DNA from: Blastopirellula retiformator
Lineage (GTDB): Bacteria > Planctomycetota > Planctomycetia > Pirellulales > Pirellulaceae
DNA length: 64,000 nt
Direction of reading: 5' to 3'
NCBI RefSeq assembly: GCF_007859755.1
Contig: NZ_SJPF01000001.1
Span: 1,414,082 to 1,478,081, forward strand
Notes under the pieces: model-generated
What the model was told of the DNA's origin: nothing
The model's database searches: none
Seen by the model: only the letters and a program-made list of their open reading frames with translations
Shown: positions 1 to 64,000 of the stretch, piece by piece
Layout of the letters: each line of letters begins with the position of its first letter
Numbering within the stretch: position 1 is the stretch's first letter
Program-made: the position numbers and the translations under genes

Positions 1-1
1 C

Positions 2-523
2 GTGCCGTTCTTCGTTCACTGGAAGGGGAAGATCGAGCCGAACCGGGACGTCGACCGCATCGCCGGGCACATCGACGTTTTCCCCACAATCGCCGATCTG
101 GCCGGAGCGCCGCTGCCGGAAGGTCAGGTCGAAGGACGCAGCCTACTGCCGCTGGTCGAAAACGCAGAAGCCGATTGGAAAGATCGCTATCTGTTTACGC
201 ATCAAGGTCGCTGGCCGACCGGCGCCGAGCCGAACAAGTACCAGTGGGAAAAGTTCGCCGTCCGCAACCAGAAGTATCGCCTGGTCGGCGAAAATCAGCT
301 GTTTGACATGGAAGCCGATCCTGGGCAGAAGACCAACGTGATCGACGGGCATCCTGACGTCGCCGCCGCGATGAAGACCGCCTACGACGCCTGGTGGAAG
401 GGGACGCGACCGATGATGGTCAACGAAACCGCCAAAATGTCGCCCACCAAGCCGTTCTGGCAGGCTTACTATGCCCAGGAAAAAGCAGAGGGAATCCCGG
501 CGTGGGTTCCGCCGCAACTGTAA
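2..523 (+). CDS. Sulfatase, C-terminal part (gene enters from the left edge)
   Basis: These are the last 173 residues of a secreted type I sulfatase, which removes sulfate esters, probably from polysaccharides. The piece contains the family's late segments: the GHIDVFPTIADLAGAPLP stretch (residues about 22-39), a short LFTHQGRWP strand, and the LFDMEADPGQ motif that precedes the C-terminal helix. The catalytic formylglycine motif (C/S-x-P-x-R) and most metal ligands belong to the missing N-terminal half, so activity cannot be judged. The first base pairs are internal to the gene; no start lies in the window. It converges on the LRR gene at 614. The family call is solid; the substrate is unknown. 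Confidence 0.85.
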   Translation: MPFFVHWKGKIEPNRDVDRIAGHIDVFPTIADLAGAPLPEGQVEGRSLLPLVENAEADWKDRYLFTHQGRWPTGAEPNKYQWEKFAVRNQKYRLVGENQLFDMEADPGQKTNVIDGHPDVAAAMKTAYDAWWKGTRPMMVNETAKMSPTKPFWQAYYAQEKAEGIPAWVPPQL

Positions 524-613
524 TTGGAGCATTGCGGGTTCACAAGCAGGCCAGGTTCGTCGTCGGTTGAGCGCATCTGGCTCGGGCGGCGTTACTCTCG
601 CTTGGGAGTCGCA

Positions 614-1864
614 CTAGAACATCGCCGTCTCTTTGCCGCTTCCGTTGACCAACGTGATCTTGCACTTTGGCAGCGCCCCCTTCAGTCGCTTGGCGCCTTC
701 CTGCGTCACTTGCGGGCCGAGGGTAACTTCGCGCAGCGTCTTGATCTTCGCCAGATCGTCGATCCCAGCGTCCGTGATCGCCGCCGATCCCGCGCTCAGA
801 TGGGTCAATTTCGACAGCTTGGCCAGTTCGGCCAATGACGCATCGTCAAAGCCTTCCCCAATGGCGAGCGACTTTAGGGAACTGGCCGTTGCAATCGCGG
901 AGAAGTCCTGGATGCCGCGGACTTTCAGCAGCGACAACTGCGTTAAGTTGGTCAGCTTGTCCATCGCTGGCCAGGCCTCCAGCGGCGGTTCGCATTTCAT
1001 CAAGCCGATATCGAGCGCTTCGAGCGTCTCGGCCGTCGCGAGCGCTTCCACCAACTGGGGCGAGACGCGGACGCCGTCAAACGAAGCTAACTCGCCATGG
1101 TCGATCGCCAGCCGCTCTAGGTTGGTCATCTTGTGCAGCGGCGGCGCCACGTCGGTCGGCGTCTTGGACGACGTGATTCGTAGCGTCTGCAAGTGCGCAA
1201 GTTCGCCAATCGCTTGCCAGGCTCCGGCGTCGGCCCAGCGGGTTTGATACAGGAACAACTCGCGGACCGCAGCCATGTCGGCGATCGCAGCGACGATCTC
1301 CGACGTCATCTCGGCGTCGATCAGCGTCAGTTTTTTCAGGCTGCTGCTGTGCGCCAACGGCGCCAGATGCTCGGCCGTGATTTCGCCCCCGACCAGGGCC
1401 AGGTGACTCAGGCGTTGCGCTTTGGCGATCGCCGCGTAACCGTCGACCGTCAGCGAAGTGCTGTCGAGATCGAGCTCTTCGATCGCCGATCGCCCGATCG
1501 CGGCGGCGTCTTCATCGCCAATCCCCTTGCCGTAGGCGTTCAGGCAAACAGGCGAGTCGAAACTGATGACGCGGCTGACCAACCCGGGCCGCGGTTGATT
1601 CAAAAAGAGCGTCACTTCGTCGAGTTCGGCATACGCGTTGGGACCCAATAGGCCCTCCGTCCAGTGAGGCTCCGCCGGCAAGCCCGGCTCTTCCTCTAGT
1701 TCCGACCTCAACGTCAACGCTCCTCCGCTGGCTTGCAACTCGCTCCGGACGCTTTCAAACCGAACGGAACGGAGTCGGTAGTAGCTGACGTAGGCCAGGA
1801 CGACGGCGAATAGAGTCACCACGGCCATCAGGGCCAGCAGCGAGAAGCGGAAGATGCGTTTCAT
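614..1864 (-). CDS. Membrane-anchored leucine-rich-repeat protein
   Basis: This is a 416-residue protein with no recognised enzyme domain. A short basic N-terminus (MKRIFR) is followed by one hydrophobic segment at about residues 7-28, with no convincing signal-peptidase site, so it is probably an inner-membrane-anchored protein facing the periplasm. From about residue 130 to the end it consists of irregular LRR units of the kind LSHLALVGGEIT, LKKLTLIDAEMT, LQTLRITSS and LTHLSAGSAAITDAGI, which is the ribonuclease-inhibitor/GALA-like style common in planctomycetes. LRRs usually bind proteins; no partner is evident. It stands alone between convergent and same-strand neighbours. Confidence 0.7.
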   Translation of the reverse strand: MKRIFRFSLLALMAVVTLFAVVLAYVSYYRLRSVRFESVRSELQASGGALTLRSELEEEPGLPAEPHWTEGLLGPNAYAELDEVTLFLNQPRPGLVSRVISFDSPVCLNAYGKGIGDEDAAAIGRSAIEELDLDSTSLTVDGYAAIAKAQRLSHLALVGGEITAEHLAPLAHSSSLKKLTLIDAEMTSEIVAAIADMAAVRELFLYQTRWADAGAWQAIGELAHLQTLRITSSKTPTDVAPPLHKMTNLERLAIDHGELASFDGVRVSPQLVEALATAETLEALDIGLMKCEPPLEAWPAMDKLTNLTQLSLLKVRGIQDFSAIATASSLKSLAIGEGFDDASLAELAKLSKLTHLSAGSAAITDAGIDDLAKIKTLREVTLGPQVTQEGAKRLKGALPKCKITLVNGSGKETAMF

Positions 1865-2029
1865 AGGAGACGAGCAGGTCGGGGCCGATTGTCAGAAAAG
1901 CGAGCTTGATTGTACCTCCCCCCGTAGGCCATGGCGAATGACAAAGCAAATTGGGCAAGAGTCAAAAAAGGCCGCCGAGTTCGCCCCGGCTGCCTTTGGG
2001 ATGGAAACTATGGCGCCAGCGGGTTTTTC

Positions 2030-3562
2030 TTAACCCAAACGCCAGGTCGCTCCTTCTTTGCGGTCTTCCAGCGTCACGCCGATCTCGGTCAGGCGATCGC
2101 GGATGACGTCGCTCATCTCGAAGTCCTTTTTCGAGCGAGCGGTTGCCCGGACGTCGATCAGCAGTTGCATCAGCTGACCGACCAACTCGCTGTCGCCGCT
2201 TGACGACTTCTCGGGCGCCTTCACAAAGATGCCGAGGATGCCGGCCAGTTCGCGGAGGACCGTGAACGCATGGACGACGCTGATCACATCTTCCGGATTC
2301 TTGGTCTCTTCCAGCTTTTTCTGATCGATCGTTTTGTTGATCAGACGGGCGATTTCGAATAGTTCGCTGACGGCGCCGCCGGTGTTAAAGTCGTCGTCCA
2401 TCTTTTCGAGATAGGCGTCGCGATGTTTGGCGACGGCAGACAGCAGTTCGTCTTTTCCGGCGTCGAAGTCCCCATCTTTGCGGGTTTTGGCGGCGTCAAT
2501 GTTGTAGAAACTGTCGCCAGTCAAACGTTCAAACCGTTCAAACAAGCGATAGAAACTGTCGAGGCCGACGCCGGCTTCGGCGATCGCTTCTTCGCTAAAC
2601 AGGATCGTGCTGCGGTAATGGGTGCGAAGCAGGAAGAAGCGGATCCGCTCGCCTCCTTGGCTGTCGATCATTTTGGCCAGACCGCCAGCGCCTTGGGAGC
2701 GGCTCATCTTGCCGCCGACATCTTCGGCCGCATCGCTTTCGCGTTCGGCGCGACCGCCGATCTTGCCGGCCGCCGCATCGCGCCGCAAGAGACCGTTATG
2801 CATCCAGTATTTGACCATCGGCTTGGCGTGGCAGCATTCGCTTTGAGCGATTTCGTTTTCGTGGTGGGGGAAGATCAGGTCGAGCCCGCCGCCGTGGATG
2901 TCGAAGGTTTCGCCCAGAATCGCTTTGCTCATCGCCGAGCATTCGATATGCCAGCCAGGGCGGCCTTCTCCCCACGGACTTTTCCAGCTTGGTTCGCCCG
3001 GCTTCGCTTTCTTCCACAGGGCGAAGTCGCCCGGCGAGCGTTTGCGAGAAGCGGCCTCGCCACCTTCTCCTTGCATCGCTTCGACGGTCCGGTTGGTCAG
3101 CTTGCCATACTCGGCGTCTTTGGTGACTTCAAAGTAGACGTCCCCTTCCGACTCGTAGGCGAACCCTTTTTCGATCAGTTCGGCGACCATGGCGATGATG
3201 CCGTCCATCGTTTCGGTCGCTTTCGGCATCTTGTCGATCTGGTCGACTCCCAGGGCCGATAGATTGTGCAGGTAGTCGGCGATGTTCTCCTTCGCCACTT
3301 CCTCCATGCTGATGCCGCGCTCGGTCGCCTTTTTGATCAGCTTGTCGTCGACGTCGGTGATGTTGACGACCAACGTGACGTCATAGCCGGAGTAAGCGAG
3401 ATACCGCTTGATCGTGTCGAAAATAACCGGGCCAACCATATGACCGATATGCGCCTCGGCATATACGGTCGGGCCGCAGAGATAAATCCCCACCTTGCCC
3501 GGCGTAACCGTTTGAAACTCTTCCTTGGTTTTCGACAACGTGTTGTAAACGCGAATGGTCAT
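2030..3562 (-). CDS. cysS: Cysteinyl-tRNA synthetase
   Basis: This class I aminoacyl-tRNA synthetase charges tRNA-Cys in the cytoplasm. It has 510 residues, slightly longer than the usual 460-490. The zinc-binding Cys29 lies in LCGPT, the HIGH signature is AHIGHM at residues 37-42, the zinc/histidine segment is [15 protein letters not shown], and the second signature reads KMSRSQG instead of KMSKS. An alanine/glycine-rich insert (about 20 residues) sits just before that loop and explains the extra length. The C-terminal DALR region is present. The ATG at 3562 gives the standard [10 protein letters not shown] start; I see no strong Shine-Dalgarno sequence. Upstream lies the inverted-repeat cassette at 3576-3870. 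Confidence 0.95.
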
Positions 3563-3575
3563 GGCTTTTTAGGTT

Positions 3576-3870
3576 AAGAATGGAACATGGAGGACGCGGA
3601 GAAGAAACGGAGGACACGGTAAGGAAAATCGTGGTTCGTGACTTCGCAGGTCCTGTTTAAGTTGTGAGTTGAATGGTTGTGGGGTAGTGGTGTGATTGGC
3701 CGCCGAAGTAGAACTTTGATTTCTGCGGAAGAAAGCCGGATTCAAGCGTCTGATAGACTCGGTAGAAAGCGTCAATAATCGGTTGAGTCCGCTGCTGATC
3801 AACAAGCATGCCTTCCCCCTCTTACCGCGTCTTTCCGTGACTCTTGCCGTGTGCTCCGTGTTCTATTCTT
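3576..3870. repeat. About 295-bp element with imperfect 50-bp inverted terminal arms
   Basis: The left arm (3576-3626) reads AAGAATGGAACATGGAGGAC and continues with GGACACGGTAAGG. The right arm (3821-3870) is its reverse complement with a few changes: CTTACCGCGTCTTTCCGTGA, then GTGCTCCGTGTTC, ending TATTCTT. Between the arms lies a small relic gene of the GxxExxY family on the minus strand. From memory, ACGGAGGACACGG-type repeats recur in planctomycete genomes. The arrangement suggests a non-autonomous mobile cassette or a repeat family tied to GxxExxY genes. Confidence 0.6.
3657..3809 (-). pseudogene. GxxExxY-family protein relic (50 codons)
   Basis: The reading frame from ATG at 3809 to TAA at 3657 encodes 50 residues. 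Its first half, TQPIIDAFYRVYQTLESGFL, matches the opening of GxxExxY proteins (TIGR04256), where a helix of the form xxIIxAFxxVxxxLGxGFLExxYexAL is expected. Here the sequence leaves the family right after SGFL: the defining G-x-x-E-x-x-Y is replaced by ESGFLPQKSK and then unrelated sequence ending in a stop. Family members are about 120-130 residues, so roughly two thirds is missing. The function of the family is not established. The relic lies inside an inverted-repeat cassette. Confidence 0.55.
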
Positions 3871-3874
3871 CTCT

Positions 3875-4363
3875 TCAGATAAACTCGTCAATCCGCTCCA
3901 GCAGGACGACGCATTCGGCTTGGATCGCTTCTAAGCGGCCGACCGGGCCGACCTTTTCGCCGGTTTTCGATTTGATGCCGATCTGCTCGGGATGGATGTC
4001 GAGGATCTCCGCCAGGGCGGTGCGCATCGCGTCTTTGTAAGGCGAAAGTTTCGGTTCCTGCGCGAAAATCACCGTGTCGAGGTTGATGATCCGCCACATC
4101 TGTTCGTTGATCTTGTGGTTGGCGAAACGCAAAAAATCGGCCGAATCGCGTCCCTTGTTTTCCGTGGCGCTGTTCGGAAACCACTCGCCAATGTCGGGCA
4201 AATTGGCGGCGCCCAGTAACGCATCGGTGATCGCGTGCATCAAAACGTCGGCGTCGCTATGACCAACCATGTGGCGGTCATGCGGAATATCGACTCCTCC
4301 CAGCCGCAGCGGGCCTCCTTCGGCAAGCCGATGAGTGTCGTGCCCTAATCCGATTCGGATCAT
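3875..4363 (-). CDS. ispF: 2-C-methyl-D-erythritol 2,4-cyclodiphosphate synthase
   Basis: This enzyme of the MEP isoprenoid pathway cyclises CDP-methylerythritol 2-phosphate with release of CMP. At 162 residues it is the normal length and complete. The zinc ligands are visible: Asp9 and His11 in GLGHDTHRL and His43 in [11 protein letters not shown], as is the substrate-binding [11 protein letters not shown] segment (about residues 128-138). The ATG at 4363 starts the canonical MIRIGLGHD. It is divergent from the ABC exporter operon; no ispD-like partner is visible in the window. Confidence 0.96.
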
Positions 4364-4561
4364 GTGGGGTCTGCTAGTGCGGGAACGGTAACCTTAAAAA
4401 ACGTCAGAGTTTGCGCTCCTTACGCCAACTCCCAATGGCGGGCGATTATAGCCCACACGCCGAAAACCGACAACGCGAACGAGCGGCCCTCGGGCAGACC
4501 TCCTATTTGTCCGCGGGCTTCCCGCACTTCCTCTATGACCCGTCAGAGTTACAATCGAAGC

Positions 4562-5590
4562 ATGCCCCCAATTATCGAAATCCAGCAGCTGACGAAGACA
4601 TACGAGGTCTACCAGAAAAAAGAGGGGCTCTTGGCCTCGATCCAAGGGCTGTTTCATCGCGAACATAAGACCGTCGAGGCGGTTCGCGGTATCGATCTGA
4701 CCGTCGATCAGGGGGAATTCGTCGCTTTTCTGGGCCCCAACGGCGCCGGGAAGACGACCACCCTCAAGCTCCTCTCTGGCGTCATCAATCCGACTAGCGG
4801 CAGCGCAAACGTCATGGGATACGTCCCCTGGAAGCGCGAAAATGGGTATCGCCGGCGGTTTGCCTTGGTGATGGGCCAGAAAAACCAGCTCTGGTGGGAT
4901 CTACCGGCGCAAGATAGTTTCCGGCTCCACCAGAAGATCTACCGGGTCGACGAGCAGGAATTCAAGCGAACCGAGGATGAGCTGACCGATTTGCTCGACG
5001 TCCGCCGGCTGTTGAATCAGCCGGTCCGCAACCTTTCGCTCGGTGAGCGGATGAAGATGGAACTGATCGCCGCGCTGCTCCACTCGCCCGACGTGTTGTT
5101 CCTGGACGAACCGACGATCGGTCTGGACGTGGTCGCCCAGCACAACATCCAGCAGTTCCTGAAGCACTACCAGGAAGAGCGAGAAATCACCGTCCTGCTG
5201 ACCAGCCACTACATGAAGGACATTGCCGCCCTCTGCAAGCGAGTGGTGGTGATCGCCGGCGGCGAGATTATCTACGACGGTTCGCTCAACGGCATCATCG
5301 ACCGCTTTGGCGGCCACAAGATCGTGACGCTGCAGTTTGATCAGGAAGAAGTGCCGGGCGATTTGGCGCGCTTTGGCGACGTGCTGGAAATTCAATCGCC
5401 GCGCGCCAAGATTCAGGTCGATCGCAACGCGGTTGGTCGGGTGTTGGGCTCGATTCTTGATCAGTACGAACTGGCCGACGTCAGCGTCGAAGACCCGCCG
5501 CTGGAGCAGGTGATTGCTGACGTCTTCTCCCTATCGCGAGGCGACGCCTCGCCGGAGACGACTGGTTCTGAGCCGGCCGCGACCCACTAA
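4562..5590 (+). CDS. ABC-2 type exporter, ATP-binding protein
   Basis: This is the ATPase subunit of an ABC exporter (342 residues, COG4586-like). Walker A is GPNGAGKTT at residues 58-66, the signature is LSLGE at 158-162, and Walker B plus D-loop is [12 protein letters not shown] at 178-189, followed by the switch His in TSHYM. The frame is open upstream, but the ATG at 4562 ([16 protein letters not shown]) begins exactly where family members begin. Two permease genes follow within 22 bp and 1 bp, so the three form an operon for a heterodimeric exporter. The substrate is unknown; the COG4586/4587/3694 triad is uncharacterised. An acidic/proline tail follows the ATPase domain. Confidence 0.9.
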
Positions 5591-5612
5591 AACCAAGCGA
5601 AGGAGCTACGTC

Positions 5613-6476
5613 ATGAGCGAATTGGCGGCCCGCGCTTCAACCTGGTGGGCAATCTTCAAAATCAACTTTCACGAGAAGCTCGTCTATCGGGGCGACTTCA
5701 TGCTCGGCACGCTGATGCGATTTCTGCCGATCGTGACGCAGGTCTTCTTGTGGTATGCGGTGTTTGGTTCGATCCAGGCCCACATGAGCGACGACGGCGA
5801 CGGCGGCCAGGCCAAGATCGCCGGCTATACCTACGACAATATCGTCGCCTATTACTTGCTATCGACGGTCAGCCGCGCCTTTAGCAGCATGCCAGGGTTG
5901 GCGTCAGGCATCGCCCTGCAGATTCGCGAAGGGGAGATCAAGAAATACTTGATCCAGCCGCTCGACCTGATTTCGTTCATGTTTCTCAATCGGCTGGCGC
6001 ACAAGCTGACCTATTACATTGTCGCCGCGGCGCCATTCGCCCTGGTGTTTTGGCTGTGCCGCGACTTCTTTAGCGGTTGGCCGCCGCCGCATATTCTGGC
6101 TGCGTTTTTTGCGTCGCTGATCATGAGCTTCGCACTCGGCTTCTTTCTAGAAGCGACGATCGGCATGATTGGCTTCTGGTTTTTGGAGGTCAGTTCGCTG
6201 CTGTTCGTCTACATGCTGTTCAACTTCTTCCTCTCGGGACATATGTTCCCGCTTGACATGCTCGACAACGTCAGTGGACCGTGGGGTTTGATCGTGCGAG
6301 GGTTGCCGCTGATGTACCTCGCCTATTTTCCGGCGGCGGTGTTCCTGGGGAAGATCCAAGGAACCGAACTGGTGATCGGCCTGATTGTGCAGTTGGCCTG
6401 GGTGATTTTCTTTTTTTTCACCTGTCGGTTGGCGATGCATTACGGCGTCAAGCGATACAGCGGATACGGAGGCTAA
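5613..6476 (+). CDS. ABC-2 type exporter permease, subunit 1
   Basis: This 287-residue inner-membrane protein has about six hydrophobic segments and resembles COG4587. The start at ATG 5613 is chosen because AGGAG at 5601-5605 sits 7 bases upstream; the longer frame overlaps the ATPase gene and adds a basic, non-hydrophobic leader. The conserved coupling segment [12 protein letters not shown] (about residues 108-119), where the permease contacts the ATPase in this family, is present. The stop is separated from the next start by one base, pointing to translational coupling and a heterodimer with the second permease. Confidence 0.88.
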
Positions 6477-6477
6477 T

Positions 6478-7353
6478 ATGGCGTCAGAACGAGCGGCTTA
6501 CGGCGCCGTGTTTTACACCTTCGTGCGCAACAGCTTGATCCGCGACCTCAGCTATCGCAGCAACTTTTTCATTGAGTGCGCCTCGAGCATGTCGTGGGTC
6601 TTGATGAACCTGGGGTTCTATCTGCTGATCTTCAGTTTTACGACCGAGATCGGCGACAACACCGGTTGGCGAAAGTTCGAGTTTTTCGTCTTCCTGTCGA
6701 CGACGCTGTTTATCAACAGTTTGATGCAGACGTTCTTTATGCCGAATGCGCAGGAATTCTCCGAGCTGATTCGCACCGGGCGTCTCGACTTCGCCTTGCT
6801 CAAACCGATCGACACGCAGTTCCTAATTTCGTTTCAAAAGGTGAACTGGCCGTCGATGTCGAATTTTTTCTTCGGCGTCGTCCTGCTGAGCATTTCGCTG
6901 TGGAATTTGACGCAGCGGCCCGAGAACCCGCTGGTAGTCACCCCTTACATGATGATCGCCTACCCGCTGTTTATCTTGTGCGGGGTCGGTATCCTGTACA
7001 GCCTGATGATCATTCTGGCGGCGACCAGCATCTGGCTGGGCCGCAACCAATCGTTGTACGATTTCTGGTTCTACATCACCAGCTTTTCCCGCTACCCGAT
7101 GGAAATCTACGAAGGGGGCATCGGCGGCACGCTGAAGTTCATCTTCACCTTCATGATTCCGATTTTGGTGGTGGTGAACGTCCCGGCCCGCATCATGGCC
7201 AAGCCGCTGGGAGTTGACGATGGGGGCCAATCGATGATGTATAACAGCATGCTTCTGGCGATCTTCGCTGTGATCGCCACCGCCGGCAGCATCCTGGGAT
7301 CGCGATGGGTCTTTAAGAAGGCGCTGCTCAGCTACCGCAGCGCCTCGTCGTAA
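6478..7353 (+). CDS. ABC-2 type exporter permease, subunit 2 (DUF990/COG3694-like)
   Basis: This 291-residue membrane protein has about six transmembrane segments and is the second permease of the exporter. The segment RTGRLDFALLKPID (about residues 100-113) is the same coupling element seen in its partner, and the pair plus ATPase matches the COG4586/4587/3694 gene order. It starts one base after the upstream stop and is probably translated from the same ribosome pass. The last segment ends in a basic tail (KKALLSYRSASS). No substrate-specific gene is adjacent, so the cargo is unknown. Confidence 0.88.
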   Translation: MASERAAYGAVFYTFVRNSLIRDLSYRSNFFIECASSMSWVLMNLGFYLLIFSFTTEIGDNTGWRKFEFFVFLSTTLFINSLMQTFFMPNAQEFSELIRTGRLDFALLKPIDTQFLISFQKVNWPSMSNFFFGVVLLSISLWNLTQRPENPLVVTPYMMIAYPLFILCGVGILYSLMIILAATSIWLGRNQSLYDFWFYITSFSRYPMEIYEGGIGGTLKFIFTFMIPILVVVNVPARIMAKPLGVDDGGQSMMYNSMLLAIFAVIATAGSILGSRWVFKKALLSYRSASS

Positions 7354-7362
7354 GCAGCGATC

Positions 7363-7408
7363 GTAGCCCGACGCGCACCGCATTTCCCTCGCTCGCGCGT
7401 CGGGCTAC
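7363..7408. terminator. 14-bp perfect inverted repeat between convergent genes
   Basis: GTAGCCCGACGCGC at 7363-7376 pairs perfectly with GCGCGTCGGGCTAC at 7395-7408 across an 18-base gap. It sits between the exporter operon and the convergent asnB gene and overlaps the first base of the asnB stop. There is no T-run, so it may be a bidirectional mRNA 3' stabiliser or a REP-like repeat rather than a classical terminator. Confidence 0.55.
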
Positions 7409-9327
7409 TATTTGCCGTCGATCCACTCGCGTTGCCATAGCTCTAGCACTAGCAGCGCCCAGAGCCGTGCACTGTGGTCGAAGCTTCCGCTCATATGTTC
7501 ATCGAGCAGCTCGCGGACCGTCTCTTCGCGGAATAGCCCGCGGCTGAGGGCCTTTTCCGAAAGGAGCGAATCGGTCAGCAGTTCCTTTAGCTCGTGTCGG
7601 AACCAATAGTCGAGCGGCACGCCGAAGCCCATCTTGGGGCGGTTCCAGATTTCCTGCGGCAGGCGATCGCCAAAGACCTTGCGCAAGATTTGCTTGCCGT
7701 GGCCGCGACTATGTTTGCGACCGACCGGTAAAGCGGCCGCATACTCGACCAACCGGTAGTCGAGAAACGGTTGCCGTACTTCCAGGGCGTGCGCCATCGA
7801 GGCGATGTCGACCTTGCAGTTCAAGTCGCAAGGTAGGTAGGTGACTAGATCGGCCAGCGACGCGCAGGTGATCGCGTCACGCTTGCCCGATCGCAGCCAG
7901 GCGGTCTTCAAAAAGTCGAACGGATCGTTGTCGCCGAGTTGGTTGACGAACTGGTCGGTGTAGAGTTGTCCGCGTCGCGATTCGTTGAAGATGCCGATCC
8001 AGTCGAGATACCGCCGCTGCGGCGACAGCGCGATCGCTTCGGAGAACCGCTTTGCTTGCCGCAATCGCGACTTCTGCCGTCCGCTGGAAGGGAGGTTTTG
8101 CCACATCTTGGCGCCAAGCAACTGCTTGAGCGGTCCAAGTCGATCGATCATCGCGCCCAGTCCGACCGCTTTGTAGCGTCGATAGCCGGCAAACAGCTCG
8201 TCGCCGCCGTCGCCGCTGAGGGCGACGGTCACTTCGGCCCGGGTTTGCTGCGAGACATACCAGGTCGGGATCGCCGAGCTATCGGCCATCGGCTCGTCGT
8301 AGTGCCAGGTCAGCTGCGGCAAGATCTCCAGAGCGCTTGGCGTGACCTGAAACTCGTGGTGCTCGGTTCCCAGGTGATTGGCGACCTGCCGGGCGAAGCT
8401 GGTCTCGTCATATTCCTTCTGCGGAAAGCCGATCGAGAAAGTCTTTACCGGGCGATCGCTGAACTTCTGCATCGAGGAGACGACCAGCGACGAGTCGACG
8501 CCGCCTGAGAGAAACGCCCCCAACGGCACGTCGGCTTGCATCCGCAGGCGGACGGCGTCGTCGAACAACTCGCGCAGCTCATCGTCTTGTAGCGGCGCGG
8601 TGCGGCGATCTTCGCGGGTGAAGTCAGGCTTCCAGTAACGCTCGACATGCAGGCCGGCGTCGCTGAAGACCGCCACTTCGCCGGGCGCGAGCTTCTTGAT
8701 CCCTTTCAGGATCGTGTTGGGGTGCGGAACATATTGATAGGTCAGGTACTCGTCGACCGCCGAAGGATCGACTTCGCGCGGCACGTCAGGCAACGCCAGC
8801 AGCGCTTTCAGTTCGCTGCCGAAGACGATCCGCCCCGCGTGATGATAGTAGTAGACCGGCTTTTGCCCCAAGCGATCGCGTCCCAAGACGAGCCGTCGTT
8901 CACGCTGGTCCCAAATCGCGATGGCGAACATCCCGTTGAAGTGACGAAAGCAGCTGGGGCCTTCGTCTTCGTAGAGATGGACGATCGTCTCGGTGTCGCT
9001 GTGGGTGCGGAAGGTGTGCCCGGCGCCTTCGAGTCGGCTGCGTAGCGCGTGGAAGTTGTAGATCTCGCCGTTGAAGGCGGTCCAAACCGTTTCGTCCTCG
9101 TTGGCCAACGGCTGATGTCCGCCAGCCAGGTCGATAATCGACAACCGGCGATGTCCCAGCGCGACGCCAGGCAGCGGCGGATAGGGACTGCGCGATTGGA
9201 AGTCGCGATGATAGTAGCCAGCGTCGTCGGGACCACGATGCGAAATGCTGTCGGTCATTTTCCGCAGCGCATCGGCCGAAACCGCAAGTTGTGGATCGGT
9301 CCAAGCCGCTCCCGTGATGCCGCACAC
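7408..9327 (-). CDS. asnB: Asparagine synthase (glutamine-hydrolysing)
   Basis: This enzyme makes asparagine from aspartate, ATP and glutamine. At 639 residues it is the standard length. The start is a GTG at 9327, so after Met removal Cys2 (CGITG) is the glutaminase nucleophile. The N-terminal Ntn domain shows SHRGPDD and LGHRRLSIIDL; the synthetase domain shows the pyrophosphate loop LSGGVDSS (about residues 269-276) and SGDGGDELFAGY. The C-terminus is complete. It is monocistronic here. Paralogues of this type also amidate cell-surface precursors, so a role in exopolysaccharide or envelope synthesis is possible, but nothing nearby supports it. Confidence 0.94.
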   Translation of the reverse strand: MCGITGAAWTDPQLAVSADALRKMTDSISHRGPDDAGYYHRDFQSRSPYPPLPGVALGHRRLSIIDLAGGHQPLANEDETVWTAFNGEIYNFHALRSRLEGAGHTFRTHSDTETIVHLYEDEGPSCFRHFNGMFAIAIWDQRERRLVLGRDRLGQKPVYYYHHAGRIVFGSELKALLALPDVPREVDPSAVDEYLTYQYVPHPNTILKGIKKLAPGEVAVFSDAGLHVERYWKPDFTREDRRTAPLQDDELRELFDDAVRLRMQADVPLGAFLSGGVDSSLVVSSMQKFSDRPVKTFSIGFPQKEYDETSFARQVANHLGTEHHEFQVTPSALEILPQLTWHYDEPMADSSAIPTWYVSQQTRAEVTVALSGDGGDELFAGYRRYKAVGLGAMIDRLGPLKQLLGAKMWQNLPSSGRQKSRLRQAKRFSEAIALSPQRRYLDWIGIFNESRRGQLYTDQFVNQLGDNDPFDFLKTAWLRSGKRDAITCASLADLVTYLPCDLNCKVDIASMAHALEVRQPFLDYRLVEYAAALPVGRKHSRGHGKQILRKVFGDRLPQEIWNRPKMGFGVPLDYWFRHELKELLTDSLLSEKALSRGLFREETVRELLDEHMSGSFDHSARLWALLVLELWQREWIDGK

Positions 9328-9753
9328 GCGCTAGTCCGCCTTGTTGTCAGTCAGGTGATTTTTGATTTGTCGGTTGGGTGCAGCGCCGAAAATGTAGGGT
9401 GGGTGGAGCAAGCGCGTACGGGTTAGCCGATTTGTCGTCGAAATGATTCGCTTGCGCAACCCGCCTTTGCGTGCAAGCACATTGTTGGGTTTCGCTCCGC
9501 TGCGCCCAACCTGCAGCTTTTTCGCGACGGCGTTCTCTTCTACCCTACGATTCTAATCGGGCGAAGCGGGGCGAACAGCTGCAGAAAAACGGGCGAAAAA
9601 CTAGCTGCCTGTTGAAAAATGCCCTCGTGGCATTTTCCAACCTCGCCAGGCTCAGAGCATAGCTCTTCGCGGCTCGCAAAATAACGACTTACGTCGTTAT
9701 TTTTGGATCGCGTCCGTACGATCACGCAGTCCGTCGAGAAAATCAACGGACTG
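9328..9753. repeat. Gene-free, repeat-rich spacer with two hairpins
   Basis: I see no gene here. At about 9400-9420 GGTGGGTGGAGCAAGCG is imperfectly inverted as CGCTTGCGCAACCCGCC around 9450-9467. An 11-bp perfect stem, AAAATAACGAC (9679-9689) with GTCGTTATTTT (9694-9704) and a TTAC loop, is followed by T. The second stem, CAGTCCGT (9727-9734) with ACGGACTG (9746-9753), abuts the stop codon of the minus-strand PQQ-like gene and could act as its 3' hairpin. The remainder resembles degenerate dispersed repeats. Confidence 0.5.
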
Positions 9754-11043
9754 CTAGCGCTTGAGACTAACGCAGACGATTTCCTCATCATTTCGGACGA
9801 AAACCGCCCGATCGGCGAACGCCGGGTGTGCCCAGGTAACGCCGCCGCGGCGGGAAAGCTGGGCCGTGGTCGGAGCGATGATCGCCGCTCGATCGAGCTC
9901 GCGATAGCCCTTGCGAGAGAGTTCGGCGATTACCAATTCCCCTTTCTCATTGAAGAGCCAATAGAGGGTTCCGTTACGCACGAAATGAATGTTGCTCCAG
10001 CGGCCCGGCGGCGTCGCCGTTTGGTCGGTCCAGATGCGATCGCCGGTGTTCGGGTCCAGGCAGCGGAGTTCGCCATGGCTGTCGCAACCGAAGATGGCGC
10101 TCGAGGTAAAGACTGGCGTGCTGATGATCGACTGCAGGGCGTCGGTGTCGCGTTCGCTTGGCCCAACCCGCAGCCACAGCTTTTCGGCGGTTGGCTCCTC
10201 TTGTCCCAACTGCAGCATTAACGAACCGTCGTAAAACGAAGTGAGGAACAAGCGGTCTCGATTGACGACCGGAGTAGAAATCCCGATCGGCATGTTCTTC
10301 GGCGCCCAAGGTATCCGCCAATAGACGGTCCCGTTTTGGGCGTTGAGCCCGGCGACGCTATCGCCGGTCCAGCAGACGACGACGTCCTTGCCTCCTTGAT
10401 CGATCAAGATCGGCGCCGAGTAGCCGGCCCGATCGTTTAAGGCCCGCCACTCTTCTTCGCCGGTTCGGGTGTTGAGGGCGACGATGCAAGCGCCGTCTGC
10501 GCCGCCAATCTGCAAGATCAAGCGATCGCGGTAGACGAGCGGCGCGGCGGCGATGCCCCAGGCGGGCATCCGTATCTTGTAGTCGGCGTCGAGATCACGC
10601 TGCCAAAGGATTTGGCCCGACGTCGCATCAAGGCAGAACAAGTCCCCCATCGTGCCGAGGGCAAACGCGCTGCCGTTGTCGATCGTGACGCTGGCCCGCG
10701 GGCCGGCCTGATAGCCAACGCCGATGTAGGGGCAGTCATATTCGTGAGACCACAGCTTTCGCCCGGTCCGCTGATCGAAACAATGAATTCGCTCGATCTG
10801 CTTTGGTTCGACCAGGCGATCGGTGACGTAGACCTTGCCGGCAGAGACGGTGGGGCCGCTATAGCCGGCGCCAATTGGCGCTCGCCACAGCACTTCGGGC
10901 CCTGCGGCCGGAAACTTGCGAAGGATGCGATCCTCGCGCCAGACGCCGTCGCGGTTTTCACCACGCCACTGCGGCCAGTCTTCGGCCGCCGCAAGCGTGC
11001 AGACGGCCAGGCCAAAGGCAATCGAGAGCCAAGTGGTACGCAT
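9754..11043 (-). CDS. Secreted PQQ-like beta-propeller protein
   Basis: This 429-residue exported protein has the signal peptide MRTTWLSIAFGLAVCTLAAA followed by the typical planctomycete opening EDWPQWRGENRDGVW. The mature part contains repeated PQQ-like blades of the form GxVYVTDRL..RIHCFDQRTGRKLW, FCLDATSGQILWQRD, VALNTRTGEEEWRAL, AGLNAQNGTVYWRI and RCLDPNTGDRIWTD. Such proteins rarely bind PQQ; they are thought to be scaffolds. It lies 33 bp downstream of the DUF1549/DUF1553 gene on the same strand, with AAGGA 8 bases before the ATG, so it is probably co-transcribed with that secreted-protein cluster. The biochemical role is unknown. Confidence 0.82.
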   Translation of the reverse strand: MRTTWLSIAFGLAVCTLAAAEDWPQWRGENRDGVWREDRILRKFPAAGPEVLWRAPIGAGYSGPTVSAGKVYVTDRLVEPKQIERIHCFDQRTGRKLWSHEYDCPYIGVGYQAGPRASVTIDNGSAFALGTMGDLFCLDATSGQILWQRDLDADYKIRMPAWGIAAAPLVYRDRLILQIGGADGACIVALNTRTGEEEWRALNDRAGYSAPILIDQGGKDVVVCWTGDSVAGLNAQNGTVYWRIPWAPKNMPIGISTPVVNRDRLFLTSFYDGSLMLQLGQEEPTAEKLWLRVGPSERDTDALQSIISTPVFTSSAIFGCDSHGELRCLDPNTGDRIWTDQTATPPGRWSNIHFVRNGTLYWLFNEKGELVIAELSRKGYRELDRAAIIAPTTAQLSRRGGVTWAHPAFADRAVFVRNDEEIVCVSLKR

Positions 11044-11076
11044 CCGGCGAATCCTTCCGTGCGACCTGGGCGCAGA

Positions 11077-14000
11077 CTAGCGGTTGAACAAAAATGCTGG
11101 ACTATTGATCAGCGCCCAAGCCAGGTCTTGTACGCCGGTCAAACGTTGATTCTTCTCAAGTTCGGCCAGTTTGGCAACCTTGTCTTGCAGTTGTTTCAGC
11201 CGAACGTCGCGTGACCGATAGTGTTCGGATAGGCGATTCGTCTGCTCTTCGCTGCGATCGGCGCTAGGGACGGCCAAGATCTGCTGAATCTCTTCCGGCA
11301 AGCTGCTCTTTAGATGCAGCGGACGCGGGCTGGTGGTGACCGACACGCGGAACTTGCCGAGCAAGTGATTGCTATCGGGGTACTGGAAATTCATCCGAAC
11401 CGTCAGGTTGGTCCCCTCAGCAAAGCCGGCGTCATCGGCCGTTTCATAGATGGCGACGTGATTCTGGTTGAACTTCGGGCTGACCGCCCAACCGCTGCCG
11501 GGATTGCCGTCGATCGCCCCGCGGACATCCCAACCTTGCTGTGAGAAGTCGGCCTCGCCGCCGCTAAGCTGCACTTCGACCGACTGGGCGGCGTCAGTGC
11601 TGCTGGTCGCCGAGAGGGTAAGCTCGCTCAGGACGAAGTTGCCGTTGGGGGCCCGACCAGGTCCGCCGCTGGGCAGGTTCGAGTCGGCTAACGCCTCGAT
11701 CCGCACGCCGGTGATGCCGGTCAGATCGGTTGGAAAGACCAGTTCGTATTCACCTTTTGCGAGCTTGCCGCTGACGAAGATCGACTGGTCCTCCCGCGAC
11801 TCGAACTGGGCGCCGACGGTTGACTTCATGCCGGTTGCATCCAGTGGCGTCCACTCGGGCGTACGGGCTACGCCGGCTTCCCAGTCGGCCATGCCGGCCA
11901 TCAGCTGGGCGTCGTACGCGGCCAATTGTTCTTGGGCCGCTTCGTAATCGCCAATGGATTCGTGCAGCGTCTGGATCGCCAGATCGCGTTCGGCGGTTGT
12001 TGGCTTTCGGGCAAAGAACCGTAGGAAAAGCTCTTCGACCAGCTGCGCGTCATCGGGCGTCGATGCGACCAGCTTGGTCAGTTCGCTGTTGGGGTCGGCG
12101 ATCGCATCGGCGATGGTGGGGCCGTTGATCAGCTTCATGACTGGGCCCAGCATCACGCCGCCCGAGCGTTCGCATTCACACGAGCTTTCCCGCGGCGGAC
12201 GACCGAAGTCGTCCAGAAACGGAATGCGGGCCGAGACGTCGGTCAACTGCGTCGCCCGGAAGCCGGCCGGAACGCCAGGCAGTTTGGGCATGCTGCCGGT
12301 CGCGGCATGGATTGCGTCGTACAGCACTTCCGCCGGCAACCGGCGGGGCAGGGCATGCGAGTAGTTGATCGCGTCATCTTCGTTCCAGCGATTCGTTTCG
12401 ACCGAATGTTGATAAACCCGCGACGTGCAGATGCGACGCAAGATCGCCTGCATGTCGAAATCGGAGTCGATGAATTCCTGCGTCAGCCGATCCAGCAACT
12501 GCGGATTGACGGCCGGGTTGCCGGCGCGGATGTCATCGATCGGTTCGATGATGCCGACGCCAAACAGATAACCCCACAGCCGATTGACGTAGCTCTTGGC
12601 GAAGTATTGGTTCCGTGGCGAAGTCATCCAGTCGGCCAACTCGGCGCGGCGGCTGGCGGCGTCCTCAACCAGGTCGTCTTGGTAGGGGAACTCGGGCGAA
12701 GCCACGTCGCCGGTCAGCAGATGTTTCACCTCGCCCGATCCGGTGTCGTAAATCACTTCGGCCAGCGGCGTCGCCCCTTCGACCGCGGTTCCGCCGATTT
12801 TTTGACCCGCGTACTGTTTATCTTCTTTGCGGCCAACCTGAGCGAAGAAGGCCGAAAGGTGATAGTACTGGCTCTGCGTCCACCGCTCGAACGGATGGTC
12901 ATGGCACTTGTTGCAGTTGAAGCGAACCGCCAGAAACAGCTGCGTCGTGTTTTCCATCGCCCCTTCCGGATCGCGGAGGATCTTGTAGTAGGCGCTGGGC
13001 GGGTTGTCGATGTTCGAGCCCGAAGCGGTCAGGATTTCATGCACGAACTGATCGTACGGCTTGTTCTGGGCGATCGACGCTTTGATCCAATCGCGAAACG
13101 CGTGGACGCCAGGCTCGCCGAGAAACTTCTCGTTGACCTGCAACAGGTCAGCCCACTTGTTGGTCCAATATTCGATAAATGGGGCGCTGCCGATCAAGCG
13201 ATCGACGAGCGCTTCTCGTTTCGCTTGCGTTGGCGCTTTGTCGGCCAAGAACTCTATCACCGCCTCGGCGGTCGGCGGCAACCCGGTCAGGTCGAGCGAA
13301 ACACGGCGGATGAACTCTTCGTCGCTGCAGAGCGGGCTCGGCAGCACTTTCACCCGCTGCAGTTTGTCGTAGACCAGCTGGTCGACATAGCTTTCGGTTG
13401 GCGGACTGGTCCACTCGAAGCCCGATCGATCCCCCATCACCGTGACGGTGGTTGCGGCATAGGCGCCATCGAAGCGGGCCAGCACCGCCGCTTCGCCTCG
13501 CCGCAACAGCGACAACACGCCATACGCGTCGGCGACTGCGACTTCGATATTGCCGCTTTCGATAAACGCATCGGCGGTGACGTCTTTGACCGTACCGTCG
13601 GCATAAGTAGCGAGAATGACGAACTGCTGCTTCATCTTCGGCAGCGGAATCACCGGGTTCTTCGGCAGTATCTCGATCGAGGCGACCTTGGGCGAATCGA
13701 GATCCAACTGCACGCCGCCGGCGATCCAGTTGCGAAGGATCTCGTAGCGACGATCGCCCGGCTTGGTCAGTTGGCCGCCGACATGCGGCACGGCGCCGCT
13801 GGTCTTTAGCAGCATCAAGCTTTGATCAGGCGCCGCGCGATTGAAGCGTCGGCCGGCGACATCATCGACGAGCGCCCGGTGATCGTAGATCGGGTCGTAA
13901 CCGCGCAAGGAGAGCTTGAAGCCATTCTTACCATCTTTCGACCCGTGACAGGTTCCTTGGTTGCAGCCCATCTTCGACATCGCCGGGTTCACGTCGCGGA

Positions 14001-14370
14001 TGTAGTCGGCGGCGATCTTTGCTTCCTGGTTGCGGACGACGACGGGAACATTGACGCTGTGCTTCCCATATTTCAGCACCAGTTGCGACTCGCCGTCGGC
14101 GGACGGCGAAACGAGCCCGGCCGGCGTGAACGTGAACTCCGTCGACTCATCCTGCCGTTGGGCGACCCGCGTCAGATCGACGATCTCGCCCGAGTCGAGC
14201 GTGCCGGTCACCAGCACCTGGGCGTAGGCGAAGGGCGAATCGAGTTCGATCCGCGCGGGCCAGGCTTCGACCTTGATGAGTTGCTTGCCGGGTGGAATCG
14301 TGTTCTCGGCGCGAGCGAACGGCGCGAGCGTGACCAGCAATAGCATGCTGAAGAGGATGCGCGATTTCAT
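11077..14370 (-). CDS. Secreted DUF1549/DUF1553 protein with Ig-like N-terminus and CX4CH motif
   Basis: This 1097-residue exported protein belongs to the planctomycete/verrucomicrobial DUF1549-DUF1553 (PSD1) class. The signal peptide is residues 1-21 (ending FARA-EN). An Ig-like (Big2) domain follows, then GCNQGTCHGSKDGKNGF (about residues 134-150), a cysteine/histidine motif of heme-like spacing CX4CH. DUF1549 occupies roughly 320-530, with KCHDHPFERWTQSQYY, and DUF1553 about 580-840, with NRLWGYLFGVGI and the SSCECERSGGV cysteine segment. These proteins are tied to cytochrome and sulfatase clusters and may assist polysaccharide breakdown, but the reaction is not known. It is flanked by the WD40/cytochrome gene upstream (48 bp) and the PQQ-like gene downstream. 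Confidence 0.88.
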   Translation of the reverse strand: MKSRILFSMLLLVTLAPFARAENTIPPGKQLIKVEAWPARIELDSPFAYAQVLVTGTLDSGEIVDLTRVAQRQDESTEFTFTPAGLVSPSADGESQLVLKYGKHSVNVPVVVRNQEAKIAADYIRDVNPAMSKMGCNQGTCHGSKDGKNGFKLSLRGYDPIYDHRALVDDVAGRRFNRAAPDQSLMLLKTSGAVPHVGGQLTKPGDRRYEILRNWIAGGVQLDLDSPKVASIEILPKNPVIPLPKMKQQFVILATYADGTVKDVTADAFIESGNIEVAVADAYGVLSLLRRGEAAVLARFDGAYAATTVTVMGDRSGFEWTSPPTESYVDQLVYDKLQRVKVLPSPLCSDEEFIRRVSLDLTGLPPTAEAVIEFLADKAPTQAKREALVDRLIGSAPFIEYWTNKWADLLQVNEKFLGEPGVHAFRDWIKASIAQNKPYDQFVHEILTASGSNIDNPPSAYYKILRDPEGAMENTTQLFLAVRFNCNKCHDHPFERWTQSQYYHLSAFFAQVGRKEDKQYAGQKIGGTAVEGATPLAEVIYDTGSGEVKHLLTGDVASPEFPYQDDLVEDAASRRAELADWMTSPRNQYFAKSYVNRLWGYLFGVGIIEPIDDIRAGNPAVNPQLLDRLTQEFIDSDFDMQAILRRICTSRVYQHSVETNRWNEDDAINYSHALPRRLPAEVLYDAIHAATGSMPKLPGVPAGFRATQLTDVSARIPFLDDFGRPPRESSCECERSGGVMLGPVMKLINGPTIADAIADPNSELTKLVASTPDDAQLVEELFLRFFARKPTTAERDLAIQTLHESIGDYEAAQEQLAAYDAQLMAGMADWEAGVARTPEWTPLDATGMKSTVGAQFESREDQSIFVSGKLAKGEYELVFPTDLTGITGVRIEALADSNLPSGGPGRAPNGNFVLSELTLSATSSTDAAQSVEVQLSGGEADFSQQGWDVRGAIDGNPGSGWAVSPKFNQNHVAIYETADDAGFAEGTNLTVRMNFQYPDSNHLLGKFRVSVTTSPRPLHLKSSLPEEIQQILAVPSADRSEEQTNRLSEHYRSRDVRLKQLQDKVAKLAELEKNQRLTGVQDLAWALINSPAFLFNR

Positions 14371-14418
14371 GAATGCGTTTCCTTGCTAAGCCCAAGGCTC
14401 AACGGAGCGGAAGTTTAT

Positions 14419-15813
14419 TTAGTTGGCCGAAACAGGTTGCCCGGTGAGGGGAACGGCCGAAAACTGGCGCACCAGCGAACCATCTTCGACCAGGTTAACG
14501 CGAACGACGCCGTCAAAGCCAACCGAGGCCAATTGCTTGCCGTCAGGGCTGAAAGCGAGCGAGTAGACCGGCCCTTGCTGACCGTCCAGCTTGCGAAGCA
14601 GTTTGCCATCTGCCGCGTTAAACAGGTGGATTTCCCCTTGCTGATCGTTGCTGCTACCGGCGGCGACCAGCGTGGCGTCGGGCGAGAAGGCGACATCATA
14701 TACCCGGCCCGGCATGGCGGGGAAAGCGCGGATCAGGTTGAAGTCGTCGCCGATCTTGCGATCTTTCTCACGAAACATCTTGTAGATCTTCGGCACGCCG
14801 TCGGCGCCGCCGATCAGCAGTTGATCTTCGGTCGGATGCCGCATCACCGCCGCGATCCCCCCTTGGAGCGCCCCCGGCGTGATGCTGGTGATGTTGTCGA
14901 TAAAGCGTTCGGTCTTCACCTCGTACAGCTTCATCGTCATATCGCGACTGACCGAAACCAGGTGTGAACCATCTTTCGAGAAGGTCGTATCGAGGGCCCA
15001 GTCTTCATGGGCGCCGTTGAACAGTTGTTGCTCACCGGTGGCCGCGCTGAAGACGCGGACCGTGTTGTCGCCGCAGCCGACGGCGACTTGCTGGCCGTCG
15101 GGGGACCAACTGCCGCCATAGATCGTGTCGTGCGAAACGGGGAGCGAGAAGTCAAGCTTGCCGCTTTGCAAGTCCCACATCTGGAACTCGCCCATACGAC
15201 CAGGCGAACCGCCGGCGACGACCAGCTTGTCGCCATTGGGTGAGAAGCGGGCCGACTCGATTCGCTCCGACATGCCGACCAGGCGCTGGGCAATGCCGCT
15301 GCCATCGGCATGATGCAGCAGCACCTCGTGATAACCCGACACGGCCAGCAGTTTTCCATCGGGCGAGTACTCGACCGAAGTCAGTACCGGCGGCAGCGAA
15401 TAGACGGGCGGATGATCTTGATCAAACTGGGCCTTGGCCGACTCCGGCGTGTCGTCTTTGGCGCCTTGGGCGATCCATAAGTTGAGCGTATGGCGATCGG
15501 TCTCTGAGAGGGGAGGTTTCCCTTTCGGCATCTCGGCTTTGCCGTCGGTCGGGGTGACGTAGGCGGTCAGCGAACTGTCGGCGGGCTGGCCCGGCACAAT
15601 CGCCGCCTCGCCACTTTCGCCTCCGGCGATCAGTTGGGCGAAGTTGGTCATGACATAGTCGCCCCCTTGCTTGGCCGGTTGATGGCAGCCTTGGCAGTGT
15701 GCCTGAAAGATCGGCCGGACGTCACGATAGTAACTGACTTGGCGATCTTCCTCGGCGACCACAGGAGCAGCGCAAAGCAACAGCAGCGTGACAGCGAACA
15801 GCTTCGACGGCAT
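14419..15813 (-). CDS. Secreted c-type cytochrome/WD40 protein
   Basis: This 464-residue exported protein uses the ATG at 15813, which has AAGGA about 9 bases upstream and opens a clean signal peptide (MPSKLFAVTLLLLCAAPVVA). The longer upstream frame adds a proline-rich, non-hydrophobic leader and is rejected. Residues about 25-115 are a planctomycete cytochrome c (PSCyt1-type) domain with the heme site CQGCH and a downstream Met (AEMPKGKPPLS). The rest is a WD40 propeller with units such as VEYSPDGKLLAVSG, GGSWSPDGQQVAVGC and LAFSPDGKQLASVG. It heads the operon-like run 15.8 to 9.7 kb, suggesting a periplasmic redox or scaffold complex with the DUF1549/DUF1553 protein. Confidence 0.86.
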   Translation of the reverse strand: MPSKLFAVTLLLLCAAPVVAEEDRQVSYYRDVRPIFQAHCQGCHQPAKQGGDYVMTNFAQLIAGGESGEAAIVPGQPADSSLTAYVTPTDGKAEMPKGKPPLSETDRHTLNLWIAQGAKDDTPESAKAQFDQDHPPVYSLPPVLTSVEYSPDGKLLAVSGYHEVLLHHADGSGIAQRLVGMSERIESARFSPNGDKLVVAGGSPGRMGEFQMWDLQSGKLDFSLPVSHDTIYGGSWSPDGQQVAVGCGDNTVRVFSAATGEQQLFNGAHEDWALDTTFSKDGSHLVSVSRDMTMKLYEVKTERFIDNITSITPGALQGGIAAVMRHPTEDQLLIGGADGVPKIYKMFREKDRKIGDDFNLIRAFPAMPGRVYDVAFSPDATLVAAGSSNDQQGEIHLFNAADGKLLRKLDGQQGPVYSLAFSPDGKQLASVGFDGVVRVNLVEDGSLVRQFSAVPLTGQPVSAN

Positions 15814-15983
15814 CGCAAGGGATCCTTTCGAAAGCGCCGGTGGGTGAGCAGGATTGGGAGAGCCGGGAAGGGAAGGGCGCCGCGGTGAGTTTGCGGCGAG
15901 GGATGACGCGAAGTTCATGCTACCCGATCAGTGGGCCAGATTGCAAGGAATTCTAGCCAGCGGGTGGGAGATGGCGCCCTATT

Positions 15984-16167
15984 GGTTAGCCTCGATAGCT
16001 CTCGCTATCGGGGCGGCGCAGCCGCAAGAAGCATCAATTTGCGGTTGGAAGAACGCGGTGGTTGGCGACGTCGATTGGCATGGCTTCCGCCGCTTGAATA
16101 TCGGCCGCGGATCGATGCCTCCTGCCGACTTCATCGGCCCAGACAGCGAGAGCTGTCTGGGCTAACC
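15984..16167. repeat. 184-bp palindromic repeat element with 8-bp terminal inverted repeats
   Basis: The ends are GGTTAGCC (15984-15991) and GGCTAACC (16160-16167). Inside are two strong hairpins. GCCTCGATAGC (15989-15999) pairs with GCTATCGGGGC (16004-16014) with one mismatch and a TCTC loop. GCCCAGACAGC (16137-16147) pairs perfectly with GCTGTCTGGGC (16152-16162) with a GAGA loop. The element fills most of the gap between the cytochrome/WD40 gene and the next minus-strand gene; no coding sequence is present. Confidence 0.65.
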
Positions 16168-16179
16168 GATTGATAGCGA

Positions 16180-18132
16180 CTACTTCCGCAGCGTCACGCC
16201 GGTTTCCATCCAGCCGTCGTTTTCGGTCGTGACGAACAACCCGGCCGGGCCCAGGTAAGGCGCCATCTTCTCAAACGCCGGCAGCTTCGAGGCGTCGAGT
16301 TCTTGCATCCGGTGCTTTTCGTCTTCGTGACCGATCGCCCAGATGCGGTTGATCACCACGCCCAGCAGCGACTTCGACTGCGGCATCTGATTGGTGCGAA
16401 GCATCTCGTGCGTGACGCGGAACGATTCGTCGGTGCGGCCGAACTGTTGGAAGCTGACCTGGTTCATGCCAAGCGACGTCAGGGCGGTTTGGACCCGAAC
16501 GTAGTCGGAGGCCGCCGCGAGATCGGCTTTGGTTTGCAGCGTCTTCTCTAGCAGGCCGACATGCGACGAAACCAACAGCCATTTGTCATGAATGGTGATC
16601 GCCATGTTGGGCATTTTCGCCGCTTCTTCTTCCTGGGCGTTCGCCATCACCAAGGCGGTTGGCATGGTCGGGCCGACGATCGTCAGGGTCGGCAGCTCTT
16701 CTTCGATTTCTTCCAGCTTCCAAGCTTCGAGTTCGTTGCCGTCGGCGTCTTTCAGTTTCAGCGGTTCGGCGTTCGGTTCGTTCTTCAGAATCTTCCAAAC
16801 CGCGGCTTTCACCTGGGCGACGTCGGTGATTTCAATCGCCAGCAAACGGCGTTCGCTTTCGGTCGTCACTGGTTGAACGCAGTCCGAGATCAAAATTACC
16901 TCTTCACCCAAGTAAGGAATGATGTCCTGCGGGATGTCGACCTGCGGGCCGAGGTTATCTTCCTTCAGGCTCAACATTACTTCGTCAAAGATCTCGTCGT
17001 CGGCGTAGGCGTTGACGATCGTTTTGACGTACTTGAAGGCGTCTTGCATGTCGAAGCGGAAGGCGAGATAGGTCGCCAGGTCTTGCGGAATCCAGGCCGG
17101 CGGAGCGATCGCGGCGCCGTTGGGGAAGTCCATGACGCGGGCGCCACGAACAAAACGAGCGCCCGCTTCGGCGTTCTCGTCGGTCGGAGCGTAGGCGAAC
17201 GAGCGATGCAGGATATCGAACTCTTTGTTCGGTCCGGCGTTGAAGTTGACGATACCGCCGCCACCTTGGATCGCTTCAAAGCCTTCCTCTTGCAGCAGCT
17301 TCAGCAGGTCTTTGCCGCGCTTCTTGCGACCGCCCGCTTGGGCTCGCAGCACTTCGACCAGACCAAACGGTTCGATGAACCAGCGAATGTTGGGCGCCAG
17401 ACCTGCCGCCGCTTTGTCGACGCGGGTTTGGACTTCGATATACGGCGTGAAGCCGGAGAGGGGCTCGGCCGCTTTGCCGGCGGCTTGGGCTTTGACCAGT
17501 TCGGTGATCACGTCCAGGTTGTCGCCGGCCAGAAGCTGATCTTTGTTGATCAGGTAGTAAGCGACGCGGGCCTCGACTTCCCCCTTCTTCTTTGGGAAGA
17601 CGTATTTGACGCCGTCGACTCCTTCGACCTTGATGGTCGACTTGGTGGCGCCTTGTTCGACCTGATTCTTGTCGATCTTGGTGAGCAGCTTGTTGGCTTC
17701 TTTTCGCTTGCCGGTGATGTCAACGATCAGCATCATCGCGTGCGAAAGATTATCGAGCGGTTTGCCCGTTTTCTCATCGATCGGATCGGCCTCGGGCTGC
17801 AGCAGGGCGAAGGCGATCTCGCCGCCGTAGACGTCCTTCAAGTCGTCGATCTTGATGCCCAGCTTCACGCCGCCGTCCGACAGACGGTCCTTGAACTGCT
17901 GTAGCAGGTCATCGGCGAACGGTTTCATGTCGTCGTGCTGCGCCAGTTCCCCCAATTGGGTCTCGTCAAAGCGAGCGCTCAGCTCGTCAAAGTCGGGAAG
18001 CGAGACGAAACCCTTCGTCGTGGCCGGAAGCAGGTCCGCAGCCGGCGGGGCGGCAACAGCCAAGGTCGAGGAAGCGGTAACGCAAATTGCGCAAAGTACC
18101 AAACGGAGACTCAGTGGCATGCGAAATTTCAC
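16180..18132 (-). CDS. Exported protein of unknown function, about 650 residues
   Basis: I do not recognise a characterised family; it loosely resembles planctomycete DUF3352-like secreted proteins. The start is taken as GTG at 18132: GGAGG at 18143-18147 lies 10 bases upstream and the frame gives a signal peptide VKFRMPLSLRLVLCAICVTA with cleavage near AVA-APP. ATG 18120, twelve bases downstream, is the alternative. The mature chain is acidic and mixed alpha/beta, with a lysine-rich loop (VFPKKKGEV) and repeated ATTKGFVSLPDFDEL / LATYLAFRFDMQDAF-like segments as in two-copy DUF3352 folds. There is no TM beyond the signal. It could be a surface or periplasmic structural protein. Confidence 0.6.
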   Translation of the reverse strand: MKFRMPLSLRLVLCAICVTASSTLAVAAPPAADLLPATTKGFVSLPDFDELSARFDETQLGELAQHDDMKPFADDLLQQFKDRLSDGGVKLGIKIDDLKDVYGGEIAFALLQPEADPIDEKTGKPLDNLSHAMMLIVDITGKRKEANKLLTKIDKNQVEQGATKSTIKVEGVDGVKYVFPKKKGEVEARVAYYLINKDQLLAGDNLDVITELVKAQAAGKAAEPLSGFTPYIEVQTRVDKAAAGLAPNIRWFIEPFGLVEVLRAQAGGRKKRGKDLLKLLQEEGFEAIQGGGGIVNFNAGPNKEFDILHRSFAYAPTDENAEAGARFVRGARVMDFPNGAAIAPPAWIPQDLATYLAFRFDMQDAFKYVKTIVNAYADDEIFDEVMLSLKEDNLGPQVDIPQDIIPYLGEEVILISDCVQPVTTESERRLLAIEITDVAQVKAAVWKILKNEPNAEPLKLKDADGNELEAWKLEEIEEELPTLTIVGPTMPTALVMANAQEEEAAKMPNMAITIHDKWLLVSSHVGLLEKTLQTKADLAAASDYVRVQTALTSLGMNQVSFQQFGRTDESFRVTHEMLRTNQMPQSKSLLGVVINRIWAIGHEDEKHRMQELDASKLPAFEKMAPYLGPAGLFVTTENDGWMETGVTLRK

Positions 18133-18407
18133 TTCTATTATTCCTCCGCCTGTGCTTTCTGCCTGATTTTGCGAGTGCGCTGACGATCGCCCATGGCGCA
18201 CTTTTCATTTATCGGCAGGGGCGTTCTCAAAACAAAACAATGTGTGGACAGGAAACGGGCGCCAGTTGGCTTCTCTATCACAAAACGGGTGGCTTGTGAC
18301 GGATTTTCCGGATTCATGATTCTGAATCGCCTGCGCAGTTTATGCAACCTAACTGGCTGGGGCAAACCCGGTGGACGCTACCGAGGACAAGTTTCATAAT
18401 CGGCCGA

Positions 18408-19796
18408 ATGAATCCCTATTCCAGCGAAAGCCTCTGTAGCGACCCCATCCATGGCTATATCCCCTTCGTCGTCGATGGCGAACCGGGGGAGGTGACCGAA
18501 CGCCATATTATTGACTCTGCCTGGGTGCAACGAATGCGGCAGATTCACCAGCTGCAAACGGCCTGGTGGGTCTATCCAACGGCGGAACATACCCGGTTTC
18601 AGCATGTTTTGGGGGTAATGCACCTCGCGAGCCGAGCCGTCAAGCATCTCTATCTCAGTCTGAAAGAGTCGTGTCCTGAAGCGCCCAGCCGCGGGTATGT
18701 CGAAACGCTGCTGCGGATGGCGGGCCTGCTTCACGATGTCGGGCACGGTCCCTTTGGCCATTTTTTCGACAGTCATTTTTTGTCGCAATATGGTCTGACG
18801 CACGAGAAACTTGGCGCCCAAATAATTGAAGAAAAGTTAGCTGGCATGCTGTCACAGCTGCGGCGGAACCCCAATAGCGAGCTTGCGCACGATGAGCAGC
18901 TTGACCCGGGGCAGATCGCCTGGCTGATTCAGCGTCCGCGGGAAGAAGAGGAAGCCGCCTATCCGCAGTGGCTGATTCACCTGCGCAGTCTGCTGAGCGG
19001 CATCTACACGATCGACAACATGGACTTCGTGCTCCGCGACGCCTACATGACCGGCTACAGCAGCCGTTCGTACGATCTGGATCGGCTGCTCCACTACAGC
19101 TTTTTCACGCCCCAGGGACTGACGATCCATCATCGCGGCATGGGGGCGTTGATCCGGTTTATGAACGTCCGGGCCGAACTGTTCCACAACGTCTACTTCC
19201 ATCGCGAGGTGATGGCGATCGACAAGATGCTGGAAGATTTGTTCCGCGACAGCCGCGACCATTTCTTCCCCGGCGATCCGTCGACCGATCTGGATCGCTA
19301 TCGCCAGCTGACCGAGTTCTCGCTGCTGGTCGATGTGGCCCGCTGGAGCCAAAGCGACAGCGGCGAACTGCGGGCTCTGGGACAGCGGTGGGACCAACTG
19401 CTGGCGCGCGACATCCAGTGGAAGTTCGTCTGCGAGCGGTCGATTGGGTTCAATGACGCGACCACCGAGCAGTCGAATATCTTGCGTTCGGACCGCATGG
19501 CCGAAGTGGCGATCCGCGAGGGGTTGCCGGCGGAGCTGAAAGAGATGCCGCTGAAGGTGGCGGTCAGCCGGTATATCTTCCGGCACGAAACGGCCGGCGC
19601 CCAAAAGAACTTTCTGTACGACGCCGCACACAACCAGGTGCGCCCGCTGACCAGTGATCAAATTTTTCGCAGCCTGCCGATCAGTCGCAAGATTTGCCGG
19701 ATCTACGCGGAAAATACGGACCACGCGCCGCAATTATCGTCCGCATTGGACGCCCTGTTTGGCGGGACGCGGATCGACGACCTGACCAACATGTGA
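18408..19796 (+). CDS. HD-domain phosphohydrolase (COG1078-like)
   Basis: This 462-residue cytoplasmic protein belongs to the HD superfamily of the dGTPase-like COG1078 group. The metal-binding residues are visible: His in HTRFQHVLGVMHLASR, the His-Asp doublet in GLLHDVGHGPFGHFFD (about residues 104-119), and the late Asp in YTIDNMDFVLRDAYMTG. Members hydrolyse dNTPs or nucleotide second messengers; the substrate is not deducible here. ATG 18408 is chosen because the family homology (DPIHGYIPF) begins immediately after it and the upstream frame carries only low-complexity residues. It precedes the AAA+/VWA pair by about 100 bp on the same strand. Confidence 0.85.
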   Translation: MNPYSSESLCSDPIHGYIPFVVDGEPGEVTERHIIDSAWVQRMRQIHQLQTAWWVYPTAEHTRFQHVLGVMHLASRAVKHLYLSLKESCPEAPSRGYVETLLRMAGLLHDVGHGPFGHFFDSHFLSQYGLTHEKLGAQIIEEKLAGMLSQLRRNPNSELAHDEQLDPGQIAWLIQRPREEEEAAYPQWLIHLRSLLSGIYTIDNMDFVLRDAYMTGYSSRSYDLDRLLHYSFFTPQGLTIHHRGMGALIRFMNVRAELFHNVYFHREVMAIDKMLEDLFRDSRDHFFPGDPSTDLDRYRQLTEFSLLVDVARWSQSDSGELRALGQRWDQLLARDIQWKFVCERSIGFNDATTEQSNILRSDRMAEVAIREGLPAELKEMPLKVAVSRYIFRHETAGAQKNFLYDAAHNQVRPLTSDQIFRSLPISRKICRIYAENTDHAPQLSSALDALFGGTRIDDLTNM

Positions 19797-19899
19797 ACCT
19801 GACGCCGGGCCGAAGTTTCCTGTTGAGTTGGCGATTGGACGCCGCGCGCTATAATGCCCAGCGACGCGATCACTTACGAATCTTTGCCACAGGAATCTC

Positions 19900-21333
19900 A
19901 TGGCGTCTGAATCGGCCCCGCGGGCCCACAAGCCGCACACGCTGCGCGAGCTGCGCGACAGCGGTTGGAAATCGAAAAGCGTAAAAGATGAAATCCGCGA
20001 TAACTTTGTGCGGATGCTCGCCGCCGGCGAGACGCTCTTTCCCGGCATCGTCGGCTATGACGATACGGTCATCCCCGAGATCAACCTGGCCCTACTGGCA
20101 GGGCACGACATGTTGTTTCTCGGCGAAAAGGGACAGGCGAAAAGTCGTATCATGCGGATGATCTCGCGGTTCTTAGACGAAGAGATTCCGTACGTCGACA
20201 TCCCCGGCTGCCCGGTCCACGAAGATCCGTACCACCCAATCTCGTCGGTTGCCAAAACCTACCTGGCCACCCATGACGAAAACCAAGTGCCGATCGCCTG
20301 GTGGAGTCGCGACGATCGCTACGTCGAACGCCTGGCGCCAGGCACCAAGTTTGCCGACGTCATCGGCGAAATCGATCCGGCGAAGCTGGTTGGCGGGGTG
20401 AGCATGTCGACCGAAGACGCGCTCCACTTTGGTTTGATTCCCCGGATGCATCGCGGCATCTTTGCGATGAACGAACTGCCGGAGCTGGACGAACTGGTCC
20501 AGGTCGGCTTGTTCAACATGCTGGAAGAACGGGACGTGCAGATCCGCGGCTATCCCGTGCAGTTCGACATTGATCTGCTGCTCCTCTTCTCGGCCAACCC
20601 GGCGACGTACAACCGCAGCGGCAAAGTGATTCCGCAGCTGAAGGATCGCATCGGCACCGTGGTTCACACGCACTACCCGCGTGAACGCGATCTCGGCATC
20701 CAAATCATGCAGCAGGAAGCGGCCGTTGACCTGGATGGCGACTATCCGGTGGTGGTCCCGTACTTCATTCGCGAGATCCTTGAGCAGATCACCGTCTGCG
20801 GGCGAAAGAGCAAGTACATCGATCATCAGTCGGGCGTCAGCGCCCGGTTCAGTATCGCCAACTACCGCACTGCGGTCGCCAGTGCGCGGCATCGCGGCGT
20901 GATCGTTGGCGAAAAGCCGGCGGTCGTGCGGTTGTCGGACCTGGGGCATCTCTATTCGTCGTCACTCGGCAAGCTCGAACTCGACATGATGGGAAGCCAT
21001 CAGATGACCGAGCGACAAGTCCTCGATGCGTTAGTCGCCGAGGCGGTCCGCATCGTCTTTGAGGAATACGTCGAACAGCACGGTCTGGAAGCGATCGGCG
21101 ATATCTTCAGCCGCGGCGTGAAGATCGAAGTGGGAGACTTGCTCCCTTCGAGCCAATACGCCGATCGCCTGAAGCATGTGCCGCCGATCTGGGACAAGGC
21201 GTTTGAGCTGAACGCCTCGGAAAACGAAGCGATGCGGGCCTCCTGCGTCGAGTTTGTCCTGGCCGGTTTGCACGCCATAGATCGCATCTCCCGCTCGCAA
21301 CAGCACGGGCGAATCGAGTACGAGTTTGAGTAG
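19900..21333 (+). CDS. Magnesium-chelatase-like/MoxR-type AAA+ ATPase
   Basis: This 477-residue AAA+ protein resembles the ATPase subunit of magnesium chelatase (ChlI/BchI) and MoxR proteins. Its P-loop reads GEKGQAKS (residues 75-82), with Ala replacing the usual second Gly before Lys-Ser, a variation known in this branch. Walker B/sensor segments [16 protein letters not shown] and [16 protein letters not shown] (sensor 1 Asn) are intact. AGGA lies shortly before ATG 19900. The gene pairs with the VWA protein at 21420, the classical AAA+/VWA partnership used for metal insertion or protein remodelling. No tetrapyrrole gene is nearby, so chlorophyll-type chelation is unlikely; a chaperone role is inferred. 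Confidence 0.85.
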
Positions 21334-21354
21334 TACAGCAACAATGCCTGGTGC

Positions 21355-21388
21355 CATGCTCTTACCGCGTCATCGCGGAAAGAGCATG
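21355..21388. repeat. Intercistronic hairpin between AAA+ and VWA genes
   Basis: CATGCTCTT-A-CCGCG at 21355-21369 pairs with CGCGG-A-AAGAGCATG at 21374-21388: 14 paired bases, a single A/A mismatch and a TCAT loop. There is no T-run. It may set differential stability of the two cistrons or be a dispersed REP-like repeat. Confidence 0.6.
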
Positions 21389-21419
21389 TCTTCGCCCTGC
21401 TAACAACCAAGGGCTATCG

Positions 21420-23126
21420 ATGAAACAACCCTACCGCCCCGGCGGCGTCATCCACACCTATCAAAAGTACGATCCGCAGCGGTTCCCCAGCCCAACGCAG
21501 GAACCGCCCGACCTCGTCTCGCCGGCGATGGAACATATGCTGATGTACGGCGAGATGCGCGAGCTGACGCCGGAAGAGCTGGCCCGTGCGATCAAGCTCG
21601 ACCCGAGCCAGATCGCCGGTCTGGGGCCCAATCTTGATGCGCTGATCAAGATGCTCCAGGAGCGGAAGCGGAAGATCCTCGAAACGTACGAAACCGACAG
21701 CGTCCAAAAGAAGGCTCGCAAGAACTACTACAAGACCGCCAAGCAGATCGACTATCCGAAAGGAAAGCTGGGAGACGCCGCCCGAGCCGCCGTCGACCAA
21801 GAGCAAATCTATTCGCTAGAGCGTCTCTGGTACCTGGCCGATGACGCCCGATCACCGCTGGCCGGCGAGTTGGTTCACTTAATCGAACGCTTGGGCGAAA
21901 AGTACGAAGTTGACGAACTGGCGGCGAAGTGGGACTTCACCGGGCGAACGTCGATGACCGTGCCGGAAGCGATCGCCATCAAGGAAGAGCTGGAGCGAAT
22001 CGACGAACTGCTGAAGCAGCTGGAAGAGGCGAAGGAAACGGCGCAGATCGGCGTGATCGACATGTCGGAACTGGAGCAGTTTGCCGAGCCGGGCCAGATG
22101 GAGCAGTTGATGGAGTTGCAGCGTCAGCTGGAAGAATACGTCAAGAACATGGCCGAGCAGCAAGGACTGACCGGCAACAATCAGGGCGCCTTCCAGATCA
22201 CGCCGCAAGCGTTTCGCATCTTTCAGGGAAAGCTGCTGGAGAAGATTTTCTCGAATCTGGAAGCTTCGCGAACGGGCCGCCATCAAGGACCGATCCTCGG
22301 AGAAGGCGCCGTCGAATTACAGCAGACCAAGCCGTACGAGTTTGGCGACTCGATTACGCAGATGGACATCCCGCAGTCGATGATCAACGCCATCCTGCGT
22401 CAGGAAGGTCAGCTACCGCTGCGGCTGAAGCCGGAAGATATCGAGATCCACAAGACCCGCAACAGCCCCAAGTGCGCCACGACCGTGATCATGGATATGA
22501 GCGGCTCGATGCGGTACGAAGGGCAGTACGTCAACGTGAAGCGAATGGCGCTCGCGCTGCAAGGATTGATCCGCAGCGAGTACCCCGGCGACTATCTGCA
22601 GATGCTCGAGATGTACTCCTTCGCTAAGCCGGTCAAACCGGGAGACGTGATCGGGTTGTTGCCGAAACCCGTCACGCTGCACGATCCGGTCGTTCGCCTG
22701 CGGGCCGACATGAGCGACCCCAACGCCAGCGAATACCGAATCCCGCCCCACTTCACCAATATCCAGCACGCCCTACAGCAGTCGCGACTGTTCTTGGCCA
22801 ATCAAGACACGCCCAACCGCCAGATCATCTTGATCACCGACGGATTGCCAACGGCCCACTTTGAAGGATCGCAGCTGTTCTTGCTTTACCCGCCTGACCC
22901 ATCGACCGAAGCGGCGACGCTGCGCGAAGGCGCCCTGTGTGCCCGGGAAGGGATCACGGTCAACATCTTCCTGATCCCCAGCTGGTCGCAAACGGAAGAA
23001 GATGTGAAGTTCGCCTATCGCCTGGCGCAGACCAGCAAAGGAAGAGTCTTCTTCACCGCAGGACGAGATCTGGATAGGTACGTGATCTGGGACTACGTCA
23101 ATCATAAACGCGAGATCATTGGGTAA
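21420..23126 (+). CDS. VWA-domain protein, partner of the AAA+ ATPase
   Basis: This 568-residue protein has a C-terminal von Willebrand factor A domain. The MIDAS motif DMSGS (in VIMDMSGSMRYEGQY, about residues 358-372) is intact, with further MIDAS segments around ITDGLPTAHF. The N-terminal 300 residues are charged and helical, with Glu/Gln-rich predicted coiled coil around EELERIDELLKQLEEAKE and EQLMELQRQLEEYVKNM. The start at ATG 21420 follows AAGGG; the earlier in-frame Met lies in the hairpin region and is rejected. Together with the preceding ATPase it matches MoxR/VWA and ChlI/ChlD pairs. The client is unknown. Confidence 0.85.
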   Translation: MKQPYRPGGVIHTYQKYDPQRFPSPTQEPPDLVSPAMEHMLMYGEMRELTPEELARAIKLDPSQIAGLGPNLDALIKMLQERKRKILETYETDSVQKKARKNYYKTAKQIDYPKGKLGDAARAAVDQEQIYSLERLWYLADDARSPLAGELVHLIERLGEKYEVDELAAKWDFTGRTSMTVPEAIAIKEELERIDELLKQLEEAKETAQIGVIDMSELEQFAEPGQMEQLMELQRQLEEYVKNMAEQQGLTGNNQGAFQITPQAFRIFQGKLLEKIFSNLEASRTGRHQGPILGEGAVELQQTKPYEFGDSITQMDIPQSMINAILRQEGQLPLRLKPEDIEIHKTRNSPKCATTVIMDMSGSMRYEGQYVNVKRMALALQGLIRSEYPGDYLQMLEMYSFAKPVKPGDVIGLLPKPVTLHDPVVRLRADMSDPNASEYRIPPHFTNIQHALQQSRLFLANQDTPNRQIILITDGLPTAHFEGSQLFLLYPPDPSTEAATLREGALCAREGITVNIFLIPSWSQTEEDVKFAYRLAQTSKGRVFFTAGRDLDRYVIWDYVNHKREIIG

Positions 23127-23182
23127 GGCCAACTCAAGATCGCTGCGCGAGCGAGAGACTGCGGTCGCAAGTTCACGTCACA

Positions 23183-23392
23183 TCAAACATCGACGTCTTC
23201 TGGCCCAAGATCCGACATCGCCCCATGGCGGATTGTCAAAACAACAACTCGCTGCTCCTGGATCGTAAACAACGCTCGGTATTTTTGTCGTCGGCCGAAG
23301 AGAATCTGCCGCACTTCAATCGAGAAACGGTAATTCTTTGCCAGGTTCACTCTTTTCGCAGCGAGCGTGTAGCGGTACGATTGCCACCAGAC
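23183..23392 (-). pseudogene. ParE/RelE-type toxin, C-terminal relic
   Basis: About 65 codons on the minus strand end with the hallmark C-terminus of ParE/RelE toxins: VRQILFGRRQKYRALFTI, then VVVLTIRHGAM. Normal members are about 95-100 residues and begin with a helix pair followed by a conserved ENP/CPLA segment. Here the frame runs upstream into the antisense of pepF with no family sequence, no plausible start and no antitoxin gene. It is therefore a truncated remnant, possibly cut when pepF and its upstream region were rearranged. The call rests on pattern memory, not on a search. Confidence 0.55.
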
Positions 23393-23417
23393 CTGCTTTA
23401 AATTGCCGAGGAACCTG

Positions 23418-25259
23418 ATGGCCGCCAAGAAGAAAACTGCGAAGAAGTCCGCGAAAACCAAGTCGAAATCGCTTCCCCAACGCGCCGACGTCGCCCCGGC
23501 GGATACCTGGGATTTGGCGAGCCTGTATGAGTCGCCGGAGGCGTGGGAAAAAGACTTCGCCAAGTTGGCCAAAAAAGAAGCGGGCTTTGACAAATTCAAA
23601 GGGACGTTGGCTGAAAACGGCGCCTCGCTGGCCGCTTGTCTCAAATTCGACCTGGCGGTCGATCGCCTCGCCGAACGACTTGGCACCTACGCCTTTTTGA
23701 AGACGACCGAGAACCAGGCCGACGATGAAGCGCAGCGCCGCATCGCCCGCTATCAGGCGGTCGCCAGCAAATTGGGTCAGGCCGCTAGTTACATTTCGCC
23801 CGAGATCCAGGCGATTCCGGCCAAACGTCTGGGCGAGCTGTTGAAAGAGAAAGCGATGAAGCCGTATCGACTGATGGTCGAGCGGATGACGCGCTACAAA
23901 AAATATACGCTTAGCAAGAAAGAAGAACGCCTGTTGGCGATGCAAAGCGAAATGTCGTCGGCCGCCAGCCAGGCGTTTCGTCAGTTGCTTGACGCCGACA
24001 TGAAGTTCGGCGCGCTGAAGAATGAAAATGGCGAAGAAGTCGAATTGGCGAACTCGAACTTTATCGAGTTTCTCGTTTCGCCTGACCGCAAAGTTCGCAA
24101 GGCGGCGTTCCATCAATACTACGCCCAGTTCAAGGGGCACGAGAACACCCTGGCCGCCACGCTATCGGGCTCGATCCAGCGTGACGTCTATTACGCCAAG
24201 GTTCGCGGTTACGACAGCGCCATTCATCAGGCCCTGTATGCCGACGACGTGCCGCAATCGGTTTACGACAACCTGATCGAATCGGTCCACAACCATCTGC
24301 CGGCCCTGCATCGCTACTACGATCTGCGTCGCCGCAAGATGAAGCTGCGTGATATTCATCACTACGACACCTATGTGCCGATCTTGAGCGAAATCAAGAC
24401 GCGGCACTCGTGGGACGAAGCGGTCGAAGCGATCATGGACGCGTTGATTCCGCTGGGTACCGAGTATTGCGATGTGCTGAGAAATGGCTTGACGGCCGCC
24501 CGCTGGAGCGACCGTTATCCGAACGCCGGCAAGCAGAGCGGCGCCTTCAGCTGCGGCACGTTCGACGGCGCCCCGTACATCTTGATGAACTACAAGCCCG
24601 ACGTGCTGGACGACGTCTTTACGCTCGCCCACGAAGCGGGTCACTCGATGCACAGCTACTACTCGTCCGGCAACCAGCCGTATCAGTATTACAACTACAC
24701 AATCTTCGTCGCCGAGGTCGCCAGTACGTTCAACGAGCAGCTGCTGAGCCAGTACCTGCAAGAGAATGCGAGCGACGACAAGCAGCGAGCCTACCTGATC
24801 AACCGCGACATCGACGCGATCCGCGGCACGATCATCCGGCAGACGATGTTCGCCGAGTTTGAGAAGATCACCCACGCCATGTGCGAGGCGGGCGAACCGC
24901 TCACGGTGCGAACCTTCCAAGAGGCGTATCATGGACTGCTGTCGAAGTACTTCGGTCCCGACTTTGTAATCGACGACGAACTGCCGCTCGAATGCTTCCG
25001 CATTCCGCACTTCTACCGGGCGTTCTACGTTTACAAATACGCGACCGGGCTGTCGGCCGCAATCGCGCTAAGCAAACGCGTGCTCAACGGCGGACCGAGC
25101 GAATTGAACGACTATCTGAACTTCCTCAAAGGTGGTTGCTCGAAGTATCCGCTCGACCTGCTTCGCGACGCCGGCGTCGATATGGAGCAACCCGAAGCGG
25201 TCGAAACGGCCCTGACCCACTTTGAAGGGTTGGTCGACGAGTTGGAAGGCTTGCTGTAA
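23418..25259 (+). CDS. pepF: Oligoendopeptidase F
   Basis: This M3B-family zinc metallopeptidase cuts short peptides in the cytoplasm. At 613 residues it is the typical length. The active site is HEAGHS in TLAHEAGHSMHSYYS (about residues 404-418), with the downstream Glu ligand in FVAEVASTFNEQLL. The start at ATG 23418 is supported by GAGGA five bases upstream; it gives a lysine/alanine-rich N-terminal extension (AAKKKTAKKSAKTKSKS) not usual in the family, reminiscent of histone-H1-like tails. It is followed by a hairpin at 25296-25321. Confidence 0.93.
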   Translation: MAAKKKTAKKSAKTKSKSLPQRADVAPADTWDLASLYESPEAWEKDFAKLAKKEAGFDKFKGTLAENGASLAACLKFDLAVDRLAERLGTYAFLKTTENQADDEAQRRIARYQAVASKLGQAASYISPEIQAIPAKRLGELLKEKAMKPYRLMVERMTRYKKYTLSKKEERLLAMQSEMSSAASQAFRQLLDADMKFGALKNENGEEVELANSNFIEFLVSPDRKVRKAAFHQYYAQFKGHENTLAATLSGSIQRDVYYAKVRGYDSAIHQALYADDVPQSVYDNLIESVHNHLPALHRYYDLRRRKMKLRDIHHYDTYVPILSEIKTRHSWDEAVEAIMDALIPLGTEYCDVLRNGLTAARWSDRYPNAGKQSGAFSCGTFDGAPYILMNYKPDVLDDVFTLAHEAGHSMHSYYSSGNQPYQYYNYTIFVAEVASTFNEQLLSQYLQENASDDKQRAYLINRDIDAIRGTIIRQTMFAEFEKITHAMCEAGEPLTVRTFQEAYHGLLSKYFGPDFVIDDELPLECFRIPHFYRAFYVYKYATGLSAAIALSKRVLNGGPSELNDYLNFLKGGCSKYPLDLLRDAGVDMEQPEAVETALTHFEGLVDELEGLL

Positions 25260-25295
25260 GCCGCTTTCGGACGATCGAAAGCGTGTACTCGTGTG

Positions 25296-25321
25296 CCACT
25301 GCTGGCTTGTTCCAGCAGTGG
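25296..25321. terminator. Perfect 10-bp hairpin after pepF
   Basis: CCACTGCTGG (25296-25305) pairs with CCAGCAGTGG (25312-25321) with a six-base CTTGTT loop. There is no T-run. From memory this sequence resembles a dispersed planctomycete hairpin repeat; it may also protect the pepF mRNA 3' end. Confidence 0.5.
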
Positions 25322-25333
25322 ATACCTGGTACC

Positions 25334-25706
25334 CGAGGCGCGAGCCGAGGGAATGTGGTCGCGAGTGGACGTTGGGATATGAAGAGTCTCCAGAAAAGTG
25401 CCCAGCATCGTCTGAGGCCCGGAGGGCCGTTCCAATCTAGCCTAGGGCGAAGTCGCGTTTCGCGGCGCAGCCCCAGGTCAAGATGATAGTCGAGTCGTTG
25501 ACGGTAGACTCGACCGCGCTTCCATGGATCGCCCCGCAGGGGCTTTCGCCGTTTATCGATGCTGTTGCCCAGGGCTGCATCGCCGTTGGCGATTCCGCCC
25601 TGGGCTAGGTTGGGATGGCCCTCCGGGCCTCGCGACGAACGCAGACTCGCTCTACGGTCTAAACTCGCCGATGGCGTTCGACTCCATTCCCTCGGCTCGC
25701 GCCTCG
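25334..25706. repeat. Nested palindromic element between convergent genes
   Basis: The outer arms are a perfect 22-bp inverted repeat at 25334-25355 and 25685-25706, the first beginning CGAGGCGCGAGCCGAGGG. Nested inside are 34-bp imperfect arms at 25416-25449 (GGCCCGGAGGGCCGTTCC onward) and 25596-25629 (ending GGCCCTCCGGGCC). No reading frame of interest lies within. The structure is that of a composite repeat or a non-autonomous mobile element inserted between pepF and the convergent PDZ gene. Confidence 0.6.
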
Positions 25707-25708
25707 AG

Positions 25709-26992
25709 TTAGTCTTTCGCTTCCAGCTGTTTCACTTTCTCGCGTTCGGCATCGAGCTGATGCTGGTAGAACTCGATCAGTTTGGCGTAGCGATCGATCG
25801 CGCGTTGTAAGATCTCGATCTGCTCGTCCCGCGGATCGACCGGTTGTTCTTCTTCGCCGGCCGCTTCCAGGACGGCCAAGGGATCGCGCGGTGACGCTTC
25901 TTTGGCGGCGATGCGGGCCAGTTCGATCCGGGGATCGTTTAGCAGACGACGGTCGGGGCCAAGCAGGGCGATGTTGTTCGGGAACTCCACGCCCCCGCCG
26001 AGCGTGACGTCGATTGTCGCCAGCTTTTCGCCTTGTAGCACCTTCAGGCGAATCTTGTCCCCCGGCTGCTTGGCGAGAACGGGGCCGATGGCTTGATAAA
26101 CCGAGCGAATGTAGAGCCCGTCGACAGCCAGGACCTGGTCTCCTTTGACGATGCCGGCCGCGGCGGCGGGGCCGTTCTCTTCGACCCGTTCGACGATCAC
26201 CGTTTCGGCTCTTGGCCCGGCGGTCAGGGTCAGCCCGAGCGTCGGACGCCGGCGCTGCAAGACAACGACTTTATCGGCCGCTTCGGAAGCGAGCAGTCGC
26301 TCGATATGCTGGCTCGGCACGGCGTAAGTTCGCGGGACGTCGTTCTGCGGCTTTTGCACCGCGACGACGATGCCGGCCAACGTGGCGTCGGCATTGGCGA
26401 TTCCTGAACCCGCGGCAGTCGCCGCGCCACGGAGATCGCATTCCAACAGCGGCGGCAGTTCGGCGCCAGGAATCTTGCGACTGGTCGCGCCGATCAGGCC
26501 GAAGGTTTGCACCGCTTCGGCAGCGCCCCAGCCAGCGGCGGAGACAACCCAGCGACCCGCCGCGGGCGTTTGCGGCGACAGGGGAATCGCCGGGACTTCC
26601 AACGCATCGAGTTCTAGAATCGCAAGGGTTGAGAAGTGATCGACAACCTTCAGTTGGGCGTCGGTCTGACGTCCGTCAGCGAGCGTAATGCGGAGTCGGC
26701 TGCCGGCTTCGTAGCGCAGGCAGGTGACGATTCGCCGCGGAGCGATCGCCACGCCGGTGCAGACGGTCACCCGAGCGGGCGACTTCGGCTGTTTGGCGAG
26801 CGGATCGGCGTTGCCTTGCGGAATGGCTGCGGGCAGCGCGATCATCCGGACCGTGACGGTGGCGTCGGCCAGCTTCTTCGCTGCGGTTTCTAGCTGCGGC
26901 AGCTCTTCGGCGTGGACCAGATGCGGGATCTGGGCAGCGAAGGCGAACGCCAGCAGAAGTGCTGCGAATCGAATTGTCGACGACAATTTCAT
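25709..26992 (-). CDS. Exported trypsin-fold/PDZ protein, probably catalytically dead
   Basis: This 427-residue exported protein has a DegP/HtrA-like layout. The signal peptide is MKLSSTIRFAALLLAFAFAA with cleavage near VHA-EE. A trypsin-like domain (about 30-235) is followed by a PDZ domain (about 250-345: LGLTLTAGP, then VERVEENGPAAAAGIVKGD) and a charged C-terminal coiled coil. In active HtrA the His lies in a TNxHV segment and the Ser in GNSGGP; here the matching stretches read IVTCLRYEAG and AATAAGSGIAN, so His is missing and the Ser context is altered. It is probably a periplasmic binding or chaperone protein rather than a protease. Confidence 0.7.
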   Translation of the reverse strand: MKLSSTIRFAALLLAFAFAAQIPHLVHAEELPQLETAAKKLADATVTVRMIALPAAIPQGNADPLAKQPKSPARVTVCTGVAIAPRRIVTCLRYEAGSRLRITLADGRQTDAQLKVVDHFSTLAILELDALEVPAIPLSPQTPAAGRWVVSAAGWGAAEAVQTFGLIGATSRKIPGAELPPLLECDLRGAATAAGSGIANADATLAGIVVAVQKPQNDVPRTYAVPSQHIERLLASEAADKVVVLQRRRPTLGLTLTAGPRAETVIVERVEENGPAAAAGIVKGDQVLAVDGLYIRSVYQAIGPVLAKQPGDKIRLKVLQGEKLATIDVTLGGGVEFPNNIALLGPDRRLLNDPRIELARIAAKEASPRDPLAVLEAAGEEEQPVDPRDEQIEILQRAIDRYAKLIEFYQHQLDAEREKVKQLEAKD

Positions 26993-27014
26993 AGGCGCTT
27001 TGGGCTGGGCGTTA

Positions 27015-27545
27015 CTACAGCGAAACGGCGACCGAGCCGGTTTCGCTCGGCATCAAGTCGAGCAATGCGTCCAGTTCGGCGGCGCTGGGACCTTGTTGAA
27101 CGGGCTGGGGCGCCGGCAGCGAAACCTGGTGGAGGTTGGGCGAAAAATCGAGCGGCGGCGCGACGTGCGGCGTCGCGACGACCGACGGAGTCGGCGGGCT
27201 GGGGGGCGATGCCCCTCGACCGTTGTAAACGAGCACCGCAGTCATCAGCGCTACCGGCAACATCCAGAGCAGCGCCGTCCAGGCGGAAGGCCCACGTGGC
27301 GGGGCTGCCAACTCGGCGCGCTGGGCCCGCTCGGGCTGCAGCAGTTCGCGCTGCACGCGATCGGCGCGGTGCGACTCGTCCAGGCGGAGCGCATCGCAGC
27401 GGAGCTGATCGCCCAGCATCAACAGGTCGTCAGGCAACGCGGCGGTTTCCCACGCCTCGTCGGTTAGGTCGACTTCCGGCAATTCGACTTCGGGCAAATC
27501 GTCGTCAAAATCGCCGGGATCAAAAATTCGGGGTTCAGATGGCAT
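27015..27545 (-). CDS. One-TM protein coupled to an ECF sigma factor, putative anti-sigma/regulator
   Basis: I do not recognise the family. The 176-residue protein has an acidic N-terminal part (PGDFDDDLPEVELPEVDL), a helical middle, one transmembrane segment at about residues 90-110 (TALLWMLPVALMTAVLVY) and a proline-rich outer tail. The start at ATG 27545 lies inside the stop region of the sigma-factor gene (ATGCCATCTGA), an 11-base overlap typical of translational coupling. A cytoplasmic domain plus one TM, encoded right after an ECF sigma factor, is the usual anti-sigma layout, but no zinc-finger (HxxxCxxC) or other known anti-sigma motif is seen. Confidence 0.55.
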   Translation of the reverse strand: MPSEPRIFDPGDFDDDLPEVELPEVDLTDEAWETAALPDDLLMLGDQLRCDALRLDESHRADRVQRELLQPERAQRAELAAPPRGPSAWTALLWMLPVALMTAVLVYNGRGASPPSPPTPSVVATPHVAPPLDFSPNLHQVSLPAPQPVQQGPSAAELDALLDLMPSETGSVAVSL

Positions 27546-28101
27546 CGGATCGTGAATCTCCAAGTTCGCGAGGAACCTCGCGCAGTTGGCCGGGGCTTTC
27601 GGCAACTAATTTTCTGAGGGTACCCAATCCATGGAAAATTCGACTTTTGACCGTTCCTAAGGGGCAGCCGAGGATGTCGGCGATTTCCTGGTAGGGGAGT
27701 TCTTCGCCAAAGCGGAGGACGATCGCCTGACGTTGGCCATCGGGCAGCTCGGCCGCGACGCTCCAGAGGCTCCGTTTCCATTCTTCCGATACCACCGGCA
27801 CGTCCGCTGCGGCGGCAGCGGCCGACGTATCCTGCCGTTGGGCTAGTTTTTCGGTTTTTTCCTGATGCATTCGCCTTTTACGACGTAATCGGCGCTCCAG
27901 GTTGAGCAGGATTCCGTACAGATAGGTGTAGGGACTACTGCGTCCTTCAAACTTGGTCGGGTCATTGGCGACGATCAAAAAGACTTCCTGTGCTAGATCG
28001 TCGGCATCCCAGGCGTTGCCGCACATCAGCAGCGCCGCCCGGTGGATCCGGTCGAAATAGAGGGAGGTCAGTTGTTCGACATCAAGTCCGCGAATTTTCA
28101 T
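27535..28101 (-). CDS. ECF RNA polymerase sigma factor
   Basis: This 188-residue sigma-70 factor has only regions 2 and 4. Region 2 covers about residues 8-75, with the core-binding DADDLAQEVFLIV and a -10-recognition segment YTYLYGILLNLERRLRRKR. Region 4 covers about 115-170, with LPDGQRQAIVLRFGEELPY and the helix-turn-helix EIADILGCPLGTVKSRIFHG. An alanine-rich linker joins them. The overlapping downstream one-TM protein is a candidate regulator. The target promoters are unknown. Confidence 0.9.
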   Translation of the reverse strand: MKIRGLDVEQLTSLYFDRIHRAALLMCGNAWDADDLAQEVFLIVANDPTKFEGRSSPYTYLYGILLNLERRLRRKRRMHQEKTEKLAQRQDTSAAAAAADVPVVSEEWKRSLWSVAAELPDGQRQAIVLRFGEELPYQEIADILGCPLGTVKSRIFHGLGTLRKLVAESPGQLREVPRELGDSRSDAI

Positions 28102-28562
28102 GAAAAATTTTTCTTGAAGTTCGACTGGTCAGCGAGGGGAATCCAAGGCGGGGTTATGCCGCAAGGAATCGATTTAACGGTATATTAACGCCCTAAGAAT
28201 CACTCCCGCCTGGATCAGCCATGGGACTTGGTCCAAAGTCGCCATACACAAGCTTAGTGCCCTCCCCACGGGCGTAAGTTCAAATACGCAGGCAGATTGC
28301 GTAACCTGCCCCCTTCCACGGCGTCAAAAGAGAAGCATTTGCAAGTAAACCAATGCTGTGCAACACTTTAGCCAAAAGCGGTTTGAGTTTGTCGACATGC
28401 TAGTACAATCGTTGAATATTTTGCAGATCGCATGAATTGCGCAGGCGACGGAAACCCCCAATCTTTCCCGTTGTCTTAAATCGGCGCGTGTTTATGTGTT
28501 ATTGTTTTTCGCAACTTTGCTGTCTCCACCTTAGATAGCCCCGCCCCAGGAGTTTGGCGACT
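28102..28562. other. Divergent intergenic region, no gene seen
   Basis: These 461 bases separate the minus-strand ECF sigma gene from plus-strand glgA and must hold both promoters. The sequence is more AT-rich than its surroundings (for example TTTAACGGTATATTAACG near 28172-28190 and TTGAATATTTTGCAG near 28411). I find no convincing tRNA, riboswitch or open frame. Confidence 0.4.
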
Positions 28563-30068
<1,506 letters not shown>

Positions 30069-30161
30069 CGCACTTCGCTCTGTTGCTGTAGGATGGCCGC
30101 GATCGCGACCTGGATCGCGGCTGACCTCAGATAGATTCTCAAGGATGCGCAAAAGAGTCGT

Positions 30162-31163
30162 ATGAGCGAAATTCGCCGCGAACCTTTGTTGGGCTACGAA
30201 GTCGTCATCGCCGCTCGCCGCGCCGAGCGCCCTCATCAATGGGATCATGCCGTCCCACCGGCCAAGAATCTCGATTGCCCGTTCTGCGAAGGCGCCGAAG
30301 CTTCGGCCCCGCCGGAGCTATGGGCGGCCCGCTCGGCGGACTCCGCCCCCAATGGCCCTGGCTGGCAGGTCCGCGTCGTGCCGAATCGCTTTCCGGCGTT
30401 CGACATGTCGGGGGAGCCAAGCGAAACGCACCCGGACGATCCTTTCTTTCCCAGTCAGTCGGCCCACGGCTGGCAGGATGTCGTGATCGAATCGCCGCAG
30501 CATCTGGCCGGCTTTACCGATCTGCCGGCCGAGAACGCCCGGCTCACCTTCGTCGCCTACCAAGCGCGGATGACCGCGTTGAAAGAGGAGGGGAGGTTCG
30601 GTTACGCGCAGGTCTTTAAGAATGTCGGCCCTGCCGGCGGAGCTTCGCTGGAACATAGTCATAGTCAGATTATGGCGACCGAGGGAACGCCGAGGCAGGT
30701 GCAACAGGAACTGGACGCCAGTCGCGACTACTATCGCCAGCATGGTCGTTCGTATTGGAGCGAACTGATCGAACGCGAACTGGCGGCGGCCGAGCGGATC
30801 GTCTACGCCGATGACGAGTTCGTCGCGTTCTGCCCGTTCGCCTCGCGAGTGCCATTGGAGACCTGGATTTTGCCGCGGCGAGCGTGTAGCGATTTTTGCG
30901 GGGTCGATCTTGCTCGATTGGAACAGCTTGCCCAGCTTACTCAGCGCTGCCTGGCGCAGATCGAAAAAGCGTTAGAATTCTCGGCTTACAACTATCTGAT
31001 TCACACGTCACCGTTTGACATAAATGCGCAGGACTACTATCACTGGCGTTTAGTGATTTTGCCGCGCGCAACGACGCAAGCCGGTTTTGAGTGGGGAACA
31101 GGGATGCTCGTCAATCCCGTTCCGCCTGAACGAGCTGCGGAGATGATGCGATTGGCGAAGTAG
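30162..31163 (+). CDS. galT: Galactose-1-phosphate uridylyltransferase-like protein
   Basis: This HIT-superfamily nucleotidyltransferase (333 residues) exchanges UMP or a similar group between sugar-1-phosphates. The zinc ligands C39-x-x-C42 are present, and the active-site segment is EHSHSQ (164-169), with His-Ser-His-Ser-Gln in place of the usual His-Pro-His-x-Gln; His167 is the expected nucleophile. Its position between glgA and a GH57 glucanotransferase suggests a role in hexose-phosphate or glycogen metabolism; some such proteins use ADP-glucose rather than UDP-sugars. It begins 94 bp after glgA, and the GH57 gene follows after 62 bp. Confidence 0.88.
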   Translation: MSEIRREPLLGYEVVIAARRAERPHQWDHAVPPAKNLDCPFCEGAEASAPPELWAARSADSAPNGPGWQVRVVPNRFPAFDMSGEPSETHPDDPFFPSQSAHGWQDVVIESPQHLAGFTDLPAENARLTFVAYQARMTALKEEGRFGYAQVFKNVGPAGGASLEHSHSQIMATEGTPRQVQQELDASRDYYRQHGRSYWSELIERELAAAERIVYADDEFVAFCPFASRVPLETWILPRRACSDFCGVDLARLEQLAQLTQRCLAQIEKALEFSAYNYLIHTSPFDINAQDYYHWRLVILPRATTQAGFEWGTGMLVNPVPPERAAEMMRLAK

Positions 31164-31225
31164 GATCGGTCTGGCCGATTCGTTAAACCGCAGTCGTCTT
31201 CCTCTATCTCTGCAGCGACCAAGCG

Positions 31226-33397
31226 ATGAGCAACTCGATCCGCCTCTGCCTTGTCCTTCACAATCACCAGCCGATCGGCAATTTCGACGGGGTCTTTGAG
31301 CAGGCGTATCAGGACAGCTATCTGCCGTTTCTGGACGTCTTTGATCGCTTTTCGGACGCGATCAAAATTGGGCTGCATACCAGCGGGCCGTTGATGGAAT
31401 GGCTGGACCAGCATCATCCCGAGTATCTCGATCGCCTGGCTGCACATGTTCGTTCGGGCCGCATCGAGATCCTTGGCGGCGTCTTCTACGAAGCGATCAT
31501 GACTATGATCCCGGGCCGCGATCGGGTTGGCCAGATTCGCAGCTACACCGAGTGGCTCGAGAATCGTCTCGGCGCAACGATCAACGGCATGTGGATGCCA
31601 GAGCGGGTCTGGGAGCAACAACTCACCAGCGACATCGCCGAAGCCGGCATTCGCTACACGCTGCTCGACGATTTTCATTTCAAGAACGCCGGCGTCCAGC
31701 AAGACCAACTGTACGGCTACTACGTCACCGAAGAAGCGGGGCAGGTTCTCTCGATCTTCCCCGGCAGCGAGCGGATGCGGTATCTGTTGCCGTTCGCCGA
31801 GCCGCACGAGACGATCGACTACCTGCGCGGCGTCGCCGACAATCATCCCGGCAGCGTCGTCGTCTTTGGCGATGATGGCGAGAAGTTCGGCACGTGGCCC
31901 GATACCAAGGCGCACGTCTACGATCGCGGCTGGTTGCACAACTTCTTTACCGCGCTCGAAGCGAACAAGGACTGGCTCCACACCACGACGCTTTCAGAAT
32001 CAATCGAAGCGCTGCCGCCGGTCGGCAAGGTCTTCTTGCCGGAAGGAAGCTATCGCGAAATGACCGAGTGGGTGTTGCCGGTTTCGCAGCAGGTCGCTTA
32101 CGAAGACCTGGTGCACGAACTGGAGCACGAGCCGAACTGGCCTCGCATCAAGCAGTTCGTCCGAGGCGGCTATTGGCGGAACTTCAAGATTCGCTATCCC
32201 GAAACCGACGAGATGTACAGCCGCATGATGTCGGTCAGCAAGCGGCTGGATCAGGCCCGGCGTAACAAAGATGCCGATCAGGGCGCGCTCGCCTACGCCC
32301 AGACTGAGCTCTATCGCGGCCAATGCAACTGCAGCTATTGGCATGGCGCGTTCGGCGGCGTTTATCTGCCCCACCTGCGTAACGCCGTCTACAACCACCT
32401 GATCGCTGCCGACAATATCATCGACCTGGCGACCGGTCAGCAGGTTCCGTTTGTCGACGCCGAGGCGGCCGACTTTAACTTTGACGCTCGCCACGAGGTG
32501 AAGCTGGTCGACGAAAAGCTGCTCGCCTTGTTCGCTCCGTCGCAAGGCGGCATGTTGTACGAACTCGACATTCGCACCATCTGCCACAACTTGTTGGCGA
32601 CGCTCACCCGCCGCGCAGAAGCGTACCACCGCAAAGTCTTGGCGGGTCCCTCCTCGGCTGGCGGCGAAGTCGCCAGCATTCACGACCGGGTCGTCTTTAA
32701 ACAAGCCGGGCTCGACGAACGCCTGCAGTATGACGACTATCCCCGCAAATGCCTGATCGATCACTTCTTTGATAACGACGTCCCCGCGCAGCAAGTCGCT
32801 GGCGGCGAAGCGATGGAGCGAGGCGATTTTGTCCATGGCGGCTACGAGGCGAAGATTCGCCGCAATCCCGATCGCATTCAGGTTCAGATGAGCCGCGAAG
32901 GGAACGCGTGGGGCGTGCCGCTGAAGATCACCAAGGGGGTCACCATGTCGGCCGGCAGTTCGACCTTGGAGATCGCCTATCTGATCGAAGGGGTGCCGCA
33001 AGATCAGCCGATGCACTTTGCGGTCGAGATGAACTTCGCCGGCATGCCGTCTGGCGCCGACGATCGCTTCTTTCATCAAGGGGGCGAGCGCTTGGGACAA
33101 CTGGGGCAACGGTTGGATTTGCACCAGGTAACGACGTTTGGCTTGACCGACCAGTGGCTGGGCGTCGACGTTCGTTGGGAGGCCGACCAGCCGACCAGTA
33201 TCTGGACCTTCCCGATTGAAACGGTCAGCCAGTCGGAGGGAGGCTTTGAACTGGTTCACCAAAGCGTGGCGATGATGCCGCATTGGTGGATCCAAGGAGA
33301 CAAAGAAGGGCGCTGGAGCGTGACGATGAAGCTGGATATCGACACGACCCTGGCCGAAAGTCGAATGCCCTCGCAGGAAGTTGCGGCGACGACGTAG
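31226..33397 (+). CDS. GH57 alpha-glucan hydrolase / 4-alpha-glucanotransferase
   Basis: This 723-residue cytoplasmic glycoside hydrolase family 57 enzyme opens with LVLHNHQPIGNFD (GH57 region 1). The nucleophile Glu lies in EILGGVFYEAIMTMIPG, the WMPERVWEQ segment is region 3, and the acid/base Asp lies in VVFGDDGEKFGTW. C-terminal DUF1925/DUF1926-type beta domains complete the fold of Thermococcus-type 4-alpha-glucanotransferase. The neighbouring glgA and galT genes support a role in glycogen turnover. Length and motifs are intact. The exact activity (transferase or amylase) is not settled by sequence reading. Confidence 0.9.
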   Translation: MSNSIRLCLVLHNHQPIGNFDGVFEQAYQDSYLPFLDVFDRFSDAIKIGLHTSGPLMEWLDQHHPEYLDRLAAHVRSGRIEILGGVFYEAIMTMIPGRDRVGQIRSYTEWLENRLGATINGMWMPERVWEQQLTSDIAEAGIRYTLLDDFHFKNAGVQQDQLYGYYVTEEAGQVLSIFPGSERMRYLLPFAEPHETIDYLRGVADNHPGSVVVFGDDGEKFGTWPDTKAHVYDRGWLHNFFTALEANKDWLHTTTLSESIEALPPVGKVFLPEGSYREMTEWVLPVSQQVAYEDLVHELEHEPNWPRIKQFVRGGYWRNFKIRYPETDEMYSRMMSVSKRLDQARRNKDADQGALAYAQTELYRGQCNCSYWHGAFGGVYLPHLRNAVYNHLIAADNIIDLATGQQVPFVDAEAADFNFDARHEVKLVDEKLLALFAPSQGGMLYELDIRTICHNLLATLTRRAEAYHRKVLAGPSSAGGEVASIHDRVVFKQAGLDERLQYDDYPRKCLIDHFFDNDVPAQQVAGGEAMERGDFVHGGYEAKIRRNPDRIQVQMSREGNAWGVPLKITKGVTMSAGSSTLEIAYLIEGVPQDQPMHFAVEMNFAGMPSGADDRFFHQGGERLGQLGQRLDLHQVTTFGLTDQWLGVDVRWEADQPTSIWTFPIETVSQSEGGFELVHQSVAMMPHWWIQGDKEGRWSVTMKLDIDTTLAESRMPSQEVAATT

Positions 33398-33428
33398 TTA
33401 TCCAGCTTTTTGGGGCGGAGTAACGACG

Positions 33429-33893
33429 ATGGTTTCTGCAGACATGATTGCCAGTTCGCTCACGACGCTGTTGAGCGAGTCGCTGGAAGGGGGCAACCCC
33501 GCAGGTAGTTGGTTTATCAATCGCGATGACCCCGGCCTGATTCGGCTGCTTCATCGTTATTCCGCGCTCGAGGCGTCGACTCCTCCGGCGCCGGGCCGCA
33601 AGTCGATCGTCGCCCATGCGGCGCATCTGCAATATCACCTCTCCTTGATCGAGGCGACGCTTGAAGGTTCTCCGGACGCCTTCGCCACCGCCGATTGGTC
33701 GGCCGCCTGGCAGGTCGAGGAGATCCGCGACATGGAGTGGCACGCGATGATCACCGACATCGAGCGCATGGGGAGGCTCTGGCTGGCGGCCTGCGAACAG
33801 CCGCATGAGTGGAACCAGATGATGTTGACCGGCGCCTTCGCCTCGGTCGCGCACATCGCGTACCACATGGGTGCGATCCGCCAGATCGCCTAG
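33429..33893 (+). CDS. DinB-like putative metalloenzyme, 154 residues
   Basis: This is a small four-helix-bundle protein of the DinB/YfiT superfamily, which uses three His to bind a metal and often transfers bacillithiol, mycothiol or similar thiols. The His residues are visible at AHAAHLQYHL, EWHAMITDIERM and HIAYHMGAIRQ. GGAG at 33417-33420 is 8 bases before ATG 33429; the earlier Met lies in the GH57 gene. It starts 31 bp after the GH57 stop and may ride on that operon, though a link to glycogen is not evident. The substrate is unknown. Confidence 0.75.
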   Translation: MVSADMIASSLTTLLSESLEGGNPAGSWFINRDDPGLIRLLHRYSALEASTPPAPGRKSIVAHAAHLQYHLSLIEATLEGSPDAFATADWSAAWQVEEIRDMEWHAMITDIERMGRLWLAACEQPHEWNQMMLTGAFASVAHIAYHMGAIRQIA

Positions 33894-33986
33894 GGGGAAA
33901 GTCTTTACGTCGCCGCTGCGGGCGGTTACACCGAAGGAAACGCAGCTGCGCCGCCCGCCTTGAAGTCCCTCTCGGAATCGTACCTC

Positions 33987-34461
33987 ATGAGCCAGTCTTC
34001 CTCTCACGCCGATCGGCGTCAGTTTCTTACCCAGATGTCGAGCCTGGCCGTTGGCGCCGGCGCGACGACGGCGATGGCGACGTCGGTCGCAGCGGCCCGA
34101 GATCGCAGACGCACCTTATCTGATCGTCTTTCGCCAAATTCCGCTGTGGGGCCTGCCGGGGGATAACCCGGGCGATACCTTGGACGGCTATGCCAGCTAT
34201 TGCCGACAGGCGAAAAAGGCGTGGCATCCACACTTGGCGAAGGCGGGCGCCCAACTATTGCTCTGCGGACATACCCATCGCTTTCGATGTGACGAGCCGA
34301 CGCATGAGCGGGCCTATCGACAGATTGTCGGCGGCGGACCGAGCTTGAGCAGCGGGACGATCATGCGGGGCAAAGCGGACGACAAGCAGTTGATCGTCAC
34401 GGCGACATCGTTGGCCGGGAAGCCATTGGGCGAGTGGAGAATCTCGCCGCGGCGGGGATGA
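33987..34461 (+). pseudogene. Tat-exported metallophosphoesterase, internally deleted
   Basis: The 5' end encodes a twin-arginine signal peptide (MSQSSSHADRRQFLTQMSSL then AVGAGATTAMATSVAA) in the frame of ATG 33987. In another frame, from about 34100 to the stop at 34461, lies the C-terminal end of a calcineurin-like phosphoesterase with the metal-binding LLLCGHTHRFRCDEP motif and the closing strand LIVTATSLAGKPL. Everything between (the D-x-H, GDxxD and GNHE motifs, probably 200 or more residues) is absent. The two pieces meet near 34100 out of frame, so no functional product is expected. It sits between two DinB-like genes. Confidence 0.75.
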
Positions 34462-34488
34462 TTCCCAAACCGCGAATCACTCGAAAGG

Positions 34489-34520
34489 AAAAAAGGTGGC
34501 CGCTAACGGCGACCACCTTT
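34489..34520 (-). terminator. Rho-independent terminator of the minus-strand DinB-like gene
   Basis: AAAGGTGG (34492-34499) pairs with CCACCTTT (34513-34520), with an inner CGC/GCG extension after one mismatch. On the minus strand the stem is followed by TTTTTT (34494-34489), and the DinB-like stop at 34537 lies 16 bases before it. It may also stop plus-strand transcripts from the pseudogene. Confidence 0.75.
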
Positions 34521-34536
34521 CTTAATGCTTTTTCAT

Positions 34537-35052
34537 TTAGCGAGAGCGACGCATCGCTTTGCGTTTCTCTTTGACGTACTCCAAATGGTGGTGCACGTGA
34601 TTGATCGCATGCAACACCAGGTGGCGGAGGGTCAAAGTGCCCAGTTCCCGAAGCGTCGCTTCGCGGTTCCAGGCGTCACGCGGCAACAGGCGTAACGTAC
34701 GGGCCATTTGCCGGCGAGTCGCGTTGATCAGCGACAGCTCTTCGTCCAGATTGTGATTGGCGTAGTCCATGGCGTCGTTGTAACGAAAGCCGTCGACTTC
34801 AATCAACTCCGGCCGATCGGTCGCCGCGGTACGCTTCATCCGGTCGGCGAAAAATTGCTCGCAGTCGGCCAGGTGGCAAACGACCTCAAGCGTGCTCCAC
34901 ATGCCATCTACCGGCGTGGCGGTGATTTCCTCTTCGGTCATGCCGGCGATCGCGTCGCGGATTTCGGAAGGGCCCTTTTCGTAAGCGTCGATCAATTCCT
35001 CGATCGAGAACTCCTCGTGCTTTGGGGGCGCGGGAGCGAGTGTGGTAGGCAT
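34537..35052 (-). CDS. DinB_2/YfiT-like putative metalloenzyme, 171 residues
   Basis: This is a second DinB-superfamily protein, of the DinB_2 type. It shows the classic layout: SIEELIDAYEKGPSEIRDAI (helix 1), VDGMWSTLEVVCHLADCEQF with the first His, and the C-terminal pair LRHLVLHAINHVHHHLEYV supplying the other His ligands. The start at ATG 35052 (MPTTLAPAPPKHEEF) is favoured over the ATG at 35085 because homology begins just after it; neither has a strong ribosome site. A T-run terminator follows the gene. Thiol transfer or an unrecognised metal-dependent reaction is possible. Confidence 0.78.
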   Translation of the reverse strand: MPTTLAPAPPKHEEFSIEELIDAYEKGPSEIRDAIAGMTEEEITATPVDGMWSTLEVVCHLADCEQFFADRMKRTAATDRPELIEVDGFRYNDAMDYANHNLDEELSLINATRRQMARTLRLLPRDAWNREATLRELGTLTLRHLVLHAINHVHHHLEYVKEKRKAMRRSR

Positions 35053-35191
35053 TTTTTGTTGGTGGGTAGTGGGGCGGATCGTCATCGATCGGCGCCGCAG
35101 GTATCATATAGCGAATAGTACATCATTTTTAATCTACGGCTGTAATTCAAGGTTGGCCGTAGAAATTCTCGGCAATTGAGGGATTCCGCAG

Positions 35192-35986
35192 ATGTTCGTG
35201 CGAACACTTTTGTGCGTATTGTGCGTTTCTACGCCTTTGTTTGCGCACGACACATGGGTCGAAACCAACTCCAACGTGATCCGAACCGGAGACGCGATTT
35301 ACGTCGATCTCAAACTCGGGAACCACGGCAATGATCATCGCGATTTTAAACTGGCGAGCAAGATCGATTTGACCGGCTGTCGGCTGCGAATTGCGGACCC
35401 TAGTGGTAAGGAATTTGACCTTATTCCCGAGCTGGTTGACGTCGGTTATGCGCCCAAAGAGGGATACTGGAAAGGCAAATTCGCGGCTGCGAAACCTGGC
35501 CTCTATCTCGTCACCCACACCCTGGACAAAGTCGTCAATCACGGCCATCCAGTTCGTACTCGCAAAAGCGGAAAAACGTACTTCCTTGTTACAGACAGTT
35601 TGGACAAAGTCCCGGAAAACGTGCCTGGCTACGACAAGCCGCAGGGACACCCGCTCGAACTTGTGCCTCAGGTTAGTCCGGTTGCGCCGATGGGACCGGG
35701 GCAACTGATCACCGTGCAATTGCTACTTCACGGCAAGCCTTTGGCCGATACGGTCGTCTCGTTCGTGCCGCGTCGTCAAACCTTGAAGCCTGGCTTTGAC
35801 GAAACGTATGAGCGTAAGACCGACGCCCAGGGGATCGCTTCGTTCACGCCGACCACCGGCGATCAGTACCTGGTGGCGGCGCATCATCATGCCCATGATG
35901 AGAAGACGGTCGACTACGATGAGACCGCTTACTCGGCGACGTTGACCATCTTTGTGCCAGAACTCTGCCCTTGCTGCAGCGAGTAG
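35192..35986 (+). CDS. Periplasmic DUF4198 protein
   Basis: This 264-residue exported protein has the signal peptide MFVRTLLCVLCVSTPLFA and mature start HDTWVETNSNVIRTGD. DUF4198 proteins have two immunoglobulin-like beta domains and are often linked to nickel/cobalt or other metal uptake. The histidine-rich loops VAAHHHAHDEKT near residue 230 and VVNHGHPVRTRKSG near 116 fit metal contact. The chain ends in a Cys-Pro-Cys-Cys motif (ELCPCCSE), an uncommon vicinal-cysteine tail that could bind metal. No transporter is adjacent, so the role is inferred from the family only. Confidence 0.78.
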   Translation: MFVRTLLCVLCVSTPLFAHDTWVETNSNVIRTGDAIYVDLKLGNHGNDHRDFKLASKIDLTGCRLRIADPSGKEFDLIPELVDVGYAPKEGYWKGKFAAAKPGLYLVTHTLDKVVNHGHPVRTRKSGKTYFLVTDSLDKVPENVPGYDKPQGHPLELVPQVSPVAPMGPGQLITVQLLLHGKPLADTVVSFVPRRQTLKPGFDETYERKTDAQGIASFTPTTGDQYLVAAHHHAHDEKTVDYDETAYSATLTIFVPELCPCCSE

Positions 35987-36017
35987 GCGTTTCGCAAAAA
36001 CTCAGACTGGATTGTTG

Positions 36018-36803
36018 ATGACCGCAAAGAAGTTTCGCCTGGCCGCGGATCAGATCGAATCGCTCGTCGAAGGAGAGGGTGGCTGCATCGCGACCGACCG
36101 GATCACCGTCGACGGCCACTCGGTTGGCTATATGTATCGCGAACCACCCGAGAACGCCGGCGATAGCGGCTGGCGGTTTTTCGCTGGCGACGAATCGGAT
36201 GACTACGTCAACACCGCCGCCAACCTGGAGGTCTACGACGTCAACACGATCGCCAACTACGATCGCGACGTGATCCCGCTACTGGCGTCGCCAATCGGCA
36301 GCGCCTATGCCCGCGAAGGAGCGGCAGGAGAACTGATCGCCGTCGACAGTCCCTTTGAAGCGGACGAACTGCTCCATCCTGACTTCCCTATTCTAGAGGC
36401 AGGCCCCTGCGCGCTGACCGACCGTTGGTCGATCGACTTACCGCTGCGTCTGAACAAGCGGATCGAGGAAGATGGCCAGATGGTCCTGTGGCGCCCCGGC
36501 GTTACGATCTACGCCAGCTGTTGGGGAATCCCAGAAGAGTACGACTCGTCGGCCGAACTGCTCCGCGACCTGACCGCCGAACGCGATCCAGCCGCATTCG
36601 ACTACCAAGAGCTGAAAGAGGGGAAACTGCTGCGGATCGCCTATCGCCTGACCGAAGATCAGGACGGCCTGGAGGTCCATTCCCTCTACTGCTTCGTCGC
36701 TGATCCGGACGGGTATGTCCATTTGTCGATCTATTTTGACAATCCGGAAGCCGCTGAACTGGCAGTGGCGCTGTGGAAAGGGATTTCCTCATCCGCCGCG
36801 TGA
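36018..36803 (+). CDS. DUF2185 (Imm33-like) domain protein with extra C-terminal domain
   Basis: This 261-residue cytoplasmic protein has a DUF2185/immunity-protein-33-like N-terminal half (about residues 15-110), with CIATDRITVDGHSVGYMYRE, DSGWRFFAGDESDDYV and VYDVNTIANYDRDVIPLL. The C-terminal half (about 125-260) is a second domain starting near LTDRWSIDLPLRLNKRIEED that I do not recognise. Imm33 proteins are annotated as immunity proteins of polymorphic toxin systems, but most DUF2185 genes occur without a toxin, and none is adjacent here. The start at ATG 36018 is preferred because the earlier Met overlaps DUF4198. Confidence 0.7.
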   Translation: MTAKKFRLAADQIESLVEGEGGCIATDRITVDGHSVGYMYREPPENAGDSGWRFFAGDESDDYVNTAANLEVYDVNTIANYDRDVIPLLASPIGSAYAREGAAGELIAVDSPFEADELLHPDFPILEAGPCALTDRWSIDLPLRLNKRIEEDGQMVLWRPGVTIYASCWGIPEEYDSSAELLRDLTAERDPAAFDYQELKEGKLLRIAYRLTEDQDGLEVHSLYCFVADPDGYVHLSIYFDNPEAAELAVALWKGISSSAA

Positions 36804-37553
36804 GTGGATTGGAGCGGAGTTTGGTCGATTGGTCCGCTCTGATTTTCGCCGAAATTTGCTTGCCGAATTGCCTCGATTTTTAGTATAAAAGTGTACAGGC
36901 ATGCCGTGGACTTGTTCCATGCGCGTTTCTCAAGGATCGTAGTGACGCCGGTACGTGGAGACGTGCTGAGATCTTGCCAGCCTGTCGGCTTTCTCCCACA
37001 GTCAGGAAGGGATGAAAAGTCGACCCGATCGTCGCGCAAATCGCTCTGCGAAATAAGGGAGAACTTGCGCGCTGATCGAAGCGACCCGCCGGCGAACACG
37101 AATCGCTGTCGGTAATGGTGGAGTTTCTCCCCGAGCGCGTTGCAAGCCGTTGCAACTGCGATACCGGTGCGCGCCGATGGTCCATTGGAGAGCGAAATCA
37201 GGGGCGAAAAAAATTTGTCGCGGTCCAGTCCACTATCTCGACGCAAAAAAACGCCGCGGTCCGGTCCAGTTTTCAGCCTCGCGCAAAAAAAATTGAATCG
37301 TCCGGTCCAGTTTTGGAACGGTGCGTCTGGACGCACCGCGAACCTGCGATAGAACGCTTTTTCGCCAACGCGTGGAAACGCATCGGTATTTGCAGATTGC
37401 GTTGCCACGCGAGGTTGTTGTGGTGCGCTTGGGCTGTGGTTCCTGGTGCGTCCAGACGCACCCTACAGAAAAAAACGAAACGGTCCGGTCCAGCCGGTCG
37501 TCAATTACTCGTTCGTTGACAATTCGCCGGGGCGGAAGGGAACATCCGCGCAC
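36804..37553. repeat. 750-bp gene-free spacer rich in short repeats and palindromes
   Basis: No credible gene is seen. From 37221 to 37493 a short word recurs in one orientation: CGGTCCAG (37221), GCGGTCCGGTCCAGTTTT (37256), TCGTCCGGTCCAGTTTT (37298) and CGGTCCGGTCCAG (37481). Two mirror palindromes lie between them: CGGTGCGTCTGGACGCACCG (37319-37338) and GGTGCGTCCAGACGCACC (37445-37462), which are reverse complements of each other over 18 bases. A-runs of 6-8 bases separate the units. The left half (36804-37200) shows no obvious structure. Confidence 0.6.
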
Positions 37554-37578
37554 AAAAAAAGGCGCGACTGATCGCGCC
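37554..37578 (-). terminator. Rho-independent terminator of the DUF1080 gene
   Basis: GGCGCGA (37561-37567) and TCGCGCC (37572-37578) form a 7-bp stem with a four-base loop. On the minus strand the stem is followed by seven T (the A-run at 37554-37560). It lies 38 bases past the DUF1080 stop. Confidence 0.8.
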
Positions 37579-37615
37579 CCGTTGATTTCAATTTTCCGCT
37601 TTCAGCTTTTCTTCC

Positions 37616-38350
37616 CTACGGCAGTTCGCGAATCCGGATGTTGCGGAACTCGATCGGGCTTCCTTCCGATTCCAGGCAGAGATAGCCCGTGGCCGGCACG
37701 GCGTCTTTGCCGCCAGAGACTTCTTCGCCATTGACCCACAGGCGGACTTCGCCGTTGATCGCCCGGACGTAGTAGTGGTTCCACTCGCCGACGCCTTTGC
37801 TCAGTTCCTTGGAAGGAAAGCTGCGCAAGCCGTTGGGGGAGAGCGGCGGGAAAGGTTTCAGCTTCGACTTGCCGACTGCGAAGATGTCGCCGTTGGTACT
37901 GAACCAATCGCCTTCCTTGCCGGTTGACTTTTTGTAGGCGTCTTTGTAGCCATGATCGAGAATTTGCACTTCGATGCCGCCCGCCGGCAAGCCCGGCTTG
38001 GTCAGCTTGTCGACTTCGGCCGGAATCGTCCAGACGAAGCAGCCTGAGTTGCCGGCCGATTTGAGGTGCTTCCACTCAAGTACGAGTTCAAAGTTAGTGA
38101 ACTCTTTTTTGCTCCGCATCACGCCGACTGGTTGGCCGGTGCACTGAATGCCGCCGTTTTTGAAGGTCCAGGTATCGTCGTAGCAATTGACGTTTTGAAA
38201 GTCGGCTTCGCCCAGCGATCGCCAACCATCGCCGGTTCCGTCGATGGTCGCTTTGGGAAGCGATGTCGACGACGGCTCTTCGGCCGCAGCCAGGCCAAGG
38301 GAAAGAAGCGAGAAAGCGAACGCGGCGGTGATTTTGGAGGTGATGTTCAT
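37616..38350 (-). CDS. Secreted DUF1080 (3-keto-disaccharide hydrolase-like) protein
   Basis: This 244-residue exported protein has the signal peptide MNITSKITAAFAFSLLSLGL with cleavage after AAA. The single DUF1080 domain is a concanavalin-like beta-sandwich, with DGWRSLGEADFQNVN, NFELVLEWKHLKSAGNSG, GGIEVQILDHGYKDAYK, WNHYYVRAINGEVRLWVNGE and the closing IEFRNIRIREL. Some members cleave 3-ketosugars; most are untested. It is monocistronic with its own terminator. Family assignment is firm, substrate unknown. Confidence 0.88.
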   Translation of the reverse strand: MNITSKITAAFAFSLLSLGLAAAEEPSSTSLPKATIDGTGDGWRSLGEADFQNVNCYDDTWTFKNGGIQCTGQPVGVMRSKKEFTNFELVLEWKHLKSAGNSGCFVWTIPAEVDKLTKPGLPAGGIEVQILDHGYKDAYKKSTGKEGDWFSTNGDIFAVGKSKLKPFPPLSPNGLRSFPSKELSKGVGEWNHYYVRAINGEVRLWVNGEEVSGGKDAVPATGYLCLESEGSPIEFRNIRIRELP

Positions 38351-38449
38351 GCCGCCAGATTAGGTTGACCAGACGCCGCTTGCAAGCTTTGGCAATGGAT
38401 TTGCCCATAGGCGCAAACCAGTGACCAGTTCGGCCGATTGCAGCCGCGG

Positions 38450-40987
38450 CTAGAGCCCGGCCTCGTTGGCGGCTGGCTCGACTGGAGATGGCGGCGGTTG
38501 ATACTCGATCTTGCAGTCAGGCAGGGCTTGTTTCAGCTGCTCATATCCTTGTGGCGAAATGGCAGTTTCACGGAGGTCCAGTTCGGTGAGCTGTTGCAGT
38601 TGCGAAAGAACGGGAACGGCCGCGTCGGTGACTTGAGGAAATTGGAGCGTTAGCTTACGCAGGTTTTTGGCGACGACCAACGGCTGGAGGTCGCTGGTCA
38701 GAAGTTCGTTCGGAGCGTCAATCGCGATTTCGCGCAGCTCGATCGTCTGGTCGGTTAGTTCATCGCCATGGCGATAGGTTTTGTCTGGCGTTTGGATGCT
38801 CGCCCCTTCCCACGAGAGGGCGTAGTTGGCCAGTTGGAAATCATTCCAGGTTTCCGTCGATTTGTATTCGCCGGTCGGCACATCCGGGAAGCCTGACCAG
38901 AGGACCGTTCCGTCGGGCGCAGTGACCTTCAGGTTTCGCCAGCGGGTCGGCGTGTTCTGCGTTCCCAAGCCGATCATGCCGCGGGGATGCGAATCGTCGC
39001 GGCAATCGAACAGGAGCTTTCCATCGACAAAGCAGCGAATATGGTTGCCGCGAACTTCAACCTTTTGCGAGTACCAGCGGCGGAACTGATGTTCGACGCC
39101 ATACGGCAATCCGATCCGCGCCCAATTTCCCTGGACCCGTTTGGTGACGTCGTTGATCGTGCCGCCATAGCTGCCGGTAATGAAGACGCAGTTGTTGACG
39201 TAGGATTGAGCGCGGAAGAAAAGTGCGCTCCCTTCCGACTTCGGTCCGGCATACAAGCCGCGCGCTTCGACCGAGACGTCGTAGTCGGTCCAGTTACGCG
39301 AGCCGAACAGCAGGACCGCTTTGCCTGGCTTCCGTTGCACAAGCTCGTCCCCCTCCATTTCCCAGTCGCCAATGCCGCCGGCTTCGCCGCTGAAATAGGG
39401 CTCGCGACTGACTGGCGCGTCGTCCGCTTGCGGTTGCAGATGATAGGCCGGTGGATTTGCCACAGCGCTCTGCGGTCCTTCCTGAGTGACCTTGACAATT
39501 TGTCGTCCGTTTTGTGCGATCGTCACCAGTTGGCGACCGACCGGCTGGCCATCCTTCAGCGCTTGCAGTTCGTATTTGCCAGGACTCAAACGAAGTTCCT
39601 GTACGCCTGGCGTTGAGATCACCAGATCTTCGCCATCAAGTTGGACGCTGACGCCGGGATCGTCGATCTCAACGACGAGCGTACCGGTACTGGTAAACAG
39701 GTGGATGACCGTTTGCGAGATTTCGGTCACGCCTGCCGCTTCGCTCCAGCCAACGCCGAGAACTGCGGCCAGCAGAAGTGCGACCGCCGCGACCAGTGGC
39801 CATCGATTACTGGTGCGGCGATCGCGACTTCTTGGATCGGAAAGCGTGGACGGAACGCGTTTGGCCGGCTGAGGAAGACTTCCGACCGACGCCAGTTGAC
39901 GCTCGAAGTCGCTCAGCTGTTGGGCGACTTCGGCCGCCGAGGTATTACGATCGGCCGGATCCTTGGCATGCAGCTGGGCGATGACGTCGGTCAGCGACGC
40001 AGGCACATCGGGGATGATCTCAGCGATGTTGCGCGGCTCAGCCTCGATCACCCGCTTCAAGACGGCCATCGTGGTCGAGGCGCGAAACGGCGGTCGGCCG
40101 CTGCACATCAAATAGAGGACGCCTCCGAGACTAAACAGATCGCTGCCGGGGCCAAGCGTTTCGCCGCGTGCCTGTTCCGGAGACATGTAGAGCGGAGTGC
40201 CGGCGATGACGCCGCTTTGCGTAATGCTGGCGTCGTCGGCCGTGCGAGCCAAGCCGAAGTCGGTGATCTTGATGCGACGAGAAGTGGAGTCGAGCAAGAT
40301 GTTGTGCGGCTTGATGTCGCGGTGGATCAACCCTTTAGCATGCGCCGCCGAGAGACCCTCGGCGATTTGGCGACCAATCAGCAAGGTGTCGGCAAGATCC
40401 AGCGGACCCGTTTCGTCAATCCGATCCTGCAGCGTTCCGCCCGCCAGATACTCCATCACCAGAAACGGCAGCGGTTCGTCCTCGACCGCATGGATGCTGA
40501 CGATGTTTTCATGAACCAAACTGGCGGCCGCCCGGGCTTCGCGGAGAAAACGCTTTCGCGCCGGCGAAGTCGCGGCCAGCTCGGGCGCCATGACCTTGAC
40601 CGCAACGATCCGCTGCAGCTTGGAATCAAACGCTTTCAGGACGATGCCGCAACCGCCGCGTCCCAGGACGTCCAGCACTTCGTAGTGTCCCAACAGGCCC
40701 AGCGAATCAGGCCGCGAGGAGGGGAGCAGGAACGAAAGATTTACGTCGCCTCCGGGCGAATCGAACCCGTAACTGGTCGGCGCCGAGGCGTCGAAATCGT
40801 CGTCGGCACGGTATTGTCGCATCGCCGGAACGTCGAGAAATTCGCCCGACCGCTGGTGCGCTGCGAGCAGCGATTCGACACGTTGACGAAGCGCGTTGTC
40901 GTCACCGCAAGCTTGGCGAAGGAATTCGCCGCGCTCTTGTGGGTCGGCAATGTCCAGCGCGTTGGAGAAGATCGATTGTTCGTTCAT
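38450..40987 (-). CDS. Transmembrane Ser/Thr protein kinase with sugar-binding-like and LRR-like outer domains
   Basis: This 845-residue Hanks-type kinase begins with the planctomycete N-terminal helix region (SIFSNALDIADPQERGEFL, then RVESLLAAHQRSGEFL). The kinase domain covers about residues 95-360: glycine loop LGRGGCGIVLKAFD, Lys in IVAVKVM, catalytic loop HRDIKPHNILLD, DFGLAR and GTPLYMSPEQARGE. One TM segment lies near 395 (WPLVAAVALLLAAVLGVGW). Outside the membrane come a PEGA-like segment (about 445-490), a DUF1080-like sandwich (about 530-700) and an LRR-like end (LRKLTLQFPQVTDAAVP). It lies 93 bp after an ECF sigma gene, the usual planctomycete kinase/sigma pair. Confidence 0.9.
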   Translation of the reverse strand: MNEQSIFSNALDIADPQERGEFLRQACGDDNALRQRVESLLAAHQRSGEFLDVPAMRQYRADDDFDASAPTSYGFDSPGGDVNLSFLLPSSRPDSLGLLGHYEVLDVLGRGGCGIVLKAFDSKLQRIVAVKVMAPELAATSPARKRFLREARAAASLVHENIVSIHAVEDEPLPFLVMEYLAGGTLQDRIDETGPLDLADTLLIGRQIAEGLSAAHAKGLIHRDIKPHNILLDSTSRRIKITDFGLARTADDASITQSGVIAGTPLYMSPEQARGETLGPGSDLFSLGGVLYLMCSGRPPFRASTTMAVLKRVIEAEPRNIAEIIPDVPASLTDVIAQLHAKDPADRNTSAAEVAQQLSDFERQLASVGSLPQPAKRVPSTLSDPRSRDRRTSNRWPLVAAVALLLAAVLGVGWSEAAGVTEISQTVIHLFTSTGTLVVEIDDPGVSVQLDGEDLVISTPGVQELRLSPGKYELQALKDGQPVGRQLVTIAQNGRQIVKVTQEGPQSAVANPPAYHLQPQADDAPVSREPYFSGEAGGIGDWEMEGDELVQRKPGKAVLLFGSRNWTDYDVSVEARGLYAGPKSEGSALFFRAQSYVNNCVFITGSYGGTINDVTKRVQGNWARIGLPYGVEHQFRRWYSQKVEVRGNHIRCFVDGKLLFDCRDDSHPRGMIGLGTQNTPTRWRNLKVTAPDGTVLWSGFPDVPTGEYKSTETWNDFQLANYALSWEGASIQTPDKTYRHGDELTDQTIELREIAIDAPNELLTSDLQPLVVAKNLRKLTLQFPQVTDAAVPVLSQLQQLTELDLRETAISPQGYEQLKQALPDCKIEYQPPPSPVEPAANEAGL

Positions 40988-41080
40988 GGGCGTTACGATC
41001 GGGCCTTCGGATTGGCGATGAAGGGAAGGTGTGGCCTACAGTAACGTGCGAAATTGGCCGGGCGTCGCGGCCAAAATTGT

Positions 41081-41653
41081 TCAAAGTTTTTGCTCGTCTG
41101 GCTCTTCAAGCTCGCGGCGCAGCCAGGCTCGCGCATAGGCCCATAACCGCCGCGTCGTGCGAGGGGAGGTTTCCATAACGGCGGCCGCTTCCGATAGCGT
41201 AAGCCCCGCGAAGTAAAGGAGTTCAACGACCTGGGCGGCCCGGGCATCGATCTGTTTGAGGCGATCTAGCGCTTCATCCAGGGCAAGCAGATCTTCCCGC
41301 GGTTCCGGCAAGGCGGCGACGACGTCGTCCAGAGCCTGACGCTCCATTTCGCCTCCCCGCTTCTGGCTTTGCTTGCGGCGGGCATGGTCGATCAGGATGC
41401 GGCGGATGGCGACGGCGGCCGCCGAAAAGAAGTGCCCGCGGCTGTTCCAAGTCGGCGGCTCTTCGCCACCGAGCAAACGCAGATAGGCCTCGTGCACGAG
41501 CGCAGTCGGTTGCAGCGTATGACCAGGTTTTTCGCGATCCAAGTGGGACGAAGCCAACCGGCGTAGTTCGTCATAAACCAACGGAAACAGACGGTCGGCC
41601 GCCGCGGGGTCTCCCGATTGAAAGGCCTGGGCGGCTTGCAGAAACTCGCTCAT
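41081..41653 (-). CDS. ECF sigma factor (TIGR02999 type), kinase-associated
   Basis: This 190-residue sigma factor shows the features of the planctomycete/Gemmata ECF family: LVYDELRRLASSHLDREKPG, HTLQPTALVHEAYLRLLG, FFSAAAVAIRRILIDHARRK for region 2, and QVVELLYFAGLTLSEAAAVM with SPRTTRRLWAYARAWLRREL for region 4. These sigma factors have no anti-sigma gene; the neighbouring Ser/Thr kinase is thought to control them by phosphorylation. The kinase gene follows on the same strand, which supports one transcriptional unit. The target genes cannot be inferred. Confidence 0.9.
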   Translation of the reverse strand: MSEFLQAAQAFQSGDPAAADRLFPLVYDELRRLASSHLDREKPGHTLQPTALVHEAYLRLLGGEEPPTWNSRGHFFSAAAVAIRRILIDHARRKQSQKRGGEMERQALDDVVAALPEPREDLLALDEALDRLKQIDARAAQVVELLYFAGLTLSEAAAVMETSPRTTRRLWAYARAWLRRELEEPDEQKL

Positions 41654-41808
41654 ATTCCAGCGGGTGGTAAGAATCGAATCGGGGTACGAACCTTGTTTCG
41701 CGCTAGCGTCGTGATCAAGGTTGAAGACCTCTTATTCTAAACGTCCAAACGCTCGCATTCGATGAAATTGTTTGCTGAAATATCTGCCGCAGAACTTGAG
41801 GTTCCTGC

Positions 41809-42405
41809 TCATGTCTCGATTCCAAGCTGGTCGGCCGTCGCCTGGTCGACTGGGTAAATCGACTCGCGGGGGAGCAGACGCTTCGCTTTGTCGTAGTCGC
41901 CTTGTTGGCGAAACTGACGCAGCTTGGCGGTCAGCGGCGTGAGGTCGACGATCTCGCGCGTCCACGTTTCGGCGAACTCGGTGATCAAGTGGCGGCCGAC
42001 GCCGACTTGGATCGAGCGGTGTTCCAGCTTTTTTCCCCGCAACGAACGTTCCGGATCCCATTGCACATGCACGATCGCTTGTTGGCACAGTTGGCGCCAT
42101 TCGTCTTGCGAGCGATGGATGCCGCTGTGATACGAAGTAAGAACTGCTTGCCGTAGCGCCGCGTCCCAACCGCTGCGGGCAATTCGTACCGCCAGGATGC
42201 GCGTTTGGTTCGACTTCGTCCCCCAACCGCTTCGTTCCATCAACCACAGATAAGAAGGTTTGATCCAAGTCATCCGTTGAAAGGAGAAGGGCGCCGTGAA
42301 GCGACCCGCGGCGAGCGCCGCATTGGCGATCGCATCGTTGTAGGCCTGATAGACTACGATCGTATCGCGATCGTAGTCGGCCCGGATTTGACGGTAAGAG
42401 GTCAT
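41809..42405 (-). CDS. DUF4291 family protein
   Basis: This is a 198-residue cytoplasmic protein of DUF4291. Family landmarks are RQIRADYDRDTIVVYQAYND at the N-terminus, RMTWIKPSYLWLMERSGWG (about residues 44-62), VQWDPERS and the closing LLPRESIYPVDQA. The function is not known; proteins of this family occur singly across bacteria and fungi. Length and ends are normal. It is isolated, with an unassigned gap upstream and the ECF gene downstream. Confidence 0.85.
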   Translation of the reverse strand: MTSYRQIRADYDRDTIVVYQAYNDAIANAALAAGRFTAPFSFQRMTWIKPSYLWLMERSGWGTKSNQTRILAVRIARSGWDAALRQAVLTSYHSGIHRSQDEWRQLCQQAIVHVQWDPERSLRGKKLEHRSIQVGVGRHLITEFAETWTREIVDLTPLTAKLRQFRQQGDYDKAKRLLPRESIYPVDQATADQLGIET

Positions 42406-42932
42406 GGTGGAAGCGGTCGCAGAGGAACAGGCGGAAACGTACTCAATTGCGCCAGCAGGAGAAGAAGCGGGCAGGGGAGGTTCGCGGTAAACCTGGAAGA
42501 GGCGATTCGAACCGGTTAGGTTTCGCGAGAAGTACTAGCTCGAGGGTGCTGTTTGAGCGGCTCGATAGGTTGAGAGGATCGAGCGTACTCGGCTAGTTGA
42601 AACCGAGGGATTGTGTGGACGGCGGTTTAACCAAAGCGACGGGCGAAGCGAAGGGAGCGCCATTGGGCGTACCAGGTTCGTTTGGCGATGTCGCAGGAAA
42701 AACGTCGTTTTCGTGATCCGTCTGGCATGGCTTTGTCCTCCGCGAATAGGATTGTCATCTCTCTTCGCATAGCGGAAAACGAATCTCGCTTTACGGGAAA
42801 AAATCGACAGAAATTCGAGTTTCTCCCCAGGACGATTGCCGCAGGAACGGACATATTTCGACTGGCGGATGCAATCATAGGGGGCGAACCGTTTATGAGG
42901 AGGATGGTTCGCTCGACCAATCGGCGCGACTG
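42406..42932. other. 527-bp intergenic stretch, no gene or structured element seen
   Basis: I see no family-like protein, tRNA or strong hairpin. Short frames exist on both strands, but their codon use and composition (for example Met/Arg-rich with no hydrophobic core) do not resemble genes of this genome. Part of it may be the promoter of DUF4291. Confidence 0.4.
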
Positions 42933-44234
42933 TTACGAACCGGAGTTCCAGAGATCAGGCTTCGTTTCGGCGAGGATCTCGCGAATGTTTTCCCGATCCT
43001 GCGGCGTTAGATGCGTGAACTCGGGATCGCCGTCGGTCAAGATTTTCTGCAGCCGATCGACGATGTAGCGTTTGGCGCCGTCAGGCAATTGATCGAACTG
43101 CGGAGAATAGATCATGTAGCTGCAGGGATAGCGAAACAGCCGCAAGTGCAGGTCAAGATCGCGCAAGGATCGCTCCTTGGAATCTTGGGGACCAACCGCG
43201 GCGAACTCGCGTGCGAATTGCGATGTGCCTTCCACTGGCGACGTCAGCGGGAACTCGTCGGCGAACAACATGTACCGAATCAACTTGTCGCAGGCGTTGT
43301 GGATCCGCCGCTCGGTCGTATCGCTGACGTAGTCGGCCGGTCGTTCGAGCGCCTTGTTCATCACCTGATCATGATGCTGGGCCATCCGCGATTCAAAGTT
43401 GACGAGCGTCAAATAGTTTTGCATTTGCGTCTGATGTTCCAGCACCATCAGCGCCACGATGTCGCTGTGCGAAGTCAGGTAAGGATCCGTTTTGAGACGT
43501 TCCGATAGGTCGGTCACGTTGGCGCCCGCCTCGCGATCGATCTTCTCGGGGAAGTCGCGATCCTTGGAGATGACGTTCCCCATGTGACGCATGTCGCCAT
43601 GCGTGCCGGTGACGTACCAACCGCCCCAACGGTCTTCAAACGGACTGCTGTGATCGGTGGTGAAGGTGCCGGACCCATAGTGCGGCTGACCGGCCGGATT
43701 AACGAATGCCGAGCGAATAAGCCCGCCGGGGACATTTTGTGTACGGCTGGAAGCGTGACACGAGAGACACTGACCCTGATCCTGCACAAACTTCGGCTTC
43801 TTGTCCTTCTCTTGCGAGAGAGTGTAGAAGACGGCGCCTTGCTGCGGATCGGTCGTCATGATTTCGAGCACGTCGCCCCGCTGGACCCAACCGATGTAGG
43901 TCTGGTCGTTGAAGTAGAGCGCCCGCGGGCGCCGCGGCGTGATGCGCGATAGCTGAAAGCTGGTCTTCGAGTAAACCAGGACCTGCGACTCGGGCGAGAT
44001 TCCTAACTCTTCCAACACCGCTTCGAGATAACCATGCTCGTCAGAATAGTTCAGCTCGGTTTTCCCGTCGTCGAGCGCTTGCTGCAACTGCGCAATCGGA
44101 TCGTCTCTCAGGTTGGCGCCGTAGTTGATCGGCTCGTGCTCGAAATTCAGCTGGGCATAGCTGGGCGTCGTCATCAGCAACCAGGCGGCGATGACGGCGG
44201 AGAGAGTGAAAACGGCGGGCGAGCTGGCGTTCAT
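42933..44234 (-). CDS. Secreted protein with a single c-type heme motif
   Basis: This 433-residue exported protein starts at ATG 44234, which opens a signal peptide (MNASSPAVFTLSAVIAAWLL, cleavage near SYA-QL); the longer frame adds a basic leader and is rejected. One heme-binding motif CLSCH lies in FVQDQGQCLSCHASSRTQN (about residues 155-175). The downstream GGWYVTGTHGDMRHMGN supplies His/Met residues that could be the distal ligand. I recognise the arrangement from planctomycete and proteobacterial cytochrome-like proteins of unknown role, but not a named family. The chain is otherwise soluble. It is monocistronic and borders the decayed cluster. Confidence 0.68.
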   Translation of the reverse strand: MNASSPAVFTLSAVIAAWLLMTTPSYAQLNFEHEPINYGANLRDDPIAQLQQALDDGKTELNYSDEHGYLEAVLEELGISPESQVLVYSKTSFQLSRITPRRPRALYFNDQTYIGWVQRGDVLEIMTTDPQQGAVFYTLSQEKDKKPKFVQDQGQCLSCHASSRTQNVPGGLIRSAFVNPAGQPHYGSGTFTTDHSSPFEDRWGGWYVTGTHGDMRHMGNVISKDRDFPEKIDREAGANVTDLSERLKTDPYLTSHSDIVALMVLEHQTQMQNYLTLVNFESRMAQHHDQVMNKALERPADYVSDTTERRIHNACDKLIRYMLFADEFPLTSPVEGTSQFAREFAAVGPQDSKERSLRDLDLHLRLFRYPCSYMIYSPQFDQLPDGAKRYIVDRLQKILTDGDPEFTHLTPQDRENIREILAETKPDLWNSGS

Positions 44235-44321
44235 GCGGCGGCAAGCGTAAAGGGAAAGAACTTCTCTATCCTTTACGGGGTAACCGCTTGGGCTCGTCAA
44301 GTCAAGCTGAGATCGGCGAGG

Positions 44322-44717
44322 CTATCGCCAAACCGCATGAAGTTCGAACGGATACATCTCATTTCGCCGCTTCGCATAGTCCAATCGCGAGAGATTGGCG
44401 GTCGTTACCCCCGGCGTATCAACCCGGAAGAAGTGGGGGCAAACGTCGGCGTACGCGGCCAACGGAGCGTTGACCCCTTTGGCGACGATAATTCGGAAAT
44501 CGGTCGGCGCCAGATCGCAGTGCGTCAGTTGTCGCAGCGACCAGGGGGCGGTGCGGTGCGTGGTGATTTGCAGCGTGAGCCCAGTCTTAGTCTGGACGAT
44601 GGCGGTCGGACTCATGTCGTATTCAGTCTTGCCGCCATGACGCGGTTGCTCTTCGGCGAAACGACCTTCATGCACCGAGATGACCTGGCATTCGACCTGC
44701 AGCGGAGCGCCATGCAA
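44322..44717 (-). pseudogene. MlrC-like (M81) protein, C-terminal fragment
   Basis: About 131 codons match the C-terminal domain of MlrC/M81 metallopeptidases: HGAPLQVECQVISVHEGRFA, then the MSPTAIVQT strand, TAPWSLRQL, the DFRIIVAKGVNAP segment and the terminal VDTPGVTTANLSRLDY. Full-length members are about 480-500 residues, so the metal-binding N-terminal three quarters are missing. The family sequence stops at base 44717, and the next bases on the other strand are the interior of an aminotransferase. There is no normal start. The natural C-terminal end is present. Confidence 0.8.
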
Positions 44718-44718
44718 G

Positions 44719-45891
44719 CGATCTCGCTATTTCTATGATGTCGACGGCAACTGCCGCGCCGACTACACGCTGGGCTGGGGCCCGCTGATCGTCGGCTCGA
44801 ACCATGCCGGCATCAACGCGGCGGTCGCGCGTCAGTTGGAAAAGGGGTACACCTACGGCTGCCAGCATATCGCCGAAATCGAACTGGCCGAACTGATCGT
44901 CGATTCGGTTCCCGGCGTCCAGCAGGTCATCTTCTCGAACACCGGCACCGAAGCGATTCAGTCGGCGATTCGCATTGCCCGGGCTCATACGGGCCGCGAC
45001 AAGATTCTGAAGTTTGAAGGGCACAATCACGGCTGGCTGAACAACGTGCTCGTTTCGTACCGGCCGAAGATCGTAGATTCGACCTTGCCGCAAGCGACCT
45101 GCGGCGGGCAACCCGAGAGCGAATTCACCGACACGATGGTGTTGCCCTGGAACGACATCGACGCCCTCAAAGACTTCTTCCACCGACATGGGCACGAATT
45201 TGCCTGCGTGCTGACCGAGCCGGTCTTGGCCAACTCGGGCAGTTGCATGCCGCGGCCCGAGTACCTGGAGACGCTGATCGAGCTCTGTCGCGAGTATGGC
45301 GCCGTCTCAATCTTCGACGAGGTGATCACTGGTTTTCGGATCGCGCTGGGCGGAGCACGCGAGTACTTCGGCTTAGAGCCCGACCTGTCGGTCTACGGCA
45401 AGGCGCTTGCCGGCGGCTTCACGATGTCAGCGGTTGGCGGCCGGGCCGAGATGTTTGAAGTCCTCCGCGACATGCGGACGATTCACTCGGGCACGTACAA
45501 CGGCACGACCTTCAACATCGTCGCCGCGATCGAGACGATTCGCGAACTACGGAAGCCAGGCACGTACGAGCGAATGAACGCTCACGGTAAAGCGATCGCC
45601 GAGACGTTGACCGCCTCGGCGGCCAAATATGGCCTGGATGCGGCGGTGAGCGGCGTGGGAACTGTTTTTTCGGTACACTTTGGCGTCAAGCAGGCGCCGC
45701 GCGACTATCGCGAGATGACCCGCACCGATATGGAAACCTATGGTCGCTTCCGAGCGGCGATGCTCGACAACGGTGTGCAACTGTTGCCCGACGCTCGCTG
45801 GTATGTCGGAACGCAGCATGACGACGCCGTTCTCGAGCATGTGATGGAAGCGATTGATGCGTCGATGAAGGAAACGATGGGATGCAGTTAA
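44719..45891 (+). pseudogene. HemL-type (glutamate-1-semialdehyde-like) aminotransferase lacking its N-terminus
   Basis: This class III PLP aminotransferase runs about 390 codons from RSRYFYDVDGNCRADYTLGW to the C-terminus. The PLP lysine (YGKALAGGF), the SNTGTEAIQSAIRIARAHTG and IFDEVITGFR motifs are intact. The first 35-45 residues of the family, which normally precede the YFYDVDGN motif, are missing, and no in-frame ATG exists between the breakpoint and residue 100 or so; the only upstream in-frame ATG (44680) lies inside antisense MlrC. Expression would need a start within foreign sequence. Its stop overlaps the FAH gene by 10 bases. Confidence 0.75.
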
Positions 45892-46733
45892 TTCAATTCG
45901 GCCCGCTGGGCAAAGAAAAGCCAGGGCTGCTTACCGCCGCTGGCGTGCGGAAAGATCTCAGCTCGGTCGTTGAGCGTTATGATCGCGAGTTCTTTCAATC
46001 AGGCGGCTTGGCCAAGTTGGCCGAAGCGGCGCGTTCGCTCGATTCGTATCCCGACATCGCCGAAGACGTGCGTTGGGGAGCGCCGATCGCCCGCCCGGGC
46101 AAGGTGATCTGCGTCGGTTTGAACTATGCGGATCACGCCAAAGAGTCGGGGATGGCGATTCCGGAAGAGCCGATCATCTTCTTCAAAGGTACGAACACCG
46201 TCGTCGGGCCGTTTGACGACGTGTTGATTCCCCGGAAGAGCGAGAAGTCGGACTGGGAAGTCGAACTGGGGGTCGTGATCGGCAGAGACGCGCGCTATCT
46301 CGATAGCGTCGAGCAAGCGGCGGAGCATATCGCCGGCTACTGCATCTCGAACGACGTCTCGGAGCGTCATTTTCAACTAGAACGTGGCGGCCAGTGGGTG
46401 AAGGGGAAAAGCTGCGATACGTTCAATCCCCTCGGCCCGTTCCTGGCGACGACCGACGAGATTGCCGACGTCAGCGACCTGGCGATGACGCTCGACGTCA
46501 ACGGCGAGCGCATGCAGACCGGCAATACGAAGACGATGATCTTTGATCCTTGCTTTGTGATTCACTACCTGTCGCAGTTTATGACGCTGGAAGCGGGCGA
46601 CCTGATCTCGACCGGCACTCCGCCGGGCGTTGGACTGGGGATGAAGCCGCCGCGGTTTTTGAAGGCGGGAGACGTGATGACCCTATCGATCGCCGGCTTG
46701 GGGGAACAGCGTCAGGTTTGCAAGGACGCTTAA
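45882..46733 (+). CDS. Fumarylacetoacetate hydrolase family protein
   Basis: This 283-residue FAH-fold enzyme probably acts on a beta-diketo or acylpyruvate-type sugar-acid intermediate. The metal site is visible in WEVELGVVIGRDARY and NDVSERHFQLERGGQW, with the catalytic KGKSCDTFNPLGPFL and STGTPPGVGLG loops. The closest-looking members are the ureidoglycolate lyase / 2,4-diketo-3-deoxy-L-fuconate hydrolase group. Length is normal. ATG 45882 overlaps the aminotransferase stop by 10 bases, so both once belonged to one catabolic operon; the enzyme itself looks intact. Its stop overlaps by three bases the stop of a HEAT fragment on the other strand. Confidence 0.9.
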   Translation: MQLIQFGPLGKEKPGLLTAAGVRKDLSSVVERYDREFFQSGGLAKLAEAARSLDSYPDIAEDVRWGAPIARPGKVICVGLNYADHAKESGMAIPEEPIIFFKGTNTVVGPFDDVLIPRKSEKSDWEVELGVVIGRDARYLDSVEQAAEHIAGYCISNDVSERHFQLERGGQWVKGKSCDTFNPLGPFLATTDEIADVSDLAMTLDVNGERMQTGNTKTMIFDPCFVIHYLSQFMTLEAGDLISTGTPPGVGLGMKPPRFLKAGDVMTLSIAGLGEQRQVCKDA

Positions 46734-46966
46734 GCCTCCTTGCTAAGCGCCAACAACGACTGCGCCGCCCGAATGCGGACGTCGAGGTTGTCGTCCTCCA
46801 GCAGTTGCGTCAGGGCTGGAATCGCCGCCGAGATTTGAGCCTGCCCGCAGAACTCGGCGGCGTAGACGCGAATCGCCGGATCGGCATGGTGCAGATCGGC
46901 CTGCAGCGCTACTTTCGCGTCGGCATCGCCGCAGCGAGCCAGCGCCGCGTGAAAATAGACCAGGCA
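46730..46966 (-). pseudogene. HEAT-repeat protein, C-terminal fragment
   Basis: The minus strand encodes 78 residues forming about two HEAT units: AALARCGDADAKVALQADL, ADPAIRVYAAEF and AIPALTQLLEDDNLDVRIRA, ending AAQSLLALSKEA and a TAA at 46732-46730. The frame is closed upstream by TGA at 46967-46969, immediately adjoining the 3' end of the desuccinylase-like gene in another frame. No start is visible. Such repeats end many planctomycete sulfatases and HEAT proteins; I read it as the tail of a deleted gene. Confidence 0.7.
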
Positions 46967-47865
46967 TCACGCGACTCCGTATCGGCAGGAAATTCCAAAA
47001 TCACTGCCAGGCAGTCGCCCACCGCGACGGCTGGCAAGACGCGACGGGTGATTAGGCGGCCGTGCTGGGTTGCGGTGACGATGGTTGGATTCTGACGCTG
47101 CGTGTTAAAGATGCGTCCAAGCTCATCTCCAGGAGCGACCCTCGCATCGATGGGCGCAGTCGCCTCGTAGTAGCCGGCGATCGGAGCGGGATAGTTGGTC
47201 TGCAGGTGTCCGCTCGCATCGCGGTCATCTTCGACAACGCAGCGGCAAGGCTCTTCCGCCTCTGCGGTCGCTGAAAGCATATTGAGCTGCGTCATGACCC
47301 GTAGGCAACCGTCGACGTAGGCGGCGACTCCAGCGCCGTAAATCGCCGGCATGGCGGCGTCGCGTGCGGCCGACAACGAGCGTCCCTCCAGACGCAAACT
47401 TGTTCCCCATACGATCGGCAGCCCAAAGGCATGAGCCATTTGACGCTGCTCTATTACCGCTTCACCGGGAACGAGCATGTAGCCGACCAGCGGCGAGATA
47501 TTGAGGGCCTGACCTCCGGTATGCAAGTCAATCAGATAGTCGTCCGATTCAATCAATTCGTTGACGGCGAAAGCGATTTGCTCGGTAGGGCGACCATGCG
47601 GCGTGCCGGGAAAGACGCGGGCCAGGTCCAAACCGTCGGGGCTGTTGCGGCTGTGAATTTGGAATGCCGGCTTGTTGGCGGCGTCCGCCAATTGCAGATA
47701 GTACTGGAGCAGTTCCGACTCGGTGAACTTCATCAGGTACGGGGTCAGCACCACCAGCCCGCGACGTGCAGGTCGCCGCTCGGATGAAGCGGCGTGCAAA
47801 TGGCGGATATCAAGCGAGTTGGCATACGTGCGCTGCTCTACAAAGGAGAATTCTAGCGATTGCAA
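46909..47865 (-). pseudogene. In-frame chimera: DapA-family piece fused to succinylglutamate desuccinylase/aspartoacylase C-terminal part
   Basis: The 318-codon frame opens at TTG 47865. Residues about 36-65 (GLVVLTPYLMKFTESELLQ, then YYLQLADAAN) are a clear DapA/NanA-type aldolase strand-helix; the preceding TYANSLDIRHLHAAS may be the helix before it. From KPAFQIHSRNSPDGLDLARV onward the protein is a zinc deacylase of the desuccinylase/aspartoacylase type (PTEQIAF, LIDLHTGG), but its N-terminal GxHGxE zinc motif has been lost. The last residues after CLAVILE read into antisense HEAT sequence. Two metal ligands are gone, so activity is unlikely. The frame survives by chance or very recent fusion. 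Confidence 0.75.
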
Positions 47866-47915
47866 AACAGACCGATCCGAAGATGGTCGGCCTGCGTCTG
47901 GTCAGGCGAAGTTGG

Positions 47916-48116
47916 TCAGTTGAGCTCGAAATTTTTTTGCTTTGGACGATCTCCTTGATTAACCGTCAACGGGTCGAGCTTTGACTTGCTGTTGTACTGA
48001 GCCGGCAAGATCTGTTTGCGTTGGCTGGCTGGTTGGCCCGGCTCGCTAACCGGCATGTCCTCTCCCTCGAACCCTTCGATTTGGATGTCGTACGTACCGG
48101 GCATCAGGGCGAACCG
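47916..48116 (-). pseudogene. Carboxypeptidase-regulatory-like protein, C-terminal fragment
   Basis: About 65 residues, from RFALMPGTYDIQIEGFEGED to the stop, carry the ending typical of small planctomycete lipoproteins with a carboxypeptidase-regulatory-like domain: a PGTY strand, a long loop, then ILPAQYNSKSKLDPLTVNQG and NFELN. Normal proteins are about 130-160 residues and start with a lipoprotein signal, which is absent. The first residues overlap the last codons of the sialidase fragment in another frame. Assignment rests on pattern recognition of the YNSKSKL / FEL ending. Confidence 0.55.
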
Positions 48117-48445
48117 TCCTGCAACCGGAGCAGGGAAACCGACATGTCATTTTCTTTGCCGATCTTGGGGACCAGCGGCTCATCCACTTCTTCCCAGGTC
48201 GCACCGCCATCCTGCGAAATGCAACTGGCGAGATAGCCAAGGGCGTTGTCGCCGGCATGTTTGCCTCGGAACCGGGTGTAGACGTAGAGAATCGATCCAT
48301 CCTTTCGCGTGACAAACGCCCCTTCCGAGTTGCGTGGATTATTGGGGCCGGTCTCCTGGACAAAAACGGTTTGGGGTGGCCCGGCCAAAGCGGCAAGGGG
48401 CAGCGACACGGCGAAAAATAGGCTTAGCGGAAGTAGGCGGGTCAT
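48104..48445 (-). pseudogene. Sialidase-like (BNR) protein, N-terminal fragment
   Basis: A 113-codon frame has a good signal peptide (MTRLLPLSLFFAVSLPLAAL) followed by the opening of an exo-sialidase family protein: NSEGAFVTRKDGSILYVYTR, then CISQDGGATWEE (an Asp-box) and NDMSVSLLRLQDG. Full proteins are about 350-400 residues. Family sequence ends at LRLQDG, and two codons later a TGA stop appears because the DNA continues in a different gene's frame. The fragment could still be secreted but lacks the propeller and active site. Confidence 0.75.
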
Positions 48446-48635
48446 AAGATTCGGCTTTCGCGAAGGTGGCGGGAGCTCGGTTTGAGGTCAGTGACGACTT
48501 GTTTTTGTCGTCAAGATATCGGCGAAAATGTCGACAGCAATACTTTTGGGCAAAAAAAGCCCACGCACTCTTGTTGGGGGCACGTGGTTGTGGTCTCTTT
48601 GGTGGATATCGGGATTGCCTTCGATTTTCCCCCGT

Positions 48636-49494
48636 TTAGGGCAAGCTGCTTAGAAACAGGCGTAGGTAATTGCCGGCAAAAATGTCCCGAATATCGTTGT
48701 CTGCGTACCCCCGGTTGGCCAGCGTCGTCGCCAGCTGTTGGAGGTCGGCGATCGAGTTTAAATCGTGCGGCGTTTGCTCGGTTCCGAATCCTCCATCGAG
48801 GTCGCTGCCGATGCCAACGTGACGCGTGTTGCCGGCCAACTGGCAGATGTGATCGACATGGTCGGCCGTCGCGTTCACAGAGATCGACGCTGGGGAGGTC
48901 TCGCCTCGGACCCAGCCTGGCTTGAGCATCCAGCCGTCAAACGCCATGCCGATCACCGCGCCGCGGGCAACGAGCGCACGGATCTGGTCGTCGGAGAATT
49001 GGCGATTGCCGGAGACCGAGATCCCACCACATCTCGGCCTGCTCTGGCGAGTAAATCGGATCAGCGCCTTCCATCGCCAGGATCACGCCGATTGGTTCCA
49101 CATCGCTTTCAGCGGATGCGACGAGATGGGCTTGGAGTTGTGCGGCCGTGCGAATCAGTTTGATCTCGCCCAACTGGTCGAGCAGTTGATAGTAGGCGAC
49201 TTGCCCCATGCCGGTCGCGTGGGCGATCGTCTGGTTGCGAAAGTCGAGATCGACGCGGGAAAAACCGTGCTCTGGGCAGACCTCTGGTTTCGAACGGGTA
49301 AGGACCGTCGCCAAGCAAACTTGGATCCCGCCTCGCTTCATTTCTGGCAGCGTCACGGTAACGTGGCCGCGCGATGGATGGTCGGTCATGTGGGCTTCAT
49401 GGCGACGCATTTCTTCCAGTGATTGCGTCAGGTCGCGATTCCACTGCAGTGCATTCCAGGCCAAATCGAGGTGGGCGTCGAAGATTGGTCTCAC
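48636..49494 (-). pseudogene. Membrane dipeptidase (M19), internally deleted and frameshifted
   Basis: The 5' part (ATG 49494) encodes the start of an M19 dipeptidase, with the zinc motif DAHLDLAW and the later LAMEGADPIYSPEQAEMWWD. Near 49010 the reading jumps: in the next frame the DNA continues with GNRQFSDDQIRALVARGAVI and GMAFDGWML through HVGIGSDLDGGFG to the stop at 48636. In intact relatives about 75 residues, including conserved His ligands, lie between WWDLGLR and GNRQFSD. The deletion is out of frame, so translation stops about 24 codons past the junction. Both ends of the gene are otherwise well kept. Confidence 0.8.
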
Positions 49495-49540
49495 GCATAG
49501 TCCTTCGTGTTTGAGTCGCAGGGGAAGGCAGGTATCTAGA

Positions 49541-50653
49541 TCATGTCAGCAGGCCGCGGGCATCGACGCTGTCTTGTTCGATTCCGTCCGCCGTTTGCAG
49601 GTAGGCGTGGTTCTGCAGGTTAACGCAGGGGCAAATATGGTTGGGAATGATCGTGACTCGCTCGCCCAGTTGGGGCAGCGAATCGCAAGCGGCGAAGTCG
49701 ATTTCGCCATGTTCTTCGCTAAGACGAACGATCTGTGCGTCAGGATATTCGACGACATGCCCGAAGCCCGTTTCTGGTTGCAGCACATTGCGGTCGCTGG
49801 TGAGCGTCTTGTTGCCGGCGTCGATCACGCATTTGCCGGGAACCGCAGTGCTGACGACGGTCGCGATCACCGCTGCGGCGCAGTCGTCGAGCGTGCAATA
49901 GCCGGCGCGGACCGTATTCATGTCGTTGTAGATATAGGTGCCGGGTCGGATCTCGGTTTGGCGGCGGATCATGTGGGATTGAAACGCGGTGGGCGTCGAG
50001 CCGCCGCTGACGATGTTTGCGGTCAGCCCGTGCGCTTCCCAAAGAGCGATCGTTTCGGCTAGACGCTGATCAATCTGCGTCAAAATTTCGGCCTGCTGAT
50101 CGGCGGGCGCCCAGACGTGACCGGGATAGAACAGAATCCCGTCCAGCCGCAGCGATTTGCCTGCCTGGGCGACTTGCTGGGCCAGTTCTAAGGCGATCTT
50201 CGGAGTAGCGGCGCCGGTGCGAGGAAAGCCGATGTTCAGGTCAATCAGGATGCCAATTGTCGAGCCTGCCGCTTCGGCCGCCGCGGCCAAGACGCTGATC
50301 CCATACGACGAATCGACCGCCACGCGAATGGTGTGCGACTTGGCAAGCTCGGCAACGCGGCGCCGACGATCGGGATCGATCGCGGGGTAGGCGATCAGGA
50401 GGTCGTTCGACTCGGCGGCCATCACCTCCGCTTCTCCCAGTTTGGCGACCGTCAGGCCGACGCTCCCGTGTTCGATCTGCATCCGGGCCAGCCGTCGCGA
50501 CTTGTGGGTCTTGGTATGGGGGCGAACCTGTAGGCCATGTTGCTTGGCGTAGCAGTGCAATCGCTGCAGGTTGTGCTCAATCGTCGGCAAATCGATCACC
50601 AGGGCCGGCGTAGCGATTAACTCCTGCCTAGCTCGTTCAAATCGGTTTGCCAC
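49541..50653 (-). CDS. D-threonine-aldolase-like (D-TA/DSD1 family) PLP enzyme
   Basis: This 370-residue alanine-racemase-fold PLP enzyme belongs to the D-threonine aldolase / D-serine dehydratase-like group. The PLP lysine lies in VRPHTKTHKS (about residues 37-46). The C-terminal metal site HICPCVNL, the domain linker and the PGTYIYNDMN segment are present. The start is GTG 50653, with AAGGA (50663-50667) nine bases upstream and homology starting at once; the longer frame is a proline- and arginine-rich leader. It is intact, unlike its neighbours, and with the dipeptidase and FAH genes suggests a cluster for unusual amino acids or peptides. Confidence 0.88.
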   Translation of the reverse strand: MANRFERARQELIATPALVIDLPTIEHNLQRLHCYAKQHGLQVRPHTKTHKSRRLARMQIEHGSVGLTVAKLGEAEVMAAESNDLLIAYPAIDPDRRRRVAELAKSHTIRVAVDSSYGISVLAAAAEAAGSTIGILIDLNIGFPRTGAATPKIALELAQQVAQAGKSLRLDGILFYPGHVWAPADQQAEILTQIDQRLAETIALWEAHGLTANIVSGGSTPTAFQSHMIRRQTEIRPGTYIYNDMNTVRAGYCTLDDCAAAVIATVVSTAVPGKCVIDAGNKTLTSDRNVLQPETGFGHVVEYPDAQIVRLSEEHGEIDFAACDSLPQLGERVTIIPNHICPCVNLQNHAYLQTADGIEQDSVDARGLLT

Positions 50654-50845
50654 GGGCGATGATCCTTTGTCGGTCGGTGAGGTTGCACCGTCATCTTCGG
50701 GAGTGAACGGGGAAGGGGAGCGGAAGTTTGTCCGCCAGCGCCAATCAGGGTAGACGATGCCGTGCCCTGATTCCACCAGCGGAGATTGCCGCAACTTGCC
50801 GTTTGTTGCCTTTACGGCGTTCTCCGAGGAGCAGAGGCGCGCACA

Positions 50846-50882
50846 AAAAAAATGGCGACGCCGTTCCAATGCGGCGTCGCCA
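50846..50882 (-). terminator. Strong rho-independent terminator of the dienelactone hydrolase gene
   Basis: GGCGACGCCG (50855-50864) pairs perfectly with CGGCGTCGCC (50873-50882) over an 8-base loop. On the minus strand the stem is followed by A and then eight T (A-run 50846-50853). It lies 27 bases after the dienelactone hydrolase stop. Confidence 0.9.
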
Positions 50883-50909
50883 GTAGCAGCAAGCGGCTGT
50901 GAAGTTACG

Positions 50910-51803
50910 CTACTTCGGATCGAGCTCTTTGTGGAAGAACTCGAGCGTGCGGCTCCAGGCCAACTGGGCCGCCGCTTCGTCGAAGCGCGGGGTGGTGTCG
51001 TTGTGGAAGCCGTGATTGACCTCGGGATAGACGAAGGACTCGAACGTCTTGTTGTTCTCTTTCAGCGCCTTTTCAAACGGCGGTGCGCCATCCAGGATTC
51101 GCTTGTCGAGTCCGGCGTTTTGAATCAACAACGGAGCTTTGAGCTTCCTCACGTCGGCGAGATTGGGTTGCCGCCCGTAGAACGGAACCCCAGCGTCAAC
51201 CACATCCGGCAGACGGATCGCCACCTGATAGACCATGCCGCCCCCAAAGCAGAAGCCGACCACGCCCAACTTGCCGGTCGAGTCGGGCCGCGCGTCCAAC
51301 CACTTCGCCGCTGCGACAAAGTCGTTGATCATTTCGCCTTGATCCCGTTTGGCCTGCATCGCCCGGCCATCGTCGTCGTTGCCGGGATAACCGCCGAGCG
51401 GCGTCAGTGCGTCGGGAGCAAACGCCAGAAAGCCGGAGACGGCCAGTCGGCGGGCGACATCTTCGATATATGGATTGAGCCCGCGATTCTCGTGAATCAC
51501 AAGCACGGCGGGGAACTTGGTTCCTTGGCTTGGCTTGGCGAGCAGCCCTTTGATCGTGCCGCCGCCATCCTTCGACTCGTACGAGACCATCTCGGTTTTG
51601 ATCCGCGGATCGTCCGGTTTAACTTCTTCCGCCCAGGCGTAGTTGGGGGAAAGGCTGGAGAGGAGCGACTCCACCGTCAGTCCCCCCACGGCAAAGACGC
51701 CCAGCTTGCGCACGTAGTCGCGCCGCGAAAGTCTTCCGTGGGCGTAGTCGTCGTACAGGTCGAGCACTTCCTGTTGAAACTCGGAGGCTTGCTTGCGGGT
51801 CAT
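50910..51803 (-). CDS. Exported dienelactone hydrolase family protein
   Basis: This 297-residue alpha/beta hydrolase of the DLH family begins with a cytoplasmic helix and a twin-arginine-like export segment ([17 protein letters not shown], about residues 26-42). The catalytic triad is visible: Cys in [10 protein letters not shown], Asp in NAGLDKRI and His in EVNHGFHND. The oxyanion region [20 protein letters not shown] matches the family. Its natural substrate is unknown; many planctomycete members act on esters or lactones outside the cytoplasm. It is monocistronic with a strong terminator. Confidence 0.9.
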
Positions 51804-51992
51804 GGTTGTTCCTTCCAGGTGGGTGGGGCGAGTCGGTGAGGATGGCGTCGTTCGGAAAGCGGCATCCCTTTAACCTAGGGCGCCAGTCGTTGTCGGTCCG
51901 TAAGTATTCATACCTTCCGGTCGTAGGCGGCGGATCTTGGTTAGCGGCGGAAAACGCTATTTCTGGGGGCTTGGCGACCGTTTGTTCTCGTC

Positions 51993-54900
51993 TTAGCGAA
52001 AGTCGCGCGACTTCACCGGTAGGGCCCGCAGGCGAACCGTCATGTCTTCCAGTCGTCGTACCAGCACGTGAATGACGGTATCCTTCTTTTCGACCTTGCC
52101 GTACACAATCCAGGCCTGTGAACGTCGCGTAATCCGCCGGAACCGTTCCCAGGTCTTGTGATGCACCACCAGATTGGCGACGCCGGTTTCGTCTTCGATC
52201 GTTACAAAGGTGATCCCTTTGGCGGTGCTGGGGCGCTGCCGCAACAGCACAATGCCGGCGATTTTGACCGGGGCGTTGTTGGGCATCCGGGCTAGTTCGG
52301 CGGTCGCAGCGATCCCTAACTGCGTCAGGCCTTCGCGATGAAAGGAAAGGGGGTGGGCGCGCAGTGAGAGCCCGGTCATGCGGTAGTCGGCGTGGACTTC
52401 TTCTTCCGCCGACATCTGCGGCAAGCGAGCGACCGGTTCGGCCGGCGGCGCCAGGTCGTCGAAGAGCGTCTTCTGTCGCATCCGCGGTTCCACGCCCAGC
52501 GCGCCCCACAACGCATCGCGGCGAACGCCATTCAAACTGCGCAGCGCGTCGGCTTCGGCCAGTTGCAAAATCTGCGCCTGTGACAGCGCCGTGCGGCGGG
52601 CGAAATCGCTCAGCGAGCGGAACTCGCACGCTTGCCTAGCCGTTGAGATCGCCGTGCCCGACGCTTGCTGCAGACCGCCGATCATCCGCATGCCAAGCCG
52701 GATCGCTCCTTGTTCGATCGTGCAGTCCCAGTCGCTATGGTTCACATCGACCGGCAGCACGACGACGTCATGGTTGCGGGCATCTTGAATCAGTTGCGCC
52801 GGCGCGTAAAAGCCCATCGGTTGGCTGTTGATCACTGCGGCGCAAAAGTGGGCCGGGTAGTGAAATTTGAGCCACGCGCTGACATAGACCAGCAGCGCAA
52901 AGCTGGCGGCATGCGACTCGGGAAAGCCATATTCGCCAAAGCCGCGGATCTGATGAAAGACTCGCTCGGCAAAGTCGCCGGTTAGGCCATGCTGGGCCAT
53001 CCCGTCGATCAACTTCTTGCGAAACTGGTCGATCACGCCAGGACGTCGCCAGGCGCCCATCGCGCGGCGCAACTGATCAGCCTCGCCCGGCGTAAAGCCG
53101 GCGGCGACGATCGCCAGTTGCATGCATTGCTCTTGAAAGAGCGGCACGCCGAGCGTTTTTTCCAGCACCGCTTCGATCGCGGAATTGGGATATTCAACCG
53201 CTTGTTCGCCAGATCGCCGCCGAAGATAGGGATGCACCATATCCCCTTGAATCGGCCCGGGACGCACGATGGCGACTTCGATTACCAGGTCGTAAAACTC
53301 ACGCGGCCGCAACCGGGGCAGCATCGACATTTGCGCTCGCGATTCGATCTGAAAGACGCCGATCGTATCGGCGCGGCAGATCATGTCGTAAACCTGCGGA
53401 TCTTCGGCCGGCACATTGGCGAGCGTATATTGTCGCTGGGTTGAACCTTCAATCAGCGTGAAGCATTTGCGAATCGCCGTCAGCATGCCGAGCGCCAGAC
53501 AGTCGACCTTCAAGATGCCGAGATCGTCGAGGTCGTCCTTGTTCCACTCGACAACGGTCCGCCCTTCCATCGCCGCGTTTTCGATCGGCACTAGATCATG
53601 CAGCGGACCGCGGGTGATGACCATGCCGCCGGTATGTTGCGACAGATGCCGCGGAAAGCCGACCAACTGCTGCACCAGGTAGAGAAACTGTTGGCCGACT
53701 TCGCTGCGCCCGTCGAGCCCCGCCTCTTTGCAGCGCTGCTGAAAGTCAGTCGCCGCCCGGTAATGATCGGCGTTCTTCGCCAGGCGGTCGACCAGGTCAA
53801 GCGATAGTCCAAGCGCCTTGCCGACGTCGCGAATCGCCGAGCGGGGGCGATAGGTGATCGTCACCGCAGTGATGCCGGCCCGGTCGCGGCCATATTTTTC
53901 GTAGACGTACTGCAGCACTTCTTCGCGACGTTCATGCTCAAAGTCGACGTCAATGTCGGGCGCCTCGTCCCGTTCGCGACTAATGAACCGCTCGAACAGC
54001 ACGTTGATGCGATCAGGATCGACCTCGGTCACGCCGATGCAAAAGCAAACGGCTGAGTTCGCCGCCGATCCTCGCCCCTGACACAAAATGCCGCGCGACC
54101 GGGCATACCGCATTAAGTTCCACACGGTCAGAAAGTAAGGTTCGTAATGGAGTTCTTCAATCAGCTTCAGTTCATGCTCGACCAGGCCGCGGACTTTGTC
54201 AGGGACGCCAGCCGGATAGCGCCGCGTGGCGCCTTCCCAGGTGAGTTGCCGCAAGTACTGAATCGGAGTCATGCCCTGCGGCGCCAGTTCCTCTGGATAT
54301 TCGTACCGCAACTCATCCAGGCGAAAAGTACAGGCGTCGGCGATCTCCAGCGTTCGCTCGACCGCTTCTGGCAGCCTGGCGAAGAGTTGGGTGATCGTGT
54401 CGCGGCTGCGTAGATGATGTTCGCCGCTGGTTTGCAGGTATTGACCCGCCAACGCCACGGTCGTCCGATGGCGAATGGCGGTTATTACATCGTGCAGCGG
54501 TTTGCGCTGGGGCGAATGAAAGAGGGCCCCGCCGGCGGCGACTAGCGGCAAGTTTGTCTGTTGCGAAAGTTGGATCAGCCAATCGATGCGATCTTCGTCA
54601 TGCGGACCGCGGAACAGTTCGGCCAGCAGGTAGGCCGATTTTCCGAAGATCTCGCGATACGGGAAGATCTCCTCTGGCGAAAGGCGTTCATGTTCGGCAG
54701 GCGGGACGACGCCTGCCAACAGGCCAGCGGTATGCGCGGCGATATCGGCGAGCGTCAGGTGGCATTCTCCTTTGGGCGCCCGACATCGGCCCAGGGTGAT
54801 CAGCCGGCAGAGATTGGCGTAGCCGCCGCGGTCTTTCGCCCACAGGACGACCGGCGGAGCGTCGACCGGCATAATCTCGCTGCCGATCAAAATTTTTAGA

Positions 54901-55073
54901 CCCTGCTCTTTGGCGGCGGTGTTGGCGCGGACGACTCCGGCCAGCGTGTTGCGGTCAGTGATCGCCAGCGCCGCGTACCCCAACTCTTGGGCCGTCGTTA
55001 CCTGTTCGTCAGGATGCGAGGCCGCTTCGAGGAAGGAAAAGTTGGTGCGACAATGGAGCTCGGCGTAACGCAT
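51993..55073 (-). CDS. dnaE2: Error-prone DNA polymerase III alpha subunit
   Basis: This 1026-residue C-family polymerase performs mutagenic translesion synthesis with ImuA and ImuB. The PHP domain (AELHCRTNFSFLEAASHPDE at the start) is followed by the palm with the catalytic aspartates in DEAPDIDVDFEHERREEV (about residues 378-395) and a third Asp downstream. The helix-hairpin-helix region and OB fold (KIAGIVLLRQRPSTAKGI, FVTIEDETGVANLVVHH) follow. ATG 55073 lies two bases after the ImuB stop, which indicates translational coupling. The longer upstream frame lies inside imuB and is rejected. It is the last gene of the imuA-imuB-dnaE2 operon. Confidence 0.93.
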   Translation of the reverse strand: MRYAELHCRTNFSFLEAASHPDEQVTTAQELGYAALAITDRNTLAGVVRANTAAKEQGLKILIGSEIMPVDAPPVVLWAKDRGGYANLCRLITLGRCRAPKGECHLTLADIAAHTAGLLAGVVPPAEHERLSPEEIFPYREIFGKSAYLLAELFRGPHDEDRIDWLIQLSQQTNLPLVAAGGALFHSPQRKPLHDVITAIRHRTTVALAGQYLQTSGEHHLRSRDTITQLFARLPEAVERTLEIADACTFRLDELRYEYPEELAPQGMTPIQYLRQLTWEGATRRYPAGVPDKVRGLVEHELKLIEELHYEPYFLTVWNLMRYARSRGILCQGRGSAANSAVCFCIGVTEVDPDRINVLFERFISRERDEAPDIDVDFEHERREEVLQYVYEKYGRDRAGITAVTITYRPRSAIRDVGKALGLSLDLVDRLAKNADHYRAATDFQQRCKEAGLDGRSEVGQQFLYLVQQLVGFPRHLSQHTGGMVITRGPLHDLVPIENAAMEGRTVVEWNKDDLDDLGILKVDCLALGMLTAIRKCFTLIEGSTQRQYTLANVPAEDPQVYDMICRADTIGVFQIESRAQMSMLPRLRPREFYDLVIEVAIVRPGPIQGDMVHPYLRRRSGEQAVEYPNSAIEAVLEKTLGVPLFQEQCMQLAIVAAGFTPGEADQLRRAMGAWRRPGVIDQFRKKLIDGMAQHGLTGDFAERVFHQIRGFGEYGFPESHAASFALLVYVSAWLKFHYPAHFCAAVINSQPMGFYAPAQLIQDARNHDVVVLPVDVNHSDWDCTIEQGAIRLGMRMIGGLQQASGTAISTARQACEFRSLSDFARRTALSQAQILQLAEADALRSLNGVRRDALWGALGVEPRMRQKTLFDDLAPPAEPVARLPQMSAEEEVHADYRMTGLSLRAHPLSFHREGLTQLGIAATAELARMPNNAPVKIAGIVLLRQRPSTAKGITFVTIEDETGVANLVVHHKTWERFRRITRRSQAWIVYGKVEKKDTVIHVLVRRLEDMTVRLRALPVKSRDFR

Positions 55074-55075
55074 GG

Positions 55076-56626
55076 CTAGAGCAACTCTCCTTGCCAGAAC
55101 CACCGCGCATCCTGCATGCGGCGAAAGACCCACAGCCGCGCCCCAGCGGTCGTTTCGATCCAGTAGTAATCGCGCCGCACATACGCTTGCCGCCACCATC
55201 GCGATTCGATCCGCTCGGGGCCCCAGTAGCGGGCGACGTCAAACCGCGTATGTTTCCAAAACAGGGCGCTCGGCGGGCCGTCGGGTAGCACGGCGATAAC
55301 GTCGACCGGACGCGGTTCGCGAAACAGCGCCGTCGGCCGATCGAGCGGTTGAAACGACGGCGTGAAAGGCGCCGCGGAAAGCGTCGCTTGCTCTTGCAAA
55401 CTGCAATCGCCGGTCGCGTGCTCCGGTACCGGATCAGGGAGCAGTCGTGCCCGTGCGACCGACTCTTCCCCCAAGCGACTGCTGAGCCGATTGATCAGCG
55501 TTGACAATTGCCGAGCATCGTCTTGCGATTCTCCCTGCAGCCAATCTTGTTGTGCCGCAGTCAGCGGCGCAACGTCGAGCGCTTCAAGCGACAGCTCGAC
55601 CAGCGGCGCCGTCAGTCGCCACTTTTCCAGCTTCAGCCGCAATAGCTCGTGCAGGTGCCGCTCGTCGGCGGTCGCTGCGCACAGACGCAGCGTTTTCTCC
55701 CAGCGGCGGCGATCTTCCTGCAAAGCTAGAAATAGGATTCCCCGCAGGCCGAGATGTCGCGGCCTGAGTAGGTCAAGCAGTCGCGTCAGCAGCGACGTCC
55801 AGATCTGTTCGATTGCCGCCGTTTGCGTAACGCCCACTTCCAGGCGCCGCTCTGTTTGAAACTTGGGAAGGGGGCGACAAGGAGTGATCAACTCCGGCAG
55901 TTGGCCGCTCCATTGATCGAGTCGCAGCAGAACCTCTGTGCTGAAACGTTTGGCAAGCGACGCCCGGTCGAGTCGGCGCAACTCGCCAATGGTAGAGATG
56001 CCGAGCCGCTGTAGTTTCGTCTGCGCGGTCTGTGGCAAACGAATCGCCGCCAACGGCAGTTGATCAAGCGACTGACCGGTGGGGATGACCGCTTCGCGAT
56101 CGGCATGCGCCAGGCAATGCGCAGCGCCCCACGCTTGGCCGAGCGACTCGGCGATGGCGATCCGTCCTTCCAGGCGTCGTTGCTGTAGCGCTTGACGCAG
56201 TTGCTGGGCCAGCGACGGTTCGTCTTCAAAAAAGTGAGCGATGCCGGTGACGTCGAGCAACAAGCACTGCGGCGCTTCGACTTCTTCCAAACCGACGCAA
56301 AAACTGAAACGCTCGCACCAAACGGCGATCTGTTGCAAGGCCTGTCGATCGGCGTCGGCTTGCCACGGCTCAATCGTCAGGCGATCTTGTCGCTGGGCCA
56401 GTGACCGGGCTTCGGAGATTGGCATGCCAGGGCGGACGCCGCGCTGGCGAGCAACGCGATTGCAGGCATAGACGAACTGTCCCCGGTGGTTCTCACTGGC
56501 GACGATCACCAGCGAAGTCGCCAGATCGGGCTGGGCGGCGATCAGCCGCTGCACCGGCCACTCAGGAAACCAGAGACAAAGAATTCGTCGCGTGGATGTT
56601 GGCTGGCAGGTGGCTGGCCGATTCAT
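55076..56626 (-). CDS. imuB: ImuB, catalytically inactive Y-family polymerase-like protein
   Basis: This 516-residue UmuC/DinP-related adaptor links DnaE2 to the beta clamp. It starts MNRPATCQPTSTRRILCLWF at ATG 56626. The segment where Y polymerases carry the first catalytic Asp reads LWFPEWPVQRLI, without Asp, as expected for ImuB. CNRVARQRGVRPGMPISEAR and the helix-hairpin-helix LGISTIGELRRLDRASLAKR follow. The gene overlaps the end of imuA by 65 bases and precedes dnaE2 by two bases. Regulation is probably from the imuA promoter. Confidence 0.92.
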   Translation of the reverse strand: MNRPATCQPTSTRRILCLWFPEWPVQRLIAAQPDLATSLVIVASENHRGQFVYACNRVARQRGVRPGMPISEARSLAQRQDRLTIEPWQADADRQALQQIAVWCERFSFCVGLEEVEAPQCLLLDVTGIAHFFEDEPSLAQQLRQALQQRRLEGRIAIAESLGQAWGAAHCLAHADREAVIPTGQSLDQLPLAAIRLPQTAQTKLQRLGISTIGELRRLDRASLAKRFSTEVLLRLDQWSGQLPELITPCRPLPKFQTERRLEVGVTQTAAIEQIWTSLLTRLLDLLRPRHLGLRGILFLALQEDRRRWEKTLRLCAATADERHLHELLRLKLEKWRLTAPLVELSLEALDVAPLTAAQQDWLQGESQDDARQLSTLINRLSSRLGEESVARARLLPDPVPEHATGDCSLQEQATLSAAPFTPSFQPLDRPTALFREPRPVDVIAVLPDGPPSALFWKHTRFDVARYWGPERIESRWWRQAYVRRDYYWIETTAGARLWVFRRMQDARWFWQGELL

Positions 56627-57296
56627 GCAGCGCCCCCGTAAATCGGTTGATCTGAACGCCAGCCTTGGAGCGTGAAGTTCGTCCGTGACTGTAGACGCTT
56701 TCGACCTGGTAAGCAGGCGAAGCGTCGTGCGAGCAAACGGTGCGCACCGCCAGTCGGGCATCGGCCCACGACGTGTGACGCAGCGCCGATTCGGGACGCA
56801 ACAGAAAACCAACTCCCTGCGAAGCTTCGACCGCTAGCTGCCAGCGGCGAAATTGCGTGGTTGGTAATTGCTGAATGTCGGCCCATACCAGACCGACCGC
56901 TGCACAACGCAGCGCTTCTTCGCCTGTCCACCAAGCCTCCTGCTTCGTTTGAGGACGCACGATCCAGACTTTCGCCAGATCGAAACCTAAATTGGCGAGC
57001 GCCGCCGGCGCAATCCGCCGCTCGGCGTCAATGATCACTACCGTCTTTTCCGCCGGGCAAACGTGGCGGGCCACAATCAGCGACAACGTCCCCGCGCCGC
57101 CGCCGCCGTGCGACTGACCAATCCATTCGATCAGGCCGCCGCGGCGAACTCCCCCGCCTGGTAAAAGTTGATCTATCGCCGTACATCCGGTCGAAACAAC
57201 TTCTGCGGCGCCCCACGCTCCGCGCTCACAAACCCCAATTTGCCGCTGCAGATGGGCGATCGTTTCCAGGCGAGTTTCGGTGGGCATGTCCGTCAT
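56562..57296 (-). CDS. imuA: ImuA, RecA-like mutagenesis protein
   Basis: This 244-residue RecA/SulA-fold protein is the first gene of the mutagenesis cassette. The start is ATG 57296 (MTDMPTETRLETIAHLQRQI), with GAGG seven to eight bases upstream; an earlier ATG lies inside the promoter and is rejected. It shows STGCTAIDQLLPGGGVRRGG, an altered P-loop IGQSHGGGGAGTLSL, and the Walker B-like TVVIIDAERRIAPAALANLG. The C-terminal part (WQLAVEASQGVGFLLRPESA) matches ImuA. The final 21 codons overlap imuB. Confidence 0.88.
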   Translation of the reverse strand: MTDMPTETRLETIAHLQRQIGVCERGAWGAAEVVSTGCTAIDQLLPGGGVRRGGLIEWIGQSHGGGGAGTLSLIVARHVCPAEKTVVIIDAERRIAPAALANLGFDLAKVWIVRPQTKQEAWWTGEEALRCAAVGLVWADIQQLPTTQFRRWQLAVEASQGVGFLLRPESALRHTSWADARLAVRTVCSHDASPAYQVESVYSHGRTSRSKAGVQINRFTGALHESASHLPANIHATNSLSLVS

Positions 57297-57311
57297 GGTT
57301 GTAACCTCGCT

Positions 57312-57344
57312 AGTGAATGTATACATGCGTTCACTGCTTGTCAA
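57312..57344 (-). promoter_or_regulatory. Promoter of imuA-imuB-dnaE2 with candidate SOS operator
   Basis: On the minus strand a consensus -35 TTGACA (57339-57344) is followed after 17 bases by a -10 TACATT (57316-57321), or after 15 by TATACA. The dyad AGTGAA (57312-57317) / TTCACT (57330-57335) covers the spacer and -10, and a second palindrome ATGTATACAT (57317-57326) overlaps it. A repressor bound here would block the polymerase, as LexA does at mutagenesis operons. Between 57345 and 57588 I see no gene. Confidence 0.6.
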
Positions 57345-57588
57345 CCGTTTGATTCTCCAAGATGGAAAAGTGGGGCGTCAACCGTCCTGTGCAAAAAATA
57401 GAAGTGAGAAAATAAGCCGACGCGTGGTCAACTTGGATCCGCCATTCCAAGCCAATCGGAGTTCCAAGTTGCGGCAGTTTTTCAGCAGCCAAACACGGTT
57501 CGGTGCGATCGCTCAACGATCAGCGCCGCAGCGGGCGGCAAGAATTGGCGATAGAACGTCGCAAAGATCAAAGACGCAGCCAACAACT

Positions 57589-58497
57589 TCACGCCGCCTG
57601 ACGATGGTAGTGCTTCAACACTCCGCCAAGTCGTTCACAACAGGCGACCGCACCGATCGACAGGACATCGGGTTCCGGCTCGTTCGACCTTCCAGCGGAG
57701 AATTGTCTTTCCCCTGATGCGGCCGTTCCGCGTGATAGAAACCGACAAATTCTTTCACCAAGTAGTCCATATGCTGCTCGCCAAACACCACAAAATGATC
57801 CAGGCATTCGCGCTGCAGCGTCTGGATAAACCGTTCGACGAACGCGTTGGTGTTGGGTGATCGGTAGGCCGATTTCACGACCCGAATGTCCGCGGCCTGG
57901 AACGCGTCGTCAACCTTGGCCGTGAACTTCTTGTCCCGATCATGCATCAAGGTTTCGATGGGTAGGTCAACTGACTTCACGTGCTCCAAGAACGCTTCAG
58001 CTTGCTGCATGGCCCACTCTTCATTGGGATGAAACGTTGACGGCGCGATGTAGACCTGGCGGGATTCGACATGCAGGAAAATCAGCAAATACAGATCCCG
58101 CCAGCCCTTGAGCGTCAGCACCCGCTTGGCGTAGAAGTCACATTGCCAGAGCGTGGCGGCATGCATCTTCAGGAACTCGTCCCACGTTCCTTCCCCGCGC
58201 TTGGGACCTGGCTCGAGCCCGTTCTCCTTGAGGATATTCTTCACGGTGTTGCGTGACGGCGGCTTGATGCCAAGCTTCTTGAGCTCTCCCATGATCCGGG
58301 TGTACCCCCAGTCGTTTTCTCGGGCGAACCGAATGATCAGTTCGCGGATCTCCTCTTTGGTTCGGGGGCGTCCTTTTCGAACTTGCTTGACGCCGCCCGG
58401 CTTCTTCGATTCGCGAATCCAACGGAGAATTGTACTTGGCCCCACAATGGTGACGATCTCGTGAACCGCCTTTCCCAGCTTTGCCCCGAACTTCACG
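57589..58497 (-). mobile_element. DDE transposase (integrase-core, rve) with truncated N-terminus and C-terminal frameshift
   Basis: About 300 residues of an integrase-core transposase begin abruptly at [20 protein letters not shown]. An HTH part ([45 protein letters not shown]) is followed by the catalytic core with Asp in [11 protein letters not shown], Asp in [10 protein letters not shown] and Glu in [14 protein letters not shown]. Near 57682-57690 a one-base shift breaks the end: the family's closing [20 protein letters not shown] and HYHRQAA lies in the adjacent frame and stops at 57589. The first 50 or so residues are missing, and the frame instead reads in from the integrase. No terminal inverted repeats were identified. 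Confidence 0.75.
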
Positions 58498-59391
58498 AGG
58501 CGGTGAGCGACGGAAATCGGATCGACGCCCCCTTTGGTCAGTGCCTCCGTCGCAAACGAGTGCCGGGCGCCATACGCGATCACGCGGAAGCCGACCGCTT
58601 TACTAACGCGGGTCAGCTTGCATTTGATCGAATCTTTGGTCCAGGGCCGGCCTCGCTGATTCCGAAACAGGGCTCCGGCAGGGCGATCCTTGGCAAGACG
58701 ATCGAGAATGGCTTTTGCATCCGGCACCAGGTAGATCACCCGCGGTTCGTGTTTCCCCTTCGATTCATCTGCGGGGAAGATGACGAGATCACCGTGCAGC
58801 TGACGGGCCTCGATCGACCTGGCTTCGAGAGGGCGGCAACCGGTTAGGTAGAGAAAGTCGAGCAATTCCACGAGCGGGCCAGATGTGTTTTCTCGGATTT
58901 GCTTCCACTGTTGGGCCGTATAAAAGACGTCACGGCGTTTTCGCCGTGGCTTCTTCATGCCGGCGATCGGGTTGCGGGGGAGATATTCTTGTTCAACGGA
59001 CCAATTGAGCATGCGTTGGACGATGCCCACGGCGTCGTTTTGAGCAGTCGAGCCGATGCCGAGGCCCTCGTGCCATTTTCTGACTTGATGGACTTGCAAC
59101 TGCGACGGGCGAAGCTGTTTGCCGACGCTTTCGATGAAGGACTTCAGGTGGTAGAGATGGCGACTGTAGGTGGCTGGCTTGCGGTTTTCCTGGCACTAGT
59201 CGAGATAGGCCTTGGATAGCTCGTAGAGCGTGGTCAGGTCGCTTTTGACCTGCTGCTGATCGGCCATTAATTCGTGGAATTTGGTATGGGCGGCTTCTCG
59301 GTCTTTGCCGAGGGAAATTTGACGACCGGCGAAGCTGCAGTACCAGCTTTTTGGTCTGTTTGCGGAAGAAGGGTTTGGGCTGCCGCGGCAT
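58498..59391 (-). pseudogene. Tyrosine-recombinase integrase, broken and fused to a transposase
   Basis: The gene starts at ATG 59391 (MPRQPKPFFRKQTK). Three lesions are visible. An A5 run at 59348-59352 shifts the frame before the SWYCSFAGRQISLGKDRE segment; one A fewer would restore it. A TAG at 59198-59196 interrupts YELSKAYLD[14 protein letters not shown], in frame with the rest. Near 58497 the sequence leaves the integrase just after [15 protein letters not shown] and SVAHRL, before the catalytic Tyr, and continues in frame as a DDE transposase. Catalytic Arg ([12 protein letters not shown]) and His-x-x-Arg-like residues remain. Its position 97 bp from tRNA-Pro fits an integrated element. 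Confidence 0.8.
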
Positions 59392-59483
59392 GGCTTGCTC
59401 TCCAATTCGTGCATTGAAACGTGCATTTGGCGTTTCAATGGTTGGAAGCAAGCGGCGAAAAGCAAGAAATCGCCGAAGAAAAA

Positions 59484-59561
<78 letters not shown>

Positions 59562-59632
59562 ATTTTTTCCGCTGGGGCTTTGGCCCTTTGGAAAGTTACC
59601 TGTTAGGGATAAATCCCCAGGTCGAAAGTCCG

Positions 59633-59661
59633 TTTATAGATGTCTGATGCCGAAGCGTCAA
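59633..59661 (-). promoter_or_regulatory. Sigma-70-type promoter of tRNA-Pro
   Basis: On the minus strand TTGACG (59656-59661) and TATAAA (59633-59638) are separated by 17 bases. The predicted transcript would begin near 59626, about 65 bases before the tRNA 5' end. Confidence 0.65.
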
Positions 59662-59799
59662 TAGCAGGAGGCGGTTCTGGGCGGCTTGGTTCGCAGAAAA
59701 ATTGGGGGCGTAACTTTCGTTGCGGCAACGACTTCTGGCGGCCGGCTCGTTCTTCGGTTTTTTGGGGGAGAAGTGGTGGAGGTTGTTCGATGTGCGTCG

Positions 59800-61560
59800 T
59801 TACGCAAGCGGCGTGTCGCCGGCGTGTGGTTTCCAGTCGACTAGCTGGAGTTCGACGTTGCTGCGGCCGCGGAAGTTGTTGATGACCGGCTGGAAGGCTA
59901 TGTCGAGCAGGCCGTCGTGTTTGGCGAGCGGTTCGGCCCAGTCGCCCTGACCGAAGGCGACGCCTCGGATGCGGACGCCATGATGCTCGAGATGGACGGC
60001 CAGGTGGCGTTCGCCGCCGCCGATTCGTTTCGGTTTGTCGACCAGCTTGGCGCCGCTGGCGCACATAATCGGGCGGCGATTGCCCTCGCCAAAGGGGGCA
60101 AGCATTTCGATCTGGTTGACCGTCTTGTAGGTGAGCTGGCTGATCGGGGCTTCGGCGTCGATCGCGATCTCGGCGACTTGCGACTCGTCGGTCACTTCCG
60201 CCGCGGCGTATTCGACGAACTCGGCGCGAAATGCGTCGATCTTGTCCGCTTCGATCTGCAAACCGGCTGCCGCGGCATGGCCGCCGCAGCCGAGCAGGTG
60301 ATGCTCGCACGCTTTTAGCGCTTCGTGCAGATTCAGGCCGCACGCGCTACGGGCCGATCCGGCGCCTGGTTTGACGCCAGCCTGATCGAGGGCGATCAGC
60401 ACGACCGGGCGGTTGTACTTGTCGGCCAGGCGGCCGGCGACGATGCCGATGACGCCGACGTGCCAACCGTGGCCAGCGAGAACGAGGGCCGGATCGTTGA
60501 CCGGATCGAACTCTTCTTTCGCCTGCTTTTGGGCGGCCAGATAGATGCTGCGTTCGAGGCTGCCGCGACTGTCGTTCAACTGGTGGATGTATTCGGCAAG
60601 GGCTTGGGCACGCTCGCGGGAGTCGGTCGTCAGCAGTTCGATCGCCAGTTGGGCTTGGCCCAGGCGCCCCGCTGCATTCAGCCGGGGGCCGATCATAAAG
60701 CCGATGTCTTCGCTGGTCAGCTGCTTCTTGTCGCCCAGTTTGGCGACCTCCAGGATCGCTTCGATGCCGGGGACGGGGTACTCGCGGAGGCAGTTAAGGC
60801 CATGGCGAACGATCAGGCGGTTTTCGTCGACCAGCGGAACCACGTCGGCCACCGTGCCAATCGAAGCGAGTCCGACGGCGGTCAGCAGGAAGTTGCGGAG
60901 GCGATCGGTGACCCGACGGGCATTGCTCGATTTTTGGCACAGCGCCCAGGCGAGTTTGAAGGCGACGCCGGCGCCGCAGAGGCCGCCAAAAGGATAGTTG
61001 GTCCCTGGCAAGCGAGGGTGAACGATCGCCGCCGCGTCAGGAAGTTGATCAGCAAACTCGTGGTGGTCGGTGATGATCAGTTCCAGGCCAAGCTCTTTGG
61101 CGAAGTCGGCTTCTTTGACGCTGGCAATGCCGCAGTCGACGGTGACTAGCAGCTTGGTTCCGCGCTGAACCAGTTTCTCGAGCGCTTCGCTGTTCAGGCC
61201 GTACCCTTCGTCAAACCGGCTGGGAACATAGTAGCCGACATCGGCCCCCAAGATTTGAAGGCAGCGATAGAGGATTGCCGACGAGGTGATGCCGTCGGCG
61301 TCGTAGTCGCCATAGACCGTGATGCGGCGTTTTTCCTCCACGGCGGCGTAGATTCGCTCGGCGGCTGCGGTGACTCCGGGCAAAAATTCCGGATCGCGCA
61401 GGTCCGAAAATTTGGCTTCGAGGAAGCCGCGAACCGCGCCGGGGTCGGTGAGCCCGCGGCTTAGTAGCAGTTGGGCGACGACCGGCGGAACGCCGGCGGT
61501 TTGCTCAAGCTGCCGAATGCGAGCGGCGTCGTGGGGAAAAATGCGCCAGCGCTTTTCCAT
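59800..61560 (-). CDS. recJ: Single-stranded-DNA-specific exonuclease RecJ
   Basis: This 586-residue 5'-3' ssDNA exonuclease takes part in recombination and mismatch repair. DHH-family metal motifs are present: VYGDYDADGITSSAILYR (about residues 82-99), VTVDCGIASVKEA, ITDHHEF (about 160-166) and NYPFGGLCGAGVAFKLAWAL. The DHHA1 nucleic-acid domain shows GHGWHVGVIGIVAGRLADKY and GCGGHAAAAGLQIE. The OB-like C-terminus is present, so the protein is complete. The next gene upstream on the strand is rpmG, about 130 bases away. Confidence 0.94.
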   Translation of the reverse strand: MEKRWRIFPHDAARIRQLEQTAGVPPVVAQLLLSRGLTDPGAVRGFLEAKFSDLRDPEFLPGVTAAAERIYAAVEEKRRITVYGDYDADGITSSAILYRCLQILGADVGYYVPSRFDEGYGLNSEALEKLVQRGTKLLVTVDCGIASVKEADFAKELGLELIITDHHEFADQLPDAAAIVHPRLPGTNYPFGGLCGAGVAFKLAWALCQKSSNARRVTDRLRNFLLTAVGLASIGTVADVVPLVDENRLIVRHGLNCLREYPVPGIEAILEVAKLGDKKQLTSEDIGFMIGPRLNAAGRLGQAQLAIELLTTDSRERAQALAEYIHQLNDSRGSLERSIYLAAQKQAKEEFDPVNDPALVLAGHGWHVGVIGIVAGRLADKYNRPVVLIALDQAGVKPGAGSARSACGLNLHEALKACEHHLLGCGGHAAAAGLQIEADKIDAFRAEFVEYAAAEVTDESQVAEIAIDAEAPISQLTYKTVNQIEMLAPFGEGNRRPIMCASGAKLVDKPKRIGGGERHLAVHLEHHGVRIRGVAFGQGDWAEPLAKHDGLLDIAFQPVINNFRGRSNVELQLVDWKPHAGDTPLA

Positions 61561-61692
61561 CGCGAAAGAAAACTCCAGTCCGTGGCGAAGGGATCGAGAC
61601 GGACGTGAGTCTGACGCATCCTGGCCGAAAAATCAACGAACCACCGCCAATTCGGCGGTTTGCAGCCAAAGAGTCTCGACAGAAGGGCGAGA

Positions 61693-61857
61693 CTACTTCT
61701 TCTTTTCGTTGTGCCAGGTGTGCTTGCGCAGACGGGGGCAATATTTCTTCAGCTTCAGCTTTTCGCCACCCGGCTTGCGCTTCAGCGTGTAGTTGTAGTC
61801 GCCTGATTCTTCGCAGACGAGGAAGACGGTTTCCGCTTTCTTGTTCTTTTTGGCCAT
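61693..61857 (-). CDS. rpmG: 50S ribosomal protein L33
   Basis: This 54-residue basic ribosomal protein starts [20 protein letters not shown] at ATG 61857. It has the L33 core [20 protein letters not shown], then [13 protein letters not shown]. It keeps one Cys near VCEES and one in YCPRL rather than two CxxC zinc ribbons, the zinc-free type. The longer upstream frame has no family similarity. AGGGA lies upstream in a good position. It is probably transcribed alone or with recJ. Confidence 0.93.
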
Positions 61858-62266
61858 GACGCCGGGTCCCTGGACAGCTTTGAGTGAATTAGGGCGATGC
61901 CTAGCTTGTATGCTTGAATCCCGCAATATACCGAATCGCCTGGGGAGCCCGCTAGTCCCTTTCCGGGCAAATGAAGCATCAATTGCGGTGAGTACAAATC
62001 AATTTCGCAATCGCTTAAGAGCTGTGGAATATTCGACGAGGGTGACAACGAATGTCTCCCTTAGCAGGACTATTGGCGTGATTTCCCCTGTTAGGGGGGC
62101 TTGGCGGCAATTGGATCCTTCTAAAATTGAGTTAATGATGCGATAATTGGCGTCGGCCGTTTAATGGCGGCGTCCCTTTTCCCGGCGGCAAATCTGCTTT
62201 CGACCTTTCTTTTCTTCCTTCAAGGACTGATTTCTGCGCATTTGGCGTAGAGCGAAGGTAATTGAC
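61858..62266. other. Divergent spacer between rpmG and the repeat-protein gene
   Basis: These 409 bases must carry the promoters for rpmG (minus) and the gene at 62267 (plus). I find no tRNA, hairpin with a T-run or credible short gene. The AT-rich stretch around 62105-62150 (with ATTGAGTTAATGATGCGATA) is a possible promoter region for the plus strand, but no clear -35/-10 pair can be fixed. Confidence 0.4.
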
Positions 62267-63790
62267 ATGGCGACTCCCGATTCTCCTCAAAATGACCTCG
62301 AGCCGGATGAAGAAGAAGTTCGTTCGGGCGTAAGTAGCCGCTTCATTCTGCTGACGGCGGTTCCGTCGTGGCTGGTCAGCCTGGTCGTTCACTTCCTGCT
62401 GATTTTGATTTTGGTGTTGTTGCCGGTGGCGCAGCGCGTCAATCAGCAGCGGGAAATCGTTGTCGACGATACGGCCGACGCTGAGGAGATCGAAGAGTTT
62501 AAGATGGAGGAGTTCGAGCCGATCGATGAGATGAAGCTCGATTTCGACAAGCCGCCAGAGCAGATGGAAGACGCGGTCATCTCGGAAGAAAACATCATTT
62601 CCGACTTCCAGGAATTGGAAGCGGCGCCAACGCAAATGGATCTGGTCGATTTTGCCGATCAGACTGCTCCGTTCACTGACATGATGACGACCGACGCGGG
62701 CATCACCGGCAACGGCACCAGCGGCCGCGGTCAAGCGCAGCGGACCAAGATGTTGAGCGAAGGGGGCGGTAACGGCGGTAGCGAGGCGGCGGTCGTCGCT
62801 GGACTAAAGTGGATCGCCGATCACCAACTTCCTGACGGTACCTGGAACTTCGATCATCGTCGCGGCGCCAAGAAGCCAGGCGAATCGAAGAACTTCGGTG
62901 AGTTCAGCAACTCGCCGCGAGCCGCAACCGCCATGGGGCTGTTGCCGTTCCTGGGATCGGGGCACACGCACAAAGAAGGTAAGTACAAAAAGCAAGTCGG
63001 CGCTGGTTTGACCTCGCTGGTTCGCTTGATGCAGGTTCGCGGGCGTGAAGGAAGCCTGGCTGAATCGAACGGCAATATGTACTCACACGGCCTCGGTTCG
63101 ATCGCCTTGTGCGAAGCGTACGCGATGACGCAAGACAAGGACTTGGCGGCACCGGCTCAGGCTTCGCTCAATTACATCGTTTCGTGCCAAGATCCCGTTG
63201 GGGGCGGCTGGCGCTATCAACCGCGACAGGCGGGTGATACCTCGGTGGTCGGCTGGCAGTTGATGGCGCTGAAGAGCGGTCACATGGGCTACTTGGAAGT
63301 GCCGCGGAACACGATCGCTGGCTCCATGAAGTTCCTCGACTCGGTGCAGAGCGATGGCGGGGCCAAGTATGGCTACGTCGATCCTGGCGCTGGAAAGGCG
63401 ACGACGCCGGTCGGGCTGCTGTGCCGCATGTATTTGGGCTGGAAGAAAGATAATCCGGCGCTGGAGAAGGGGGTCGCCTATCTTTCCAAGCAAGGTCCCT
63501 CGACCGGCAACAATGCGAACATGTACTACAACTACTACGCCACGCAGGTGATGCGTCACTACGGCGGGCCGAAGTGGGGCGCGTGGAACGTCAAGCAACG
63601 CGACTTCCTGATCAAGTCGCAAGTTCCTGAAAATCAGGCGGAGGCGGGTAGCTGGCACTTCAACGGTTTGCACACCGACAAGGGAGGCCGCTTGTACAAC
63701 ACCTCGCTGTCGCTGTTGACGCTAGAGGTCTACTACCGCCACCTGCCGATCTATAAGAACACCGCCTCGGAAGAAGACTTCCCGCTGTAA
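62267..63790 (+). CDS. Membrane-anchored prenyltransferase/squalene-oxidase-like repeat protein
   Basis: This 507-residue protein is conserved in planctomycetes. A short acidic N-terminus is followed by one TM helix (about residues 35-57, WLVSLVVHFLLILILVLLPV) and a long acidic stalk (about 65-130). The C-terminal 330 residues form an alpha/alpha toroid with QW-like repeats: GLKWIADHQLPDGTWNFDH, SLNYIVSCQDPVGGGWRYQP, SVQSDGGAKYGYVD and KWGAWNVKQRDFLIKSQ. It lacks the DxDD of squalene-hopene cyclase, so it is unlikely to be a cyclase. AAGG lies eight bases before ATG 62267, and a terminator follows. The function is unknown. Confidence 0.8.
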   Translation: MATPDSPQNDLEPDEEEVRSGVSSRFILLTAVPSWLVSLVVHFLLILILVLLPVAQRVNQQREIVVDDTADAEEIEEFKMEEFEPIDEMKLDFDKPPEQMEDAVISEENIISDFQELEAAPTQMDLVDFADQTAPFTDMMTTDAGITGNGTSGRGQAQRTKMLSEGGGNGGSEAAVVAGLKWIADHQLPDGTWNFDHRRGAKKPGESKNFGEFSNSPRAATAMGLLPFLGSGHTHKEGKYKKQVGAGLTSLVRLMQVRGREGSLAESNGNMYSHGLGSIALCEAYAMTQDKDLAAPAQASLNYIVSCQDPVGGGWRYQPRQAGDTSVVGWQLMALKSGHMGYLEVPRNTIAGSMKFLDSVQSDGGAKYGYVDPGAGKATTPVGLLCRMYLGWKKDNPALEKGVAYLSKQGPSTGNNANMYYNYYATQVMRHYGGPKWGAWNVKQRDFLIKSQVPENQAEAGSWHFNGLHTDKGGRLYNTSLSLLTLEVYYRHLPIYKNTASEEDFPL

Positions 63791-63821
63791 AGTGATGAGG
63801 CTGCAAATTGCGTAACCGAAG

Positions 63822-63851
63822 AGCCGTTCCCCGTCGGGGGGCGGCTTTTTT
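63822..63851 (+). terminator. Rho-independent terminator after the repeat-protein gene
   Basis: AGCCG (63822-63826) pairs with CGGCT (63842-63846), and the inner CCCC (63829-63832) with GGGG (63836-63839), followed by six T (63846-63851). It lies 31 bases past the stop at 63790. The remaining bases to 64000 show no gene. Confidence 0.85.
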
Positions 63852-64000
63852 CGTGGGGCCGTCAGGCTGGCGCTTTTCGGGGGGGATCTGCTGCGGTTCC
63901 TGGCTTTCTTTTCGCATTGTTTGCAGGCATCGCGCACTTTCGGCCAAGCTATAGTTGTCGGTAAACGTGGCAGTGCGCGCCGATTATGCGGGGCGTAGGC

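Follow-up and report, generated by a model that had tools for sequence, protein, structure and literature searches.

Results

The window, the whole 64,000-nucleotide stretch of the Blastopirellula retiformator genome that was analysed, contains an 8.0-kb segment (42.9–50.9 kb) whose counterpart in the sister genome G002 has the same order and is 36.4 kb long. The size difference was accounted for by at least 12 deletions of 0.2–12 kb each, which removed about 28 kb. We consider it probable that this is a lineage-specific gene loss in progress, in which repeated illegitimate recombination, tolerated by relaxed selection, is removing a dispensable cluster. To judge from the Pfam names of its genes, the cluster is likely accessory and catabolic. 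An earlier note on 44,322–49,494, made from the sequence alone, had described a catabolic gene cluster cut by sharp deletions that looked recent; comparison with congeners bore this out, the catabolic nature being probable.

All retained pieces kept their order and orientation relative to G002, and no IS was recognised between them among the ORFs and Pfam hits inspected. At the left end, deletion 1 (42,901–42,946) removed about 0.4 kb of G002 sequence corresponding to a 123-aa ORF, and 91% of this lost DNA matched the fetched G003 stretch. The left edge is a near-complete gene without a Pfam match (42,933–44,300, minus strand; 79% amino acid identity to G002). Deletion 2 (44,201–44,322, about 1.0 kb) took an Rrf2 regulator and a 175-aa gene and was followed by a remnant of MlrC, an M81 metallopeptidase (44,322–44,727, minus strand), which consists of the C-terminal 133 of 494 residues (362–494 of the G002 protein). 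The blunt deletion 3 (44,728; 1,731 bp) fused MlrC to a class-III aminotransferase gene (44,731–45,891, plus strand) that is missing 51 codons at the start of the longest G002 ORF; the match at the DNA level begins with codon 52, and the present ORF begins at 44,680, inside antisense MlrC. The next gene, an FAH-family hydrolase (45,882–46,733, plus strand), was whole with 283 of 283 aa. Deletion 4 (46,732–46,761, about 1.36 kb) removed a GDSL lipase gene and left the C-terminal 77 of 286 residues (210–286) of a HEAT-repeat protein (46,733–46,957, minus strand). The blunt deletion 5 (46,957; 2,556 bp) removed PALP and SDR genes, and beyond it a succinylglutamate-desuccinylase/aspartoacylase-like remnant (46,958–47,656, minus strand) was missing its N-terminus, with a domain match from position 43 of the 192-position profile compared to position 1 in G002.

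Further to the right, deletion 6 (47,656–47,660, about 2.38 kb) removed a sodium/solute symporter gene and part of DapA. Two DapA remnants were left (47,660–47,832, minus strand), residues 92–131 and 1–23 of 302, separated by a 220-bp internal deletion (deletion 7); their matches overlap by 8 bp (47,758–47,765), which could be microhomology. Both are in frame with the truncated desuccinylase, giving a single ORF of 318 aa. Deletion 8 (47,832–47,918, about 1.3 kb) removed a BNR-repeat gene, and was followed by residues 99–167 of a 167-aa protein without a Pfam match (47,918–48,107, minus strand). Deletion 9 (48,107–48,113, about 2.74 kb) removed DUF1559 and GntR/FCD genes and left only the head of a BNR/sialidase-like protein (48,113–48,460, minus strand). 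The M19 dipeptidase gene (48,636–49,507, minus strand) carries deletion 10, an internal, out-of-frame loss of 222 bp near 49,012–49,017, and retains residues 24–189 and 261–386 of 386. Deletion 11 (49,507–49,541, about 2.7 kb) removed 3HCDH, amidohydrolase and second DapA genes next to a D-threonine-aldolase-like gene (49,541–50,654, minus strand) with a 1,114-bp match to G002. The alanine-racemase N and D-Ser-dehydratase domains of this gene were complete; the G002 start (MDRVVNRF...) was absent, and the frame continues into upstream DNA. Deletion 12 (50,654–50,911) removed 12.2 kb of G002 sequence (SDR, MocA, GntR and other genes), and the right edge is a whole dienelactone hydrolase gene (50,910–51,803, minus strand).

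The residue ranges confirmed against G002 the C-terminal MlrC piece, the N-terminally truncated aminotransferase and the HEAT tail that the earlier note had read from the letters, and likewise its DapA-desuccinylase chimera, its sialidase head and its internally deleted dipeptidase. A piece that it called a regulatory-domain tail does exist as a tail, but the protein has no Pfam match and the name was not confirmed. The statement that only the FAH and D-threonine-aldolase genes are whole held for the former and for the domains of the latter, but not for the latter's native start. The deletion pattern was also wider than first described, reaching left to 42.9 kb and right to 50.9 kb with the 12.2-kb loss. 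A further gap at 42.4–42.6 kb, where G002 has a TPR gene, fell in the class with less than 20% match to G003 and was left out of the count.

Open frames cover the MlrC, desuccinylase and M19 pieces, and the chimera is a continuous ORF, as would be seen if the short ORFs and the chimera were kept as new functional small proteins. We regard this as very improbable: no short version was present in any of the three congeners, the two M19 parts are joined out of frame, the desuccinylase lacks the first part of its profile, and recency explains the open frames.

The long form of the cluster was present in all three congeners, G002, G003 and G001, and none of the three has the pieces as short genes. 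G003 had nearly the same gene order as G002, with one short piece out of order, and G001 kept the genes with the right-hand part about 100 kb away and inverted. The G002 cluster proteins had near full-length matches in both. In nine of the 10 gaps of at least 300 bp at 42.9–50.9 kb, the fetched G003 stretch matched 80% or more of what was lost (47% in the tenth, the 12.2-kb gap), a match anywhere in that stretch being accepted. On this comparison of sequences, the short state of most of the cluster deletions is derived on this lineage. For most of the cluster, the alternative that the relatives had gained DNA by insertion was rejected, the long form being common to G003 and G001.

With G003 as the outgroup, 14 sharp losses of at least 300 bp over 464 kb were polarised to this lineage and none to G002. 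Nine of the 14 were consecutive and fell within 42.9–49.5 kb, with deletions 7 and 8 counted as one, compared to a maximum of seven in 5,000 random placements. Across the roughly 10% of the genome sampled, no denser run of deletions was seen. For 20 of the 36 gaps that were short here, less than 20% of the extra G002 DNA matched the fetched G003 stretch, G003 covering 55% of the G002 sample; these gaps are either G002 insertions or places of broken G003 synteny. On the contig of the window (C1), 37 of 228 conserved genes were partial or absent here, a few of them marginally (34 by a stricter rule), compared to two of 194 in the reverse direction, and within the cluster this applied to 24 of 27. 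A second contig (C2) showed similar deletion runs, with 12 of 85 conserved genes partial or absent and four of 79 in reverse. As deletions were also found elsewhere on C1 and on C2, the special deletion-prone DNA state considered earlier is not needed.

Two further sites had been said to carry the same signature. At 34.1 kb, a calcineurin-like phosphoesterase gene was about 785 bp shorter than in G002, and the comparison holds against this one relative only, as the stretches fetched from G001 and G003 contained no match to the gene. The site at 58.5 kb was instead a mobile-element locus, a tyrosine-recombinase/rve-transposase composite adjoining tRNA-Pro and without a clear G002 counterpart.

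Sharp gaps on two contigs could also arise if the assembler had skipped sequence and joined distant pieces, in which case the deletions would be absent from the organism. The completeness of 97.3%, compared to 99% in congeners, and remnants without clear decay would fit such an artefact, as would the damage to a highly conserved gene on C2, a DUF1501 gene that was broken although 96% identical between G002 and G003. In contrast, the broken genes outside the cluster were less conserved than whole ones (76.4 versus 83.9% identity, 21 versus 261 genes, p = 1.4e-4) when genes with a coverage of 0.75–0.85 were left out (three of 228 on C1, four of 286 pooled outside the cluster); in the C2 sample alone, the bias had p = 0.17. 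An assembler that skips sequence would not choose genes in this way, nor place nine of 14 events in one cluster. Flank-to-flank similarity at 39 joins (mean 10.5) was like that of random pairs (10.7), and 10 cluster joins, which did not include the DapA-internal and 12.2-kb joins, scored 8–14, below the control 95th percentile of 15; a join at 80.8 kb scored 25. In a DNA-level search with G002 C10:2633315–2638190 and 2640001–2660000, which took in less than half of the 12.2-kb deletion, the lost DNA was not found elsewhere in the genome, other contigs included, among the 40 candidates scored per search, out of 351, 204, 163 and 132; the matches elsewhere among these were a dispersed motif of about 160 bp (41 places), three matches that were short and weak, and six short ones within the symporter gene. 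The absence of shared sequence at the 10 tested joins, the search for lost DNA and the lower conservation of the genes hit thus speak against the assembly collapse that the earlier note had listed, and we consider it unlikely.

Several joins were blunt (for example deletions 3 and 5). With a first method, microhomology at the 39 joins was near the control (control mean 0.71). With a second method, eight of 31 joins had at least 3 bp, all of them outside the cluster (8/24), compared to none of seven in the cluster, where the DapA-internal join was not among the seven, and 1/120 in simulation. The M19 join had 4 bp in the first method and 0 in the second, and divergence from G002 blurs the homology measured at the cluster joins. 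The little homology at the cluster joins fits the repeated recombination or end-joining suggested earlier. No Ku gene was found in the four genomes of the genus, and Ku-dependent end-joining was rejected on this ground; the control search matched one of 14 named genomes (B. subtilis). Loss of mismatch repair was likewise rejected, as mutS1 was present in four of four genomes. A hot spot at the replication terminus was also considered. Two DnaA-like matches in G003, both below the family cut-off, lay at the contig start and, the stronger one, at 2.42 Mb, and GC skew was mostly positive at 1.13–1.63 Mb and 3.03–3.27 Mb. With an origin at the contig start, the position of the cluster, 1.39 of 6.43 Mb, would be away from the terminus.

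The blunt joins, the nine consecutive polarised losses, the preserved order and orientation of all pieces, and remnants that look equally young within wide limits would also be compatible with one catastrophic event, in which a fork or repair polymerase skipped repeatedly along the cluster by template switching and made most of the deletions together. Serial deletions likewise keep order and orientation, however, and eight junction stretches tested for templated filler gave only short chance matches and no nearby template. The smaller deletion runs elsewhere also point to a repeated process. We consider a single event of this kind unlikely, and equally its specific form, in which a polymerase skipped about a dozen times over 36 kb and the shreds left behind stayed collinear, their joins nearly blunt. 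If true, it would parallel, in a bacterium, the chromosome rearrangements that arise by template switching.

For remnants, the ratio of dN on this branch to dN on the G002 branch was 1.94 (CI 1.47–2.55); for intact genes, it was 1.85 (1.62–2.11). The N and S counts that follow leave out three "intact" rows with the wrong strand or frame (G002 local 20116, 24156 and 76406). Replacement change was raised in this lineage even in intact genes (N 506:278 versus S 1191:948 compared to the G002 branch, p = 1.6e-5). On this branch alone, the N:S ratio was higher in remnants than in intact genes (106:149 versus 506:1191, p = 2e-4), but these genes evolved faster on the G002 branch as well (50:119 versus 278:948, p = 0.05), and comparing the two branches gave no remnant excess (p = 0.46). 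The remnants held one stop in 1,356 codons and 17 codons with partial gaps, which represent frameshifts or alignment noise. Because there was no clear excess of amino acid change in the remnants once the faster evolution was allowed for, the losses look recent. A lack of clear neutral decay is expected if the losses are recent, and equally if the joins are artefactual.

Discussion

The favoured reading of ongoing gene loss would start from a cluster that three congeners have kept and that may have become dispensable in this lineage. The deletions would then have occurred one by one via RecA-independent illegitimate recombination or slippage, and relaxed selection would have allowed them to be fixed. 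This would be an early stage of gene loss, with about a dozen sizeable deletions before any detectable excess of replacement substitutions in the remnants, and it would allow the order and rate of deletions, as well as their joins, to be measured in a 6.2 Mb genome.

Full-term literature searches found no paper on serial deletions of gene clusters, or on deletion rate combined with end-joining, and among the papers listed on genome reduction and gene loss in planctomycetes, none seemed to match this case. Microhomology-mediated break-induced replication, as described in the accessible part of PMC2621351, would yield several joins per event with little homology; here, the eight tested stretches held no templated filler, and the pieces kept their order and orientation. 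The available text of Koskiniemi et al. 2012 (PMC3386194) reports spontaneous, partly selected gene loss in Salmonella by deletions of 2–67 kb, with an assay floor of 2 kb, which were inferred to be RecA-independent and to vary in rate over 200-fold by position. Of 30 joins there, 19 had 6–15 bp of homology and 11 had 4 bp or less, whereas here one method gave no homology of at least 3 bp at any of seven cluster joins, as measured against a diverged relative. According to the portion of Kuo and Ochman 2010 (PMC2916853) at hand, erosion is driven mainly by deletions and the youngest pseudogenes are lost fast; those authors infer that complete removal occurs mostly via large deletions that take neighbours too. 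In their Salmonella set, 346 of 378 pseudogenes had a single inactivating mutation, most often a short deletion (141 of 346) or a stop codon (131). The remnants here differ in being truncated by large deletions, with almost no stop codons. On the favoured reading, the cluster is an unusually dense yet basically ordinary example of bacteria shedding unneeded genes.

Gene cluster in related genomes and its remnants in B. retiformator

The B. retiformator genome (6.2 Mb in 10 contigs, completeness 97.3%) was compared with three genomes of the same genus. G002 was the nearest relative, with ~84% identity in long matches near the cluster versus ~80% for G003, and G003 and G001 were therefore used as outgroups. 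A 7-kb query (43.5-50.5 kb of the window) gave an ordered series of matches over ~23-24 kb in G002 and G003, and the interval 42,901-50,911, which spans 8.0 kb in the window, corresponded to 36.4 kb in G002. Every remnant aligned with part of a longer G002 ORF, and the collapsed cluster described in the earlier note was borne out. The cluster proteins of G002 had nearly full-length matches in G003 and G001. G001 carries the cluster's right-hand part inverted and ~100 kb distant. The G002 genes encode Rrf2, MlrC/M81, class-III aminotransferase, FAH, GDSL lipase, HEAT, PALP, SDR, desuccinylase, sodium/solute symporter, DapA, BNR proteins, DUF1559, GntR/FCD, M19 dipeptidase, 3HCDH, amidohydrolase, a second DapA, a D-threonine-aldolase-like enzyme, SDR and MocA, names that suggest a catabolic role.

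At least 12 deletions were counted in the cluster, namely ten gaps of at least 300 bp, one of which was split in two by a DapA piece, plus a 222-bp M19 loss. The list of gene pieces drawn up from the sequence was accurate with two qualifications, one on the D-threonine-aldolase-like gene (below) and one on a "regulatory-domain tail", which had no Pfam support. At 46909-47865 (-), DapA N-terminal pieces and an N-terminally cut desuccinylase formed an in-frame chimera with a single open 318-aa frame. The D-threonine-aldolase-like gene, previously called whole, had complete domains but lacked the G002-type start, which was gone at 50620-50720 (-), exactly where the 12.2-kb deletion begins. Because the reading frame was still open upstream of the lost start, this gene may have a new start elsewhere.

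Direction and distribution of the losses

Gaps of at least 300 bp with at most 260 bp on the other side were considered, and these were scored as losses when G003 had a match, at any place in the 500 kb fetched, to half or more of the extra DNA. Over 464 kb, with G003 as outgroup, 14 of the 36 gaps short in B. retiformator were losses in its lineage, and 0 of the 6 short in G002 were losses in G002. Nine of the 14 losses fell at 42.9-49.5 kb, whereas in 5,000 trials that placed 14 events at random no 17.5-kb stretch received more than 7. Among genes conserved between G002 and G003, 37/228 were partial or absent in B. retiformator, compared to 2/194 in the reverse test, and 24 of the 27 cluster genes were broken.

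On contig C2, a further 180-kb sample showed the same kind of event (12/85 genes versus 4/79 in reverse), and thus the deletion process extends beyond the cluster, which is the densest site in the ~10% of the genome examined. At C2:194360-194979 (local 14360-14979 of the fetched stretch L197), three consecutive sharp losses of ~4.8, 1.2 and 0.7 kb of G002 cut a WD40/PSCyt1 - PSCyt2/PSD1 - DUF1501 gene set, leaving only residues 269-390 of the DUF1501 gene.

The same signature had been proposed for two further sites. The gene at 34.1 kb, for a calcineurin-like phosphoesterase, was ~785 bp shorter internally than in G002; no match to it was found in the stretches fetched from G001 and G003, so the difference may be a loss in B. 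retiformator or a gain in G002. The 58.5-kb site was instead a composite: ORF 57615-59099 (-), adjoining tRNA-Pro 59487-59561, has both a tyrosine-recombinase (phage integrase) domain and an HTH/rve transposase domain. It had no clear G002 counterpart, only its flanks matching G002 clearly, and resembles an integrated element that a transposase has interrupted or become fused to.

Real deletions or assembly artefact

Assemblers fuse places with sequence in common, and the deletions could then be a product of distant places wrongly joined. Flank-to-flank likeness in G002 at 39 joins averaged 10.5, however, compared to 10.7 for random pairs, and the ten cluster joins among them scored 8-14, with the 95th percentile of the control at 15; one join elsewhere, at 80.8 kb, scored 25. 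The G002 DNA of deletions 1-11 and the start of deletion 12 was searched against B. retiformator at the DNA level. Among the 40 candidates scored per search, the matches outside the cluster comprised a dispersed motif of ~160 bp (41 places), three that were short and weak, and six short ones confined to the symporter gene, the last probably paralogues. The dispersed motif (L038:10350-10510, in a fetched stretch) lies inside a DUF1559 gene that has an N-terminal methylation motif, and probably represents a conserved N-terminus common to a large family. Outside the cluster, broken genes were also less conserved than whole genes (76.4 versus 83.9%, p = 1.4e-4; 21 versus 261 genes), although the bias was not significant in the C2 sample alone (p = 0.17), which includes the broken DUF1501 gene despite its 96% G002-G003 identity. 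Assembly collapse is thus disfavoured, and real deletions filtered by selection are the favoured reading: the cluster joins showed no excess likeness, the searches turned up no more than short matches to the lost DNA elsewhere, and the broken genes outside the cluster were less conserved.

Age of the remnants

The ratio of replacement rates on the B. retiformator and G002 branches was 1.94 in eight remnants (bootstrap 1.47-2.55; 1,356 codons), 2.05 (1.57-2.90) without the class-III aminotransferase, which may still work, and 1.85 (1.62-2.11; 10,073 codons) in intact genes. On the B. retiformator branch alone, N:S was higher in remnants than in intact genes (p = 2e-4), but remnant genes were faster on the G002 branch too (p = 0.05), and the branch-to-branch comparison showed no excess (p = 0.46). 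The remnants held one stop codon in 1,356 codons. From upper limits, we estimate that they spent at most ~5-10% of the branch without constraint, assuming ~0.47 silent substitutions per site, our own reading of the branch data. Within and around the window, intact genes had more replacement changes (506:278, B. retiformator:G002) relative to silent changes (1191:948; p = 1.6e-5), which suggests weaker selection in the B. retiformator lineage than in G002.

Mechanism

On the "repeated recombination or end-joining" put forward earlier, a search of the four genus genomes detected no Ku; mutS1 was present in all four. Microhomology of at least 3 bp occurred at 8/24 joins outside the cluster, compared to 1/120 simulated. 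The junction microhomology raised in the earlier note was absent at this length from the seven cluster joins measured (0/7), but a DapA-internal join outside those seven had an 8-bp overlap. The join pattern suits RecA-independent illegitimate recombination or slippage. Judged from one genome, the cuts may have come serially or, less probably, in a single multi-skip event. Most likely, the cluster is a genuine and recent example, unusually dense, of a known process in which repeated deletions remove dispensable gene clusters. For spontaneous deletions in Salmonella, a published study (PMC3386194) gives homology of at most 4 bp in 11 of 30 sequenced and a >200-fold range of deletion rates by position.
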